A stretch of DNA of 64,000 nt. It comes from Gemmatimonadaceae bacterium. GTDB taxonomy: Bacteria > Gemmatimonadota > Gemmatimonadetes > Gemmatimonadales > Gemmatimonadaceae. The stretch is from NCBI GenBank assembly GCA_019752115.1, contig JAIEMN010000023.1, forward strand, positions 1 through 64,000. The letters are read 5' to 3'. The notes below the pieces were generated by a model, which was given only the letters and a program-made list of their open reading frames with translations, was not told where the DNA came from and ran no database searches. Below, one piece after another: positions 1-64,000 of this stretch. Both the position numbers and the translations under genes were made by a program. Position 1 is the stretch's first letter, and the number at the start of each line of letters is the position of its first letter.

Positions 1-120
1 GGCTGCGGGCGCCGCGGCCGGCTTGGCGGCTGGCTTGGCGGCGGGCTTGGGCTGCGCACCAAGGGTGGAGGCGGCCAGCAGCAGGGCGGTGGCCAGCGAG
101 CGGACGGGGGAGTAGCGCAT
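1..120 (-). CDS. Secreted protein with Lys-Pro-Ala-rich stretch (partial, 3' end outside window)
   Basis: Only the first 40 codons are present; the gene runs off the left edge. The start MRYSPVRSLATALLLAASTL followed by GAQ reads as a signal peptide (short basic n-region, Ala/Leu core, cleavage probably after GAQ). It is followed by PKPAAKPAAKPAAAPAA, a low-complexity linker typical of periplasmic or envelope proteins in this genome; the PpiC protein at 27353-28840 has a similar one. A GGAG ribosome-binding site lies about 9 bases upstream of the ATG. The mature domain is not visible, so no function can be given. It sits 43 bases downstream of the acetoacetyl-CoA synthetase gene on the same strand and may end that operon. 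Confidence 0.6.
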   Translation of the reverse strand, partial: MRYSPVRSLATALLLAASTLGAQPKPAAKPAAKPAAAPAA

Positions 121-163
121 ACCGGGTCTCCGGAGAGAGATCGGGGCGGGAGCCGTGGTGGGA

Positions 164-2188
164 CTACCCGGAAAGCTCGGGCCGGTTCCGGAAGTACGCC
201 AGCGCCTCGGGATTGGCCAGGGCATCGACGTTCTTCACCGGCCGGCCGTGGATTACCTCGCGCACCGCCAGTTCGGTGATCTTGCCGCTGATCGTACGCG
301 GAATGTCCGGCACCGCCACAATGACCTTGGGCACGTGATGCGGGCTCGTGTGCTCGCGGATACGCGTGCGGATTGTCCGCTGCAGCGCGTCGTCGAGCGC
401 GACGTCGGGGCGGAGCCGAACGAACAGGACCACCCGGGAATCGGTGCCGGCGGCCTCGCCGATGGTCTGCTCCACCACCAGGGACTCGACCACCTCGGGG
501 ATCTGCTCGACCTGGCGATAGATCTCGGCGGTGCCGATGCGCACGCCGCCGGGGTTGAGCGTGGCATCGCTCCGCCCATGAATGATCAGCCCGTCGTGTG
601 CGGTGAGCTCGGCCCAGTCCCCATGGCGCCAGACCCCGGGCGTGTGCTCGAAATAGGCGGCGCGATAGAGTGCACCGGTCGGATCGTTCCAGAACGCCAC
701 CGGCATACTGGGGAACGGCTTCGTGCACACGAGCTCGCCCGGCTCCCCACGCACGGGGCGGCCATGGTCGTCCAGCACATCCACGGCCATGCCGAGCCCG
801 CGCATCTGCAGTTCGCCGCGATACACCGCCCCCGTGGGATCGCCCAGCGCAAAGCAGCTCACGATGTCGGTCCCGCCGCTGATGCTCGACAGGCGGACGT
901 CGGCCTTGATCTCGCGATAGACGAAGTCGTAGCTGTGCGCGGCGAGTGGACTCCCCGTCGAACAGATCGCGCGCAGCGCCGTCACGTCCACGAGCTCGCG
1001 CGGACGGACACCCTCCTTCTCGAGCATGGCGAGATACTTGGCGCTCGTGCCGAACACCGCGACGCGCTCGGCGCTCGCCATGCGCCACAGGATCGCCGGA
1101 TCGGGCGCCAGCGGCGCGCCGTCGTACAGCACCACCGTGGCCCCCACCGCGAGCCCCGACACCAGCCAGTTCCACATCATCCATCCGCAGGTGGTGAAGT
1201 AGAACAGCGCATCGCCGGCGTGCAGATCGGTGTGCAACGCCAGCTCCTTCCAGTGCTGCAGCAGCGTACCCCCGGCCCCATGCACCATGCACTTGGGCAG
1301 GCCGGTCGTGCCGGAGGAGTACAGGATGTAAAGCGGATGATCGAACGGCAGGCGTGTGAAGTGCGGCTCGCGTTCGCTCGCATACGCCGCCAGGACGTCC
1401 GTGAACAGACGGGCGCCGGGCACCGACGTCAGGTCGGGAGCCGCGTCCACGTAGGGCACGACCCAGGTGGCCCGCAGCGACGGGAGCGCGGCCACGATCT
1501 CCGCCAGGCGCGGGCGGCAGTCGATCGTCTTGCCGGCGTACCAGTACCCATCCGCGGCGAGCAGCACCGTCGGCGCGATCTGCCCAAAGCGATCGAGCAC
1601 GCCCTTGGTGCCGAAGTCCGGAGAGCAACTCGACCAGGTGGCGCCAATCGATGCCGCCGCGAGCATCACGACCACGGTCGCGGGAAGATTAGGCATCCAC
1701 CCCACCACACGGTCACCGCTCGAGACCCCGAGGGCGCGCAACGCGGCCGCGCACTGCGCCACCTGCACCGCGAGCTCGGCGAACGTCAGTCGCTGGCCAG
1801 CGCCGTGCTCGTTCCACGCGACCAGCGCCGGCGCGTCATCGCGGCGGCGCAACAGATGCTCGGAAAAATTGAGCCGCGTGCCGGTGAACCACCGGGGGCC
1901 GTGCACCGCGTCCGGGGGCGCCATGCGATCGCCCCCCAGCAGCACCTGCGCCCAGGGGGCGTCCGTCGGTCCTGGGCCATCCGCGAGGATATCGGCGGCA
2001 CGCCAGACTTCCGCCCAGAACGTTTCCGGGTTGGCGACGGACCAGCGCTGCAGCGCGTGCGCGCCGGTGACATCCGGGCCGACCACGCCGCGCGCACGCA
2101 GCGACGTGAGAAAGGCGTGCAGGCGCGTGGACTCACACGCCGCGGGCGAGGGGACCCAGATGGGCGCGTCTGGCCCGGCCGCCGTCAC
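164..2188 (-). CDS. aacS: Acetoacetate--CoA ligase (acetoacetyl-CoA synthetase)
   Basis: The enzyme activates acetoacetate to acetoacetyl-CoA with ATP in the cytoplasm, feeding ketone bodies or poly-3-hydroxybutyrate breakdown products into acyl-CoA metabolism. At 674 residues it has the usual length of the family. The adenylate-forming motif SSGTTGLPK is at residues 291-299, the FGTKGVLDRFGQI segment at about 192-204 is characteristic of this subfamily, GGTDIVSCF lies at about 438-446, and the C-terminal SGK lysine (K636) is the one that completes adenylation. The start is a GTG whose G is part of the TGA stop of the small ORF before it (GTGA overlap), so the two are translationally coupled. 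It is the last complete gene of the acyl-activation cluster. Confidence 0.9.
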   Translation of the reverse strand: MTAAGPDAPIWVPSPAACESTRLHAFLTSLRARGVVGPDVTGAHALQRWSVANPETFWAEVWRAADILADGPGPTDAPWAQVLLGGDRMAPPDAVHGPRWFTGTRLNFSEHLLRRRDDAPALVAWNEHGAGQRLTFAELAVQVAQCAAALRALGVSSGDRVVGWMPNLPATVVVMLAAASIGATWSSCSPDFGTKGVLDRFGQIAPTVLLAADGYWYAGKTIDCRPRLAEIVAALPSLRATWVVPYVDAAPDLTSVPGARLFTDVLAAYASEREPHFTRLPFDHPLYILYSSGTTGLPKCMVHGAGGTLLQHWKELALHTDLHAGDALFYFTTCGWMMWNWLVSGLAVGATVVLYDGAPLAPDPAILWRMASAERVAVFGTSAKYLAMLEKEGVRPRELVDVTALRAICSTGSPLAAHSYDFVYREIKADVRLSSISGGTDIVSCFALGDPTGAVYRGELQMRGLGMAVDVLDDHGRPVRGEPGELVCTKPFPSMPVAFWNDPTGALYRAAYFEHTPGVWRHGDWAELTAHDGLIIHGRSDATLNPGGVRIGTAEIYRQVEQIPEVVESLVVEQTIGEAAGTDSRVVLFVRLRPDVALDDALQRTIRTRIREHTSPHHVPKVIVAVPDIPRTISGKITELAVREVIHGRPVKNVDALANPEALAYFRNRPELSG

Positions 2189-2457
2189 GTGACTTCCTCA
2201 CGGGCGAGCGCCACCGCATGGCACGAGGGGCCGTGCGCCTCACAGTACCATCCGTGCCGGTCATGAAAGACCAGATGCGGCGCATCATTCGGTCGCAGTC
2301 GCACCCGCACCAGGTGCTCGACCGCCGTGCGCGGCCCGACCACGGCCCGCGCGTCGAGCGGCTCGATGACCGGACGCATCGGGAACAGGTCGAGCTGCGT
2401 CGGCGCGAGAAATTCCTGTTCGTCGGAAGCGCGTTTGGCGGGGCGGCGCGGCGGCAT
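2185..2457 (-). CDS. Hypothetical 90-aa protein coupled to acetoacetyl-CoA synthetase
   Basis: A 90-residue protein with no family that I recognise. The chosen ATG (starting MPPRRPAKRA) lies 13 bases after the stop of the DUF2378-like gene; a longer frame would overlap that gene heavily. The N-terminus is basic, the middle contains LDLFPMRPVIEPLDAR, and the C-terminus has GWYCEAHGPSCHA, with two Cys and two His that could bind a metal but may be incidental. The stop overlaps the GTG of the ligase gene. The context suggests an accessory role in the same acyl-activation operon, but the sequence gives no function. Confidence 0.6.
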   Translation of the reverse strand: MPPRRPAKRASDEQEFLAPTQLDLFPMRPVIEPLDARAVVGPRTAVEHLVRVRLRPNDAPHLVFHDRHGWYCEAHGPSCHAVALAREEVT

Positions 2458-2470
2458 CCCCCAATGCTCG

Positions 2471-3085
2471 CTACGACGAGGCGCGCGCGCCAGCGGGGGG
2501 CGCATCGTCGCCCCACTGCAGCTCCCATTCGCAGAACGCGTCGCCCTCAATGGCGCAGCGCACATGCCGGACCCGGGGCTGCTCCCCCCGCGCGAGGGCG
2601 ATGGCGCGCCGAAGTCCGCCAGTCAGGCGATCACAGAACAGCCGGGTCATCGGGTCGAAGCCCACGAGCCGCAGGACCGCGCGCCCCGACGTGTCCTCCA
2701 CGACTTCCATGTCCCCCGGCTGATAGAACAGCTGGAAGAGCGAGATGCTCTGCGTCAGGAACTCGCGCGGCGAGGGCTTCCGGAGAATCCCGCCATAGAG
2801 CTGTACGCCGAACGAGCCGATCGAGGCTTCGCCCGCGGCGTCGGCCCAGTTGGCGGATTCGGGGCCTGGCGGCACCGAAACATCGACTGTTTGCCAGAGG
2901 CGAACGAGCAAGTCGTAGGGAATCTCCGCCGTGGGCGCAATCGCCTGCACCGCGGCGCGATCGTCGGCCGTCAGCGCCGCCAGGACATCGCCGCGCGTCC
3001 GCGCGCCGAAACGCTCGCCGATGAAGGCCAGCGTGGCATGCACCGCCGAGCCCTTCGCGCGGGCCTGCGCCGTGAGCGGCGACAT
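2471..3085 (-). CDS. DUF2378 (TIGR02265)-like sensor-fold protein
   Basis: This 204-residue protein resembles the DUF2378/TIGR02265 family, which is abundant in Myxococcus and has a fold related to H-NOX and 4-vinyl-reductase small-molecule-binding domains. The N-terminal half (KGSAVHATLAFIGERFGA...) has the family's helical pattern, and the C-terminal half contains GDMEVVEDTSGRAVLRL and ends in CAIEGDAFCEWELQW, the family's closing strand. The ATG used begins one base after the stop of the upstream ligase; a start 30 bases earlier is possible but would overlap that gene. Placement between an acyl-CoA ligase and acetoacetyl-CoA synthetase suggests it senses or carries a ligand of that pathway. 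The family assignment is from memory and moderate. Confidence 0.55.
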   Translation of the reverse strand: MSPLTAQARAKGSAVHATLAFIGERFGARTRGDVLAALTADDRAAVQAIAPTAEIPYDLLVRLWQTVDVSVPPGPESANWADAAGEASIGSFGVQLYGGILRKPSPREFLTQSISLFQLFYQPGDMEVVEDTSGRAVLRLVGFDPMTRLFCDRLTGGLRRAIALARGEQPRVRHVRCAIEGDAFCEWELQWGDDAPPAGARASS

Positions 3086-3086
3086 G

Positions 3087-4628
3087 TCAGGTGGCCTCGG
3101 CGGCCAGCCGTTCACTCACCAGCTGCGCCGCAGCACGTCGGTCGATCTTCCCTGATCCGAGTTTGGGGATCGCGTCCACGAACAGCAGCTGCTTGGGGAC
3201 CTTGTACCCCGCGAGACGCTGCCGGGCCTCGGCGAGCAGCGCGGCGGCATCCACCGGCTCGGCGCCGCGCACGATCAACGCGCAGCCGACCTCGCCCCAC
3301 CGGGCGTCGGGAATGCCGACCACGGTGGCTTCGAGGACGCCCCGACAATTCAGCATGGCGGCCTCGACCTCGCCGGGGAAGACGTTCTCTCCACCGGAGA
3401 TGAACATCTCCTTGCGACGGCCGCGAATGCGGTGCACGCCCTGCTCCGTGCGACTCGCCAGGTCGCCCGTCCGCAGCCAGCCATCCGGCGTCATCACCTC
3501 GGCCGTCTTGTCGGGGGCGCGGAAGTAGCCGCCGAACATCTGCGGCCCCCGCAGCTCGAGCTCGCCCACTTCGTCGGCCAGCGCGAGCGCCCCATCATCG
3601 CGACGCAGCCGCATCTGCAGAAACGGGATCGGCCAGCCCACGCTGCCGTCCTCTTCAAGCGCGGTCGCCGCATTGGTGGCGAAGCAATTCGGGCCGCACT
3701 CGGTGAGCCCGTACCCTTCGCGAAAGCCATAACCCGCCGCGCGCACGGCGTCCTTGGTGCGCTGCGGACACGGCGCGCCGCCGGAGAAGAACGAGCGCAG
3801 GCGCGGCAGCGGCCGCCCCCAGTCGGCGGCGCGCTGGACAAGGTCCAGCTGCGTCGGCACGCCGAACGTCACCGTGATGCCGTGGCGATCGATCGTCTCG
3901 AGATAGGTCGCCGGATCAAAGGCGCCCATCATGACGAGCGCGCCGCCCCGATAGAGCAGCGGCGTGGTGAAGACGTGCCAGCCGCCGGTGTGGAAGAAGG
4001 GCGTGGCCACCGGGCCCACGTCGTCGGCGCCGAGGCTCCAGCCCGTCGTGGTGGCGATCGCGTTCCACAGCAGTTGCCGATGCGGCAGCACCACCCCCTT
4101 GGGCGTGCCGGTGCTCCCCGACGTGTAGAGGAGCATCGTGGCATCGTCGTAATGGCGCGGCGGACTGACGGGCACCGGCGCGCCGGCGGCAGCGCGGAGC
4201 AGCGGCGCCAGCTCGCGATCGAGGTCGATCCAGCGCGGCGTCGCCACATCGGCGAGCCGCACCGCCTCCTCGGCCACGCCACGATAGGCGTCTTCCCCGA
4301 AGCAGAGCGCGGGCTGCGCATCCGCCAGCACGCGCGCGAGCTCCGGAGCCGACAACCGCCAGTTGAGCGGGACCAACACGGCGCCCCGACGCACACAGGC
4401 AAAGAAGAGCGGCAGAAACGCGTAGCGATTCTGCGCCAGAATCGCCACGCGGTCGCCCGGCGCGACCTCCAACTGCGCCAGCATCACGTGCCACGCCGAG
4501 GCGTGCGCATCGAGCTCGCGATAGCTGTAGCGCCGCTCATGTACCGGATCGATGACGGCCGTGCGGGCCCCATCGACGGTGGCCCACCACGCGATCGGAT
4601 CGAACAGCTCGGGCAGATGCGGGTACAC
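3087..4628 (-). CDS. Acyl-CoA ligase (ANL superfamily, FadD/MenE-like)
   Basis: A 513-residue adenylate-forming ligase of the ANL superfamily, expected to activate a fatty or aromatic acid to its CoA thioester in the cytoplasm. The P-loop-like motif YTSGSTGTPKG is at about 168-178, the central motif reads GYGLTECGP, the hinge region GWLRTGDLASR, and the C-terminal catalytic lysine is in LGSGKIDRRA. The start is taken as the GTG at 4628 (MYPHLPELFDP), which falls just after the TAA of the esterase gene; the longer frame to 4667 would overlap it. It is one of two FadD-type ligases in the cluster. The substrate cannot be read from sequence; medium- or long-chain acyl or benzoate-like acids are all possible. 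Confidence 0.85.
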   Translation of the reverse strand: MYPHLPELFDPIAWWATVDGARTAVIDPVHERRYSYRELDAHASAWHVMLAQLEVAPGDRVAILAQNRYAFLPLFFACVRRGAVLVPLNWRLSAPELARVLADAQPALCFGEDAYRGVAEEAVRLADVATPRWIDLDRELAPLLRAAAGAPVPVSPPRHYDDATMLLYTSGSTGTPKGVVLPHRQLLWNAIATTTGWSLGADDVGPVATPFFHTGGWHVFTTPLLYRGGALVMMGAFDPATYLETIDRHGITVTFGVPTQLDLVQRAADWGRPLPRLRSFFSGGAPCPQRTKDAVRAAGYGFREGYGLTECGPNCFATNAATALEEDGSVGWPIPFLQMRLRRDDGALALADEVGELELRGPQMFGGYFRAPDKTAEVMTPDGWLRTGDLASRTEQGVHRIRGRRKEMFISGGENVFPGEVEAAMLNCRGVLEATVVGIPDARWGEVGCALIVRGAEPVDAAALLAEARQRLAGYKVPKQLLFVDAIPKLGSGKIDRRAAAQLVSERLAAEAT

Positions 4629-4635
4629 CGCCGAC

Positions 4636-5514
4636 TTACCGCAGCAGGGCCGCGATGCGGCGACCAATCACCGGCCCCTGCGGATCGGTGAACGAACCAC
4701 TGGCATCGCCGGCCGACCAGGCATGCCCGAGTTCGTCGATGCGCAGCAGCGTGACGAGCGGTCGGCCGTCGGGATCCCGCCACTGCTGCTCACGCACGGT
4801 GTAGCCCCCGTCGGTCACGGGCTCCAGCTCCGCGCGCTGCAACGCCGGCTGGCCGGCGCGCGTGCGCAACAGATCGTGCAGTCCCGCGAACTGCTGGGCG
4901 ATCTCGGTGGCATTCCGAATGCTCACCACGTGATCGGCCACACCGTGTACCACGAGCACGGGAAACGCGCGCGCACGGGTGCCCATCGCCTCCACCATCT
5001 GCACCGGGGACGGGAGCTGTTCGCCCGCGCCCCGCTGCATCACCGACAGTGCTTCGGCCACCGACGGCGCGGCACGCCAGCCGATGCCTGACGCCGACGT
5101 GAGCGACTGATAGCGTTCGGGATAGGCCACCGCGACAAGCGTCGCCATGGCCGCGCCCGCCGAGACACCGGCGAGATGAATGCGCGCCGGATCGGCGCCG
5201 TGATCCATTGCCACGCGATCGATGAGCGCCGCGAGCAGCGCAGGCTCTCCGCCGCCGCGCCCCTGATTGGCGGGGTCAAACCAGTTCCAGCACTTCCGGG
5301 GATTCGCCGTCTCCGGCTGCTCCGGATACAGCACCAGCACCCCCTCCTGCTCGGCGAGGGCATCGAGCCGGCTGCCGCGGGCGATGTCCGACGCGTCCTG
5401 CAAGCAGCCATGCAGCATGACGAGCATTGGCCGCGGCGTGGTGGCGCGATGCCCCGCCGGCATGGCGAGCCGCCAGCGCCGAGTTCCCTCGGCGCCAGCG
5501 TACTCACCGGTCAT
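4636..5514 (-). CDS. PHB depolymerase-family esterase (secretion status unclear)
   Basis: A 292-residue alpha/beta hydrolase of the esterase/PHB-depolymerase family (LpqC-like). The oxyanion region MLVMLHGCLQDA is at about 30-41, the nucleophile elbow GVSAG at 116-120 (Ser118), a likely catalytic Asp in VVHGVADHVV, and the catalytic His in ELGHAWSAG near the C-terminus. The CWNWFD motif is typical of the family. The ATG at 5514 is preferred because the in-frame upstream candidates are TTG or GTG codons overlapping the stop of the TonB receptor gene. I see no clear signal peptide from this start. It would hydrolyse short hydroxyalkanoate oligomers or other acyl esters, giving acids for the adjacent CoA ligases. 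Confidence 0.8.
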   Translation of the reverse strand: MTGEYAGAEGTRRWRLAMPAGHRATTPRPMLVMLHGCLQDASDIARGSRLDALAEQEGVLVLYPEQPETANPRKCWNWFDPANQGRGGGEPALLAALIDRVAMDHGADPARIHLAGVSAGAAMATLVAVAYPERYQSLTSASGIGWRAAPSVAEALSVMQRGAGEQLPSPVQMVEAMGTRARAFPVLVVHGVADHVVSIRNATEIAQQFAGLHDLLRTRAGQPALQRAELEPVTDGGYTVREQQWRDPDGRPLVTLLRIDELGHAWSAGDASGSFTDPQGPVIGRRIAALLR

Positions 5515-5533
5515 CACCTGCACCGGCACGGAA

Positions 5534-8038
5534 TCAGCGGTCAACACGCAACCCGACAAACATCATCGAGCCTACCGACGGCATGTTCAGGAGCTCCATG
5601 TGGCGACGGCCCAGCCCGCAACCCCAGCCGCGCACGTACGTCGACGGGCGCGAGGCGGTCACCGCCGTGGGCGGAATCACCGTGCCGCTCGTGCAGGTGA
5701 AGAGATTCTGCGCCGAGACGTTGAGCGTGAAGTTCTCGTTCAGGCGACGGCCGATGTTGATATCCGACGTCAGGAAGCCCGGGATGCGGCCGTTGTGCGC
5801 GCCGGAGAGGAACTGGTAGTCCTTCACGAAGCGCATGTTGAGCCCCGCGAAGAGATCGTACCAGAGGTTGCGGCCATCCACACCCATCGTGGACTTGATC
5901 GTCGGGCTGTTGAGCGCCGTCGCTTCGGCCGGATCGCCCGCCTTCGGGATGATCGAGTCGAGCTTGAGCACCGACGCCGTGGCGCTGAGCGTCACCTTCG
6001 GGTTCACGACATAGCGCGCGCCGGCGTCGATACCGGAGAGCCGCGCCTTGCCGAGGTTGAAGTACGTGAGGACGTTCTGGTCGGCGCCCCGCGCGTTGAC
6101 GAACTTCTGCCCGGTCTTGGCGTTGTACCCGAACGTGCCAAGCGCCGGGATCGCCACCAGCTGCAGCGGCGACAGGAAGCTGTTGTACTTCGCCACGTAG
6201 GCCGCGACGTCGAGGTACAGCTTGTCCTTGATGACGCCCTTATAGCCGACTTCGATGGTGTTGTTCACTTCCGGGACCACCGCCGCCAGCGTCCGCGTCA
6301 CGGTGCCGGCCGCATTCTTCACGATGATGCCGTCGCGGTTGCCGAACACGCCGCTGCCCGGCGCGAAGTCGCGATAGAAGAAGCTCGTCTGGAGCACCGT
6401 CGGCGACTTGTAGGCGCGATTGAACGTCAGGCGGAACGTCGAGTTCTCATCGGGGGAGATGAGCAGCGCCGCCTTCGGGCTGAACTGCGCCTCGTAGAAG
6501 TCCGGCTTGTCGTAGCGGCCACCGAACACGAGCTTCGTCTGCTCGGTGATCGGCGTCTCGGTCTGCACGTACACGCCCGCCTGCTTGATCTTGAGATCTT
6601 CGCCCGTGAGCGCGTCGGTCAGCCAGATGCGCTTGGAGCTCACGATATCCTGGCGCACCTGCACGCCCGACACGATGCGCGTGTTGTAGAGCTTCGGCAG
6701 CGTGACGTTGTTCTGGATTTCCGCCGCCTGCAGCTTGCCGTCGGCCGGGAACGCCGAGAGCGCCTTGACCGAGTCGTCGGAGAGCGCGGCGTTCGCGGGG
6801 TTGGCGCGGTTGGTCGAGAACCCGTTCAGGGCGTAGGTGCTTCCCGACTGCGAGTGCGTCTGGTACACCTGCGCGAACCAGTGATCCGACGTGTAGCGGA
6901 TCTGCGCATTCGCATACTGCCAGTCCTTGAGCTGGTTGCGGCCGGCGCTCGTCACGCCCACGCCGTTGCTCTTGCTCGCGCCACCCTGCACTTCCAGGCG
7001 GCCGCCGTTCTTGGCGTAGTACACGAGCGCACCGCCGAGGCGGTTGTACGACGTGCCCCAATCGGTGCTGCGCTCCGGCACGACCGCGGTGCCGAGGAGG
7101 TAGTTGTTCGTGTTCTGCCAGTCGCGGCCCCAGAGGCGCTCACCGGTCACCTTGTAGCCGAACTGCTTCCACACGTTGGCGTAGCGGAACTGCGCGTCGA
7201 GCGAGGAGGCACGCCCCGCACGATCCTGGAACGTCGAGCCGATCGGGCCACCGTTCGACCCCATCGAGGTCTCGATGGTGAGGCCACGATACTGCTTGGG
7301 ATCCTTGGAGAGCAGCGTCACGACGCCGTTCGAGGCATCGGGGCCGTAGAGCGCGGCGCCCGGGCCCACGAGCACTTCAACACCGGCCACGTCCACCTTG
7401 GGGATCGTGGTGAAGAGGCCGGCCGGCAGCCCATTTTCCGGCAGCGTGGCGATGCGGTTGTCTTCGAGCTGCAGCATGCGGTTGTTGAATGCACTGTTGA
7501 AGCCGCGCGCGTTGATCCCGGCGGCCACAATGCCCGTCTGCACGAAGTCCACACCCTTCACGTCCTTGAGCACCGAGGCGAAGGTGGCGCCCGGCGTGGT
7601 GCTGAGCTGATCGGCCGTGATGCGCGTGACCGTGGCCGGCGCGTCGGTGATCTTCTCCACGCGACGCGACGCCGACACGACATAGCCGCCAAGCTGCAGC
7701 GCCGTCGCCTGCATCGTCACGTCGAGCTTGGCCTCACCGTTGGCGGCAATGGCCACGTTGTCGAACGACCGCGCGGTCGCGCCGATACGCTGCACGCGAA
7801 TGGTGTATGAACCGGCCGGAATGCCGACCACGCGATACCGGCCGTCGAGCCCGGACGTCGCGGCGAAGCGCGTGCCCACGACGGTGACCTGCGCGCCGGG
7901 AAGCGGCGACTTGGCGCTGTCGGTCACGAGCCCCGACAGACTGCCGGTCTGCGCCATGGCCACCACCGGGGTGACGGCCACCGCCACGGCCACGCGCACG
8001 GCGCGCGGCAGGGCGAGCGAGTGAACAAAGAAACTCAT
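5534..8038 (-). CDS. TonB-dependent outer-membrane receptor with carboxypeptidase-like N-terminal domain
   Basis: An 834-residue outer-membrane active transporter. A signal peptide (MSFFVHSLALPRAVRVAVAV... ending in AMAQ) is followed by a carboxypeptidase-regulatory-like beta-sandwich (SGLVTDSAKSPLPGAQVTV, YRVVGIPAGSYTIRV), a plug domain (SASRRVEKITDAPATVTRIT, VLVGPGAALYGPDASNGVV) and a 22-strand-type barrel. The start at 8038 is decided by a strong GGAGG ribosome-binding site 8-10 bases upstream; an upstream frame extension lacks one. The receptor lies inside a run of acyl-CoA ligases, KASIII-like protein and esterase, so its substrate is probably a lipid-like, hydroxyalkanoate or aromatic compound rather than a siderophore. 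That substrate assignment is inference. Confidence 0.88.
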   Translation of the reverse strand: MSFFVHSLALPRAVRVAVAVAVTPVVAMAQTGSLSGLVTDSAKSPLPGAQVTVVGTRFAATSGLDGRYRVVGIPAGSYTIRVQRIGATARSFDNVAIAANGEAKLDVTMQATALQLGGYVVSASRRVEKITDAPATVTRITADQLSTTPGATFASVLKDVKGVDFVQTGIVAAGINARGFNSAFNNRMLQLEDNRIATLPENGLPAGLFTTIPKVDVAGVEVLVGPGAALYGPDASNGVVTLLSKDPKQYRGLTIETSMGSNGGPIGSTFQDRAGRASSLDAQFRYANVWKQFGYKVTGERLWGRDWQNTNNYLLGTAVVPERSTDWGTSYNRLGGALVYYAKNGGRLEVQGGASKSNGVGVTSAGRNQLKDWQYANAQIRYTSDHWFAQVYQTHSQSGSTYALNGFSTNRANPANAALSDDSVKALSAFPADGKLQAAEIQNNVTLPKLYNTRIVSGVQVRQDIVSSKRIWLTDALTGEDLKIKQAGVYVQTETPITEQTKLVFGGRYDKPDFYEAQFSPKAALLISPDENSTFRLTFNRAYKSPTVLQTSFFYRDFAPGSGVFGNRDGIIVKNAAGTVTRTLAAVVPEVNNTIEVGYKGVIKDKLYLDVAAYVAKYNSFLSPLQLVAIPALGTFGYNAKTGQKFVNARGADQNVLTYFNLGKARLSGIDAGARYVVNPKVTLSATASVLKLDSIIPKAGDPAEATALNSPTIKSTMGVDGRNLWYDLFAGLNMRFVKDYQFLSGAHNGRIPGFLTSDINIGRRLNENFTLNVSAQNLFTCTSGTVIPPTAVTASRPSTYVRGWGCGLGRRHMELLNMPSVGSMMFVGLRVDR

Positions 8039-8129
8039 GCGAAATCCTCCAGGAGGGGAACCACGGGGGGAGAGCAGGCAGGAAGGAGCAATGCGCCGCG
8101 CCGCGTCGGCGGGCGGGGAATGCCCATGC

Positions 8130-9881
8130 TCATGGGCCACCTCCACCGCGCCGATACAGCGCGTCGAACTGTTCGACGTAGCGCGCCTCGACGGCGCGCC
8201 GGATGACCTTCAATGTGGGCGTGAGCAGCCCATTTTCGGGAGTGAAGACGTCGGACACCATGGCCACCGCCTGCACCCGGTCGGTCCGGGCCAGGTCGGT
8301 GTTGACCGTCGCCACCGCGGCCTGCACCTCGGCCTCCACGGCGGGATGGGTGGCCAGGTCCGGCCAGCCCAGCGCCAGCCCGCGCGACGCGGCCCACTGC
8401 TCCACCATCTCCCGTCGGAGCGACACCAGCGCCACGAGATACTTGCGCCCCTCGCCATGGACCACGGCGTGGGCGATCAACGGGGTCGCGGTGAGGGCCG
8501 CCTCGATCGGCAGGGGCGCCACCTTGCGCCCGGTGGAGAGGGCGATGAGCTCCTTGACGCGACCGGTAATGCGCACCGCGCCATCCGGCAGCAGCGCGGC
8601 CTGATCGCCCGTACGCAGCCACGCGCCATCGGCCGTAAAGGCCGCCGCCGTCTCCTCGGCGCGACGCCAATAGCCGGAGAAGGTCAGCGCGCTCCGGGCG
8701 ATCAGCAGTTCGCCCTGCTCGTCCACGCGCAGCTGTGTGCCGGGCATCGGTGGCCCGACGGTATCGAAGCGCGGGGCGGCCGGTCGATTCATCGCCACGC
8801 ACAGATGCTCCGTCTGGCCGTAGGCCCCGAGAATCCGCAGCCCCAGGGCGTCCAGTCGTTCGGCCACGGCAATCGGGAGCGCCGCCCCGCCCGAGGTGGC
8901 CAGGCGCACCCGAGTCCCGATGCGCTGCGCCATGGCGGCGCGAGGGTCCTCACCACGCCCCTCGGCCACTTCGGCCGCTTCGTAGAGCCGTTCGAAGATG
9001 CGCGGCAGCGCGCCGAACAGCGTGGGCTCGTAGTGCGCGGCCACCGGAAAGAGGTCGCTCGGGTCCTCAATGAGCGCCGCCGGCATCCCCACGAGAATGC
9101 GCGTGCACTGGCCGAAGATCCGCTCGGCCGCGTGCGAGTACGGCAGGAAGCTGAGCCCCCGGTCCGCCGCCGTCAGATCCAGCACGGCGGCAATCGACTC
9201 CGCCGACGCCGCCAGATAGCGGTGCGTGATGCACGCGCCCTTGGGGATGCCCGTGGAGCCGGAGGTGTAGATCAGTGCCGCGAGGTGATCGGGCGTTACG
9301 GACTCGCGGCGTGCAGTCAGTCGATCGCGCGCCGTGGGATCCTGCGCGAGCTGCGCAGCCCCCGCGTCGAGGACCGACGCGAGCGTCTGCAGGCGCGCCG
9401 TGCTCGACACCGGCTCGTGCGTATCGAGCACCACGCCGCGCAGGTCGCCGCCGTTCGGCGCGGCCGCCAGTCGCCGCGCCTGCGTGGCGTCATCGGTGAT
9501 CAGCCAACAGGCGCCACTATCCGCCAGCAGCGCATCGATCTGCGCGGGGGCGCTGGAGGGGTACAGGCCCACTCCCACCGCCCCGAGCGCCTGAATGGCC
9601 AGATCGGCAATGGGCCACACGGGGCGATTGCCCGCGAGCACGGCGACCCGATCCCCGGGTGCGACGCCGGCGTCGAGCAGCACGATCGCGAGCGCCTGCA
9701 CCTGCTGGCACCAGGAACCCCAGGTGAGCCGCGCGGATGGCGAAGCGGCTCCCGCGGGATACACCGCAAAGGCCTCCTCGTGCGGGGTCGCCTCGGCGCG
9801 CGCAAAGAAGCGGTGCACGAGCGGCGCATCGCCGCGCGGCACGCGCGTCTCGACATCCACCGGGATCACCGCCGAGGCCAT
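8130..9881 (-). CDS. Long-chain-fatty-acid-CoA ligase-like AMP-binding enzyme
   Basis: A 583-residue member of the long-chain acyl-CoA synthetase branch of the ANL superfamily (FadD15-like). Motifs: YTSGSTGIPKG for ATP phosphates, FLPYSHAAERIF (typical of the long-chain branch), GAYGQTEHL, WLRTGDQAALLPDGAVRITGR at the hinge, and LTPTLKVIRR near the C-terminus in place of the usual SGK lysine motif, again as in the long-chain branch. The ATG lies two bases after the stop of the KASIII-like gene, so the two are almost certainly co-translated. A gap of 91 bases separates it from the TonB receptor gene, which has its own strong ribosome-binding site. Confidence 0.83.
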   Translation of the reverse strand: MASAVIPVDVETRVPRGDAPLVHRFFARAEATPHEEAFAVYPAGAASPSARLTWGSWCQQVQALAIVLLDAGVAPGDRVAVLAGNRPVWPIADLAIQALGAVGVGLYPSSAPAQIDALLADSGACWLITDDATQARRLAAAPNGGDLRGVVLDTHEPVSSTARLQTLASVLDAGAAQLAQDPTARDRLTARRESVTPDHLAALIYTSGSTGIPKGACITHRYLAASAESIAAVLDLTAADRGLSFLPYSHAAERIFGQCTRILVGMPAALIEDPSDLFPVAAHYEPTLFGALPRIFERLYEAAEVAEGRGEDPRAAMAQRIGTRVRLATSGGAALPIAVAERLDALGLRILGAYGQTEHLCVAMNRPAAPRFDTVGPPMPGTQLRVDEQGELLIARSALTFSGYWRRAEETAAAFTADGAWLRTGDQAALLPDGAVRITGRVKELIALSTGRKVAPLPIEAALTATPLIAHAVVHGEGRKYLVALVSLRREMVEQWAASRGLALGWPDLATHPAVEAEVQAAVATVNTDLARTDRVQAVAMVSDVFTPENGLLTPTLKVIRRAVEARYVEQFDALYRRGGGGP

Positions 9882-9883
9882 GG

Positions 9884-10927
9884 TCAGCCCGGCCCCGTGC
9901 TGGCCCAGCGCATCGCCACCGATCCCATCGCGAGCCCCGCGCCTGACCCGGTGAAGACCAGCAGCTGCCCGTCCCGCACCACGCCGGTGCGCACGGCATC
10001 ATCGAGCGCCATCGGCAGACAGGCCGAGCCCGTGTACCCCCACTTTTGCATGATGGTGTGGGCACGCGCGAGCGGCTGTTCGAGCGTCCGCATTACCTGC
10101 ACGATCGTGCTGCGATTGACCTGCGTCCACAACCACAGATCGACGTCGGCCGGCGTGGCGCCGATTCGGCCGAGGACCGAGCGCACGATGCGCGGCCACC
10201 CCTCCTCGTTGACGCTCGCCGGATACTTCTGCACGAAGCGGAGTTTGTTCTGAATGCCCTGCTCGAGCACGATCGGGGTAATGGGGGTGCGCGTCCCGCC
10301 GGCAAAGATGCCCATGCCGTGGCAGTAGCGCCCGTCGGCAAACAGCTCCGACGCGAGTATGCCACGCGGCGAGCCCGTGCGGGGCTGCACCTCCACGAGC
10401 GCCGCCCCCGCCCCGTCGGCGAAGATCGTCACCGTCTTCTTGTCGTGCTGGTCGAGGTACTTGCTCATCGCGTACGCGCCGATCACGAGGACCCGGCGAT
10501 AGCGCTCGTCGGCGCAGAGATACTTCCAGGCCACGTCGAGCGCCGTGACGAAGCCGGCGCAGCCGGCATTGAGGTCGAACGTCCCGGCGTTGACCAACCC
10601 GAGGCGCCCCTGCACCACGCTGGACGTCGCCGGTGAGACGAACTCCGGCGTGTCGGTGGCGATGATCAGCAGATCCACCGACTCCGGCGTCGCGCCGGCC
10701 ATCTCAAGCGCGAGGCGTCCGGCTTCCTCGGCCAGATCCGCGGTGCTTTCGTCGGGGCCGCACCAGTGGCGCTGTTCAATCCCCAGCGTCCCGCTCACGA
10801 AGGGGGCGATGTCTTCACCCAGCATCGCCGACAGCTCGGCGTTCGTGACGATGCGCCGCGGGACAGCGCTGCCGGTGCCGATGATGACGGCCTCGCGATC
10901 GCCGATCGGAATCTGCGGCGCACTCAT
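9884..10927 (-). CDS. KASIII (FabH-like) thiolase-fold protein lacking the canonical His and Asn
   Basis: A 347-residue beta-ketoacyl-ACP-synthase-III-like protein. The thiolase-fold landmarks are present: nucleophilic Cys123 in LNAGCAGF, the N-terminal GTGSAVPRRIVTN segment, and a C-terminal GSGAGLAMGSVAMRW glycine loop. At the place of FabH PHQAN the sequence reads WTQVN (Thr268 instead of His), and at the place of FabH HGNTSAAS it reads WGYTGSAC (Tyr298 instead of Asn). The decarboxylating His/Asn pair is therefore missing, so the protein may be an acyltransferase, a thioesterase-like enzyme or a non-decarboxylating condensing enzyme. It overlaps the LacI-type regulator by four bases (ATGA) and is followed two bases later by an acyl-CoA ligase, a likely substrate supplier. 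Confidence 0.82.
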   Translation of the reverse strand: MSAPQIPIGDREAVIIGTGSAVPRRIVTNAELSAMLGEDIAPFVSGTLGIEQRHWCGPDESTADLAEEAGRLALEMAGATPESVDLLIIATDTPEFVSPATSSVVQGRLGLVNAGTFDLNAGCAGFVTALDVAWKYLCADERYRRVLVIGAYAMSKYLDQHDKKTVTIFADGAGAALVEVQPRTGSPRGILASELFADGRYCHGMGIFAGGTRTPITPIVLEQGIQNKLRFVQKYPASVNEEGWPRIVRSVLGRIGATPADVDLWLWTQVNRSTIVQVMRTLEQPLARAHTIMQKWGYTGSACLPMALDDAVRTGVVRDGQLLVFTGSGAGLAMGSVAMRWASTGPG

Positions 10928-11970
10928 ACGACCGCCTCGGGCGCGGCACCGCTCGTGCCGCGGGCCACCAGTCGCACCCGCAGCGGTCGGCTGGTGGATG
11001 GTGTGGAGGGCCCGGTCACGCGGCGCGCCGCGCGGTCGATCTGTTGCAGCAGCAGACGCGCAGCGCGGGCGCCAAGTTCGCGCGCCGGCATCGCCACGGT
11101 GGTCAGTTCAGGAGTCACGTATCGAGCGAGTTCGATGTCATCACACCCCACCAGGGACAGGTCCCGCGGGAGCTGCACGCCCGCCGTGAGACATTGCTTC
11201 ACCGCGCCGATCGCCATCAGGTCGTTCGCGCAGAAGACCGCCGTGGGTCGCGAGGTCGCCGCGAGCAACGCGCGCATGGAATCCCGGCCGCCCGACACGG
11301 TGGCTGGTGCGCGGCGCCAGAGCGCCGAATCGATGCTCACGCCCGCCTCGCGCAGCGCACGCACAAAGCCGCGCTCCCGCATGCGGAACGCGTAGACGTC
11401 GGACGCCGGTCCGACGAAGCCGATCCGACGATGGCCGAGCTCCAGCAGATGCCGGGCGGCGAGCCGCCCCGCCTCGGCCGCATCCGTCGCCACGCCGGGC
11501 CAGCGCTCGCTGGGTTCATCGATCAGCACGACGTGCATCCCCGCCAGTGCTTCGGCCGGCAGGGCGGCCGCCCCGACGGCATCGAGCAGAATGCCATCGA
11601 CCTGCCGCGCGAGCAGCACATCGAGATGCTGCTTGATGTCGCGGCTCGATTGATCGCAGAGCAGCACCGCGTACCCGGCATCCGCCGCGACCCGTTCGGC
11701 GCCCGTGATCACATCGGCCACGAACGGATTGCGCAGGTCGGGCACGATGAGCCCGAGCGCGAAGGAGCGGCGCCGCGCCAGCGAGCGGGCGACGACGTTC
11801 GGGCGATAGCCAAGCTCGGCCGCCGCGTCGAGCACGCGCTGCCGTGTCGCGACGGCCACGCGGGCCCGCGGATGATTCGAGAGGACGAGCGACGCGGTGG
11901 GTTGGGAGACACCGGCGCGGGCGGCGACGTCATGGACGGTGACGCGGCGCCCCGAGGGAGGGAGGACCAT
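10924..11970 (-). CDS. LacI-family transcriptional regulator
   Basis: A 348-residue repressor-type regulator. The helix-turn-helix (VTVHDVAARAGVSQPTASL) is at about residues 9-27, followed by the hinge helix region RPNVVARSLARR and a periplasmic-binding-protein-like ligand domain (LGLIVPDLRNPFVADVI, VDGILLDAVG, GHRRIGFVG, AVFCANDLMAIGA, LSLVGCDD). The ATG at 11970 puts the helix-turn-helix at the normal N-terminal position; the frame can be extended upstream but would cover the promoter and operator. Its stop overlaps the KASIII-like start (ATGA), so it heads the acyl cluster. A perfect inverted repeat lies 18 bases upstream of the start, implying autoregulation. LacI regulators normally sense sugars, so control of acyl metabolism is notable. 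Confidence 0.9.
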   Translation of the reverse strand: MVLPPSGRRVTVHDVAARAGVSQPTASLVLSNHPRARVAVATRQRVLDAAAELGYRPNVVARSLARRRSFALGLIVPDLRNPFVADVITGAERVAADAGYAVLLCDQSSRDIKQHLDVLLARQVDGILLDAVGAAALPAEALAGMHVVLIDEPSERWPGVATDAAEAGRLAARHLLELGHRRIGFVGPASDVYAFRMRERGFVRALREAGVSIDSALWRRAPATVSGGRDSMRALLAATSRPTAVFCANDLMAIGAVKQCLTAGVQLPRDLSLVGCDDIELARYVTPELTTVAMPARELGARAARLLLQQIDRAARRVTGPSTPSTSRPLRVRLVARGTSGAAPEAVV

Positions 11971-11976
11971 CGCCGG

Positions 11977-12007
11977 ACAATATTCCGCTGCCAATGCGTA
12001 TTGGCAA
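11977..12007 (-). promoter_or_regulatory. Predicted promoter of the LacI-led acyl cluster
   Basis: Read on the minus strand, TTGCCA (12007-12002) and TATTGT (11982-11977) are separated by 19 bases and resemble -35 and -10 boxes. The -10 box ends six bases before the ATG, so the transcript would begin at or next to the start codon; there is no ribosome-binding site. The operator palindrome covers the -35 end and spacer, which fits repression. The 19-base spacer is long, so this is a prediction only. Confidence 0.45.
11989..12006. promoter_or_regulatory. Predicted LacI-type operator
   Basis: TGCCAATGCGTATTGGCA is an 18-bp inverted repeat with 7-base perfect arms and a central CpG step, the classic architecture of LacI-family operators (TG...CG...CA). 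It sits between the LacI-type regulator gene and the divergent LysM gene, overlapping the predicted regulator promoter. It could also affect the divergent gene. Confidence 0.65.
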
Positions 12008-12029
12008 GCATTCCGACCGGCGATCTTTC

Positions 12030-12035
12030 TATCTT
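12030..12035 (+). promoter_or_regulatory. Candidate -10 box of a leaderless transcript (LysM gene)
   Basis: TATCTT ends six bases before the GTG start at 12042, with no ribosome-binding site between. The same spacing recurs before four other first genes in the window (see findings). No convincing -35 box was found. Confidence 0.35.
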
Positions 12036-12041
12036 TCGTAG

Positions 12042-12896
12042 GTGACGACCCCGCCGCCCGCCCCCGACCTGACGCCGCTCCCCGACGCCACCGCCGCCGG
12101 AACGCCGCTGACGCGTCCGGCGCCGGGGTGGTTCCGGGCGGGGGCGGCCGCGCCGCCACGACCGAGCCGCAGCCTGGCCGTACGGGTGCTGGTGGCGCTC
12201 ACCAGTTCCACGGCGCTGCTCGCCACCGTCGCGCTGGTCGCGGCGGCGGCCATCGTGCCCCCGGTTGGCGCGCGACGCGTGGCGCGGGACGCCGCCCTGC
12301 GCGAGGTCGCGGCCCAGCTGTCGGGCGGCGAACACGTGGTCGCGCGGGCGTTCGCCTCCCAGCGCCGCTGGACGGACATGTGGCGAGAATCGTTCGGCGT
12401 GGTGGTCGCGACCGACCGGCGGCTGCTGTACGTGGGCGCGCCACCCACGCCCCTGCTCCGCCCGCGCGACGATGGCCCCCTCGAACTGCTCGTCGAGAGC
12501 TATCCCTACGATGCGGCGTTCACGCTCGATCCGCGCACGATCTGGCGCGGGCGTCTGCGCGGCCTGGTGCTGCGCACGCCCACGGCGCAGGTGGATTTCA
12601 TCGTGAACGACGCCGAGTGGCGCGACGCCGAGCAGGTCGCCGAGGCGAGTGCGCTGGCGCGTCGCAGCGCCACGCGTGAACTCGAACGGCTCGATGAAGA
12701 GCTGCGCGCGCCGGCGCCGACCGCCGCCGTGTATGTGCCCTACGTCGTGCAGCGCGGCGAAACACTCACCGGCCTGGCGCGGCGCTTCCGCACGTCACCC
12801 GATGTCCTGCGGCAGCTCAATCAGCTCACGACCGACGACATAAAAGTCGGGCAGCGCCTGCGCGTGCCGCAGATGCTGCCCGACGATTCCCTCTAG
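12042..12896 (+). CDS. Membrane-anchored LysM-domain protein
   Basis: A 284-residue protein with a Pro-rich cytoplasmic N-terminus (about 1-45), one hydrophobic segment (about 46-73, AVRVLVALTSSTALLATVAL...), a soluble middle domain that I do not recognise, and a C-terminal LysM domain (about 233-277: YVVQRGETLTGLARRFRTSP, then LNQLTTDDIKVGQRLRVP). LysM domains bind peptidoglycan glycan chains, so the protein probably tethers to the cell wall from the inner membrane. The GTG start is chosen because a TATCTT box lies six bases upstream and no ribosome-binding site is present. It is divergent from the LacI-type regulator and convergent with the deoxyhypusine-synthase-like gene. Confidence 0.75.
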   Translation: MTTPPPAPDLTPLPDATAAGTPLTRPAPGWFRAGAAAPPRPSRSLAVRVLVALTSSTALLATVALVAAAAIVPPVGARRVARDAALREVAAQLSGGEHVVARAFASQRRWTDMWRESFGVVVATDRRLLYVGAPPTPLLRPRDDGPLELLVESYPYDAAFTLDPRTIWRGRLRGLVLRTPTAQVDFIVNDAEWRDAEQVAEASALARRSATRELERLDEELRAPAPTAAVYVPYVVQRGETLTGLARRFRTSPDVLRQLNQLTTDDIKVGQRLRVPQMLPDDSL

Positions 12897-12918
12897 CCGC
12901 GCGTGGTGTTGGGCGGGG

Positions 12919-13905
<987 letters not shown>

Positions 13906-13983
13906 GTTCGGGATCGGTTGAGGTGCCTCGCCGCGTCGCCCCCGCGGGTGAGCGGGCGCGCCAGACGGGAGCAGCCGTGCAAT

Positions 13984-16200
<2,217 letters not shown>

Positions 16201-16231
16201 CAGGGAGAAGTATCGGTCGCGTCGCGCCGGT

Positions 16232-16516
16232 TCACACCAGCGCCTCGATCAACGCCGCTTCATCATCGACCCGCACGTAGTGTCCGATGGACTCCACGAA
16301 GCGAAAGGCACTGCCGTGCGCGTCGAGGGCGATCCGTCGGCGGGTGGTGCTGTGCTCGTAGAGGCGCAACTCCCCGACGTCCACCGGCCCCTCGACGTAG
16401 CCGATGAACCAGAAGCTCTTGCTGGCATCGGTCGCGGCGATCCCGAACACCGCAGACAGCGCACGCTGCAGCGGATACCAGTCGGGTGGGCGATAGACGG
16501 GGAAGATGTCGGTCAT
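16232..16516 (-). CDS. Hypothetical 94-aa protein
   Basis: A small, well-formed frame starting MTDIFPVYRPPDWYPLQRAL, with a mixed alpha/beta pattern (SFWFIGYVEGPVDVGELRLY, then FRFVESIGHYVRVDDEAALI) and no signal peptide or membrane segment. I do not recognise a family. The start ATG is taken because it gives a compact domain; upstream extension of the frame runs into the esterase gene on the same strand. It lies 31 bases upstream of the TPR gene and 97 bases downstream of the esterase stop. No function proposed. Confidence 0.6.
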   Translation of the reverse strand: MTDIFPVYRPPDWYPLQRALSAVFGIAATDASKSFWFIGYVEGPVDVGELRLYEHSTTRRRIALDAHGSAFRFVESIGHYVRVDDEAALIEALV

Positions 16517-16613
16517 GGCGGGGGCTACTGAGCGCAGGACGGCGTGCGCCCGTGCCCCGTCACGAATCGTCACGCCCGGGGGCGCCGATGTTCGAACGTA
16601 ACGGCGACCCCGG

Positions 16614-17582
16614 TCACACCCGGGCGCGTACCGCCTCGAGCTGCCGACGGACAAACGCCTCGGTGGCGGCCAACGACGCCCGCGCCTCCGGGAGCACGGC
16701 CGCGAAGAACTGCCAGACGTGTGGCACGCGCGCCCAGAGGGCCAGCTCCACCGCGACGCCGGCCTCTCGGGCACGCGCCGCGACCCGGAGCGTATCGTCG
16801 CGCAGCACTTCGTCGGTGCTCGCATGCAGCAGCAGCGGCGGAAAGCCGTGATAACTCCCATACAGCGGGGAGAGATAGGGCGTCCGGGGATCCGCCGCGC
16901 CGGCGTAGAACTGCGCCGCCCGGCGAATGGTGTCACCGGCAAACATCGCGCACCGCTCAGTGTTTTCGTCGAGCGACGCGCCCGTGCCGGCGAGATCGGT
17001 CCACGGGCTGTATGTGACCACCGCCGCCGGGAGGGGCCAGCCGGCATCACGCGCGGCCATCACAAGCGCGAGTGCGAGCCCGCCCCCCGCGGAGTCGCCG
17101 GCGACCACCAGCCGCTCGGGCGCGACTCCCACGACATCCAGCAGATGGCGATACGCTGCCTTCGCATCGTCGAGTGCCGCCGGATATGGATGCTCGGGTG
17201 CCAGGCGATAGCGCGGGACATACCCGTGCGCGCCGAGGCGCTGCACCAGCGAGCCCACGAGCGAGCGGTGCGTTTCCGGCGAGCAGGCGATGTAGCCGCC
17301 CCCGTGGAGGTACAGCAGGACCGGCGACGTATCGCTCGCCTGCGGGGGGGTAAGCAGTTCGCCCCCCGGCCAGCCGGCACTCGGCGGCAGCTCCCGATAG
17401 TGCGCCCCGGTGGCACGCGCCATCAACCGCCGCGCCGCACGCGGACGGCCCATCTGGCTCCGCACCCAGAGCGGATCGATGGGCCGATGGGCGTGCGGCC
17501 GCATGCGCGCCCGCACGAGCAGCGACACGACGAGCGACTGCCAGCTGGCTGGCGGCACCGGAGTGAGGTCAGGAAAGGCCAC
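16614..17582 (-). CDS. Alpha/beta hydrolase, hormone-sensitive-lipase (HSL) family
   Basis: A 322-residue esterase of the HSL family. The oxyanion-hole motif HGGG (in LLYLHGGGYIA), the nucleophile elbow GDSAGG, the catalytic Asp in HASTDEVLRDD and the catalytic His in RVPHVWQFF are all present and in order. It should cleave short- to medium-chain acyl esters in the cytoplasm. The frame extends upstream to 17624, but that would place the start inside a strong terminator hairpin, so the GTG at 17582 (MAFPDLTPVPPASW) is preferred; no clear ribosome-binding site supports it. Confidence 0.85.
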   Translation of the reverse strand: MAFPDLTPVPPASWQSLVVSLLVRARMRPHAHRPIDPLWVRSQMGRPRAARRLMARATGAHYRELPPSAGWPGGELLTPPQASDTSPVLLYLHGGGYIACSPETHRSLVGSLVQRLGAHGYVPRYRLAPEHPYPAALDDAKAAYRHLLDVVGVAPERLVVAGDSAGGGLALALVMAARDAGWPLPAAVVTYSPWTDLAGTGASLDENTERCAMFAGDTIRRAAQFYAGAADPRTPYLSPLYGSYHGFPPLLLHASTDEVLRDDTLRVAARAREAGVAVELALWARVPHVWQFFAAVLPEARASLAATEAFVRRQLEAVRARV

Positions 17583-17594
17583 GGAGACGAAAAT

Positions 17595-17622
17595 GGGGAC
17601 CTCGCAAGATAGCGAGGTCCCC
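17595..17622 (-). terminator. Intrinsic terminator after the LytTR regulator gene
   Basis: An 11-bp perfect stem (GGGGACCTCGC / GCGAGGTCCCC) with a 6-base loop, followed on the minus strand by ATTTTCG. It separates the response regulator (stop at 17650) from the esterase gene and argues that the esterase start lies downstream of it. Confidence 0.8.
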
Positions 17623-17649
17623 ATGGAGGTGGTGTGGACCGGGCGGGAC

Positions 17650-18471
17650 TCAGCCCACGCCCACCTGCTTCTCGACGCGATCGCGGTAGTGCCGGCTCAG
17701 CCGGAGTCGCGTGCCATCCTCGAGGATGACCACGTAATCGCCCGAGAACCACTGCTGCATTTCGCGCACGCGGTTGAGGTTCACGATCGTCGAGCGGTGG
17801 ATCCGCGCGAACAGGCGCGGGTCGAGCGTTTCCTCGAGATGGCTGATCCGCTCGCGAATGGTGTGCGCGGTCTTGCCGACATGCAGGCGCACGTAGTTGC
17901 GATCGGCCTCGATCCAGTCGATCTCCGTGGTTTTCACGAAGAACATGCGCCCGTCCTGCTTGACCAGGATGCGGCTCGCATAGCGGCCGCCGCCGCCCGC
18001 CGGCGCCGCTGCCCCGCCGTTCCCGGTGTCCGCCTTCGGCTCGGCGCTGCCGCCGTCCGCGAGCCGGCGCACCGTCTCCAGCAGTTCGCCCAGCCGCTCG
18101 GCCGCCTGCGCATTCGCCCGCTGCTTGCGCGCCTTGTCGAAGGCGGCACGGAAGCGCTCGTCGTCGACCGGCTTGAGGACGTAGTCCACCGCATGTACAT
18201 CAAACGCCCGCTGGGCATGTTCATCGTAGGCGGTGATGAACAGCACCATGGGCACCGTGCTGCCGTCGAGCTCCCGGAGCACGCCGAAGCCGTCCAGTCC
18301 CGGCATCTGCACGTCGAGGCAGACCAGATCCGGCTGCAGCTCGCGAATCATCGCCACCGCATCGTGACCGGACTCGGCTTCGCCGACGATTTCGACGTCG
18401 GACTCATTCTGCAGCAGCCGCCGCACACGCTGGCGAGCCAGCGCCTCGTCATCCACGATCAGGACTCGCAC
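17650..18471 (-). CDS. LytTR-type response regulator
   Basis: A 273-residue two-component response regulator. The receiver domain (1-120) has the acidic pair at residues 7-8, the phosphorylatable Asp53 in CLDVQMPG, and Lys100 in VLKPVDDE. A Gly/Ala-rich linker (about 150-168) leads to a LytTR DNA-binding domain (about 170-272: VKTTEIDWIEADRNYVRLH, ARIHRSTIVNLNRV). The GTG at 18471 is chosen because a GGAGG ribosome-binding site lies about 10 bases upstream, whereas the ATG at 18504 has none and would add residues before the receiver. It is divergent from the LytS-type kinase gene at 18690, its obvious partner. Confidence 0.92.
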   Translation of the reverse strand: MRVLIVDDEALARQRVRRLLQNESDVEIVGEAESGHDAVAMIRELQPDLVCLDVQMPGLDGFGVLRELDGSTVPMVLFITAYDEHAQRAFDVHAVDYVLKPVDDERFRAAFDKARKQRANAQAAERLGELLETVRRLADGGSAEPKADTGNGGAAAPAGGGGRYASRILVKQDGRMFFVKTTEIDWIEADRNYVRLHVGKTAHTIRERISHLEETLDPRLFARIHRSTIVNLNRVREMQQWFSGDYVVILEDGTRLRLSRHYRDRVEKQVGVG

Positions 18472-18598
18472 GCGATTTCTCCCTCCAAGGGCAGGATCCA
18501 CCATGGCACGTGCGCGCGTTCCCATGCATCATGGCACAGTCACGCTGGCGCACATCACAGAACGAGGGGATGGTTGCACAATTTCCCGTCGAGCGAAA

Positions 18599-18618
18599 GT
18601 GCAGCCAGCAGGCTGCAC
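18599..18618. promoter_or_regulatory. Palindrome between the divergent LytTR and LytS genes
   Basis: GTGCAGCC-AGCA-GGCTGCAC, a perfect 8-bp inverted repeat in the 218-base divergent intergenic region. It has no T-tract on either side, so an operator is more likely than a terminator. LytTR proteins usually bind direct repeats, so the binder may be a different regulator. Confidence 0.45.
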
Positions 18619-18689
18619 GTGCTCCCCAGCATTACTACGGATCCGCCGGCTCGTAGTTCCACCGATCGCCCGATTCTCCTCGCGCCCGC

Positions 18690-19838
18690 ATGAGTGCTCC
18701 CGCACTGCCATTGACCATCGCCGACGAGGGCCGTCGCCTGCGTCGGCTCACGCGTCTGCTGTTCGCACTCGTGTGGATCCTGCCGGCCACGCTCGCTGGC
18801 GTGCAGATGCGCCTCGTGGGAGACGCCTCCGGGACGCATTACAGCCTGGGCACGGCGCTCCTGTGGCAGGGCTCCGCCTGGATGCTCTGGAGCCTCTGGT
18901 CGCAGCTGATCCTCACCCTGGTCGATCGGGTCAAGCTCGACACGGCGCGAATCCTTCCGTGGCTGGCGACGCACATGGTTGCCACCGCAATCGTTTGCAC
19001 CGCAGACGTCCTCGCGATCGCCTGGCTCGACCACGTCTTCGGCGCCGTCGGGCAGGTGACGAGCTACACCTTCGCGGTGCGCATGGTGCTCGTCAACCAC
19101 CTCGACTTTCAGGTGGTGCTCTACTGGGCCGTGCTCGGCGCCGCGTACATGGTCGAGTTCGTGCGCCGCTACCGCGAGCGGGATCGCGCGGCGGCGGAGC
19201 TCGAGCAGAAGCTCGCCCGCACCACCCTCGAAGCGCTGCGCATGCAACTCAATCCGCACTTTCTCTTCAACGCGCTCAACTCGGTCAACGAGCTGATGGA
19301 GATGGACGTGCGCACCGCGCAGCGTACCCTGGTGCGGGTCAGCGATCTCCTGCGGCTGTCGCTGCGGAGTGCGGCCCAGTCGGTCATTCCGGTCTGGCAG
19401 GAGATCGAGCTGGTCGAGCTGTATCTCCAGATTGCCCGCGTCCGGTACGGCGAGGGGCTCGAAGCCGACATTTCGGTGGATCCGTCGGTGGTCGATGCGA
19501 TGATCCCCAGCTTCCTGCTGCAGCCGCTGGTGGAGAACGCCCTCAAGCACGGCCTCGCGCCGGGCCACCGCGACCAGTGCATCGAAGTGCGCCTCTCCCG
19601 TCAGGGAAACAGCATGGAGATCGTCGTCGAGGACAACGGCAAGGGGCTCGACGGCCTGCTCACGACCAGCGGGCGCTTCCTCGCCGCCGTCCCGAGCGTC
19701 GACGGCCTCGGCATCGGGCTCACGAATACCCGGTCGCGCCTCGCGATGCTCTACGGGGATCGCTACGCGTTTCGCATGAGCAACCTCCCCACGGGGGGCT
19801 GTCGCGTGGAGATCAGGCTGCCGTTGGACGAGGCGTAA
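18690..19838 (+). CDS. LytS-type sensor histidine kinase (His_kinase family)
   Basis: A 382-residue membrane kinase. Four hydrophobic segments occupy about residues 20-155, followed by a short coiled region (YRERDRAAAELEQKLARTTL). The phosphoacceptor is in LNPHFLFNALNSV (His190), typical of the LytS/YpdA class, and the ATPase domain has PLVENALKHG (N box), VEDNGKG (G1) and GIGLTNTRSRL (G2). It would autophosphorylate and phosphorylate Asp53 of the divergent LytTR regulator. No extracellular sensor domain is visible, so the signal is probably sensed in the membrane segments. Confidence 0.9.
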   Translation: MSAPALPLTIADEGRRLRRLTRLLFALVWILPATLAGVQMRLVGDASGTHYSLGTALLWQGSAWMLWSLWSQLILTLVDRVKLDTARILPWLATHMVATAIVCTADVLAIAWLDHVFGAVGQVTSYTFAVRMVLVNHLDFQVVLYWAVLGAAYMVEFVRRYRERDRAAAELEQKLARTTLEALRMQLNPHFLFNALNSVNELMEMDVRTAQRTLVRVSDLLRLSLRSAAQSVIPVWQEIELVELYLQIARVRYGEGLEADISVDPSVVDAMIPSFLLQPLVENALKHGLAPGHRDQCIEVRLSRQGNSMEIVVEDNGKGLDGLLTTSGRFLAAVPSVDGLGIGLTNTRSRLAMLYGDRYAFRMSNLPTGGCRVEIRLPLDEA

Positions 19839-19880
19839 CCGCCAGCATACTTTGCATCCGACTTCTGCCTCCGACGTGCT

Positions 19881-20618
19881 ATGACGGACTCTTCGCGCAC
19901 CGCCTTGCTGGTCCCCGCTGTTGTCCTTGCCCTTGGTGCGGCCGGCGCCGGCGCGCTCATCGGCGGCGGCTTCGCGCGCATGCGCACCGCCGATCGCACC
20001 GTCGAAGTGAAGGGCGTTTCGGAGAAGGAGGCCAAGGCCGATCTCGCGATCTGGCCGCTCCGTCTCGTGGCGACCGACAACGATCTCGCGCGCGCCAACG
20101 CCGTACTCGAGCAGAACGTGAAGGCGGTCCGCGCCTTTCTGCATGCGCAGGGGCTCGACAGCACCGGCTCCGAGCTGACGGTGCAGGAATTCTCAGTGCA
20201 GGACTCCCGCACCATGGGCGGGGGCGACAATGCGTCGCGCTACGTGATCCGGCAGACGATCGTGGTACGCTCCACGCTCGTTGACCAGGTGCAGGCGGCC
20301 AGCCAGCGGGTGCCGGACCTCGTGCGCGAAGGCGTGGTCCTGTCGTCGGGTCAGGAGTATGGCAGCGGCGGCCCCACCTTTGTCTTCACGAAGCTCAACG
20401 ACCTGAAGCCGGTGATGATCGCCGAGGCCACGGCGCGCGCGCGGCAGGCCGCCGAGCAGTTCGCGAAGGATTCGCAGAGCGAGCTCTCCGGTATCCGCAA
20501 CGCCACGCAGGGATACTTCGAGATCCTGCCGCGCGATCAGGCGCAGGGTATTTCGGAGGAGATGCAGGTGGTCAAGCGCGTTCGCGTGGTGACCACCGTG
20601 AGCTACGGGCTCCGCTGA
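19881..20618 (+). CDS. SIMPL domain (DUF541) periplasmic protein
   Basis: A 245-residue protein with an N-terminal hydrophobic segment (LLVPAVVLALGAAGAGALIG, a signal anchor or uncleaved signal) followed by a SIMPL/DUF541 domain (VEVKGVSEKEAKADLAIWPL, LTVQEFSVQDSR, VVLSSGQEYGS). The family is periplasmic or outer-membrane associated; members have been linked to stress tolerance, but no enzymatic activity is known. It lies 42 bases downstream of the sensor kinase gene on the same strand and may be co-transcribed. The pseudouridine synthase gene starts 34 bases after its stop. Confidence 0.85.
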   Translation: MTDSSRTALLVPAVVLALGAAGAGALIGGGFARMRTADRTVEVKGVSEKEAKADLAIWPLRLVATDNDLARANAVLEQNVKAVRAFLHAQGLDSTGSELTVQEFSVQDSRTMGGGDNASRYVIRQTIVVRSTLVDQVQAASQRVPDLVREGVVLSSGQEYGSGGPTFVFTKLNDLKPVMIAEATARARQAAEQFAKDSQSELSGIRNATQGYFEILPRDQAQGISEEMQVVKRVRVVTTVSYGLR

Positions 20619-20652
20619 CCGCGCGCGCTCCGGCTGCCGTGAGGCGCTGCTG

Positions 20653-21420
20653 ATGTCGCTCGCCCGGGCGCTGTCCCGACTCGGCTATGGCACCCGCCGT
20701 GAAGCGGAAGCGCTGATTGCCGCGCGGCGCGTGACGAGCGCGAACGGACGTCCATGGCGCGCCAGCGATCAGCCGCCACCGCACGACATCCTGGTGGATG
20801 GCGAGCCGCTCGATCCTCCCGCCGGCAGCGTCGTCCTGCTGCACAAACCCGTGGGGTACGTCTGCTCCACCAGTGACCGCCCCCCGCTCGTGTATGAGTT
20901 GCTGCCGGCACGCTTCCCGCATCGCGATCCGGTGATGGCCACCGTGGGCCGCCTCGATGCCGACACGAGCGGGCTGTTGCTCCTGACCGACGATGGGGCG
21001 CTCAACCATCGGCTGACGTCACCGCGGTCGCACGTCGCCAAGACCTACGAGGCCACGCTCGCCGAGCCGTTGCGGGGCGATGAAGCCGAGCAGTTTGCGA
21101 GCGGCACGTTGCGGCTCGCGGGTGAATCCAGCCCGCTGCTTCCGGCCACGCTCACCGTGCTCGACGCGACGCGCGTGGCAGTAACCGTACACGAAGGGCG
21201 ATATCACCAGGTCCGCCGCATGTTCGCGGCGGTGGGCAATCACGTGCAGGCGCTGCACCGCACCGCGTTCGGCTCCGTCACGCTGGGCGATCTCGCGCCG
21301 GGGGCATGGCGCCTCCTGACGGGTGACGAGGTCGCCGCGCTTGCGGCGAGCGCCGTCAAGACGAAGGGCGCGACCCCTTCGACTCGGCCACCAGCCGACG
21401 GATCGCCGGACGCAGGGTGA
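20653..21420 (+). CDS. RsuA/RluB/RluE/RluF-family pseudouridine synthase
   Basis: A 255-residue rRNA pseudouridine synthase. An N-terminal S4-like RNA-binding segment (SLARALSRLGYGTRREAEALI) is followed by the catalytic domain with LHKPVGYVCST and the catalytic Asp102 in VGRLDADTSGLLLLTDDG. The later segment EGRYHQVRRMFAAVG matches the family's RNA-contact motif. Which uridine it modifies (16S U516 like RsuA, or 23S sites) cannot be decided here. A GAGG ribosome-binding site precedes the ATG. Its last 65 bases overlap the convergent thioredoxin-like gene, which is unusual. Confidence 0.9.
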   Translation: MSLARALSRLGYGTRREAEALIAARRVTSANGRPWRASDQPPPHDILVDGEPLDPPAGSVVLLHKPVGYVCSTSDRPPLVYELLPARFPHRDPVMATVGRLDADTSGLLLLTDDGALNHRLTSPRSHVAKTYEATLAEPLRGDEAEQFASGTLRLAGESSPLLPATLTVLDATRVAVTVHEGRYHQVRRMFAAVGNHVQALHRTAFGSVTLGDLAPGAWRLLTGDEVAALAASAVKTKGATPSTRPPADGSPDAG

Positions 21421-21946
21421 GCGGCCCGACCGGTCCGATCACCGTGTGCCGAATGACGCCCTGCCGATCGAGCAGAAAGCTCGTCGGATAGCCCTGCACG
21501 CCCCCCAGCGCGGCGATCACGCCATCACTGACGATCGCGACGGGATAGGTGATGTGCCGGTCGCGCAGAAACGCATCGACGGCGGCCGCGGGGCCACGAT
21601 CGACGCTGAAGCCCAGCACGACCACACTGTCGGCCGCATACGCGTCGGCCAGCTGGCGGAGCGCCGGCATCTCGGCGCGACAGGGCGGGCACCACGTGGC
21701 CCAGACGTTGATGAGCACGACGCGGCCGCGCAGCGATTCGGCGTTCAGGGTTCGCCCATCACGCGTGGTCACCGTGAACTGCGCCACGCGCTCGCGGGTG
21801 CGGTGCCGCATGCCGGCCAGCGCTTCCACATGCGGCCAGCAGCGCGGCGCCGCCCAGAGCAGCACACCGGCGGTGAACAGATTGGGGAGCGTGAGCCAGC
21901 GCCGCCAGCGTGAACGGCTCGGCACCGGCGCTCCAGTCGTACTCAT
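21356..21946 (-). CDS. TlpA/ResA-family thiol-disulfide oxidoreductase
   Basis: A 196-residue membrane-anchored thioredoxin-like protein. An N-terminal hydrophobic segment (about 20-33) places the catalytic domain in the periplasm. The redox motif WCPPC is in VWATWCPPCRAEMP (Cys86 and Cys89), and the cis-proline region is QGYPTSFLLD. Such proteins reduce disulfides during cytochrome c maturation or other envelope redox tasks. The start overlaps the stop of the methyltransferase gene by four bases (ATGA). The 3' end overlaps the convergent pseudouridine synthase gene. Confidence 0.9.
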   Translation of the reverse strand: MSTTGAPVPSRSRWRRWLTLPNLFTAGVLLWAAPRCWPHVEALAGMRHRTRERVAQFTVTTRDGRTLNAESLRGRVVLINVWATWCPPCRAEMPALRQLADAYAADSVVVLGFSVDRGPAAAVDAFLRDRHITYPVAIVSDGVIAALGGVQGYPTSFLLDRQGVIRHTVIGPVGPLTLRPAIRRLVAESKGSRPSS

Positions 21947-23130
21947 CGCCGGGCGCCGAGCACCTTGAAGCGACGGCCGTCGTGCAACGTCTGCACGGCG
22001 CCAAAGCGCTCGGCGACGAGGCGTTCGTAGGGGAGTTGGCGATTGGCCACGAGAAACAGCGAGCCCCCCGGCGCGAGATGCGCGTCGGCGGCATCGATGA
22101 ACGCCCGCGGAATCGTGAGCTCGGTGGCCTTGCCGAGGTGAAAGGGCGGATTGGTGATGATCACATCGAAGCGCTCGTCGCCCACCGCGTCATCGACATC
22201 ACTGGCGCGAATCTCCACGTTCGAGACGCCCGCCTCGCGCAGCGTGAGCCGCGCGCAGCGCACGGCATCGGCGTCGGCGTCCACGCCCAGTACGCGCCCG
22301 GATCCGCTCAGACGCGCGGCGGCGATGGCCAGGATCCCGGCGCCGCACCCCAGATCCAGCACCGAGGCGCCGTTGGGGACCTGCATCAGATCGAGCAGAA
22401 TGGCGGTGGCATCGTCGAGGTGCTCCCACGAGAAGACCCCCGGGCGCGTGTAGACGGCCGTGGGAATCCCGGCGATCGGGATGACGAGTTCGTGGGCGCG
22501 CAGCGGATCGGTCCAGGCGTGCCCGAAGTTCCCGAGTGGTTGCGCGCTCGTGCGGGTGGCGCGCAGGAGCCGGCAGCCGCTGTGCTGTGCTTCGAGGCTC
22601 GCATTGCCGAAGTACGCCTCGAGCGACTTGGCCGCCGTGCGCGCGCCCTCATCGTTCGCGCCGGCCATGAGCAGGGTGCCGCCGGTGCGCAGCACGCGAA
22701 ACGCCTCTTCGACGGCCTGCTGCACCCCCACGCGATCGGTGGGAATGCGCAGCGTCACGAGGTACTGCGAACGGTCGCGAATCGGATCGGGCTCGTTGGC
22801 CGGCAGCACAGCGTGGCGCGCCCGCGTGCGCGCGTCCGGCACGTCATTGGCCTCTAGCGTGCGCGCGGTCGCCTCGGCGTGGGGCGCATACCGATCAAGC
22901 GCGGTGACATCGAAGCCACGAGCCGCGGCCACGGCGGCCACGATGCCATTCCCGGAGGCCAGATGCAGCGAGGCCTTCCCGTCCCCCTCAAGGGCCGCGA
23001 CGGCTTCCGCGAGCATCTCGGTGGGGGCGTCGGTGCTGCCGTGGGCGATGACCCCAGCCCGACTGGCTACGCGCACGGTACAGTCGGCAACCCGTCGGGG
23101 GGCGACGAACCAGGGGCGGGAGTCGGCCAT
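21943..23130 (-). CDS. RsmC/RlmG-like rRNA guanine-N2 methyltransferase
   Basis: A 395-residue SAM-dependent methyltransferase with the duplicated Rossmann-like architecture of RsmC and RlmG. The N-terminal half keeps the fold without clear catalytic motifs (LHLASGNGIVAAVAAARG). The C-terminal half has the SAM motif VLDLGCGAGILAIAA (about 257-271), the acidic motif GVDADADAV and the catalytic NPPFH (327-331), which flips and methylates guanine N2. The target is probably 16S G1207 or 23S G1835. It lies downstream of the tRNA-Ile gene with a terminator between them, so it needs its own promoter. Confidence 0.82.
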   Translation of the reverse strand: MADSRPWFVAPRRVADCTVRVASRAGVIAHGSTDAPTEMLAEAVAALEGDGKASLHLASGNGIVAAVAAARGFDVTALDRYAPHAEATARTLEANDVPDARTRARHAVLPANEPDPIRDRSQYLVTLRIPTDRVGVQQAVEEAFRVLRTGGTLLMAGANDEGARTAAKSLEAYFGNASLEAQHSGCRLLRATRTSAQPLGNFGHAWTDPLRAHELVIPIAGIPTAVYTRPGVFSWEHLDDATAILLDLMQVPNGASVLDLGCGAGILAIAAARLSGSGRVLGVDADADAVRCARLTLREAGVSNVEIRASDVDDAVGDERFDVIITNPPFHLGKATELTIPRAFIDAADAHLAPGGSLFLVANRQLPYERLVAERFGAVQTLHDGRRFKVLGARR

Positions 23131-23185
23131 CGGGCTGGGGGCGAAAAGGGTGGCTGGAGGGGCCGGAGCGCCCCAAACGACAAAC

Positions 23186-23205
23186 GGCGACCCCTGAGGA
23201 TCGCC
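23186..23205 (-). terminator. Terminator downstream of tRNA-Ile
   Basis: On the minus strand, GGCGATCC-TCAG-GGGTCGCC forms an 8-bp stem (one G-U pair) with a 4-base loop, followed by GTTTGTCGTTT. It lies about 20 bases after the end of the tRNA and before the methyltransferase gene. Confidence 0.65.
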
Positions 23206-23224
23206 GCTGTCGTGAACACTGCAG

Positions 23225-23298
<74 letters not shown>

Positions 23299-23441
23299 GG
23301 TACCAGGCCCGTCGGCTTTCGCCGTGCGCCAATCTACCAGAGCCGCATAATGTATCTGAATGATGCGGCCCCGACAAGGGCGCCCTGCCGAGGCCTTGCT
23401 CGGGGCCTGCGCGCTGGCCCTAGGCCAGTACCGGTCGCGGA

Positions 23442-23771
23442 TCAGGCGTCCGGATCATCCTCGTCGCCAAAGCCGTCGAGATCATCGTAGTCGTAATCCT
23501 CGTCGTCTTCGTCGTCATCATCGTCCTCGTCGTCGTCGAAGTCATCATCGTCGTCGTCGAGGTCATCATCGAGGTCGTCGTCGAGATCATCGTCTTCGAA
23601 GTCGACGTCATCCTCCTCGTCGTCGTCTTCGTCGAGATCTTCGTCGTCAAAACCCTCGTCGTCGAAATCCTCGTCGTCGTCGGCCGCCAGCGCAAACGCG
23701 CCCGCGAAGACCGAGGACTGACCCTTCTCTTCGAGCGCGTCCAGCGACGACGACCCGAACAGCTCCAACAT
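23442..23771 (-). CDS. Extremely acidic Asp/Glu-rich small protein
   Basis: A 109-residue protein. The first 30 residues are ordinary (MLELFGSSSLDALEEKGQSS, then a short Ala-rich stretch). From about residue 31 to the end it is almost entirely Asp and Glu with scattered Phe, Leu, Tyr and Val, giving a large negative charge. The ATG at 23771 is preferred because an AGGAGA ribosome-binding site lies about 8 bases upstream. Its DNA is a run of GAC/GAT/GAA/GAG codons that looks like a triplet repeat. Such acidic proteins can mimic nucleic acid, chaperone basic proteins or bind divalent cations. It sits alone between tRNA-Ile and typA. No family is recognised. Confidence 0.7.
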   Translation of the reverse strand: MLELFGSSSLDALEEKGQSSVFAGAFALAADDDEDFDDEGFDDEDLDEDDDEEDDVDFEDDDLDDDLDDDLDDDDDDFDDDEDDDDDEDDEDYDYDDLDGFGDEDDPDA

Positions 23772-23986
23772 GAGACGATTCTCCTGCGAGTGTGGAAGAT
23801 GAATGTCGGTGCGACACCGTGATGCCACGCCGGGTTCCGTACCGAACCGGGTGGCGCTGTCGGGAGTATCGGCAGGACCGCGCCGGGGCGCAACCCGAAA
23901 CTACGCACGACGGCGCAAAATGATGCGGGCGCCATCGGCAGAACAGCCGAGGCGCCCGCATACCCTACCGTACCCGACCGGCCGGC

Positions 23987-25828
23987 TCAGGCCGAGGCGC
24001 GGTCCCGCTCCCGCTTGACCTCGCGCGTGACGCGCTTGCGATCGCTCGCCGAGAGCATGCGCTTGCGCAGCCGGATGCTCGTGGGCGTGACCTCGATCAG
24101 CTCGTCGTCCTCGATGTACTCGAGTGCGCTTTCGAGCGTGAGCTGGCGGGGCGGCTCGAGCGTGATCGCTTCGTCCGCGCCCTTCGAGCGCATGTTCGTG
24201 AGCTTCTTTTCCTTGCAGGGGTTCACGTCCATGTCCCCCGGACGCGAGTTCTCGCCGATCAGCATCCCCTCGTACACCGCGTCACCGGGTGTCACGAAGA
24301 GCGTCGAGCGCTCCTGCAGGCTGAAGAGGGCGAAGGCCACGATGGTGCCGTTTTCCATGGACACCAGCACGCCGCGCGAGCGACCCGAGAGCGGCCCCGC
24401 CCACGGCCCGTACTCCAGGAAGCGGTGGTGCATGATGCCGGTGCCGCGGGTATCGGTCAGGAATTCACTGCGGAAGCCAAAGAGCCCTCGCGCCGGCACG
24501 CGGTACAGCAGGCGCACAAGCCCCTGCCCCGGGTTCTTCATCTCGATCATCTCGGCCTTGCGGGGACCGAGCTTCTCGATGACGACGCCGAGGTAGTCTT
24601 CCGGCACGTCGATGGCGAGCTCCTCGAACGGCTCGAGCTTCTCGCCATTGTCGCCGGTGCGCGTGATCACGCGCGGGCGCGACACCTGGAATTCGAAGCC
24701 CTCGCGGCGCATCGTCTCCATGAGAATGGAGAGGTGCAGTTCGCCGCGACCGGAGACGCTCCAGGCGTCGGTCGTGTCGGTGTCCTCGACCTTGAGCGCC
24801 ACATTGCGCTCGAGCTCCTTGTACAGGCGCTCACGGATCTGCCGCGACGTCACGAACTTGCCGTCCTTGCCCGCGAACGGCGAATTGTTGACCAGGAAGT
24901 CCACGCTGATGGTGGGTTCTTCCACGCTGATGCCTTCGAGCGCCTCGGGGGCCGACGGATCGGTGAGGGTATTGCCGATATCGACGTCCTCAAAGCCCGC
25001 CAGCTGCACGATCTCACCGGCCGACGCCTGCTCGATTTCGACGCGCTCGAGCCCTTCGTAGCCGTACAGCTTGGTCACGCGGCCGCGCACCGGGGCCACG
25101 CTGCTGTCGGTGGTGACGAGGGTGATCGAGTCGCCCATGTGCACCGTGCCACGCTCGATACGCCCGATGGCCAGACGGCCGAGGTAGGCCGAGTAGTCGA
25201 TCGTGGAGACCAGCATCTGGAACGGACCTTCCGAATCATTCGGCGGCGCCGGCACGGTCTTGACGATCGTGTCGAAGAGCGGCGTGAAGTCCACCGGCTC
25301 GACGTCCATGTCGAGCGTGGAGATCCCGTTCTTGGCGCTGCAGTAGACGACCGGGCTGTCGAGCTGCTCTTCGCTGGCTTCGAGCTCGATGAAGAGGCTC
25401 AACACCTCATCGTGCACGCGCAGCGGGTCGGCGCCCGGGCGGTCGATCTTGTTGATGACGATGATCGGGGTGCGCCCGAGTTCGAGCGCCTTGCGGAGCA
25501 CGAACCGGGTCTGCGGCATCGGGCCGTCGAACGCGTCGACCACCAGCAGCACGCCGTCCACCATGCGCAGGATGCGCTCCACTTCGCCGCCGAAGTCCGC
25601 GTGCCCCGGGGTGTCCACGATGTTGATCTTCGTGTCCTTCCACCGGATCGACGTGTTCTTCGCGAGAATGGTGATCCCCCGCTCCTTTTCGAGCGGATTG
25701 GAGTCCATCACGCGTTCTTCGACGACCTGATTTTCGCGGAAAGCCCCAGCCTGGCGGAGCATCTTGTCGACGAGGGTCGTCTTCCCGTGGTCGACGTGCG
25801 CGATGATGGCGACGTTACGAATGTGCAT
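23987..25828 (-). CDS. typA: Ribosome-associated GTPase TypA/BipA
   Basis: A 613-residue translational GTPase. The G domain begins [20 protein letters not shown] (P-loop at 10-17), with the switch II motif [17 protein letters not shown] and the base-specificity motif [11 protein letters not shown]. Domains II, III and V follow, with the TypA-specific C-terminus. It acts on the ribosome in 50S assembly and stress or cold responses. The ATG at 25828 gives the family length and an N-terminal P-loop; the frame extends upstream but with non-homologous Arg-rich residues. An AAGG ribosome-binding site is present, and a TAGCTT box lies eight bases upstream of the start. Confidence 0.96.
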
Positions 25829-26104
25829 AGCCTTCAAAGCTAGCGGAGTCCGGGGGCCGTATTCAACGGGCGCGAGGGGCCGGAAGTCACGATCTGGCCA
25901 CAACCTGCGCGATTTTCGGACCTTTCGGGGGCGGTTGGCGCGGCGCGGGGCGGGCGTCAGGGCTCGCCTGATGGTGCGGCGGCGCGCCCGATGGAATCCT
26001 GCCGGTGTGACGCGCGGCGAGCCCCGTGGATCAGCTTGCTCCGGCCGTCCCCGCGCCGTACCGTCATGACACACCCGTTCGGACCACCCACGTTGGAGGG
26101 ACCG

Positions 26105-26308
26105 ATGCACAACGAGCAGCAGGGCACGCCCAGCGAATCCCGAGGCAGCACCACGTCCACCGCCCGCGCCTCCGCCGGATATCCCCTGGGCCGTGGCTAC
26201 GGCCACGATTACATGCGCGGCGGTGAAGTGTTCGGTGGATACGGCTACAGCGATCGACCGGAGTACGAGCAGACCCGCGGGGAAAACACGTCGTCGCCGG
26301 GCTCCTGA
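26105..26308 (+). CDS. Small Gly/Tyr-rich protein
   Basis: A 67-residue protein starting MHNEQQGTPSESRGSTTS, with a C-terminal half rich in Gly and Tyr (GYPLGRGYGHDYMRGGEVFG, then GYGYSDRPEYEQTRG). No signal peptide or membrane segment is seen. Expression as an independent gene is supported by a strong GGAGGG ribosome-binding site (26095-26100) and a 12-bp terminator hairpin 24 bases after the stop. The composition resembles disordered, condensate-prone or desiccation-type proteins, but no family is recognised. A longer upstream frame is probably not translated. Confidence 0.7.
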   Translation: MHNEQQGTPSESRGSTTSTARASAGYPLGRGYGHDYMRGGEVFGGYGYSDRPEYEQTRGENTSSPGS

Positions 26309-26331
26309 GCCAACCAGATTCCCCTTCCATG

Positions 26332-26359
26332 ACAGGCGGACGCGGACGCGTCCGCCTGT
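26332..26359 (+). terminator. Intrinsic terminator after the Gly/Tyr-rich gene
   Basis: ACAGGCGGACGC-GGAC-GCGTCCGCCTGT forms a perfect 12-bp stem with a 4-base loop, followed by TTTCCGTT. It may also stop transcription from the convergent pdxA operon, although no T-tract is present on that side. Confidence 0.85.
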
Positions 26360-26429
26360 TTCCGTTCCCACCCACAACCCAATACCAAAAACCCGATACC
26401 CTCAACTGATCGGTTCCGGGTCTCGGGCT

Positions 26430-27356
26430 CTAGGTCGCGGGTGGTGGGTTCTTCCGGCGGTGGATCATCTCCACCGCCACTTCCATCGCGCGGATCATGC
26501 TCTCCGCGCTGGCGATCCCCTGCCCGGCGATATCGAGCGCGGTGCCGTGATCGGGGCTGGTGCGAACGAAGGGGAGGCCGAGCGTGACGTTCACGGCACT
26601 CCCGAAGCTGGCCACCTTAATGGCGGTCATCCCCACGTCGTGGTACGGCGCGATGACGGCGTCGAATTCGCCGCGCATGGCCCGCACGAACACCGTGTCG
26701 GCGGGGAGTGGACCGGCGAGCCCCAGGGCGCGCGCGGCCGGCGTGAGGAGGTCGTCGTCTTCGGTGCCGAAGCGGCCGTGGTCGCCGGCGTGCGGATTCA
26801 TGGCGCACAGCGCAATGCGGGGCGCCGGAATGCCGAAGTCGCGCTTGAGCCCCTCGCGGGTCCCGTGCGCCGCGATATGCAGCGCATCAAAGGTGAGCGC
26901 GCGCGGCACGTCGCGCAGCGCGATGTGCGTCGTGGCGAGCACCACGCGCAGGCGGTCGCTGGCCAGCATCATCGTGGTCGGCACATCCGCGATGGCGGCG
27001 AGCATCTCCGTGTGCCCCGGGTAGTCGTAGCCACCGGCCAGCAGCGCCGCCTTGTCGAGGGGCGCCGTGACCATGCCGTCCACCTGCCCCGCCAGCGCCA
27101 TCCGCGCCGCGCGCTCTACCGCGCGACCGGCAAAGCGTCCCGCCGCCGCGAGGCGCCCCTCCGCGCCCTCGTCGCGCCGCAGCCAGCCGCTCACCCGCTC
27201 CGCGATCTCGGCGGTGGGCGCAAAATCCTCGTCGCCGCCCAGCACAAACCACGCGGCGCCCAACGCCCCGATACGTGGGTCGTTGAGCGCCTTGGCCACA
27301 ATCTCCGGGCCGATGCCGCGCGGGTCGCCCAGCGTGAGGGCGAGCCGCACAGTCAC
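26430..27356 (-). CDS. pdxA: 4-hydroxythreonine-4-phosphate dehydrogenase
   Basis: A 308-residue NAD(P)-dependent enzyme of pyridoxal-5-phosphate synthesis (DXP-dependent pathway). It oxidises 4-phosphohydroxy-L-threonine, and the product is condensed by PdxJ. The N-terminal TLGDPRGIGPEI motif is family-specific. The three metal-binding histidines are His144 (TTHIALRDVP), His189 (NPHAGDHG) and His270 (TSPDHGTALDIAG), and the active-site YHDVGM motif is present. It is slightly shorter than the roughly 330-residue average. Its start overlaps the PpiC-type chaperone stop by four bases. A surA-pdxA link is also known in Escherichia coli. Confidence 0.95.
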   Translation of the reverse strand: MTVRLALTLGDPRGIGPEIVAKALNDPRIGALGAAWFVLGGDEDFAPTAEIAERVSGWLRRDEGAEGRLAAAGRFAGRAVERAARMALAGQVDGMVTAPLDKAALLAGGYDYPGHTEMLAAIADVPTTMMLASDRLRVVLATTHIALRDVPRALTFDALHIAAHGTREGLKRDFGIPAPRIALCAMNPHAGDHGRFGTEDDDLLTPAARALGLAGPLPADTVFVRAMRGEFDAVIAPYHDVGMTAIKVASFGSAVNVTLGLPFVRTSPDHGTALDIAGQGIASAESMIRAMEVAVEMIHRRKNPPPAT

Positions 27357-28840
27357 TTCGCGTTCGGGTCGGGCGTGTACCGGATCGACACGTAGGTCTG
27401 CTTCTTCAGCGTGTCGATGAGGCGCCGCATCTTCCGCTCTTCGGCCAGCTGATCGCGGATCCGATCCCGGTACTCCGCCTGCGTGTACTCGCCGGCTTCA
27501 TCCAGGAAGGTGACCTGCGCCACCACGAACTTGTGCACGTTCGACTGCGGGTCGGGAATCGGGAACGGCGCCGTGATCTCGTTCAGCTTCTTCCCTTCGA
27601 GCGCATTCTTGTAGTCCACCGGCAATGAGTCGCGCGGGAACTCCGGAATGGTCTTCTCTTCGCCCGACGACTCATCGTGGAACTTCACGCTGAGCGAGTC
27701 GAAGCTCCCGCCCTTGCGCCACGCCGCCGCCACCGAGTCGGCCAGCAGCCGCGTCCGCGTTTCGTCGGTGCTGTCGGTCGTGGGGCGAATCAGGATGTGG
27801 CGCGCCTTCACTTCCGCCGGCTGCACCCGGTCCACGCGCACGATGTGATACCCGTACTGCGTTTCGAACACGGGGCTCAGCACGCCCGGGTTCATCCCGA
27901 ACATGACGCGGTCGAACTCGGCCACCATGCGCCCGCGGCGATTCCAGCCGAGATCACCGCCAAGCTCCGCCGAGCCGGGGTCCATCGAAAAGCGCTTGGC
28001 CACGCTCTCGAAATCTTCCGGGTGCTTCTCGAGCTCCGCCCGCAGCGAGTCCGCCTTGTCCTTCGCCCGCTTCTTCGCCGCATCGCTCGCCTTGGTGGCG
28101 ATGACGATCTGCCGGATGCCAACGCGCGCCGGCTTGGGCGGCAGGCGATCCTTGACGTTGTTGAAGGCGTCGGCGATTTCGGCATCGGTGACATTCACCG
28201 CCGTGACTTTGCCGTCGCGCTGCAGCTTGGACATGATCCCCTGCTGCAGCTTGCCGCGCTTGGCCTGATCGAACTGCATCTTGCGCCACTCTTCGAGCGT
28301 GCCGAAGCCGCTCTCCTTGAGGGCGCCCCGGAACTCGGCCTCGGTCTTGAAGCTGGCACGGGCGCGCTTCTCGAGGTTGTCGACATCCAGCTGAATATCG
28401 ACGTCGTTGACCTCCACCTTCTCCGTCTTGGCCTTCTGCACGAGCAGTTCGGCGTCGACGAGCTGGTTGAGGACGTCCGTCTCCACCTTCGCGAGATCCT
28501 TGGCCGACTCCACCTTCACGCGCCCGCTGGCGCGCTCGGTGTTGACCGCCGCCATGACCTCGGAGATCAGGATGACCTGATCGCCGACGATCGCCGCCAC
28601 GCCGTCGAGCGGCAGCAGATTGGCCGTGTCGGCCGCCGTCAGCGTCGGCTTCGCCACCGCCGTCGGCGCCGCAGCGGGTGCCTTCGCGGGCGCCTTCGCG
28701 GGGGCCTTTTCCGGCGTCTTGGCAGGCGCCTTGACCGGCGGCTTGGCCGGTGGCTGCGAGCCCGCGCCCTGCGCGCGGGAAAGCGACACCGGCGCCGCGA
28801 CAATCGCGGCGCCGGTGAGCAGGGAGAGCAGTCGAGGCAT
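27353..28840 (-). CDS. SurA-like periplasmic peptidyl-prolyl isomerase (PpiC domains)
   Basis: A 495-residue periplasmic chaperone. A signal peptide (MPRLLSLLTGAAIVAAPVSL, cleaved after SRA or RAQ) is followed by a Pro/Ala/Lys linker (about 30-60), a SurA-type N-terminal helical region (AAIVGDQVILISEVM...) and two parvulin domains. The first has IRQIVIATKAS and LGWNRRGRMVAEFDRVMFGM; the second, more degenerate, begins VKARHILIRPTTDS. It should help fold outer-membrane beta-barrels. Two ATGs are adjacent (28843 and 28840); the second has the better spacing from GGGG. It is the middle of a chaperone-chaperone-pdxA operon. Confidence 0.87.
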   Translation of the reverse strand: MPRLLSLLTGAAIVAAPVSLSRAQGAGSQPPAKPPVKAPAKTPEKAPAKAPAKAPAAAPTAVAKPTLTAADTANLLPLDGVAAIVGDQVILISEVMAAVNTERASGRVKVESAKDLAKVETDVLNQLVDAELLVQKAKTEKVEVNDVDIQLDVDNLEKRARASFKTEAEFRGALKESGFGTLEEWRKMQFDQAKRGKLQQGIMSKLQRDGKVTAVNVTDAEIADAFNNVKDRLPPKPARVGIRQIVIATKASDAAKKRAKDKADSLRAELEKHPEDFESVAKRFSMDPGSAELGGDLGWNRRGRMVAEFDRVMFGMNPGVLSPVFETQYGYHIVRVDRVQPAEVKARHILIRPTTDSTDETRTRLLADSVAAAWRKGGSFDSLSVKFHDESSGEEKTIPEFPRDSLPVDYKNALEGKKLNEITAPFPIPDPQSNVHKFVVAQVTFLDEAGEYTQAEYRDRIRDQLAEERKMRRLIDTLKKQTYVSIRYTPDPNAK

Positions 28841-28892
28841 CATTCCCCAGGGTACCCGTATGACGGGCCGGGGTTTCCGGCCCGCCTCGTCC

Positions 28893-30359
28893 TTACTTCT
28901 TCTTGCCGGTGTCAGCGGCCGGCGGAGCCGCCGGCGCCGGAGCCGGCGCTGCACCACCCGGAGCCGCACCCGCCGGCGGCGCGCCAGCCGGCGCCTTGCC
29001 CGCCTTCGAGCTGTCCGCCGACGCACGCACCGTCTTGGCCTTCTCGATCACGCGATCGAGGCCGGCCTCGTTGAGCGCGAAGTCGTACTTGATGTGCAGC
29101 GCGCGCACGACCGGATACGGCACGTCCACGAACGGCACTTCGTTCTTGACGAGCTTGTCGAAGAACTTCTCGACGCGCTCCGACGCGATCGCGTCCTTGC
29201 TGCCACCCGCCTTCGCACTGTCGGCCAGCTTGCCCGGCTCCACGCCGAGCGACGTCCACGTCTGCGTCAGGGCGTTCTTGTAGTTCAGGAACAGGTTCGA
29301 GAGCTCGCCCGAGTCGGCCACGAACTTCGCGCTGTCGGCCTGCTTGAGCACGAGCTCGTTGCGGACGATCTGCTTGACGAACTTGGAGACCATCGAATCC
29401 GGCGCCTGCACCAGCTGCGGACGGATCTGCGACGAAGGCGGATACGCGTTCAGCCACTCGGCGAAGCGCGAGGCCGTCAGTTCCCCACCCTTGTAACTGG
29501 CAATCGTCGAGTTGTCCTTGGCGTAGCCGATCGTGTTCTTGGCGATCGCCTTGGCCTTCACCTCGATGCCGCTCTCGAGCTTCACGTTGTTCGCCGTCTC
29601 GAGCTTGGCGAGGTACGTGCTCTCGGCGATGGCCACGTTCCGCTGCTTGGCGATCGGCGCGAACTTGTCCTTCACGTCGGCGAACGGCGAGCGGTAGATG
29701 ATGTGGTAACCGAAGTTCGTCTCGCAGACAGCCTTCGAGATCTCGCCCGGCTTGAGGTCGGTCACGCACTTCTCGAACGCCGGCACCATCATGCCCTTGC
29801 CGAACAGGCCGAGGTCACCGCCGCGCTCCTTGGCACCCGGCTCGTCGCTCTTGGCGGCCAGCGAGGCAAAGTTGGCCGGCGTGGCTTCCTTGAGGATGCC
29901 TTCCGCCTTGGCCTTGGCCGCCGCCTTCTGCTCCGGCGTGGCCTTCTCGTCGACCTTCACGAGGATATGGCGCGCCGCAAAGGCTTCGCCCTTGTTGTAG
30001 CGATCTTCGTCCGTGCCCGGGGCGAGCGTATCCCAGCCCTTGGAGACGGTCTCGTAGAACTTCTTGACGCGGATGTTGTCGATGTTCGACCACAGCGCAT
30101 CACGCATCAGCTTGGGATCGTTGAGCGAATCGCCCTTGGCCGCGGCCTGGCTGGCGAGCTGGTAGTTGATCCAGAGCTCGGCGATCGAACGCGCCACGTC
30201 CTTCTCGAGCGGCGCCTGGGAGTTGCCCAGGATGCCCGCCAGTCGGTCGACCGAGAGCTTCTGGCTGCCAGCGGTTGCAGCGACGTCAGGATTGGACGCC
30301 GCGCCGCAAGCAACGGCAAACGCCACGGCGGCGAGGACGGACACACGGGTGAATTTCAT
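28893..30359 (-). CDS. PpiC-type peptidyl-prolyl isomerase, probable lipoprotein
   Basis: A 488-residue envelope chaperone. The N-terminus MKFTRVSVLAAVAFAVACGA has a lipobox-like end (AVAC), so a lipid anchor at Cys18 is likely though the -3 residue is Ala. A helical SurA/PrsA-like domain is followed by a parvulin domain (AARHILVKVD, GGDLGLFGKGMMVPAFEKCV, NFGYHIIYR), then a helical C-terminal region and a Pro/Ala/Gly tail ending in Lys residues. It lies 52 bases upstream of the second PpiC gene and 66 bases downstream of mfd. The tandem pair suggests division of labour in outer-membrane protein biogenesis. Confidence 0.85.
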   Translation of the reverse strand: MKFTRVSVLAAVAFAVACGAASNPDVAATAGSQKLSVDRLAGILGNSQAPLEKDVARSIAELWINYQLASQAAAKGDSLNDPKLMRDALWSNIDNIRVKKFYETVSKGWDTLAPGTDEDRYNKGEAFAARHILVKVDEKATPEQKAAAKAKAEGILKEATPANFASLAAKSDEPGAKERGGDLGLFGKGMMVPAFEKCVTDLKPGEISKAVCETNFGYHIIYRSPFADVKDKFAPIAKQRNVAIAESTYLAKLETANNVKLESGIEVKAKAIAKNTIGYAKDNSTIASYKGGELTASRFAEWLNAYPPSSQIRPQLVQAPDSMVSKFVKQIVRNELVLKQADSAKFVADSGELSNLFLNYKNALTQTWTSLGVEPGKLADSAKAGGSKDAIASERVEKFFDKLVKNEVPFVDVPYPVVRALHIKYDFALNEAGLDRVIEKAKTVRASADSSKAGKAPAGAPPAGAAPGGAAPAPAPAAPPAADTGKKK

Positions 30360-30425
30360 CAGGCAGACTCCGGCCACGGAGTGGTTGGTGGTGGTGGGAC
30401 CCTGACGGCAACCAGAAGGTTGCCG

Positions 30426-33400
30426 TTAGGTGGGAGCGAGGGCGCGCAGCGCGCGCACCAGCCCCTCGAGCATCTCCGCGCCACCCAATCGGGTGAGCTT
30501 GAGCGCCAAGGGCTGCGTGCGGCGGACATCCACCTGGAATTGCACATCGTGGAATGCCGCCGACAGCCCCTTGAGGCGCGGAACTGCGTTAGCCCTGAAA
30601 CTAACACGGGCTTCAGAGGCGCGCACAAGCACCCCGTCCACCCCAAGGGCGGCCCCGAGGACGCGCAACAGGGCCCCACCGAAGAGCGCCTTGGCCGGTT
30701 CCGGGAGCGCGCCGAACCGGTCGCGCACCTCGTTCTGGAGGGCCTCGATCGCCGCCGGCTCCCGGAGCGCGGTGAGCCGCCGGTAGACATCCAGCTTGGC
30801 CTCCTGCGACTCGATGTAGTCGTCGGGGAGGAAGCTCGGGAAGTCCATGCTGACGTCGGGGGGGATCCACGGCTTCTTCCCGCCCCCGTCGGCCAACTGC
30901 CGAACGGTCTCGTCGAGCAGCCGCAGATACAGGTCGAAGCCCACGGCATGCACGAACCCCGACTGCTCGGGGCCCAGCAGATTGCCGGCGCCTCGCAGCT
31001 CCATGTCCTTCAGGGCCACCCGGTAGCCGGCGCCGAGTTCGGTGTGGTGCTCCAGCACCGCCAGGCGGCGCTCGGCGTCTTCATCCACCCGCTCCGGCAC
31101 GAGCAGGAAGCAGTAGGCGCGGCGGTGCGACCGTCCCACCCGACCGCGCAGCTGATACAGCTGGGCGAGGCCGAAGTAGTCGGCGCGGTTCACGAACATG
31201 GTGTTCGCATTCGGCACGTCGAGGCCACTTTCCACGATGAGCGTGGAAACGAGGATATCGACCTCGCCCTCGACGAACTGCCGCATGACCTTCTCGAGCT
31301 CCCGCTCCTTCATCTGGCCATGCCCCACCGCGATGCGGGCGCGCGGTACGAGGCGGCGCAGATGATCGGCAATCGCCTCGATCGTTTCGATGCGATTGTG
31401 CACGAAGAACACCTGTCCGCCACGATCGAGCTCGCGGGAGATGGCCTCTTCAATGAGCCCGTCGTCGAACGGCTCCACAAACGTGAGCACCGGCGAGCGG
31501 TCGCGCGGCGGGGTCTGCATCAGCGTCAGGTCGCGGAGCCCGGCCAGCGACTGATGCAGCGTGCGCGGAATCGGGGTCGCCGTGAGCGTGAGCACGTCGG
31601 TGGAGAGCTTGAGCTGCTTGAGGCGCTCCTTGTGCTTCACGCCAAACCGATGCTCTTCGTCCACGATGATGAGCCCCAGCTCGGCGAACTCCACATCGGG
31701 GCTCAGCAGGCGATGCGTGCCGATCACGATATCGATCTGCTTCTTCTTGAGCTTCTCCACGACCGCCGACTGCTCCTTGGCGGTCTGGAAGCGGCTCATG
31801 ACCTCGATGGTCACCGGGAAGTCGGCCAACCGGTCGCCAAAGCTCCGCGCGTGCTGCTCGGCCAGAATGGTGGTCGGCACCAGCACGGCCACCTGTCGCC
31901 CGCTCTGCACGGCCTTGAAGGCCGCACGAATGGCAATTTCGGTCTTGCCGTAGCCCACGTCGCCCACGAGCAGGCGGTCCATTGGGCGCTCGCCCTCGAG
32001 GTCGCGCTTCACATCCTCGGTGGCCTTGCGCTGGTCGGGCGTATCCTCGAACAGGAAGCTGCTCTCGAGCTGCCGCTGCCACGGGCCGTCGGCCCCGTGC
32101 GGCTCGCGTGTGGTGACCTTGCGGCGCGCGTACAGATCGAGGAGTTCCTGCGTCATCTCGAGGATGGCCATGCGCGTCTTCTCGCGCTGCGCCTTCCACT
32201 TGTTGCCGCCCAGCTTGTGCAGCCGCGGCGGCGGCATGTCATCGGAGACATCGCTGGCACTGCGATACCGCTCGATCTGATCGATGCGGTACAGCGGCAC
32301 GTTCAGCCGATCACCACCCTCGTACTCGATGACTGCGCTTTCGATCGTGCTTTCGCGAACGAAGACCTTCTCGATACCGCGATAGATGCCGATGCCATGC
32401 TCGAGGTGCACGACATAGTCGCCCGGCTTCAGCGCACCCAGCGTATCGAGGCTCGCGCCCGTGGTGTAGCGGCGCGCGCGGCGCAGGCGGCGTTCGCGGC
32501 GGAAGATCTCGTGGTCGGTGAGGACACGCACCACATTGGGCACCACGAAACCGCCGCCGAGCACGCCAATGGCGATCGACGCCGACACCGGGCCATCTTC
32601 GCCGAGCAGTTCCTCGAGGCGCTCGGCCTGCCCGCTGTTGTCGCAAAGGATGAGCGTGGAGAGCCCATCGCGCTGCAGCTTGCGCAGCACGCGCAGGTCA
32701 CGCGAAATGGTTTCCGGCGCGCGCGTCGGGAACGCAATGTCCGGCTCGGGGCCCACCGGGGCATCATCGGCGCTGTTCGCGCTCGTGGCGCGCTGCGGTG
32801 GCGGGTTGAGCCGCAGCGTACCGAAGCGCGCCATCGTGCTCGCCATCTCGGGTGGCGCCACGAAGAGCCGCTCGCGATGCACGAACTCCTCGCCGCGCCG
32901 CCGGGCCAGCTCGATATGGTGCTGGGCTTCGTCCCAGGTGCGCACGAACTCGGGGAGCACACTGCTCCCCGCCGGCATCACCACCAGCGTATCGCTTGGC
33001 CACAGCGCGGGGAGCGCCACGCGCTCATCCGTCGTCTCTTCCAGATCACTCTGGATGTCCACGGGCAGGATGAGGGCGAGTTCGGCGTCGCGCGTGCTCC
33101 GCTGCGTGTTGAGATCGAAGTGTCGGAGTTCGATGATCTCGTCGCCCCAAAACTCGAGGCGCACGGGTTCGGCCATGCCGAACGAGTAGATGTCGAAGAT
33201 GCCGCCGCGGACCGAGAACTGGGCGACGTCTTCGACCATGTCCACGCGTTCGAAGCCGATCTTCTCGAGATGCGCCGCGAGCTCCTCCGGGCGGCGCTCG
33301 TCGCCTTTGCGGATCTCGAGGCGGGCGGCGCCGAGCACGCGGGGGAGCGCCGTCTTTTCGAGGACGGCGCGCGCGGTGGTGAGCAGAATGCGCACGCCGC

Positions 33401-33740
33401 TGCGCGCGAGCTTCTCGAGCGTTTCGACGCGCTCGCCGGCGACTTCGGCGTGGGCCTCGACTTCGCCAAAACCTTCGCGCGGAGGATAGAGCGCGATGGG
33501 GATGTCGTCGGTGAGCGCCTGCAGATCGGCGAGCCACCGTTCGGCATCGCCCAGCTGGTCGGTGACGATGACCACCAGCTGCTGCGGCATCGCGCGGGCG
33601 AGGGCGCCCACCAGCACGGCATCCGACGACCCCGCCAGACCACCCAGGCGGAGCGACTTCCCCGGCCCGGGGAGGGCCTGCAGGGTACGGGCGAACGCCG
33701 GGAGGCCGGCGATCGCGTCGAGCAGACGCGGAAGACCCAT
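30426..33740 (-). CDS. mfd: Transcription-repair coupling factor
   Basis: An 1104-residue ATP-dependent translocase that removes RNA polymerase stalled at DNA lesions and recruits UvrA. In order: UvrB-like N-terminal module (with [13 protein letters not shown] and [10 protein letters not shown]), the RNA polymerase-interacting domain ([20 protein letters not shown]), the RecG-like motor with Walker A in [19 protein letters not shown] in [30 protein letters not shown], and [15 protein letters not shown], and the TRCF C-terminal domain. The ATG at 33740 is chosen because it lies seven bases after the stop of the BatA gene; a longer frame would overlap that gene. Confidence 0.96.
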
Positions 33741-33747
33741 GGTGGCC

Positions 33748-35649
33748 TCAGCGACCGCTGAGGTACGCTTCGGCGAGGAGCGCCGCGAGGGCCAGCGCCA
33801 CCAGCGGCAGCAACAGGGCCTGCCCCGCGGCGTGCGCAAAGATCGCCGACCGCCAGGCGGGTGCCGCGCGCATCACCGCCACGTCCTCGCCGCGCACCAG
33901 GCGGGCCAGCATACCGGCCGCCGCGTTTCCGTTGTCCTGCGCCATTCCTGCCACGTCCGACTCCTCAGGCTCCGCATTCACCACCAGTGCTCCGATGCGA
34001 GCTGCCTGGCGACGGAGAAAGTAAACACCCGCCGAAGCCGGTACGGTGAGCCGGTCCCCGGACAACGGGACGACCTTGCCATCGGGCTGCTCGAGGCCGG
34101 TGGCCTCGCGCAGGCCGGTAATGGTCGCCCCGGGCACGGTTTCGATGAGCCGGCCATCGTCGCCGAGGCGCCGCGCCAGCGATTCGAGGACCCACGGCAC
34201 GAACGAGGCGCGGAGCGGGAGATCGGTCGACTCCGGTTCGAGCGGCGAGCCAATCAGCACATATCCCGCGCCAGCGACGACCCACGGCGTCCCGCCTGCC
34301 GTGGCGAGCGTATCGGGCGCGGGGGCACCGGTGGCCGCCCCGCCTCCCGGCGAGTACACGAGCGGATAGCGCAGGCGCACCGGGGTCCCTTCAAAGGCGC
34401 GCACCGCCGGTGACGTGGTGTCGGCGTTGGCGGAGGGCACGCGGGCGAGCACCTGCCCGCGCGCGATGGCGCCAAAGCGCCACGGAATATTGAGGCGCGC
34501 GAGCTGACGGTTCGCGTCGCCCACGCGCAGCGGATCGGCCGGCGCGGTGAGCAGCACGGGGAGCCGCGTGCCGTCGGCGTCCGCCCCGCCCACCATGACG
34601 GCGCGCGCGTCGGCCGGCGTGCCGCGGGCCAGACGGCCTTCGTCGACCAGCGTGCCCAGGGCCGCGCTCAGGAACGGCCCCCCTTCATTGCGCACGACCA
34701 CCATGGGCGGCGGCGCGACGCGAATGGCGAACCAGCGGGTGTCGTCGGCGCGGAGCGCATCGGCATCGAGTTCCACACTGCCGCGCATCCACCCCGAGCC
34801 GGTGCTCGCAAGCTTCTGCGTGATGCGGGCCGGCGCCGCCATGGTGGCGGCCGGCGCATCGCCACGGGCCACCGTCCGACCATCGAGCGTGAGGCGCCAC
34901 GGTGTGGTGGTGTTCGCGGCGACGGCCAGCGACACACTGCCACTGGGCGTCCAGCGGACCGGATCGGGGCGCGCGTCGAGCACCGCGCGATTGGCGACGG
35001 CACTGCCGCCCACGGTGAGCGCCACGATGGGGATCGGGCCGGCGTCCACCACACTGTCGCTCACGAATTCACTCCGCTGCCCATCGCTCACCAGCGCGAC
35101 GACCGGCGTCCGCGGGGCGCCGCTCCGCGCGAGCCCGAGGGCCCGCTGCGTGGCCAGCGTGAGATTGCCGCGCCCGCCGAGCGGCGTCATGGCGGTGAGC
35201 GCCTCGGTCAGCGCCGCCGGCGCGCCACCAATCACGCGTCCATCGGCGGTGACCAGCCACGCGCGATCATCGCCCGAGAGATCGTTCAGCACGCGACGCG
35301 CCTCGGCGCGCACGCTGTCAAAGCGCGCGCGACCATCGGCCACGACGCCGCTGCTCATGGAGTTGTCGATGACCAGCGCGAGCGCGACCGGCGCGTGCCC
35401 CACGCCAAAGAGCCGCGCGATCGGGCGCGCCGCCGCCAGCGCGAGCGCGAGACAGGCGATGATGCGCAGCAACAGCAGCAACCGATTCTTGAGCTTGAGA
35501 TCCTTGCTGTGCTCCTGCTCCATCCGCGCGAGATAGCGCACGGCCGGAAAGGCCACCGTGCGGCCGATGCGGCGCCGCAGGAAGTGGACGAGGACGGGGA
35601 CGCCGGCCAGCAGGCCGAGCGCCAGAAACGCGGGGGCAAGAAACGCCAT
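33748..35649 (-). CDS. BatA/VWA-domain membrane protein
   Basis: A 633-residue membrane protein. The BatA N-terminal signature (hydrophobic segment, LVHFLRRRIGRTVAFPAVRY, then a second hydrophobic segment at about 55-75) precedes a von Willebrand A domain with the metal site DNSMS (in LALVIDNSMSSG) and a later MIDAS Thr/Asp region. A large periplasmic beta-rich region follows, and the C-terminus ends in a third membrane segment (LLLPLVALALAALLAEAYLS). Such proteins, encoded with DUF58 proteins, act in envelope stress or chaperone complexes usually driven by a MoxR ATPase. No MoxR gene is seen in the window. Confidence 0.82.
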   Translation of the reverse strand: MAFLAPAFLALGLLAGVPVLVHFLRRRIGRTVAFPAVRYLARMEQEHSKDLKLKNRLLLLLRIIACLALALAAARPIARLFGVGHAPVALALVIDNSMSSGVVADGRARFDSVRAEARRVLNDLSGDDRAWLVTADGRVIGGAPAALTEALTAMTPLGGRGNLTLATQRALGLARSGAPRTPVVALVSDGQRSEFVSDSVVDAGPIPIVALTVGGSAVANRAVLDARPDPVRWTPSGSVSLAVAANTTTPWRLTLDGRTVARGDAPAATMAAPARITQKLASTGSGWMRGSVELDADALRADDTRWFAIRVAPPPMVVVRNEGGPFLSAALGTLVDEGRLARGTPADARAVMVGGADADGTRLPVLLTAPADPLRVGDANRQLARLNIPWRFGAIARGQVLARVPSANADTTSPAVRAFEGTPVRLRYPLVYSPGGGAATGAPAPDTLATAGGTPWVVAGAGYVLIGSPLEPESTDLPLRASFVPWVLESLARRLGDDGRLIETVPGATITGLREATGLEQPDGKVVPLSGDRLTVPASAGVYFLRRQAARIGALVVNAEPEESDVAGMAQDNGNAAAGMLARLVRGEDVAVMRAAPAWRSAIFAHAAGQALLLPLVALALAALLAEAYLSGR

Positions 35650-35659
35650 CAGTGCGCGC

Positions 35660-36568
35660 TCAGATCATCGCGCCGCGGCCATTCACACCCACCAGATAGC
35701 GGAGCGGACGGCCAAACGGTTCATCGGTATACGCCAGCGCATAGCGCGCGCCGGAGCGGGTCATGGCGCCCTTCCAGTCGGCGAGCGCCTCCTGCACGGT
35801 CTGACGATAGCTCTGCCGCACTTCGCCGGGCGTGGCCGGCACTTCCGCCTGCGACTCGGGGTCGCGGTAGCGTGCTTCCCCGGCCTCCGGGAAATCCCGC
35901 TCGGCGGGGTCCATGATGTGGAGGACCAGCACCTCATGCCCGCGCGCACGCAGCGTCTTGGCGGCGTCGGCCACGGGCGTGGGATCGGTCAGCAGATCGG
36001 ACAACAGCACCACGAACCCCGGCCGGCGCACCAGCTTGCCGGCGGCCATGAGGGCGTCCTTCACGTTGGAGGCGCGACCGCCGCCGGGCTCGGAGAAGGC
36101 CGCGACCAACCGCCGCCACTGGGTCCGCGCCGACCGCGGCGGCACCACATCGCGGAGCTGGGCGTCGAAGCGAATGAGCCCCACCGCATCGCGCTGCCGG
36201 AGCAGCAGCAGCGCCATCGCGCTCGCCAGCCGCTCGGCGTAGGCCAGCTTGGTGAGACGCGCCGGATCGCCCGACCACTGCATGGAGGCGCTGACGTCCA
36301 GCACCAACATGGCGCGGGCGTTGGTCTCCTCCTCGAAGAGCTTCACCACCCACCGGTCGGCGCGGGCGGCGATGCGCCAGTCGAGGTAGCGCAGGTCGTC
36401 CCCGGGCTGGTACTGCCGGTGCTCGGCGAACTCCACGCTGAAGCCCTTCCGCGGCGACCGGTGGAGCCCATTGATGAACCCGTCGACGGTCCACCGGGCC
36501 ACCAGTTCGAGGTGGCCCAGGGCGGCGAGGACGGCGGGGTCGAGTTCGTCGGCGCGGAGGCTGGACAT
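35660..36568 (-). CDS. DUF58 domain protein (VWA-like)
   Basis: A 302-residue soluble protein of the DUF58 family. The signature region is KGFSVEFAEHRQYQPGDDLR followed by YLDWRIAARADRWVVKLFEEE, and a VWA-like domain starts at LVLDVSASMQW, with a conserved Thr/Asp region near FVVLLSDLLTDP. DUF58 proteins normally work with a MoxR AAA ATPase and BatA/BatB membrane proteins. Here the BatA gene follows after 10 bases, but the gene upstream is lepA on the opposite strand, so no MoxR is linked. A TAAACT box lies exactly six bases upstream of the ATG, and no ribosome-binding site is visible. Confidence 0.87.
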   Translation of the reverse strand: MSSLRADELDPAVLAALGHLELVARWTVDGFINGLHRSPRKGFSVEFAEHRQYQPGDDLRYLDWRIAARADRWVVKLFEEETNARAMLVLDVSASMQWSGDPARLTKLAYAERLASAMALLLLRQRDAVGLIRFDAQLRDVVPPRSARTQWRRLVAAFSEPGGGRASNVKDALMAAGKLVRRPGFVVLLSDLLTDPTPVADAAKTLRARGHEVLVLHIMDPAERDFPEAGEARYRDPESQAEVPATPGEVRQSYRQTVQEALADWKGAMTRSGARYALAYTDEPFGRPLRYLVGVNGRGAMI

Positions 36569-36574
36569 CTGGGG

Positions 36575-36580
36575 AGTTTA
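36575..36580 (-). promoter_or_regulatory. Candidate -10 box of a leaderless transcript (DUF58-BatA-mfd operon)
   Basis: TAAACT on the minus strand ends six bases before the ATG of the DUF58 gene, matching the TANNNT-N6-start pattern seen elsewhere in the window. No -35 box is evident. Confidence 0.35.
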
Positions 36581-36612
36581 CGCGGGGAGGGAGGGAATTG
36601 CTCGGGGGGTGT

Positions 36613-36631
36613 CGCCGCTTCGCGGCGTTTT
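36613..36631 (+). terminator. Small hairpin with T-tract
   Basis: CGCCGC-TTC-GCGGCG followed by TTTT on the plus strand. It points toward lepA but no plus-strand gene lies before it, so it may stop antisense transcription leaving the DUF58 operon or belong to the neighbouring inverted repeat. Confidence 0.4.
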
Positions 36632-36639
36632 GTTGGGGG

Positions 36640-36750
36640 AACCCCCGAGAACTCAGGGGGAAGAACGTCAGGGGGTGGGGGTCAGGACCGCGGTTTGCGC
36701 AGTCCTGACTCCTTCCCCCTGACGTCCTTCCCCCTGAGCTCTCGGGGGTT
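36640..36750. repeat. 111-bp imperfect inverted repeat between the DUF58 gene and lepA
   Basis: Two 49-base arms (36640-36688 and 36702-36750) surround a 13-base loop. The arms start with AACCCCCGAGA on both strands and differ at only about five positions, near the middle and the inner ends. Each arm contains two CAGGGGG runs about 16 bases apart. The element lies in the 288-base divergent intergenic region, closer to the DUF58 start. It could be a bidirectional terminator, a structured RNA, or a REP/MITE-like mobile element. Confidence 0.8.
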
Positions 36751-36856
36751 ACTCACCTCGGATATCGGACGCCCGACGGCCGCAGACTACAGGAACCCTC
36801 CCCTAACCCACTATCATTGAAGGCTGTACAGCACCGCCACACTATAGGAAGGCCGT

Positions 36857-38653
<1,797 letters not shown>

Positions 38654-38659
38654 CGCGGG

Positions 38660-39694
38660 GTGATCTCCGCCGTCCTCCAAACCAGCTTCCTGGGTGACAT
38701 GGTCCTCACGACCCCGCTCCTCGAGCGGCTGGCGCGTGAGGGCCTTGTGCATGTGGTGGCCACGCCGGCGAATGCGGCGGTGCTCGCGAATCACCCCGCC
38801 GTGGCCAGCGTCATTGCCTTCGACAAGCGCGGCGCCGATCGTGGGTGGCGCGGCGTACGACGGGTGGCCGATGCGCTCAAGGCCACGGGCGCGACGCGCG
38901 CCTTCATGGCGCAGGGATCGCTGCGCACGGCGAGTCTGGCGTGGCTCGCCGGCATTCCGGAACGCATCGGCTTCGCCACCAGTAGCGGGCGCGTGCTGTA
39001 CACGCGGCGGGTGCCGTACGCGAAGGACCAGCATCATGCGGTGCGACTCTGGCAGCTGGCGTCGCCAGCGGGCGACACCAGTGTGCCGACGAGCGCCCGC
39101 CCCTCGCTGTATCCGGGCGCGGTGGATCAGGATGCGGTCGATGCCCTGCTCCGCGCCGCCGGTGTCGCCGATGGCGAACCGCTGATCGCCCTGGCGCCGG
39201 GGAGCGTGTGGGCCACCAAGCGCTGGCCCAGCTACGACGCACTCGCGGCCGAGTTGGCGCGCTCGACCACGGGGGCACGTCTCGTGGTGCTGGGGGCGGG
39301 TGGCGATACCCCGCTGGCGGCCGCGATTGCTGCGGCGGTGGCGCAGGCCGGAGGCCCGCCCGTCGTGGATGCCACGGGTCGGCTGTCGCTGCTCGGATCC
39401 GCCGCGCTGCTCGCGCGTGCCCGCCTGCTCGTCACCAACGATTCCGCGCCGCTCCATCTGGCCAGCGCCATGAATACCCCCACGGTCGCCGTCTTCGGCC
39501 CCACCGTGCCGGCGCTCGGCTTTGGTCCGCTCGCTGAACGCCAGACCGTCGTCGAGCGCTACACGCTGGGCTGCCGCCCGTGCAACGCGCACGGGCCGCA
39601 ACAGTGCCCGTTAAAGCACTGGCGGTGCATGCGGGATCTGCCGGTTGGCCGGATGATGCGCGCCATCACCGAACTCGAACGGCCGACTCAGTAG
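38660..39694 (+). CDS. Glycosyltransferase family 9 (heptosyltransferase-like)
   Basis: A 344-residue GT-B glycosyltransferase of family 9, which contains the ADP-heptose:LPS heptosyltransferases. The N-terminal SAVLQTSFLGDMVLTTPLLE matches the acceptor-side loop of WaaC/WaaF, and the C-terminal domain has LALAPGSVWATKRWP and LLVTNDSAPLHLASAMNTPT (nucleotide-sugar site), followed by GPTVP. The C-terminus has several Cys (CRPCNAHGPQQCPLKHWRC) as in WaaF relatives. It implies lipopolysaccharide core synthesis. The GTG start lies seven bases after the lepA stop. Its end overlaps the convergent serine hydrolase by seven bases. Confidence 0.87.
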   Translation: MISAVLQTSFLGDMVLTTPLLERLAREGLVHVVATPANAAVLANHPAVASVIAFDKRGADRGWRGVRRVADALKATGATRAFMAQGSLRTASLAWLAGIPERIGFATSSGRVLYTRRVPYAKDQHHAVRLWQLASPAGDTSVPTSARPSLYPGAVDQDAVDALLRAAGVADGEPLIALAPGSVWATKRWPSYDALAAELARSTTGARLVVLGAGGDTPLAAAIAAAVAQAGGPPVVDATGRLSLLGSAALLARARLLVTNDSAPLHLASAMNTPTVAVFGPTVPALGFGPLAERQTVVERYTLGCRPCNAHGPQQCPLKHWRCMRDLPVGRMMRAITELERPTQ

Positions 39695-40815
39695 CGCAGC
39701 GCCACCTTCAACCGCTGCCAGAGCTGTTCGTCGAACGCCGACGAGGCGAGCGGATTGCCTCCGGAGACATCAGCTTCCGCTCCGTGGCGGACCACCACGA
39801 GCTCGAGGCTGGGCACGACGTAGATCTTCTTGTCGCCCTTGCCGAGCGCCGCGACCAGATCACGCGGCGCCGACGGAATTAGCATACCGGCGTATGTCGG
39901 CAGGAGATACGGCCCCGGCAGCCGATAGCTGCTCCCCCCGTTGAGCCACCAGAGCATACCATACGACACGTTGTCGGTGGGGCCCGGGCGCCAGAGCTGG
40001 TCGATCCACGTCGAGTCACTCACGACCCGCGTGCCACTCCAGCGCCCACGGTTGAGTGCGAGCAATCCGAACCGCGCCATGTCGCGTGTATTGCAGCTCA
40101 GGATGTACCCCAACTCGCCGGTATCGATGTTGGGACGCCAGCTGCAGGCACTGCCGATTGGCGCGAGCAGGCGGGTGCGGGTCGCCGTGTTGATGTCCTG
40201 CCCCGTGGCGCGAACCACGACCTTGAACAGCTGGTAGTACGCCGGGTTGTTGTAGTAGAAGCGACTGCCCGGAGCGACGACCGCTTGCAGGGAGTCGTTG
40301 AGCCCCGACGCCATCTGCATGAGGTGCCGCACCGTGATGCGCGACTCGGTGGACGGTGCGCGCGACCAGCCCGCCCCGAGGTACTGGCTGACCGGGGCGT
40401 CGAGCGTCACGCGCCCTTCGGCCTGCAGTTGTCCGATCAGCGTGGCGAGCACGCTCTTGCTGGCCGAGGCGATGATGCTGTCGGTGGTGGCCGTCCACCC
40501 GTTCCAGTAGCGCTCCGCCACGACGCGGCCGCGCCACGTGACGAGGACCGCGGTGGAGTTCTGTGTCCCCGCCCAGTCGAGGGCGGCAGTCAGGGCCACC
40601 GAATCCCACCCCAACGCCGTGGGGGAGACCGTCGGCCACGATTCGGTGGCGGTCGGGAAGTACATCGGTAACGTCCGCGCATCGATCGGCGGCGTGGACG
40701 ACCCCGGGGCGGTGGTGGTCTCGGCCGTACCGCCGCACGCCGCCAGCGTCGCGAGCAGCAGGGCGCCAGCCAGCAGCCGGCCGGGCATTCGGTGCCATTC
40801 AGCAGAGGGCGTCAT
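39688..40815 (-). CDS. Serine hydrolase lipoprotein (beta-lactamase/class C-like)
   Basis: A 375-residue exported hydrolase of the serine beta-lactamase-like (class C, EstB/DD-peptidase-like) family. The signal ends in LLLATLAACGG, a good lipobox (Cys27). The catalytic SxxK is SASK (Ser117, Lys120), and the Y-x-N element is in FYYNNPAYYQL. A third motif near the C-terminus (VVVRHGAE) is HxG-like rather than KTG. Family members act as peptidases, esterases or D-aminopeptidases, so a true beta-lactamase activity is not implied. A second possible start is the ATG at 40788, nine codons in, which also leaves the signal peptide intact. It is divergent from the ROK kinase gene. Confidence 0.82.
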   Translation of the reverse strand: MTPSAEWHRMPGRLLAGALLLATLAACGGTAETTTAPGSSTPPIDARTLPMYFPTATESWPTVSPTALGWDSVALTAALDWAGTQNSTAVLVTWRGRVVAERYWNGWTATTDSIIASASKSVLATLIGQLQAEGRVTLDAPVSQYLGAGWSRAPSTESRITVRHLMQMASGLNDSLQAVVAPGSRFYYNNPAYYQLFKVVVRATGQDINTATRTRLLAPIGSACSWRPNIDTGELGYILSCNTRDMARFGLLALNRGRWSGTRVVSDSTWIDQLWRPGPTDNVSYGMLWWLNGGSSYRLPGPYLLPTYAGMLIPSAPRDLVAALGKGDKKIYVVPSLELVVVRHGAEADVSGGNPLASSAFDEQLWQRLKVALRY

Positions 40816-40876
40816 ACCCCGGAGGACGAGCGGGGCGCGGCACCGTTAACGCCGTTCCATTAGTTTTGTGATCCAC

Positions 40877-41884
40877 ATGCCGAACTCTCCCTCCTCCCAG
40901 TTCGTCATCGGGATCGATCTCGGTGGCACCAACATCGTCGTCTCGGCGATGTCCCTCGACGGCTCGCGCCTGTATGGCGAGGCGTCCGAACCCACGCTCG
41001 CCCGCGAAGGCGCCGACGCCGTCGTGGCCCGCATGGCGCGCATGGTCGAGACGTGCATCGAGACCACGGTGCGCGAAGGCGGCGTGCCGCGCGAGAACAT
41101 CCTGGGCATCGGCCTCGGCGCGCCGGGCACCGTGGATCGCGAGCGCGGGCTCGTACTCGTGGCGCCCAATCTCCAGTGGCACGACTTCCCGCTCGTGTCC
41201 AAGATGACGGCGCTCACCGGGCTGCCGGTCAAGATCGACAACGACGCCAACTGCGCCACCTATGGCGAGTGGTGGCTCGGTGCCGGGCGCGGGGGGCGCA
41301 ACATGATCGGCATCACGATCGGCACCGGCGTCGGCGGTGGCGTGATCGTAGATCGCCGCCTGTATCACGGTTCCACCGATGCGGCGGGCGAGATCGGACA
41401 CATCACCGTGGACCTCAACGGCCGGCAGTGCGGCTGCGGCAACTACGGCTGCCTCGAAGCCTACGCCAGCGGCAGCGCGATCGCCGGGCGCGCGCGCGAG
41501 GCGTTGGCCCGCGGCGAGTCGTCGATCCTGCCGGGCATGGTGAACGGCGATCTGTCGCTCATCACCGCCGCCATCGTATACAAGGCCGCGGCGCAGGGCG
41601 ACGCGATCGCGCTCGAACTCGTGCGCGACACGGCCAAGTTCCTGGGCACCGGCATCGCGAATCTGCTGAACATCTTCAATCCCGATGTCGTGGTGCTCGC
41701 CGGTGGCGTGACGCAGGCCGGTGAAGCGCTCTTTGGCCCGCTGCGGACGGAAGTGCGGCGCCGCGCGTTCAAGAGCGTGTCCGATGCCTGTCGGATCGTG
41801 CCCGGCACGTTGCCGGGGACGGCCGGCGTGGTGGGCGCCGTGGCGAGCTTCATCGCCCAGACCACCGGCCAACCGCCGGCCTGA
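40877..41884 (+). CDS. ROK-family sugar kinase (glucokinase-like)
   Basis: A 335-residue ROK kinase. The ATP phosphate motif IGIDLGGTNIVV is near the N-terminus, the catalytic region is IDNDANCATYGEWWLGAG, the glycine loop GITIGTGVGGGVI, and the sugar-binding EIGHITVD is followed by the ROK zinc motif CGCGNYGCLEAYAS. There is no DNA-binding domain, so it is an enzyme, most likely glucokinase, not a repressor. The ATG at 40877 is used; a GTG three codons upstream is possible. It begins a ten-gene plus-strand run that leads into ftsEX and nfo. Confidence 0.9.
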   Translation: MPNSPSSQFVIGIDLGGTNIVVSAMSLDGSRLYGEASEPTLAREGADAVVARMARMVETCIETTVREGGVPRENILGIGLGAPGTVDRERGLVLVAPNLQWHDFPLVSKMTALTGLPVKIDNDANCATYGEWWLGAGRGGRNMIGITIGTGVGGGVIVDRRLYHGSTDAAGEIGHITVDLNGRQCGCGNYGCLEAYASGSAIAGRAREALARGESSILPGMVNGDLSLITAAIVYKAAAQGDAIALELVRDTAKFLGTGIANLLNIFNPDVVVLAGGVTQAGEALFGPLRTEVRRRAFKSVSDACRIVPGTLPGTAGVVGAVASFIAQTTGQPPA

Positions 41885-41895
41885 GCGAGGTCCCC

Positions 41896-42945
41896 GTGAG
41901 CGTTGGCGTCAGCCCCACCGCCACGCCGGCGCGCAAGAAGCGCCTCGGCGTCATCGGATCGTTCGTGTGGGATGTGCTCCACGGGCGCGACAAGCGCAGT
42001 GTGCCCATCGAAGAGTGGGGCGGTATCACCTATTCGCTTTCGGCGCTCGACGCGGCGCTGACCGACGCGTGGGAGATCGTGCCGCTGGCCATGGTCGGCA
42101 ACGACCTCGTGGACAAGGCGCAGCTCTATTGCCGGGGCCTGCGCCGCATGGCCCCGGATGCGGCGCTGATCGGTGTGCCCTACCCCAACAATCGCGTCGA
42201 ACTGCGCTACCTCGACGACGAACGGCGCAGCGAGCATCTCACGGGTGGAGTGCCCGGCTGGACGTGGCTGGGGCTCAAGCCAGTGCTCGATGCGGCCCAT
42301 CTCGACGCGCTCTACATCAACCTGCTGAGCGGCTGGGAGCTGGACCTCGAAACGGCGCAGCTCATTCGCCAGCACTTCACGGGGCCGATCTACTGCGACC
42401 TGCACATGCTGGTGATGGCCGTACAGGCCGACGGGCTCCGGACGCCGCGCCCGCTGCCGGATGTCGCGGCCTGGTGCGGCTGTTTTGACGTGCTGCAGGT
42501 CAACGAAGACGAGATGCACCTGATGGCGCCCGACGCCATGGCACTGGCCGCCACGGCCATGGCCGCGGGGGTCTCGATCCTGTGCGTGACGCTCGGCAAG
42601 CGCGGCGCCGCCTACTTCGCCGCGCCCGGTGTGGAGACGCTGCACGACCGCGCGCCCCACAAACATCACAACGCTGCGCTGTCCACATCACCGCGGGGCG
42701 GGACCAGTGCGTTCGGGGCGATTCGCACGGCGCTCATTCCCGGTGTCGCGCCGCGCATCGATGGGCCCGGCGATCCGACCGGGTGTGGTGATGTGTGGGG
42801 CGCCACCCATTTCTCGCGACTGCTTGCGGGTGATAAGTTGACGGATGCCATGGCGGCCGCGAATCGGGCCGCCTCACGCAATGTCGAACATCGCGGGGCC
42901 ACCGGCCTTGCGAATCACCTCCGCGGAGAGCTCAGCACCACGTGA
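41896..42945 (+). CDS. PfkB-family carbohydrate kinase
   Basis: A 349-residue ribokinase-superfamily kinase. The N-terminal KRLGVIGSFVWDVLHG and the GG motif in EEWGGITYSLSALDAAL resemble the substrate-binding entry of the family. The C-terminal PfkB signature reads DPTGCGDVWGATHFSRLLAG, with the catalytic Asp in GCGD where most members have GAGD. The middle (VTLGKRGAAYF) fits the ATP site. The phosphorylated substrate is not evident; sugars or nucleosides are likely. It starts with GTG 11 bases after the ROK kinase stop and overlaps the next gene by four bases. Confidence 0.85.
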   Translation: MSVGVSPTATPARKKRLGVIGSFVWDVLHGRDKRSVPIEEWGGITYSLSALDAALTDAWEIVPLAMVGNDLVDKAQLYCRGLRRMAPDAALIGVPYPNNRVELRYLDDERRSEHLTGGVPGWTWLGLKPVLDAAHLDALYINLLSGWELDLETAQLIRQHFTGPIYCDLHMLVMAVQADGLRTPRPLPDVAAWCGCFDVLQVNEDEMHLMAPDAMALAATAMAAGVSILCVTLGKRGAAYFAAPGVETLHDRAPHKHHNAALSTSPRGGTSAFGAIRTALIPGVAPRIDGPGDPTGCGDVWGATHFSRLLAGDKLTDAMAAANRAASRNVEHRGATGLANHLRGELSTT

Positions 42946-43889
42946 CGACCGTCATCAGCGTGCCGCCCTCGCTCGACGAGCAGTCGTTCGAGCAGGTGAT
43001 CGAGCAGCTGGCCCCGTTGCCCGAGGATGAAAAGATCCTCGTGGACGCGCGCCATGCACGCTGGGCCTCGCCATATGGCCTCACCGCCCTGCTGTGCGTC
43101 GCGCAATCGCGTCAGCAGCTGATGGGCTTTGCGGTGCCGGAGAACCCCGACACCGTGTCGTACTGGTCGCGCACGGGGTTTTTCCGCTACGCCGCCGAGC
43201 TGTACGAAATGCACGGGCATGTGCCGCGGGCGCGCGAGGCGCACGAGAGTGACGTGCTCCTCGAGATCACGCCGATCGTGAAGAGCGACGACGTGCACGG
43301 CGTGGTGGGGCGCATTCAGCAGAAGGCCGCTGACATCCTGCACGGCCAGCTCAATCTCGATACCGCCGTGACCGGATCGTTCGGCATGACGCTCAGTGAG
43401 TCGTGCCAGAACATCGTGGAGCACGCCGGCTTGGGTGGCTGGGTCGCCGTGCAGACGTACAAGTACACGCGCCGCCTGGGCCGCCGGGTGGTCGTGATCG
43501 CGGTCTGCGATGCCGGTATGGGCTTCCGGAAATCGCTCGAAAGCTCACCGAGCCATCGCCACAGCGATCGATGGGATGACGGCATGGCGCTCGAGGATGC
43601 GGTGCTGCGCGCCGTCTCGCGTTTCCGACACGGCGACAAGGGGCGCGGCCAGGGTCTCGCCGGGATTCGCCGGTTCATCGGGCGTTGGAGCGGCAAGCTA
43701 AGCGTGCGCAGTGGCACCGCGCGCATCGCCGTCACACCCGAGTGGGATGAAGACGTGCCACTCCAGGAGAACCTGCCGTTCTTCCCGGGGTCGCAGATGC
43801 AGATCATCATCCCCGAACGCATCGGCGATTCGCCGGTGAAGGCGCGGGGCGCGCTCGCGGCCTCGCCGCGGTCGTGGAGCGTGCGATGA
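42942..43889 (+). CDS. STAS-like plus HATPase signalling protein
   Basis: A 315-residue cytoplasmic protein with an unusual order. Residues about 1-100 look like a STAS-type domain (KILVDARHARWASPYGLTAL), and residues about 115-290 are a GHKL ATPase with N box SESCQNIVEHA (Glu153, Asn157), G1 DAGMGF (190-195) and G2 GRGQGL (234-239). There is no phosphoacceptor His, so it resembles SpoIIAB/RsbW-type anti-sigma kinases or small ATPase switches rather than a sensor kinase. The GTG start overlaps the PfkB stop (GTGA), giving translational coupling. The next gene encodes a STAS-like partner. Confidence 0.78.
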   Translation: MTTVISVPPSLDEQSFEQVIEQLAPLPEDEKILVDARHARWASPYGLTALLCVAQSRQQLMGFAVPENPDTVSYWSRTGFFRYAAELYEMHGHVPRAREAHESDVLLEITPIVKSDDVHGVVGRIQQKAADILHGQLNLDTAVTGSFGMTLSESCQNIVEHAGLGGWVAVQTYKYTRRLGRRVVVIAVCDAGMGFRKSLESSPSHRHSDRWDDGMALEDAVLRAVSRFRHGDKGRGQGLAGIRRFIGRWSGKLSVRSGTARIAVTPEWDEDVPLQENLPFFPGSQMQIIIPERIGDSPVKARGALAASPRSWSVR

Positions 43890-43899
43890 GGCACGAGCC

Positions 43900-44457
43900 A
43901 TGAGCGTGCTGATCGATGTGGGCACCGTCCTCAAGGGCACGGTGTGCGATCTCTATTCGAACCTGGTGACGCGACCGACCGGCGCCGCCGTGCGCACCGC
44001 CATCGAGCGTCAGGTGGTGGAGATCGGCTCGCCGGTCGTCACCACGATCGACTTCTCGCAGGTGAACCTGCTCGATTTCTCCTGCGCCGACGAGATCGTG
44101 GCGAAGCTCCTGCTCCGCTACACCAGCGATGATGCGCCGCCGGGATATCTCACCTTCCGCGGCATCCACGAGGGCCACATCGACCCGATCGAGACGGTGC
44201 TCGAGCGGCACGGGCTCGCGTTGGTGAGTTGGCATGAAGGGGAGGCCGAGCTGTTCGGCTATGTGGACGACGACGAACGCGATCACTGGCTCGCCGTGCG
44301 CGAGCATGGCCCGGTGCGCCTCGAGGACGTGGCCCGCGTGCTGGCCCGGGATGTCGCCGAGAGCCACGCCTGTCTCGATCGGCTCACCCGTCGCCGGCTC
44401 GTGATGGCGCGGGACGATGGATACGCCATTCCGGGCTCGGTCCGGGGTGTCACATGA
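43900..44457 (+). CDS. STAS-like (DUF4325-type) protein with C-terminal winged helix
   Basis: A 185-residue protein. Residues about 30-120 resemble DUF4325/STAS-like domains (TTIDFSQVNLLDFSCADEIV at about 48-67), which pair with GHKL ATPases. Residues about 138-178 look like a winged-helix fold (VRLEDVARVLARDVAESHAC, RLTRRRLVMARDDGYAI). A STAS-type phospho-switch fused to DNA binding would be an antagonist-regulator in one chain. The start is 10 bases after the ATPase gene; its stop overlaps the next ATG (ATGA). The domain calls are inference from motif patterns. Confidence 0.6.
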   Translation: MSVLIDVGTVLKGTVCDLYSNLVTRPTGAAVRTAIERQVVEIGSPVVTTIDFSQVNLLDFSCADEIVAKLLLRYTSDDAPPGYLTFRGIHEGHIDPIETVLERHGLALVSWHEGEAELFGYVDDDERDHWLAVREHGPVRLEDVARVLARDVAESHACLDRLTRRRLVMARDDGYAIPGSVRGVT

Positions 44458-44798
44458 CCGGGCCCGGCAAGCCGGGGCGCCCGGGGGGCAAACTCGGCGT
44501 CTTCACCGGGCTCTCCCCGGCCATGCAGGTGGTGGGCTTCATCAGCACGCGCCCCGGTGACCCGGAACGGGGGCCGCTCGTGCGCATGCGGGCCGATGAC
44601 GCCCTCATTCGTCTCGTGACTCCCGGCGATTTGGTGCGTGTGGTAACCGAGCGCCGGTCCGAGATCGCGGTGCTCGAGGTCGACGACACGGTCCCCCGCG
44701 GCGGCTGCGTCCTGCGCGATGTGGTGGGGGCGTCGCTCTCCGAGATCGTTCGCATCGTCAAGGTCGATACCGATTCCCGCACCCGTCCCCGTGCCTGA
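44454..44798 (+). CDS. Small beta-rich protein of unknown function
   Basis: A 114-residue protein starting MTGPGKPGRPGGKLGVFTGL, with alternating hydrophobic strands (PLVRMRADDALIRLVTPGDL, then VVTERRSEIAVLEVDDTVPR). The pattern is faintly like a double-psi beta-barrel (molybdopterin-dinucleotide-binding or Vat-N type), but I do not claim a family. It overlaps the STAS-like gene by four bases and the PLP-fold gene by eight. Its last residues DTDSRTRP resemble the YSRxxNPT segment that usually precedes the first helix of cystathionine-type enzymes, which the next gene lacks. This may be coincidence. Confidence 0.5.
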   Translation: MTGPGKPGRPGGKLGVFTGLSPAMQVVGFISTRPGDPERGPLVRMRADDALIRLVTPGDLVRVVTERRSEIAVLEVDDTVPRGGCVLRDVVGASLSEIVRIVKVDTDSRTRPRA

Positions 44799-45711
44799 GA
44801 CGCTGTCACGCCGACTCGCCGCCCTGGAGGGCGCCGAGTCGGCTCTCGTGCTCGCGAGCGGCATGGCTGCCACCGCGTGCACCATGCTGGCGCTGCTGCG
44901 TTCGGGGGATCATCTCGTGGCCGGAACCTGGCTGCGCCCCGACACGCGGCGTTTCTGCGAACAGGCCCTGCCGGCGCTGGGGGTACAGGTCACCTTTGTC
45001 GATCCGCTCGAGGGGCGCGCGTGGCGCCGGGGGCTCACGAAAACCACCCGGGCGCTCTTTGTGGAGACGCCGGTCCTGGCCACCACGCGGGTGGTGGACC
45101 TTCGCGCTCCCCGTATGCTGGCGCAGGAGCTCGGGCTCGCGCTCATCGTGGACGCCACGGCGGCCACGCCCATCAACTGCACGCCGATCGCGCTGGGCGC
45201 CGACGTCGTGATTCACGATGCGCGCCACCTGCTGGCCGGTGATGATCGTGCCGAGATCGGCGTGGCCTGCGGGACGGAGTCGCTCATCGACGAGGTCCGG
45301 GCGCAGATGCAGCTGTGGGGGGCGGTGCCACACCCGTCGGCCGTGGCGACCCTCGCGCAAGGCGTGAGCACCCTCGATGTCCGCATCCGTCGTCAGAATG
45401 CGAATGCGCAGGCGGTGGCGGAATGGGCGACGCACTCCCCCGCCGTGTCGTCGGTCCTGTGGCCGGGATCGGCCACCCACCCCGATCACGCGCTCGCCGC
45501 CGAGCAACTGCACGGCTTCGGCTCCACGGTGGTGCTGACCCTCACCGATGCCGATCTCGCGCGGCGCGCCGTCGGGGCGCCCGAGAGCAACGGCGATGGC
45601 GCACTCACAACGCACATCGTGGCCGGCGAGACGCCGACGCAGATCCGCGTGGTCGTCGGTGTGGAATCGGCCGATGCGGCGCTGGCGTGGCTCGCCACGC
45701 GCCTCCCCTGA
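44791..45711 (+). CDS. Cystathionine-gamma-synthase-fold protein lacking the PLP lysine (pseudoenzyme)
   Basis: A 306-residue protein of the Cys/Met-metabolism PLP-enzyme family. Recognisable segments are RRLAALEGAESALVLASGMA (near the N-terminus), ALFVETPVLATTRVVDL and VDATAATPINCTPIALGADV. Where the family has HSATKYLGGH, with the Schiff-base lysine, this one reads HDARHLLAGD: His146 replaces the lysine. It also begins about 60-90 residues later than normal, so the Tyr/Arg phosphate-binding motif is absent. It therefore cannot be a conventional PLP enzyme. The GTG at 44791 overlaps the previous stop; ftsE starts 19 bases downstream. Confidence 0.75.
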   Translation: MPETLSRRLAALEGAESALVLASGMAATACTMLALLRSGDHLVAGTWLRPDTRRFCEQALPALGVQVTFVDPLEGRAWRRGLTKTTRALFVETPVLATTRVVDLRAPRMLAQELGLALIVDATAATPINCTPIALGADVVIHDARHLLAGDDRAEIGVACGTESLIDEVRAQMQLWGAVPHPSAVATLAQGVSTLDVRIRRQNANAQAVAEWATHSPAVSSVLWPGSATHPDHALAAEQLHGFGSTVVLTLTDADLARRAVGAPESNGDGALTTHIVAGETPTQIRVVVGVESADAALAWLATRLP

Positions 45712-45730
45712 TCGCCTTTCAGATCACGGC

Positions 45731-46441
45731 ATGTCTGGCATTCTTCGCGTCTCCAACGTTTCCAAGGACTACCCGCGCTCGGGCCATGCCCTGCGCAACG
45801 TGTCCTTCGAGATGAACAAGGGGGAGTTTGTCTTTCTCGTGGGCCACAGCGGCGCGGGGAAGACGACGCTGCTCCGCATGCTCTCCATGGAGGAGCGCCC
45901 GTCGAGCGGCGAAGTGCGCGTCTCCGGCTACTCCAGCGCCTCCATCAAGAAGCGCGAGATCCCCCACCTGCGCCGCCGGCTGGGAATCGTATTCCAGGAC
46001 TTCCGGCTGCTCCCCGATCGCACCGCCGAACAGAACGTTGCGTTCGCGCTCGAAGTCACCGGCGCGTCGCACGGACAGATCGGCAACAAGGTGGCGCGAC
46101 TCCTCACGCAGGTGGGGCTGGCCTCCAAGGCCACCGCGTATCCGCACGAACTCTCTGGCGGTGAGCAGCAGCGGGTGGCAATCGCCCGGGCGCTCGCCAA
46201 CGACCCCTTCCTGCTCCTCGCCGACGAACCCACCGGCAATCTCGATGACCGGGCGACACACGCCATCTACCTCCTGCTCCGCGAAATCAATGCGCGCGGC
46301 ACGGCCGTGCTGATGGCGTCGCACGACATCAGCATGATTGAGCGCTCGGGGCAGCGGTTCATCGAACTCGACAAGGGCGAGCTGGTCTTCGACGGGACCG
46401 ACGTGGCGCGCCTGAAGGCCGACATGCGGGCCAAGCGATGA
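45731..46441 (+). CDS. ftsE: Cell division ATP-binding protein FtsE
   Basis: A 236-residue ABC ATPase that, with FtsX, relays cytosolic ATP hydrolysis to periplasmic cell-wall hydrolase activators at the division site. Walker A is GHSGAGKTT (38-46), the Q-loop [10 protein letters not shown], the ABC signature [15 protein letters not shown], Walker [15 protein letters not shown] and the switch His in MASHDISM. The ATG at 45731 is at the normal FtsE N-terminus ([20 protein letters not shown]); the frame extends further upstream, but only as a shadow of the PLP-fold gene. ftsX follows after 16 bases. Confidence 0.94.
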
Positions 46442-46457
46442 AGCGGGAGCCCCGGTC

Positions 46458-47318
46458 ATGAGACTTGCCTTCCGCGAGCTGCTGCTCGCCTTCAAGCGCG
46501 CGCCGCTGTTGTCGCTGCTGGGCGTCGTCACCATCGGCTTTTCGCTGTTCGCCTTCGGGCTGTTCGGGCTGGTGGCGCTCAACATTCAGAGCGCGCTCCG
46601 CAGCGTGGAAGATCGCGTCGAGATTCGCGCCTTCCTGATGGATGGCACCAAGGATGCCCAGGTCGACGAGTTGATGCGCGGCGTGGCCAAGGTGCCCGAA
46701 GTCGCCGACATCGGCTATGTCACCCCCGACTCGGCGCTGATTCGCGCCAAATCCGAACTCGAAGAGTTCCGCGACGTGATGGACGGCGCCATGCTCCCGG
46801 CCTCGGTGGAGATCCGGCTGCGCGAGGGAAAGCGTGACCCGGCCACCGTGCAGGCGGTGTCGCGCCGGCTGCAGACGTATCCGATCGTGGAAGAAGTACG
46901 CTACGGCCGCGAGTGGGTGGAAAAGCTGTACAAGATCCGCACCGTGGCCGGCATTGCCGCGACCGTGCTGGGGAGTGTGTTCGCGTTCGTGGCGGTGATC
47001 ATCATTGGCTCCACCATTCGCATGTCGATCCTGGCGCGCACGCGCGAGATCGAGATCATGCGGCTGGTCGGGGCCACCAACTGGTTCGTGCGGCTGCCGT
47101 ATCTGCTCGACGGGCTCTTCAAGGGGATCGCCGGTGGCATACTGGCGGTGGGTCTGACCTACGTGACCAGCCAGCTCGTGACCCGCCTGCTCATGAAGGC
47201 CGAGTTCTTCCACGCGAACCAGATCGCGCTGGGGATCTTGGCCGGCGGCGTGCTGGGCTTCATCGGCAGCTGGCTGTCGGTCGGACGCCACCTGCGTCAG
47301 GTCTGGCGCGACGCATGA
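46458..47318 (+). CDS. ftsX: Cell division protein FtsX
   Basis: A 286-residue FtsX/MacB-type permease. An N-terminal membrane segment (LLGVVTIGFSLFAFGLFGLV) is followed by a periplasmic domain (about 45-155, VEIRAFLMDGTKDAQVDELM) and three C-terminal membrane segments (IAATVLGSVFAFVAVIIIG, LLDGLFKGIAGGILAVGLTY, LGILAGGVLGFIGSWLSVG). A cytosolic coupling loop (RTREIEIMRLVGATNWFVRL) matches the FtsE-contact region. A GGGAG ribosome-binding site precedes the ATG. Its stop overlaps the start of the envC-like gene, giving the classic ftsE-ftsX-envC order. Confidence 0.93.
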   Translation: MRLAFRELLLAFKRAPLLSLLGVVTIGFSLFAFGLFGLVALNIQSALRSVEDRVEIRAFLMDGTKDAQVDELMRGVAKVPEVADIGYVTPDSALIRAKSELEEFRDVMDGAMLPASVEIRLREGKRDPATVQAVSRRLQTYPIVEEVRYGREWVEKLYKIRTVAGIAATVLGSVFAFVAVIIIGSTIRMSILARTREIEIMRLVGATNWFVRLPYLLDGLFKGIAGGILAVGLTYVTSQLVTRLLMKAEFFHANQIALGILAGGVLGFIGSWLSVGRHLRQVWRDA

Positions 47319-48532
47319 TGGGGCGGCGGTACTGGCGGTTGTGCTGCCGTGCCCTGCTCTGTGCGCTGCCGGTGACGGCCCGCGCCCAGGCCGGTGGTGC
47401 CCAGCCCCCCGCGCAGACCGCCGAGCAGCGCCTGCGGGCGCAGCAGGATGAACTGGCGCGTCTTCGCCGCGAGCGCAGCGATCTTGAAGAAAAGATGAAC
47501 GAGCTCCAGCGGAGCGCGCGCACCCTGGCCGATGAGGTGAACAACCTCGAGGCGCAGCGCCAGACGACGCGCCGGCTCGTGCAGGCCCTCGATCAGCAGC
47601 TCGAAACGATCAATGACGAAGTGGCGCGCGCCGGCAAGGGGCTGGTCCAGGCTGAGCAGGAGCTCACCGACAAGCGCTCGGGGCTCCAGCGGCGCATGGT
47701 GGAGATCTACAAGCGCGGCAGCCTGTACGATGTGGAAGCCATGCTCTCCGCGCAGAGCTTTGCCAACCTGGTGGCGCGCTACAAGTACCTGCACGAGTTG
47801 GCGCTCCACGACCGCGGCATGGTGCGGCGCGTGGAGGGGCTGCGCGACAAGATCATCAAGCAGCGCCTGCTGCTCGTGCAGCTGCAGGACGAAGTCGAGC
47901 GCAACCGCCAGGAGAAGGCGCGCGAAGCGAGTCGGCTGGCCAACCTCGAGAACCGGCGGCAGGCGAGCCTCACGCAGGTGCAGCGGAGCGCCGCCCAAAC
48001 ACGCGAGCGGCTGCAGCAGCTGGCGCGCGACGAATCCCGCATTGCGAGCGTGCTGGCGAATCTCGAAACGGCCCGTCGCCGCGCCGAGATGACGCCCAAT
48101 GCGCGCCCGGCCGCGCCCAGTACGATTCGGACCAGTGACCTGGGCAAGCTCGATTGGCCGGTGGACGGGGGCGTGCTCTATCGCTTCGGGCGCGTGATCA
48201 ACCCGAACAACACCACGACGCGCTGGAACGGCATGGGGATCAGCGCCAACACGGGCACGCCGGTGCGCTCCATCGCCGCCGGTGAGGTGGTGCTGGCCGA
48301 CAACGTGGGCACCTACGGCCCCACCGTGATCGTGCAACACGGCGGCGGCGACTACTCGGTGTACGGCTCGCTCGCCCGGATCGACGTGAAGAAGGGGCAG
48401 CAGATCGCCAAGGGCGCGGTGGTGGGCACCGTGGGCGCGACCGACCCCGACTTGCCGCCGCATCTCCACTTCGAGATCCGCCCCAAGGGGCGCGCCGTCG
48501 ATCCGCTCGAGTGGCTGCGGGCGCAGCGGTAG
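47315..48532 (+). CDS. EnvC-like coiled-coil protein with degenerate LytM (M23) domain
   Basis: A 405-residue periplasmic protein. A signal peptide (about 1-25, ending around ARAQA) is followed by a long coiled coil (about 40-250, QQDELARLRRERSDLEEKMN...) and a LytM domain (about 280-400). In active M23 peptidases the first metal site is HxGxD; here it is WNGMG (Trp304, Gly308), although the HLHFE motif (His383) is kept. The loss means it is probably not a peptidase but an amidase activator recruited by FtsEX, as EnvC is. Two ATGs overlap the ftsX stop (47315, 47318). Confidence 0.88.
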   Translation: MMGRRYWRLCCRALLCALPVTARAQAGGAQPPAQTAEQRLRAQQDELARLRRERSDLEEKMNELQRSARTLADEVNNLEAQRQTTRRLVQALDQQLETINDEVARAGKGLVQAEQELTDKRSGLQRRMVEIYKRGSLYDVEAMLSAQSFANLVARYKYLHELALHDRGMVRRVEGLRDKIIKQRLLLVQLQDEVERNRQEKAREASRLANLENRRQASLTQVQRSAAQTRERLQQLARDESRIASVLANLETARRRAEMTPNARPAAPSTIRTSDLGKLDWPVDGGVLYRFGRVINPNNTTTRWNGMGISANTGTPVRSIAAGEVVLADNVGTYGPTVIVQHGGGDYSVYGSLARIDVKKGQQIAKGAVVGTVGATDPDLPPHLHFEIRPKGRAVDPLEWLRAQR

Positions 48533-48569
48533 CCTTCAGGCCCTTCGTGGCCCTTTGCCGGTCGTTCAG

Positions 48570-48575
48570 TAGTTT
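48570..48575 (+). promoter_or_regulatory. Candidate -10 box of a leaderless transcript (nfo)
   Basis: TAGTTT ends six bases before the ATG of nfo with no ribosome-binding site between. It suggests nfo has its own promoter despite lying 49 bases after the envC-like gene. Confidence 0.35.
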
Positions 48576-48581
48576 TCGCGC

Positions 48582-49556
48582 ATGCCTGCCAAGAAAGCCG
48601 CACCCAAGCCCGCCGCCAAGAAGCCGTCCACCCGCAAAGCCCCCAGCCCCAAGGCGCCGCCGATTGATGCGCCGATTGTGGTGGATGCGGGTGACCATAC
48701 GAAGGACCGTGCCCCGCTGGGGGCGCACGTCTCCATCGCCGGTGGGACATGGGAAGCCGCGGCGCGGGCGCGCGAAATCAGTGCGACCGGTTCGCAGATC
48801 TTCACCAAGCAGGCCAACCGCTGGCTCGAGCGCGATATCGAGGCGGACGAAGCGGACCGCTACACGACCGCGATGACAGCGACCACCGTGCGGTGGACCT
48901 GCGCGCACGATTCATATCTGATCAATCTCGCCTCGCCCGATGCGGCGCTGCGTGAGCGCTCCATCGAAAGCTTCCGCGCCGAGTTGCGGCGCTGCCATGC
49001 GCTGGGTCTCGACGCACTCGTGTCGCACCCCGGCAACTACATGGACGACCGCGCGAGTGGGCTCGCGCGCAACGCGGACGGCATCACGCAGGCACTCGAA
49101 GCCGAGCCGGGGCCAACGCGGCTCCTCATGGAGCTCACCGCTGGGCAGGGCACCGTGCTTGGCTCCACGTTCGAGGAGATGGCCGACCTGCTCGCACGCA
49201 TCCCGGCGCATCTCCGCGGGCGTGTGGGCGTCTGCCTCGACACCGCGCACATCTGGGCGGCAGGCTACGACCTCGTAACCGACTACGACGGCGTCTGGGC
49301 GCAGTTCGGCGACAGGCTGGGCTTCGAGACCCTTGGCTGCCTGCACCTCAACGACTCGAAGGCCAAACTGGGCTCGCACCTCGATCGCCATGAGCTGATC
49401 GCCGAAGGGACGATTGGTGGCGAGGCGTTCCGTCGCATCATGACCGACGAGCGCCTGGCACACATCCCCAAGGTCATCGAGACCCCCAAAGGCGATGCGC
49501 CCGCCGAAACCGACGGGCGCATGCTGGCGCTCCTGCGACGCTACGCGGCGGGCTGA
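48582..49556 (+). CDS. nfo: Endonuclease IV with basic N-terminal tail
   Basis: A 324-residue AP endonuclease of the base-excision repair pathway. The catalytic TIM barrel begins at about residue 45 (PLGAHVSIAGGTWEA) and carries the zinc ligands in the usual segments: SHPGNYM, LLMELTAGQG, VCLDTAHIWAAGYD, CLHLNDSKAKLGSHLDRHE and KVIETPKGD. The family normally starts at the GAHVS strand. The first 27 or so residues here are Lys/Ala/Pro-rich (MPAKKAAPKPAAKKPSTRKA), like a histone H1 tail, and probably help DNA binding. It ends 21 bases before the convergent TonB receptor gene. Confidence 0.94.
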   Translation: MPAKKAAPKPAAKKPSTRKAPSPKAPPIDAPIVVDAGDHTKDRAPLGAHVSIAGGTWEAAARAREISATGSQIFTKQANRWLERDIEADEADRYTTAMTATTVRWTCAHDSYLINLASPDAALRERSIESFRAELRRCHALGLDALVSHPGNYMDDRASGLARNADGITQALEAEPGPTRLLMELTAGQGTVLGSTFEEMADLLARIPAHLRGRVGVCLDTAHIWAAGYDLVTDYDGVWAQFGDRLGFETLGCLHLNDSKAKLGSHLDRHELIAEGTIGGEAFRRIMTDERLAHIPKVIETPKGDAPAETDGRMLALLRRYAAG

Positions 49557-49577
49557 CCCGCCGCGGCGCGACGCGGC

Positions 49578-51854
49578 TTAGTACAGCACCTTGTACACGA
49601 GGGCAATGTTGCGCCCCGGGTTGTACGCAAAGCGCTTGATGCGGCTGGTCGCGTCGCGATACGCCTCATCGAGCGCATTGTCCACGCGCAGCGTGAGCGA
49701 GTGCACTTGGCGCCCCATCACGGTGAGCAGGTACGACGCGCTCAGATCCACCAGCGTATAGGCGGCGGTAGCGACATCGAGCTCGTCGTTGGTCACGCGG
49801 TCCTGCTTGAAGACCCGACGCACATCACCACCGAAGCTCAGCTTGCCGTCGTCGTAGCGGAGCGAGCCGCCGAGACGGCCGGCCGGAATGAACGGCAGGA
49901 CGTCGTTGGAGCCCCGGATGCTGGCGCGCGTGTAGTCGCCCATCGCGCCACCCACCAGCTTGCCCACGAGCTTCGTTTCGAACTGCCCCTCGATGCCGGC
50001 CAGCTGCGCATTGCGGCCGGTGAAGGTCACCTTGGGCACCTGGTTGCCGTCCACATTCTCGGTGCCGTTCGCGACCGGCGTGATGTAGTTGTCGATCCGA
50101 TTGAGATAGACGCCGAGGCTACCGAACGACTTGGCGTTCTGCACGCGAATGGCCGACTCGAGGCCGGTGGCCTTCTCGGCCTTGAGGTCGTCGTTGCCGA
50201 CGTCGAAGGTGCCGACCGCGGCGTGGTAGCCATTGGCGTAGAGCTCCTCGACTGCCGGCGCGCGGAAACCGCGGGACGCATTGGCGGTGAACGAGACGCC
50301 GTCGGCGACGGGCAGGCTCAGACCGATGGAGCTGGCCAGGTTATTGAACGAACGCGAGACGGGGCCGCCAAAGCGGGCCGCCTCGTCGCCCGGCTTGGTA
50401 TCGATGGAGAAGCGATCGAGGCGCGCGCCCAGCTGCAGTTTGGGGCTGCGCTGGCCGCTCGTGAGCGCGAGCTCCTGGTAGACAAAGGCGGCGACGTTGT
50501 CGTTGTTGGCAGCCGGCGTGAACGCCTCATCGCCCGTAGGCTGATACTGCCGGAAGAGCCCCTGCAGGCCGATGGCACCGGTGGCGCGCCCCACCTGCGT
50601 GCGCGCCGTGATGTTCGTGGTCTGCGTATTCAGGCGGAAGCGCGTGCCGATGGCGCCGTCTTCCTCGATTTCCGCATGGTTATACCACTGCACCGTCTGA
50701 TCCACCCGTACGCTCGGCAGTGCGGCGAGGCCGGTGTGGAAGGTGCCCTGCAGCGCCGTGGAGCGACGCACGCCATCGATGCGCACCGCTTCGTCGCCGG
50801 CGGCGTACGGCAGCCCATAGTTGAAGTCCATCTGGCGATAGACCACGCCGACCTGCGCGTGCGGCCCGACGTAGCCCGCCCCCACGGTACCGTTCTGCGT
50901 GTTGCCGTTGGTGTTGTCCTGCGTCGCGCCACCACCGACCCGCATGTTGGAGAAGTCACGCGCACCGCCACGCATCGTGAAGGCGAAGCGCTCGTTCACC
51001 GGCACCGTGACGCCGGCGTTCACGACGCCGCCCGGGGTGGCCGTCTCACCCTGGCCCAGCACGTAGCCGCTGAACCGCGACGGAATGGTGGTCGGGATAT
51101 CCGACGAGATCACGTTCACCACACCACCCAGCGCGTTGTTGCCGTAGAGCAGCGACGCCGGTCCGCGAATCACTTCGATACGCTCGGCGCTGCTCGGATC
51201 GACGGCGTTCATGTGGTCGGCCGCCGCGCTCGAGAGATCACCGGCGCGGTCGCCATCCTGCAGCACGAGCACGCGCTCGCCGGTGAGGCCGCGAATGACC
51301 GGCGTGGCGGCCATCGGACCGTTGAAGCGCGTCGCCATGCCCGGCTCCTTGGCGAGCGTGGTGCCGATGGAGGTGCTGAGGGAGCGCTGCAATTCCTTGC
51401 CCGAGAGCTGCACCGTGGCCTGCGTGACATCGAGCGGGTCGGTGCCGGTGGGCGTGGCCGTAACGTTCACGCTGGACAAGCGGACCGTGGTGACGCGCAT
51501 GACGATCGACACGCGCACGTCGGGGCCATTCGACGGCACCGTGATCACCTGGTGCGCACTCGAGTAGCCGATGCGAATGAGGTCGAGGTGATAGGTCCCG
51601 GCCGGCAACCCCTTGAAAACGAACTCGCCGCGCTCGTCGGTGAGGGCGCTGCGGTTGGCGCCGCTCACGACGACCTGCACGTTGGCGAGCGGGGCGCCGG
51701 CGGTGTCCTTCACGACACCGATGACGGTGGCTTCAAACGGCACGGCGGGGCGCGGCGTTGATGCGACGGCCGACAGGGGGCGGGTCTGTGCCGAAACAGC
51801 GGTCGCGCTCAGGCTGACGCCGAGCAGCAGGACCGCGTGCTGATAAACACGCAT
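49578..51854 (-). CDS. TonB-dependent receptor, probably metal-related
   Basis: A 758-residue outer-membrane transporter. Signal peptide (to about residue 22), carboxypeptidase-regulatory-like domain (VIGVVKDTAGAPLANVQVVV, about 44-130), plug (GMATRFNGPMAATPVIRG, IEVIRGPASLLYGNNALGGV) and barrel ending in GRNIALVYKVLY with a C-terminal Tyr, as expected for BAM recognition. Plug and barrel resemble ZnuD-like or CirA-like receptors. An AGGA ribosome-binding site precedes the ATG. A small Cys/His protein is encoded immediately upstream on the same strand, which supports a zinc or copper substrate. The substrate is inference. Confidence 0.87.
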   Translation of the reverse strand: MRVYQHAVLLLGVSLSATAVSAQTRPLSAVASTPRPAVPFEATVIGVVKDTAGAPLANVQVVVSGANRSALTDERGEFVFKGLPAGTYHLDLIRIGYSSAHQVITVPSNGPDVRVSIVMRVTTVRLSSVNVTATPTGTDPLDVTQATVQLSGKELQRSLSTSIGTTLAKEPGMATRFNGPMAATPVIRGLTGERVLVLQDGDRAGDLSSAAADHMNAVDPSSAERIEVIRGPASLLYGNNALGGVVNVISSDIPTTIPSRFSGYVLGQGETATPGGVVNAGVTVPVNERFAFTMRGGARDFSNMRVGGGATQDNTNGNTQNGTVGAGYVGPHAQVGVVYRQMDFNYGLPYAAGDEAVRIDGVRRSTALQGTFHTGLAALPSVRVDQTVQWYNHAEIEEDGAIGTRFRLNTQTTNITARTQVGRATGAIGLQGLFRQYQPTGDEAFTPAANNDNVAAFVYQELALTSGQRSPKLQLGARLDRFSIDTKPGDEAARFGGPVSRSFNNLASSIGLSLPVADGVSFTANASRGFRAPAVEELYANGYHAAVGTFDVGNDDLKAEKATGLESAIRVQNAKSFGSLGVYLNRIDNYITPVANGTENVDGNQVPKVTFTGRNAQLAGIEGQFETKLVGKLVGGAMGDYTRASIRGSNDVLPFIPAGRLGGSLRYDDGKLSFGGDVRRVFKQDRVTNDELDVATAAYTLVDLSASYLLTVMGRQVHSLTLRVDNALDEAYRDATSRIKRFAYNPGRNIALVYKVLY

Positions 51855-51921
51855 GGAATTCCTCGGGAGATGTTGACGAACAGCTCAACGCCGTCCGATG
51901 ACGGCGGAGCAGACCACAGGA

Positions 51922-52290
51922 TCAGCCGAGGCGCGACGGCGGGGCGCGCGAGGAGGCGTGGGGGAGGCGCGGTGCCGCGGCGGGCGCACAGGTGGCCGCG
52001 ACCGGCGCGGACTGCGCCGCCAGCGCCGACGGCAGCGGCATGACGCTGGCCGGACGCGCCTGCACGTTCGTGGCAATCGCGCACAGCAGGCAATCGTCGC
52101 CGTGCACCATGGCGCAGCCGGTGGCCCCCTGCGCTTCCACATGGGCGTACGGCGTGCGCTGATCCGCGCGCCACGCATCCGCCACGGCGGCCGCAGCGGG
52201 CGCAAACACCTGCAGGCACGCCAGCGCAAAGAGCAGCTGGCGCGCCCAGTCCCGCCCGTGGCGGCTCAGGGTGCGTGCGAGAACGGTCAT
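51922..52290 (-). CDS. Small secreted Cys/His protein (DUF2946-like)
   Basis: A 122-residue protein. An N-terminal signal or anchor segment (WARQLLFALACLQVFAPAAA) is followed by HVEAQGATGCAMVHGDDCLL and a further Cys, a H-x-E...C...H...C..C pattern, and an Ala/Pro-rich tail. Similar small proteins (DUF2946-type) are found beside metal TonB receptors. The ATG at 52290 is chosen because it places the hydrophobic segment at the N-terminus; the frame extends 44 codons upstream without homology. It lies 67 bases upstream of the TonB receptor gene, so both are probably one operon with a metal-handling role. Confidence 0.65.
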   Translation of the reverse strand: MTVLARTLSRHGRDWARQLLFALACLQVFAPAAAAVADAWRADQRTPYAHVEAQGATGCAMVHGDDCLLCAIATNVQARPASVMPLPSALAAQSAPVAATCAPAAAPRLPHASSRAPPSRLG

Positions 52291-52558
52291 CGGATCGGCG
52301 GGAAACTCTCCATTCCGGGAATGAAACGCAACGGTTGCGCAGCAGGCGATGCGATTTCGGTGGTAACCCCACAGTGGCCTTGGTGTTGCCCGGCGCTTGA
52401 GCGCGACGTCTTGCTCAGACACATTTCAGGTTTCGGTGGAACGGCGCCCGAACGGCTGCCGAAGCCGGAAAACGTATTCCTTCGCTCCCGCCAGTCACGC
52501 GGTCCCGCCCCGATCGGGGGTCGGGAGCCGCTCTCCGCTTTCCATGAGGGTCGCACGC

Positions 52559-54172
52559 ATGGCGACACAGATCTCCCCGACGCCCGCGCGCTCGAGCGCC
52601 GACGGACTCGCCCCGCAGGGCATTCACCCGCAGGGCCAGGTGCACTGGAACCTCGTCGCGCCCGAACTGATCGAGAATGCCGCGCGCCGTCAGGAGGGGG
52701 TGCTCGCCGACATGGGCCCCTTCGTGGCCGTCACCTCGCCGCACACGGGCCGTTCGCCGAACGACAAGTTCGTGGTGAAGGAGCCGAACAGCGAAGCCGA
52801 TGTGGATTGGGGCAAGGTCAACCAGCCGATCGCGCCCGAGCACTGGGCCGCGCTCAAGGCCGATGTGCAGGCGTACCTGAACAACCGCCCCGAACTGTTC
52901 GTGCAGGACCTGTACTGCGGCGCCGATCCGGGCACGCGCCTGTCGGTGCGCTACATCCTGCCCAACGCATGGCATGCGGCGTTCGTGCGGAACATGTTCA
53001 TCCGGCCGGCGCTGGAAGAGCTCGCGTCGTTTGCGCCCAACTTCACGGTGTATCACGCCCCTGAGTTCCAGGCCGAACCGGCGAAGCACGGCACGCGCAC
53101 CGGCACGTTCATCGTGCTCAACCTCGCCGAGCGCGCCATCCTGATCGGCGGGACGCGTTACGCCGGTGAGCTCAAGAAGGCGATGTTCACCGTCATGAAC
53201 TACCTCCTGCCCAAGCAGGGGATCCTCTCGATGCACTGCTCGGCAAACATCGGCAAGGGCGGCGACACGGCACTCTTCTTCGGCCTCTCGGGCACCGGCA
53301 AGACGACGCTCTCGGCCGATCCGGAGCGCAACCTGATCGGCGATGACGAGCATGGCTGGAGCCCCGACGGCACCTTCAACTTTGAAGGCGGCTGCTACGC
53401 CAAGGTGATCAACCTCTCGGCGGAGAACGAGCCCGACATCTTCCAGACGACGCAGATGTTCGGCACCATCCTCGAGAACGTGGTGCTGCATGAGCCGGCC
53501 CGCACGGTCGACTTTGCGAACCAGAGCATCACGGAGAACACCCGCGCGTCGTACCCGCTGCACTACATCAAGAACCACGTGCCGAACGGCCGTGGCGGGC
53601 ATCCCAAGAACGTGGTGTTCCTGACCGCCGACGCGTTCGGCGTGCTGCCCCCGATCGCCAAGCTCACCCCCGAGCAGGCGATGTACTATTTCCTCTCGGG
53701 CTACACCGCCAAGGTCGCCGGCACCGAGCGTGGCGTGACCGAGCCGCAGGCCACCTTCTCGGCCTGCTTCGGCGCCGTGTTCCTGGTGTGGCACCCGACC
53801 AAGTACGCCGAGATGCTCGGCCAGCTGCTCAAGCAGCATGGCTCGCAGGTCTGGCTGGTGAACACCGGCTGGAGTGGCGGCCCGTACGGGGTGGGCAACC
53901 GCATGAAGCTGTCGTACACGCGCGCCATGGTGCGCGCCGCCCTCAATGGCTCGCTGGCAGGGGCGCAGTACAGCACCGATCCGATCTTCGGGCTGCACAT
54001 CCCAGGGAGCGTGGCGGGCGTGCCGAGCGAAGTGCTCGACCCGCGCCGCACCTGGAGCGACGGGGCGGCGTACGACACGCAGGCGTCGAAGCTCGCCGAG
54101 ATGTTCCGGGAGAACATCAAGAAGTTCGGCAGCGCCGTCTCGAACGAGATTCTGGGCGCCGGTCCGCGCTAA
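52559..54172 (+). CDS. pckA: Phosphoenolpyruvate carboxykinase (ATP)
   Basis: A 537-residue enzyme converting oxaloacetate and ATP to phosphoenolpyruvate, CO2 and ADP, the committed step of gluconeogenesis. Motifs: SPHTGRSPNDKF, kinase 1a GLSGTGKTT (242-250), kinase 2 in LIGDDEHGWSPDG, metal and substrate ligands in HCSANIGKGG and FEGGCYAKVINLS, and WLVNTGWSGGPYGVG with RMKLSYTRAMV. The start at 52559 is chosen because GAGGG lies seven bases upstream; an ATG five codons earlier lacks a site. A very strong bidirectional hairpin follows the stop. Confidence 0.96.
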   Translation: MATQISPTPARSSADGLAPQGIHPQGQVHWNLVAPELIENAARRQEGVLADMGPFVAVTSPHTGRSPNDKFVVKEPNSEADVDWGKVNQPIAPEHWAALKADVQAYLNNRPELFVQDLYCGADPGTRLSVRYILPNAWHAAFVRNMFIRPALEELASFAPNFTVYHAPEFQAEPAKHGTRTGTFIVLNLAERAILIGGTRYAGELKKAMFTVMNYLLPKQGILSMHCSANIGKGGDTALFFGLSGTGKTTLSADPERNLIGDDEHGWSPDGTFNFEGGCYAKVINLSAENEPDIFQTTQMFGTILENVVLHEPARTVDFANQSITENTRASYPLHYIKNHVPNGRGGHPKNVVFLTADAFGVLPPIAKLTPEQAMYYFLSGYTAKVAGTERGVTEPQATFSACFGAVFLVWHPTKYAEMLGQLLKQHGSQVWLVNTGWSGGPYGVGNRMKLSYTRAMVRAALNGSLAGAQYSTDPIFGLHIPGSVAGVPSEVLDPRRTWSDGAAYDTQASKLAEMFRENIKKFGSAVSNEILGAGPR

Positions 54173-54190
54173 GCGCCAGCCCCAAACGCA

Positions 54191-54229
54191 CGAAGGCCGC
54201 GATGAACACGCTGTTCATCGCGGCCTTCG
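54191..54229. terminator. Bidirectional terminator between pckA and the glycine-rich gene
   Basis: An 18-bp perfect stem (CGAAGGCCGCGATGAACA and its complement) with a 3-base loop. It is followed by CATTTCGTT on the plus strand and TGCGTTTGGGG on the minus strand. It lies between two convergent genes (stops at 54172 and 54245) and can serve both. Confidence 0.88.
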
Positions 54230-54244
54230 CATTTCGTTCCGCCG

Positions 54245-55921
54245 TTACTTGAGGCGCACCGTCTCGAGGTAGATGTCGCGCCCTTCGCGCGCCACGAGAT
54301 AGATCAGGCCATCGGGGCCGAAGCCCGCAATCTGGCGACCACCCGGGAGCTTCACGCGCTCGATCAGCTTGCCCTCGCGGTTCACCACGTCGTACACCTG
54401 CGGCGGCTGGTTCATGAGTGCGGCCATCATGGCCAACGGCACGCCGCCACGCCCACCGGTGGTGTCGCGCGGCGCGGCGGGTGCCCCCGCCGGCGCCCCG
54501 CCAGTGGCCGGCGGGCCGCCGCGGTTGCCACGGTCACCACCAGCCGGCGGCCCACCCGCCGGCGGACCACCACCCGGAGGACCACCCCCCGGCGGGCCGC
54601 CGAAGCCACCGCGACCCATGCCCCCGCCCATCATCGGATTCATCTGCGCGGCCAGCTGCGCCGAGAGGCTCGACGTCGTCGGCAGTACCCAGAGATTCCC
54701 GTTGCGGTCGGCGATGCTCGACCCCTGCCGCACCGGCGGATAGAAGTCGGGCAACTTCTCGGCCGCGATCGGCTCGACGATCATGCGCGGCGCGCCGTTG
54801 TTGTTGTTACCGCGGTTCATGAACGCGTTGGCCATCGACTTGAGCGAGTCCACCAGCTTGGACTTGTCCTCGTCGGTGATCTGCTTCCAGTCGTACGGCA
54901 GCTTCTCCGAGGCGATGTGCTTGCCCTCGGGCGTGTAGTAGTCGACGTGATAGTCGAGCACGCGCATGACCGCCACCGTGCCATCCGACAGCAGCGCCCA
55001 GTCGTCGGCCTGCGGCAGCGGATTGATCTTCATCGTGAAGCGCATCTGCCCGTCTTCACCACGCGTCATCTGCGTTTCGTTCTTCGGGACCTTCACGAAC
55101 GTGATCGTGTCCGCCTTGCGCGTATCGAAGTCCACGCGAACGATCGGGACCGAATCCGGCTGATTGCCAGGATTGAAGCCGCGGCCGCCGGGACCACCCG
55201 GGCCACCACCAAAGCCGCCCTGCCCGCCCTGGCCACCGCCAAAGCCACCGCCGCCGAAACCGCCGCCAAAACCGCCGTCACCGCCGCGCCCCTGCTGCTG
55301 GCCGCCGCGATTCTGACCGCCCTGCTGGCCTCCCTGACCACCCGGATTGCCACCGCGGCCGCCACGATTGTTGTCGCCGCCGCCGAAGAGCATCCCCATG
55401 CCGCCACCGCCACCGGAATTGCCTTGGCGATAGTACATGCGCCCCTTCGCGTCGAACGCGTTGGTGCCGAGGTTGATCGTGGAGAGCGTGTTGATGTCGT
55501 TGGTTCGCGGCGAGGCCATCACGCGCACCGTCTTGCCGTCCTTGTTGAGCACCACCAGCGACATCGTGGACGGATCCACGACCAGGGTGGTGTCGCCCAG
55601 GAAAGGCATCAGGCCGATCGGCCGCTGCCCGTACGGCATGAGCGCGCCGGGCGCGGTATCGGCCACCACGGCCACGCGCTTGAGGTTCGCGTCGAGCTTG
55701 AGCAGCTGGCGCTTGCCGGCGTCGTTCACGAAGACCGAGCCGTCAGAGAGCGTGCGCAGCATGCTCACGCCACCGAGTGGCTTGTCGCTCCGCGCGAGGA
55801 CCGGGGTGGTCTCGCGCAGGGGAATGGCCGGCGCCGCCGGCTTGGGCGCCGCGTTCTGCGCCTCGAGTACCGCCGGCGCAGCCAGAAGCAGCGCGCCAGC
55901 GGAGAAGACTCGCGAGTTCAT
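54245..55921 (-). CDS. Secreted propeller-like protein with long Gly-rich insertions
   Basis: A 558-residue exported protein. A signal peptide (MNSRVFSAGALLLAAPAVLE, cleaved near AEAQ) is followed by repeated four-strand-like segments (VSMLRTLSDGSVFVNDAGKR, TTLVVDPSTMSLVVLNKDGK, then DWALLSDGTVAVMRVLDYHV) like a six-bladed NHL/beta-propeller. The propeller is interrupted by a Gly/Asn/Gln-rich stretch of roughly 85 residues and a second Gly/Pro-rich one of about 70. The ATG at 55921 is preferred over 55972 because it starts the signal peptide and has a GAGG site. It follows the Oar-like receptor gene and probably forms an outer-membrane pair with it. Confidence 0.65.
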   Translation of the reverse strand: MNSRVFSAGALLLAAPAVLEAQNAAPKPAAPAIPLRETTPVLARSDKPLGGVSMLRTLSDGSVFVNDAGKRQLLKLDANLKRVAVVADTAPGALMPYGQRPIGLMPFLGDTTLVVDPSTMSLVVLNKDGKTVRVMASPRTNDINTLSTINLGTNAFDAKGRMYYRQGNSGGGGGMGMLFGGGDNNRGGRGGNPGGQGGQQGGQNRGGQQQGRGGDGGFGGGFGGGGFGGGQGGQGGFGGGPGGPGGRGFNPGNQPDSVPIVRVDFDTRKADTITFVKVPKNETQMTRGEDGQMRFTMKINPLPQADDWALLSDGTVAVMRVLDYHVDYYTPEGKHIASEKLPYDWKQITDEDKSKLVDSLKSMANAFMNRGNNNNGAPRMIVEPIAAEKLPDFYPPVRQGSSIADRNGNLWVLPTTSSLSAQLAAQMNPMMGGGMGRGGFGGPPGGGPPGGGPPAGGPPAGGDRGNRGGPPATGGAPAGAPAAPRDTTGGRGGVPLAMMAALMNQPPQVYDVVNREGKLIERVKLPGGRQIAGFGPDGLIYLVAREGRDIYLETVRLK

Positions 55922-55974
55922 GCGGGAAGACCTCGTCGGTCGAAGAGTCGAAAAATCAGAAGGAAGCGTCATGG

Positions 55975-58900
55975 TCAGCGCATCCCGCCGCCGAAGCCAC
56001 CACCGGCGAAGCGGTTGTTGCCGGCCGTTCCCGAGCGCAGACCGGTCAGCGAGCGCTTGTCGAGGAAGTTCACCACCGTCGTCGGCAGGATCCGGATCTG
56101 GGCCGGCGTCAGCATCTGGCGGATCCCCGGCGCGATCGCGATGAGGATATCGATCGACTGCTCACGCGCCTTCTTGTAGCGGTGATACGCGTCGTCGTGG
56201 TTGTAGCGATCGGGCAGCTCGGAGAGGAACTTCGCCACCGGCGTCCAGATGCTGTCGCTCTTGAGGATGTACAGGCGATTGAGCGTCGCCAGGCTGTCGG
56301 CCTGCTTGCGGGTCAGCTTGAGCGTATCCGCCTGCTGCAGCAGCTGCTGCATCGGGTTGATCAGCCCCACGTTCGCCGTCCCACGCAGTTGCTGCAGGCT
56401 CGGCTTGTTGCCGGACCGGGTGCGCCCACGATCGAGCTGCTGCAGGAGCTGCTGCTGCTCGCGCGTCGGCCCCACGTCCCACCGCAGCTGCGCCGTGATC
56501 GCGGTGGGGTTGGCGCGGATCGTCGTCTGCTGCGGGCGCGTCGAGCCGAAGCGCTCGTTCACTTCGTACTTGAAGCTGTTGGTGACCGGGTCAAAGCCAC
56601 GCACGTACAGCAGGCGGCCGTCCGGCGCCGGGTTCGAGCCCCAGCCCTTGAGGTTGTCGTCGCCGTTGATCAGGCGATCGAGCCCGTTGAGCGGATTCGC
56701 GATCTGCAGCGAGAGATTCGCGCGCTGCGGGAGCCCGATCTTGAGCGAGTTGAAGTTGATGTTCAGGTTGCCGGACATCGTCCAGGGCCCCTGACACGAG
56801 TTGCGCGCCGCAAAGCCGCCCATCTGGCTGCGGAGGCAGCTCACCGCTTCCTTGGTACCCGTCGCCAGCAGGTTGTTCAGACCGGCCTGCAGGGTCGGAT
56901 CGCTGACCTTGGTCGGATCGAAGACGAACGCCCGGTCGTTGCCGTAGCTGTCGCCGTTGATGTCCTGATTGACCGTCGGCGTGTAGTTGATCCCCGAGCG
57001 GAAGTTGCCGCCCCACTGCACGCGCACCGCGTCGAAGAAGTTGTAGCTGAGCGAGTACTGGATCTGATGCCGGGCGAAGTTCGTCCCTCGCGACCACTCG
57101 GTGCCCAACGGCAGCCCCACGGTGCTGTTGAAGCCGAGGTACTCTTCGCGCACGTCGGCCAGCACGTAGGACACGTTCCAGCTCCACTGCGAATTGAACT
57201 GGAGCGGGCGCAGGCTGAAGGTCAGCTGCCGACTCTCCGACTCGAGATTCGACGTCTGCTGCGTCACGCGGCCGTAGGCGTCCACCTTGCGGGCCTGGCG
57301 CCAGGCGATCTGGCCCGTCGTGGGCACGATGGCGGTCGGCGTCACGTAGACCGGGCGGTTGCCTTCATTCGCCAGCGTGAACCCCTGGATGCCCGGGAAG
57401 TTCATGTCCACGAAGCCCTGCTGGAACTGATTGCGCGAATAGGTCGCGTCGATCGTCGCCGTGAGGCGGTTCTTCAGAATGGCGCCCGACCACGACAGGT
57501 TCGAGCGCAGGGCCCGCTGCGCGAGATAGTCCTGCGAGAAGAGCGTGACGTTCGGCGTGGAGGCCGAGAAGATGGTGCCGTTCGTGCCGTCGGCGCAGGC
57601 GCTCGGGATGTTGGTCGTGTTGGCCGCGTACTGCGTCCAGTTCGGGATCGGCGTCGCCGCACCGATGCAGTTGAGCTGCAGCGGGGCGTTCGGCAGACCG
57701 GTGTTGTCGATGGCGTTCGACATGAGCTGCGTGCCCGGCATGTTCTGGAACAGACCGATACCGCCGCGGATGACCGCCCGCGGGGCGCGGATCATGCCGG
57801 GGAGCAGCGCCATCTGGTCGGCCTGACCGAGCGTCCACGAGAAGCCGATGCGCGGGCTGACGTAGAGCTTGTTCGGGGCGTAGGCATTGTCCACGCCGAA
57901 CTTGCTCTCCACATCCGCGTTGTACTGCGGCGCCCGGCCAAAGTGATTGCCGTCCACGCGCACACCGTACTGGACCTGCAGATCGTTGGTCGGGCGCCAG
58001 GCATCACCCAGCGACATTGCCCCCACGATCTGGTTGCCGGTCCGCGTGCGCGGCGTCAGCGTGCGGGTGAACGACGCCGGCTTGTTCGCCTGCAGATCCG
58101 CCAGTGAGTTGAAGCTGAACGTTCCCCACTCGTTGTTCGTGAAGTCCTGCGAGAACGCATCACGGCGCAGCTCGGTCGTGAGCTTTACGCGATGGCGGTT
58201 GCTCGCCGAGAACCAGGACAGCGTGTTGTTGAAGGCCAGCGAGGAGTTGCCGCTGCCCACGTTGAGGCTCGGCGAGCCGCCGAAGAGCAGGTTGCTCACC
58301 GACGCGGACCCGTCGCTGAGGTCGGAGTTCACCCGCACGATGCCCGACGGCAGCGTGAGGTACGGATCCGACTGGCTCTTGCTGGCGCTGTAGCCGAGCG
58401 TCGTTTCGGTGAAGAGGCCGCCCCAGCCGACCTGCCCGCTGTGCCGGAGCTGCGTGGAGCCGCTGTAGTTGAGACGCGTGCCATCACGCGACGGCGTGAA
58501 GAGGCTCGCCGCCCCGCCGCCGAAACCACCGAACCCGCCACCGGCACCGACCGGCGAGGTATTCGTGAAGTTCCCCGACGTGGTGAACGAGTACGTGCTG
58601 CCGCGCTTCGAATTCTGCGGCACATAGTCGAACTGGCTGAGGAGCGACCCACGGGACACGATGCGCTGCGACGAGTAGTCGCCCACCGTGACCGGGATGT
58701 TCGAGCTGCCCAGAATGTTCAGCAGGCGCGACACCGAGTCCGGCGAGACACCGGCCGTCTGGAATCCGATATCGTTGCCGCTCAGCAGCGTCTGCACATC
58801 CTGCATGCGGCGGTCGAACTGGAACGACCCATTGTAGAACGCGCGGTCGGCCTTGATCGGGCCACTGGCCGAGCCACCGAGCGACAGGTTGGTGTACTGC

Positions 58901-59718
58901 TGCCCGGTCGCGATCCCCGCCTTGTCGGCAAACTGGAGCGACGGGGCGATGAGATTGGAGCTCAGCGAGCGGCTGACGAAGTTCGAGCCCGAGCGGGTGC
59001 GCACCTGGAGCTGGCCACCGGAGAAGCCGCCACGCGACACATCGTAGGGCGCGGTGGCGAGCGACGTCGTCACCATCGCATCGCGCGGCAGGTTCGCGTC
59101 GCCGAAGTTCAGGCCGTTGAGCTGCGTGTTGTTCTGATCGCCGCCGAGGCCCAGCACCGAAAACTGGTCGGCCCCGCCGTCCGTGCCGACGAGCAGCTGG
59201 ACACCGGGAATGGCCGACGCCATGGCAGCGAGATCGCCCATCTGCTCGGCGGAGAGCAGCGCCGCGACGTCATCACCCACCGTCTTTTCCGTGCCCGAGA
59301 CGTCGGAGACCGTGTCGGAGCGCGACGCTGCCACGCGTTCCGTCACCTGCACCGCCGCGAGTTCGATCGCCGCCGGCGACAGGCGCGCATTGGCGATCAG
59401 GATTTCCTGATCGGCCGTGCGCTTGACCTGCATGCGACGCGGCGTGAGGCCGACCGACGAGAACGTCACCCAGTAGTCGCCTTCACCGCCCGGGAAGGAG
59501 ATCGTGTACCGGCCGTTCTTGTCGGTGCGCGCCGTGCGACTGACGTTGCCGGTCAGGGTCGTGGCCGTCACGAGCACATTCGCGATCGGCAACGTGTCCG
59601 TCCCGGTCACGCGACCTCGAATGATGTCGACGTTCTGCGCGCTGGCGGTTGCTTGTCCTGCGACAAGCAGCGCCAGCACACAGACGAGGCGACGGATGAC
59701 TGCGGAAAGTGAAGACAT
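55975..59718 (-). CDS. Oar-like TonB-dependent receptor with C-terminal LTxxQ domain
   Basis: A 1247-residue outer-membrane protein. Signal peptide (MSSLSAVIRRLVCVLALLVA, ending in ASAQ), carboxypeptidase-regulatory-like domain (RGRVTGTDTLPIANVLVTAT), plug (GVQLLVGTDGGADQFSVLGL, TQLNGLNFGDANLPRDA) and a large barrel. The barrel ends around residue 1084 (QLRWDVGP). A further 163 residues follow: helical, with LTRKQ (1135-1139) and LTPAQ (1203-1207) motifs typical of Spy/CpxP chaperones, and a Gly/Phe tail. Most barrels end in an aromatic residue, so this extension is unusual. Gly-rich loops match the glycine-rich partner encoded next. Confidence 0.82.
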   Translation of the reverse strand: MSSLSAVIRRLVCVLALLVAGQATASAQNVDIIRGRVTGTDTLPIANVLVTATTLTGNVSRTARTDKNGRYTISFPGGEGDYWVTFSSVGLTPRRMQVKRTADQEILIANARLSPAAIELAAVQVTERVAASRSDTVSDVSGTEKTVGDDVAALLSAEQMGDLAAMASAIPGVQLLVGTDGGADQFSVLGLGGDQNNTQLNGLNFGDANLPRDAMVTTSLATAPYDVSRGGFSGGQLQVRTRSGSNFVSRSLSSNLIAPSLQFADKAGIATGQQYTNLSLGGSASGPIKADRAFYNGSFQFDRRMQDVQTLLSGNDIGFQTAGVSPDSVSRLLNILGSSNIPVTVGDYSSQRIVSRGSLLSQFDYVPQNSKRGSTYSFTTSGNFTNTSPVGAGGGFGGFGGGAASLFTPSRDGTRLNYSGSTQLRHSGQVGWGGLFTETTLGYSASKSQSDPYLTLPSGIVRVNSDLSDGSASVSNLLFGGSPSLNVGSGNSSLAFNNTLSWFSASNRHRVKLTTELRRDAFSQDFTNNEWGTFSFNSLADLQANKPASFTRTLTPRTRTGNQIVGAMSLGDAWRPTNDLQVQYGVRVDGNHFGRAPQYNADVESKFGVDNAYAPNKLYVSPRIGFSWTLGQADQMALLPGMIRAPRAVIRGGIGLFQNMPGTQLMSNAIDNTGLPNAPLQLNCIGAATPIPNWTQYAANTTNIPSACADGTNGTIFSASTPNVTLFSQDYLAQRALRSNLSWSGAILKNRLTATIDATYSRNQFQQGFVDMNFPGIQGFTLANEGNRPVYVTPTAIVPTTGQIAWRQARKVDAYGRVTQQTSNLESESRQLTFSLRPLQFNSQWSWNVSYVLADVREEYLGFNSTVGLPLGTEWSRGTNFARHQIQYSLSYNFFDAVRVQWGGNFRSGINYTPTVNQDINGDSYGNDRAFVFDPTKVSDPTLQAGLNNLLATGTKEAVSCLRSQMGGFAARNSCQGPWTMSGNLNINFNSLKIGLPQRANLSLQIANPLNGLDRLINGDDNLKGWGSNPAPDGRLLYVRGFDPVTNSFKYEVNERFGSTRPQQTTIRANPTAITAQLRWDVGPTREQQQLLQQLDRGRTRSGNKPSLQQLRGTANVGLINPMQQLLQQADTLKLTRKQADSLATLNRLYILKSDSIWTPVAKFLSELPDRYNHDDAYHRYKKAREQSIDILIAIAPGIRQMLTPAQIRILPTTVVNFLDKRSLTGLRSGTAGNNRFAGGGFGGGMR

Positions 59719-59961
59719 GAGTAGGCGGTCTTGCTGGTCACCAACGGAATCGAGCGCGGCCATCGCGCTGGAAATGCAGAGAAAGAGGGCGTGCGCCTTC
59801 TGGGGGTCATATGCGGAGCCGTGGCGATTCGTTGGGGCGGCGTTAAGACCCGCCGGCCCGATTCCGCCCGAAGCACCCACACGCCAGTGGTCGCGATACG
59901 GGTGCGGTTCGTCCCGATGGGTCCATTCAGGCGGTGACGACCCGGTGACAGCCCCACCCCA

Positions 59962-59967
59962 TATCTT
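59962..59967 (+). promoter_or_regulatory. Candidate -10 box of a leaderless transcript (HD gene)
   Basis: TATCTT lies six bases before the ATG of the HD phosphohydrolase gene, the same box and spacing as before the LysM gene at 12042. It is flanked by CCCCA and GGGG, which could also form a small hairpin. Confidence 0.35.
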
Positions 59968-59973
59968 TGGGGC

Positions 59974-61254
59974 ATGGAAATCCTGCGTGATCCGCTATGG
60001 AACAACATCCGGCTCGACCCGCTGGCGCTCACCCTGCTCGAGACGCCCGTGGTGCAGCGCCTGCGCTACGTGCGCCAGCTCGGCCTGGCCTTCCTGGTCT
60101 ACCCGGGCGCCACCCATTCCCGGTTCGAGCATGCGCTCGGTGCCTGGCACCTCGCCGGCATGGCCATGCGCCTCCTCGAAGAGCGCGGCGCACTCGCCGG
60201 CATCAGCGTCCGCGACCAGCAGGTCGTGCGCGCGGCCGCCCTGCTCCATGACGTGGGCCACTACCCGTTCTCGCACGCGCTCGAGGAGATCGGTGTCACC
60301 GACCACGAGGAAGTCGCCCGCCCGCTGATCACGAGTGGTATCATCGCCGACCATCTGCAGGCCGCGCTCGGCCCAACGGCCCCCGAGGAGATCTTCGCCC
60401 TCATCGCCGGACGCAGCGCGCACCCGCTGCAGGGGCTCATCTCGGGGTCGATCGATCTGGACAAGATCGAGTACCTCAAGCGCGACGCGACGATGTGTGG
60501 CGTCCCCTACGGCGAGATCGATGTCGATCGGCTGCTCAATTCACTCGTGGTGGTCAGCACGAGCGAGGGCGCGCGTGCCGTTGGGGTGCACGAGAAGGGC
60601 CTCTCCGCGCTCGAATCCCTGCTGTTCGCCAAGTACCAGATGTATCGCAACGTGTACTGGCACCATGCGGTGCGCAGCGCCACGGCGATGTACAAGCGAC
60701 TGGTCGCGGTGGCGATTGAAACCGGCGCGGTCGATTCGCGAGCTGTGGCGCGCTTCACCGATGAAGGACTGCTCGTCCACCTCGACACACCGTCACTGTG
60801 CGCGGAGGCCCGGCAGCTGCTCGATGCCATACGCGTACGCCAGCTGCACAAGCGCGCCTACGAGTGTCCGGCCGCGACGCTTGGCGACGAGGTCGGCGAG
60901 TGGATTGCCTCCGACTACGCGCTGACCCGCCAGGTGGAGGACGCGCTCGCCCGGGAGCTCGCGCTCCCGTCCGGGGCGGTGCTACTCGACTATCCCGCCA
61001 AGACCCAGATGCTTGGGCTCGATCTGCCCATGCTGCGGCGCGACGGTCGCGTCGAGCACCTGACCGCGGCGGGCTGGGATGGGGCCATCAATCTCCCCCG
61101 ACTGAGCGAAGAGCTCTACCGGAGCGCCCGGCGGCTTCGGGTTCTCACCGCCAATCGGGCCCCCGTTCCGGCGGATCGGGTGCTGTCGGTACTCCGTCTG
61201 GAGGCCAGCGACGTCCGGGAGCGGCTGGCGGACGGTCGACCGCTGCTCAGCTAG
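59974..61254 (+). CDS. HD-domain phosphohydrolase (dGTPase/YdhJ-like)
   Basis: A 426-residue protein of the HD superfamily related to dNTP triphosphohydrolases and SAMHD1. Metal-binding residues: His53 (SRFEHALGAWHL), the HD pair in ALLHDVGHYPFSHALEE (His92, Asp93), and the later Asp in SGSIDLDKIEYLKRDA. The family signature RLRYVRQLGLAFLVYPGATH is at the N-terminus. Substrate (dGTP, other dNTPs or a phosphoester) is not determined. Its last eight bases overlap the small convergent ORF. Confidence 0.87.
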   Translation: MEILRDPLWNNIRLDPLALTLLETPVVQRLRYVRQLGLAFLVYPGATHSRFEHALGAWHLAGMAMRLLEERGALAGISVRDQQVVRAAALLHDVGHYPFSHALEEIGVTDHEEVARPLITSGIIADHLQAALGPTAPEEIFALIAGRSAHPLQGLISGSIDLDKIEYLKRDATMCGVPYGEIDVDRLLNSLVVVSTSEGARAVGVHEKGLSALESLLFAKYQMYRNVYWHHAVRSATAMYKRLVAVAIETGAVDSRAVARFTDEGLLVHLDTPSLCAEARQLLDAIRVRQLHKRAYECPAATLGDEVGEWIASDYALTRQVEDALARELALPSGAVLLDYPAKTQMLGLDLPMLRRDGRVEHLTAAGWDGAINLPRLSEELYRSARRLRVLTANRAPVPADRVLSVLRLEASDVRERLADGRPLLS

Positions 61255-61444
61255 CAGCCGGCGGGGCCGCGGGCTCGGTCCGGCTCCGCCCATGCGCCTC
61301 GGCCAGCTTGCGGCCGAGGCCGCGGTAGAAGGCGGCCTCGACGCCCTTCCCCTCCTCGTCGAGCGAGAGCGCACAGCGCTCGATCGCGTACAGGAGGTTG
61401 CCGAGATAGAGCTCGGCGAGGGTGCCTACGGACTCCGAGGGCAT
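61247..61444 (-). CDS. Hypothetical 65-aa helical protein
   Basis: A small frame starting MPSESVGTLAELYLGNLLYA, largely helical, with a basic, Ala/Pro-rich C-terminus (GRKLAEAHGRSRTEPAAPPA). The ATG at 61444 follows the stop of the PP2C gene by 19 bases, and a stem-loop covers that stop. No signal peptide or membrane helix, and no family is recognised. It overlaps the convergent HD gene by eight bases. It is probably co-transcribed with the phosphatase gene. Confidence 0.5.
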   Translation of the reverse strand: MPSESVGTLAELYLGNLLYAIERCALSLDEEGKGVEAAFYRGLGRKLAEAHGRSRTEPAAPPAAS

Positions 61445-61454
61445 ACGGGCGAGG

Positions 61455-61475
61455 AACGCCGCCTCAGGCGGCGTT
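61455..61475 (-). other. Hairpin enclosing the PP2C stop codon
   Basis: AACGCCGCC-TGA-GGCGGCGTT on the minus strand: a perfect 9-bp stem whose three-base loop is the TGA stop codon of the PP2C gene. There is only a short T-tract (TT), so termination is uncertain. It could attenuate transcription or limit translation into the small downstream ORF. Confidence 0.55.
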
Positions 61476-62216
61476 GCCGTGCACCTGAAGGACCTGCACG
61501 ACGATGGCCGTGATATTGTCGAGACCACCTCGGCGGTTCGCCTCGGTGATCATGGCCGCCACCATGGCACCCGGCGTCTGCTGGGACTCCATGATCTTCT
61601 TGAGCTGCGGATCCTCGACCATGCCGGTGAGACCGTCGGAAGCGACCAGGAAGAGGTCGCCGTTCTGGATCTCGCCCGTGAGGATGTCCGCCTCCACGGC
61701 GGCGTTGGCCCCCACGCACCGGGTGATCACGTTGCTGTAGGGGTGGTAGCGCGCCTGTTCCGGCGTAAGGAAACCGGCGTCAACCTGCTCCTGTACGTAG
61801 GAGTGGTCCTTGGTGACCTGCCGGAAGACCCCGTCCCGCAGCAGGTAGACGCGGGAGTCGCCGATGTGGCCGATGAGGTAGCGCCCCTGCCCCATCATGA
61901 GGCACGACGCGGTGGTGCCCATCCCCTGCTTGTCCGCTTCCTCGATCGTGCGCTCGTAGATCGCGCGATTGGCGGCCTTCAGGGCCTCGGCCATTCGGGG
62001 GCCGGCGGCGTCCTGTGCGACATCGCGGACGTCGGTGAGGTCGCGGGCCACGATCTGGACAGCCATCTCGCTCGCCACTTCCCCCGCGGCGTGCCCGCCC
62101 ATGCCATCGGCCACGATGAAGAGCCCGCGCTCCTGATCGGCATCGGCATAAAGACTGTCTTCGTTGCCTGCCCGAATGCGTCCGACATCGGTACCGGCGG
62201 CGACAGAAAGCTGCAC
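61464..62216 (-). CDS. PP2C-family Ser/Thr protein phosphatase
   Basis: A 250-residue metal-dependent phosphatase of the Stp1/PrpC type. Key metal residues are in RAGNEDSLYADAD (Asp20), VADGMGGHAAG (Asp37), GHIGDSRVYLLRDG and LVASDGLTGMVED, and the C-terminal GLDNITAIVVQV is canonical. It would dephosphorylate Hanks-type kinase substrates, although no kinase gene is present in the window. The start is GTG (MQLSVAAGTDVGRIR). The ABC transporter gene ends 66 bases upstream. Confidence 0.92.
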   Translation of the reverse strand: MQLSVAAGTDVGRIRAGNEDSLYADADQERGLFIVADGMGGHAAGEVASEMAVQIVARDLTDVRDVAQDAAGPRMAEALKAANRAIYERTIEEADKQGMGTTASCLMMGQGRYLIGHIGDSRVYLLRDGVFRQVTKDHSYVQEQVDAGFLTPEQARYHPYSNVITRCVGANAAVEADILTGEIQNGDLFLVASDGLTGMVEDPQLKKIMESQQTPGAMVAAMITEANRRGGLDNITAIVVQVLQVHGNAA

Positions 62217-62282
62217 GTGGGTGGGGTGATTCGTCTCGTGGGGGACTGCGTGCTGCGCGTACGGCGAAAGCCGAGAGCGAAG

Positions 62283-64000
62283 CTACCCGAAGGTTGCGCC
62301 GGTTGGCAAGCGTGGCGACGAGGTCGCTGGCCGCAAATCGCCGGCCTGCAGCCGAAAGAGCCGCTCATAGAGGCCACCGGCGGCCACCAGCGCACGGTGG
62401 GTGCCGCGCTCGACGACCTCGCCGTGATGGAGCACCAGGATCTCGTCGGCGTGCACGATGGTGCTCAGGCGGTGGGCAATCGCGAGCGTGGTCCGGCCGG
62501 CCATGAGCGCCGACACGGCCTGCTGGATCTCGGCCTCGATGTGCGAATCGACGGCGCTGGTGGCTTCGTCCAGGATGAGGAGCGCGGGATCAGCCGCAAT
62601 AGCGCGGGCGAAGGCGAGCAGCTGACGCTCTCCGACGCTGACGCCGCCACCGCGTTCGCCCAGCTCGTGACGCCATCCCTGTGGCAGCCGGTCGATCACC
62701 CGGTCGGCACCCACCCGTGCGGCGGCGGCGGCCAAGGCGGTGTCGTCGATGGCGGCAGAGAGCCGGAGATTACTCGCGATATCGCCGGCAAAGAGGAAGA
62801 TGTCCTGTTGGACATACCCGACGACCGACCGCAGGACGTCCACGGGCAGCTCCCGAATGTCCGTGCCATTGACCAGAATGCGGCCGCGCTGTGGCTCGTG
62901 GAAGCGCAGGAGCAGGTTGACGATGGTCGTCTTGCCGGCCCCGGTATGCCCCACCAGCGCGATGGACTGCCCGGGTGCGGCGGTGAACGACACGCCCCGC
63001 AGCACCCACCGGGGCTCGTCGGACGTCGCGACCGGGGTCGGCGCGGCATCGGTCGCGCTCTCCTCGGTCACGCCCCCCTCCCGGCCATACGCGAACCACA
63101 CGTCGTCGAAGGTGACGGTGACCCCGGTCGCCCGCAGCGCGGCGACGCGCTCCATCCGGTTCGCCGTGGGCGCGAGCCCCGGTGCCTCCGGCGTATCGAG
63201 CAGGCCGAAGATCCGTTCGGCCGCCGCCATGGCGCCCTGCAGGATGTTGTACTTCTCCGAGAGGTCCTGCAGCGGCTGAAAGAAGCGACGCACGAGTTGC
63301 AGGAATGCCGCGACGGTGCCCACGGTGAGAGCACCCGAGCCCACCTGCTCCCCCGCCGTCATCAGCAGGCTCGCGAGGGCAAGCGTGGTCAGAAACTCGA
63401 TGACCGGGAAGTACAGCGCATAGACCGTGATCGAGCGCAGGTGCGCATCCAGATGCTCCTGATTGAGAGTCTGGAAGCGCGCGATCTCGCGTGGTTCGCG
63501 CCCAAAGAGCTGCACGATGCGCAGCCCGGCCAGGCGCTCGCCGAGGAAGGCATTCAGCCGGGCCAGGCGCGCGCGGATCTCCCGGTACGCGTTTCGCACC
63601 CGCTGCTGGAAGAGGCGCGACGCCAGCAGCACGAACGGGATCACGACGAACGCCGCCAGGGCCAGCCGCCAGTTGACGACCAGCATGGCCACGCCGATGG
63701 CAAGCAGCGTGAACAGATCCCCCAGGCCCGAGACGACGCCCGCGGTGAAGAGCTCGTTGAGCGCCTCCACATCGCTGGTCACGCGGGTGACGAGCCGCCC
63801 GACCGGGGTCCGGTCGAAGTAGCTGATGGGCAGCGCCTGCAGTCGGGCAAAGACCGCATCCCGCAGATCGCGCATCACCCGCTGCCCGAGCAGCGAGGTG
63901 AACCAGTTCTCGCCGAAGGCGGCGGCAAACTGGACCACCAGCAACGCGGCGAACGCGAGGGCGACCCGCGTCACCAGCCCACCGTCGCGGGTGGGGAGCG
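62283..64000 (-). CDS. ABC exporter half-transporter (permease-ATPase fusion), partial
   Basis: At least 572 residues; the 5' end lies outside the window and the frame stays open to the edge. It is a type IV (MsbA/LmrA-like) half-transporter: membrane domain (about 1-280 of the visible part, with EALNELFTAGVVSGLGDLFT) and nucleotide-binding domain with Walker A GHTGAGKTT, Q-loop VGYVQQDIFLFAGDI, signature VSVGERQLLAFARAI (GVSVGERQ instead of LSGGQ), Walker B LLILDEATSAVD and switch His in AIAHRLSTI. An insertion of about 25 residues (GREGGVTEESATDAAP...) precedes the ATPase core. It probably exports lipids or drugs with a partner. Confidence 0.9.
   Translation of the reverse strand, partial: LPTRDGGLVTRVALAFAALLVVQFAAAFGENWFTSLLGQRVMRDLRDAVFARLQALPISYFDRTPVGRLVTRVTSDVEALNELFTAGVVSGLGDLFTLLAIGVAMLVVNWRLALAAFVVIPFVLLASRLFQQRVRNAYREIRARLARLNAFLGERLAGLRIVQLFGREPREIARFQTLNQEHLDAHLRSITVYALYFPVIEFLTTLALASLLMTAGEQVGSGALTVGTVAAFLQLVRRFFQPLQDLSEKYNILQGAMAAAERIFGLLDTPEAPGLAPTANRMERVAALRATGVTVTFDDVWFAYGREGGVTEESATDAAPTPVATSDEPRWVLRGVSFTAAPGQSIALVGHTGAGKTTIVNLLLRFHEPQRGRILVNGTDIRELPVDVLRSVVGYVQQDIFLFAGDIASNLRLSAAIDDTALAAAAARVGADRVIDRLPQGWRHELGERGGGVSVGERQLLAFARAIAADPALLILDEATSAVDSHIEAEIQQAVSALMAGRTTLAIAHRLSTIVHADEILVLHHGEVVERGTHRALVAAGGLYERLFRLQAGDLRPATSSPRLPTGATFG

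Follow-up and report, generated by a model that had tools for sequence, protein, structure and literature searches.

Locus and gene order

The window (that is, the whole stretch of 64,000 nucleotides that was analysed, part of a Gemmatimonas genome) carries at 44791-45711, on the plus strand, an open frame with a GTG start that an earlier note had described as intact and as suggestive of a PLP-fold pseudoenzyme. The 306-residue product aligns to positions 56-307 of the 381 in the PF01053 profile (E 2.4e-63), and its score, 214 bits where the cut-off is 27, places it in the family by sequence; among proteins of solved structure it is closest to cystathionine gamma-synthase and methionine gamma-lyase (~30% identity). 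Alignment to these relatives pairs the segment HDARHLLAGD with HSATKYLSGH of P. putida methionine gamma-lyase and puts His146 (codon at 45226-45228, plus strand) in the column of the catalytic lysine, confirming the note on this point. The gene gave no PADLOC match when checked for defence-system membership.

Three plus-strand ORFs precede the gene: a 315-residue HATPase-domain ORF at 42942-43889 (PF13581, E 1.3e-4, below the cut-off), which is also found upstream in genome G027; a 185-residue ORF at 43900-44457 that reads as STAS-like by inspection and has no Pfam model above its cut-off; and a 114-residue small ORF at 44454-44798 with a weak molybdopterin-dinucleotide-binding-like match (PF01568, E 2.5e-4, below the cut-off). 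In the region 42942-44457 the HATPase ORF begins in a STAS-like manner and the STAS-like ORF behind it may end in a winged helix; this pair, though below curated Pfam cut-offs, is conserved ahead of the PLP gene and ftsE. The small ORF is kept in the genus and the family and was not recognised at order-level loci. Downstream lies the conserved plus-strand ORF at 45731-46441, beginning MSGILRV, which we take from its motifs to be ftsE, followed by ftsX (46458-47318, plus strand), also conserved in relatives.

The GTG (44791) overlaps the TGA of the small ORF (44796-44798), giving a plus-strand overlap of 8 nt (44791-44798), and the ftsE start at 45731 is 19 nt past the pseudoenzyme stop. Translational coupling had been claimed for both sides; there is overlap with the small ORF, and on the ftsE side the genes are only adjacent and coupling is possible. 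The GTG lies 19 codons ahead of the SGM motif, a position shared by most of one sub-clade, the pseudoenzyme of the window included. From the stop of the small ORF to the SGM motif there are 52 nt in the window, as compared with 239-334 nt in lysine-bearing orthologues of other genera; the N-terminal YSRxxNPT region noted as missing is thus truly absent from the DNA, which rules out an N-terminus hidden in another frame or behind a frameshift.

Where contigs permit, the orthologues in Gemmatimonas are found at this position too, with the STAS-like and small ORFs on one side and ftsE on the other. At the level of the order, a lysine-bearing PLP gene stands immediately upstream of ftsE in all 20 loci examined, with a STAS-like gene upstream in 19. 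At seven loci of other genera (L022, L045, L047, L056, L058, L063 and L068) ftsE lies ~1.1 kb further downstream, with another gene apparently between. Gene position suggests a link of the pseudoenzyme to cell division.

Active-site residues lost, retained and newly conserved

We compared 170 orthologues: 27 from Gemmatimonas, 123 from other genera of the family and 20 from the order. The catalytic lysine is present in all 143 orthologues outside the genus and absent from 26 of the 27 within it, the single exception being G007. The possibility that relatives keep the lysine, which the earlier note had raised against its own reading, thus holds only outside the genus and for one member inside it, and recent loss or sequencing error is excluded, since 25 further Gemmatimonas orthologues are also without the lysine. 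The pseudoenzyme reading is accordingly well supported, and for the genus rather than for one gene. The emphasis that the note had placed on histidine as the replacement did not survive. Ten residues occupy the site in the 26 lysine-less orthologues (valine and alanine in 5 each, leucine and threonine in 4 each, methionine in 3, and histidine, arginine, phenylalanine, glutamate and glycine in 1 each), and a comparison of orthologues for a conserved His146 found histidine in the window's species only.

The remaining cofactor contacts, numbered as in P. putida methionine gamma-lyase, with roles that we take as established, and counted over 25 Gemmatimonas orthologues, have eroded along with the lysine. 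The N-terminal Tyr59'/Arg61' clamp, through which one subunit of an active enzyme binds the PLP phosphate of its neighbour, is deleted in them, and in the window its region is gone from the DNA. The stacking Tyr114 is retained in 0/25; Asn161 survives in 1/25, the phosphate-binding Ser208 and Thr210 in 5/25 and 6/25, and the serine of the C-terminal SLGG active-site loop, a loop that is also gone from the window's protein, in 1/25. With no lysine to form the internal aldimine in the window's protein (His146) or in 26 of the 27 orthologues of the genus, and with the phosphate clamp deleted, the chemistry of the family cannot be expected from this protein, as far as its sequence tells.

In the sugar 3-dehydratases ColD and E1, histidine stands at the lysine position, as in the window's protein, and the exchange of lysine for histidine gives active enzymes (PMC8987622). 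There the histidine is conserved and catalytic, whereas His146 is one of ten residues found at its site. Because histidine is not conserved at that site, a functional His146 in the manner of ColD/E1 is very unlikely; the phosphate-binding Tyr/Arg and Ser/Thr residues are gone too, and we give next to no credence to an active enzyme that uses histidine in place of lysine.

Some positions of the former active site are well kept. Gly89, Glu157 and Asp186 are retained in 25/25 and Arg375 in 21/25, and some replacements have become conserved, among them arginine for Tyr114 and histidine for Asp246 (19/25 each). An emptied PLP pocket that now holds another small molecule, making the protein a ligand sensor, would be in keeping with the retained Glu157, Asp186 and Arg375 equivalents and with the new arginine. 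Pocket columns, however, are not enriched among the conserved ones (~3/13 kept at at least 90%, vs 29/96 of the other family-invariant columns), and the lysine site varies freely. We therefore dropped a conserved ligand pocket as a candidate and regard a ligand sensor as distinctly improbable.

Distribution, losses and selection

An orthologue was found in 27 of 30 Gemmatimonas genomes. In G012 (L284, a draft assembly) the gene is gone, and the STAS-like gene, the small ORF and ftsE are adjacent. In G027 (L285, also a draft assembly) only a short in-frame scar is left, closing with the former C-terminus and its stop near ftsE; the near relative G017, with flanking DNA ~95% identical, has an intact copy. 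In the third genome, G003, a draft assembly 59% complete, there was no orthologue match and neither neighbour was found. Since the gene is deleted in G012 and G027 while ftsE remains, the pseudoenzyme is not strictly needed for FtsE, and its role is dispensable in some lineages. One further copy, L033 (G025), is strongly diverged (branch 1.83); it has lost the SGM motif and keeps the equivalents of Glu157, Asp186 and Arg375.

In a tree built on FtsE, FtsX, EnvC and Nfo, the lysine-bearing G007 falls within the genus, with G010 and G002 next to it, and the lysine-less G008 and G019 branch off earlier than G007. (RpoB, missing from the G007 assembly, was unusable as a species marker.) These four genes reject a tree in which all lysine-less genomes are forced together (AU p 0.0008), which speaks against a single loss event, although the tree of the PLP gene itself does not reject it (p 0.23). 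The remnants of the N-terminal arm also differ between the dead copies of G008/G019 and that of G010. As regain of a whole active site is unlikely, the simplest reading of the sequences is that the lysine was probably lost three or four times independently. Multiple losses are favoured rather than proven, because the gene's own tree allows one, because the G007 assembly is a draft, its contig starting within the PLP gene, and because replacement by recombination is possible.

The results on selection indicate that the lysine-less proteins are constrained. In 13 pairs of lysine-less orthologues, dN/dS by a pairwise counting method is 0.05-0.27 (0.06-0.28 in the comparison of reading frames); in the same pairs ftsE has 0.01-0.08, and the value for the pseudoenzyme, usually higher than that of ftsE, is yet far below 1. 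Because it exceeds that of ftsE and of the STAS-like gene in most pairs, constraint on the pseudoenzyme is relaxed relative to its neighbours. Substitutions in the tested pairs concentrate at the third codon positions of the annotated frame, which is without stops, and the five other frames all hold stops; constraint imposed by an antisense gene (a minus-strand ORF at 44806-45615) is thereby rejected. A broken frame or a dN/dS near 1, as in a pseudogene, is not what these copies display, the gene being deleted in G012 and G027, however. Catalytic residues lost and a protein kept by selection are expected of a pseudoenzyme, and both are found here.

Two explanations that require no function of the protein bear on these data. 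According to the first, the ORF is kept merely for translational coupling of the small ORF to ftsE; the short distances on its two sides (8 nt of overlap, 19 nt of spacing) would suit such a role, as would the short frame that the scar in G027 retains, with the old stop near ftsE. Coupling needs no conserved amino-acid sequence, yet dN/dS is low throughout, and in G012 the small ORF is followed by ftsE with no PLP gene between them; this explanation seems to us highly improbable. According to the second, the gene is in slow decay without present function, its catalysis redundant and its remains heading for deletion. Deletion in two lineages keeps decay alive as a rival, and the intact copy in G017 beside the scar in its near relative, the relaxed constraint, the strongly diverged copy L033 and the presence of paralogues are all in its favour. 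Decay fits poorly, however, with open frames, intact or contig-cut, in 26 lysine-less genomes across deep divergence, with dN/dS that is low in the most closely related pairs too, although a dead gene would there be expected to come near 1, and with residues that have become newly conserved. We judge decay unlikely.

The predicted model has a pLDDT of 93.8 and a pTM of 0.91, a confidence that owes something to the supplied alignment, which contains active relatives. Superposed on methionine gamma-lyases it gives a Z score of 39.7 and 1.7 A over 300 residues, and it has fold type I, as do active PF01053 enzymes. Outside the lost active-site elements, the fold is predicted to be intact.

A proposed retained role apart from catalysis

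We consider it fairly probable that the pseudoenzyme is clade-wide and has been retained for a role without catalysis, probably in protein binding, which its ftsE-linked ancestor already had. The gene would have descended in place from a full-length enzyme of the cystathionine gamma-synthase family, ftsE-linked throughout the order. Because catalysis appears to have been lost repeatedly while the protein was retained, with paralogues covering the chemistry, we infer that a second role, one independent of catalysis, goes back to the ancestor; binding of another protein would be its simplest form. With the chemistry in the hands of other paralogues, catalysis would have been free to decay, probably several times, and the binding scaffold would have been retained. 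Our first guess, made from gene position only, is a partner in or near the co-encoded HATPase/STAS/FtsEX cluster. The regulatory or scaffold role that the earlier note had proposed is thus plausible, given purifying selection and order-wide linkage to ftsE, and would be dispensable in the two lineages that have deleted the gene beside a retained ftsE.

In a broader proposal, which we hold only as a tentative one, the PLP enzyme linked to ftsE in Gemmatimonadales would have a non-catalytic role that has gone unrecognised and is connected with its operon, in FtsEX-type control of the cell wall or in a HATPase/STAS switch. A single genus would have given up catalysis several times, which would leave a graded natural series of active enzyme, differently truncated dead proteins and scar.

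The binding partner could instead be an enzyme of the same family. PF01053 proteins form oligomers whose subunits share active sites, and the window's genome also has full-length, lysine-bearing family members. By analogy with LCB1/SPTLC1, the inactive subunit of serine palmitoyltransferase (PMC3794620), the pseudoenzyme might join such an active paralogue to inhibit, stabilise or tune it. The active paralogues are encoded elsewhere, however, and loss of the N-terminal arm removes residues that a partner site would need, and we think an inactive subunit of this kind improbable. LCB1/SPTLC1 resembles the pseudoenzyme as a fold-type-I PLP protein without the lysine (PMC3794620), but belongs to another family, is eukaryotic and has a known active partner with which it is encoded as a pair.

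What sets the Gemmatimonas locus apart is that one genus has, at one genomic place, an active form, several inactive forms that are under selection and have eroded in different ways, and deletions. Closely related species thereby serve as natural mutants, and the question of what the enzyme does besides catalysis can be put directly.

Pseudoenzymes and lysine-less PLP proteins are known kinds, and we know of few PLP pseudoenzymes. In a literature search that covered for the most part freely available papers, we found no PLP pseudoenzyme of the cystathionine gamma-synthase family, let alone a genus-wide, lysine-less one under selection, and nothing on Gemmatimonas and FtsE. The protein is like the cystathionine gamma-synthase/methionine gamma-lyase family in its ~30% identity, predicted fold, SGM motif and equivalents of Asp186 and Arg375, and differs from it in having no catalytic lysine, N-terminal Tyr/Arg arm, stacking tyrosine or SLGG loop. 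With the lysine-bearing orthologues of other Gemmatimonadales genera it shares its place (STAS-like gene, PLP gene, ftsE) and 41-57% identity; those proteins, in contrast, are full length, with a complete active site. A precedent for the role proposed here is E. coli MalY, a PLP-fold protein with a regulatory role independent of catalysis: MalY represses MalT through direct binding, for which its lyase activity is not required (PMC11203769). Unlike the pseudoenzyme, MalY has kept its active site, belongs to a different PLP family and has a known partner, MalT.
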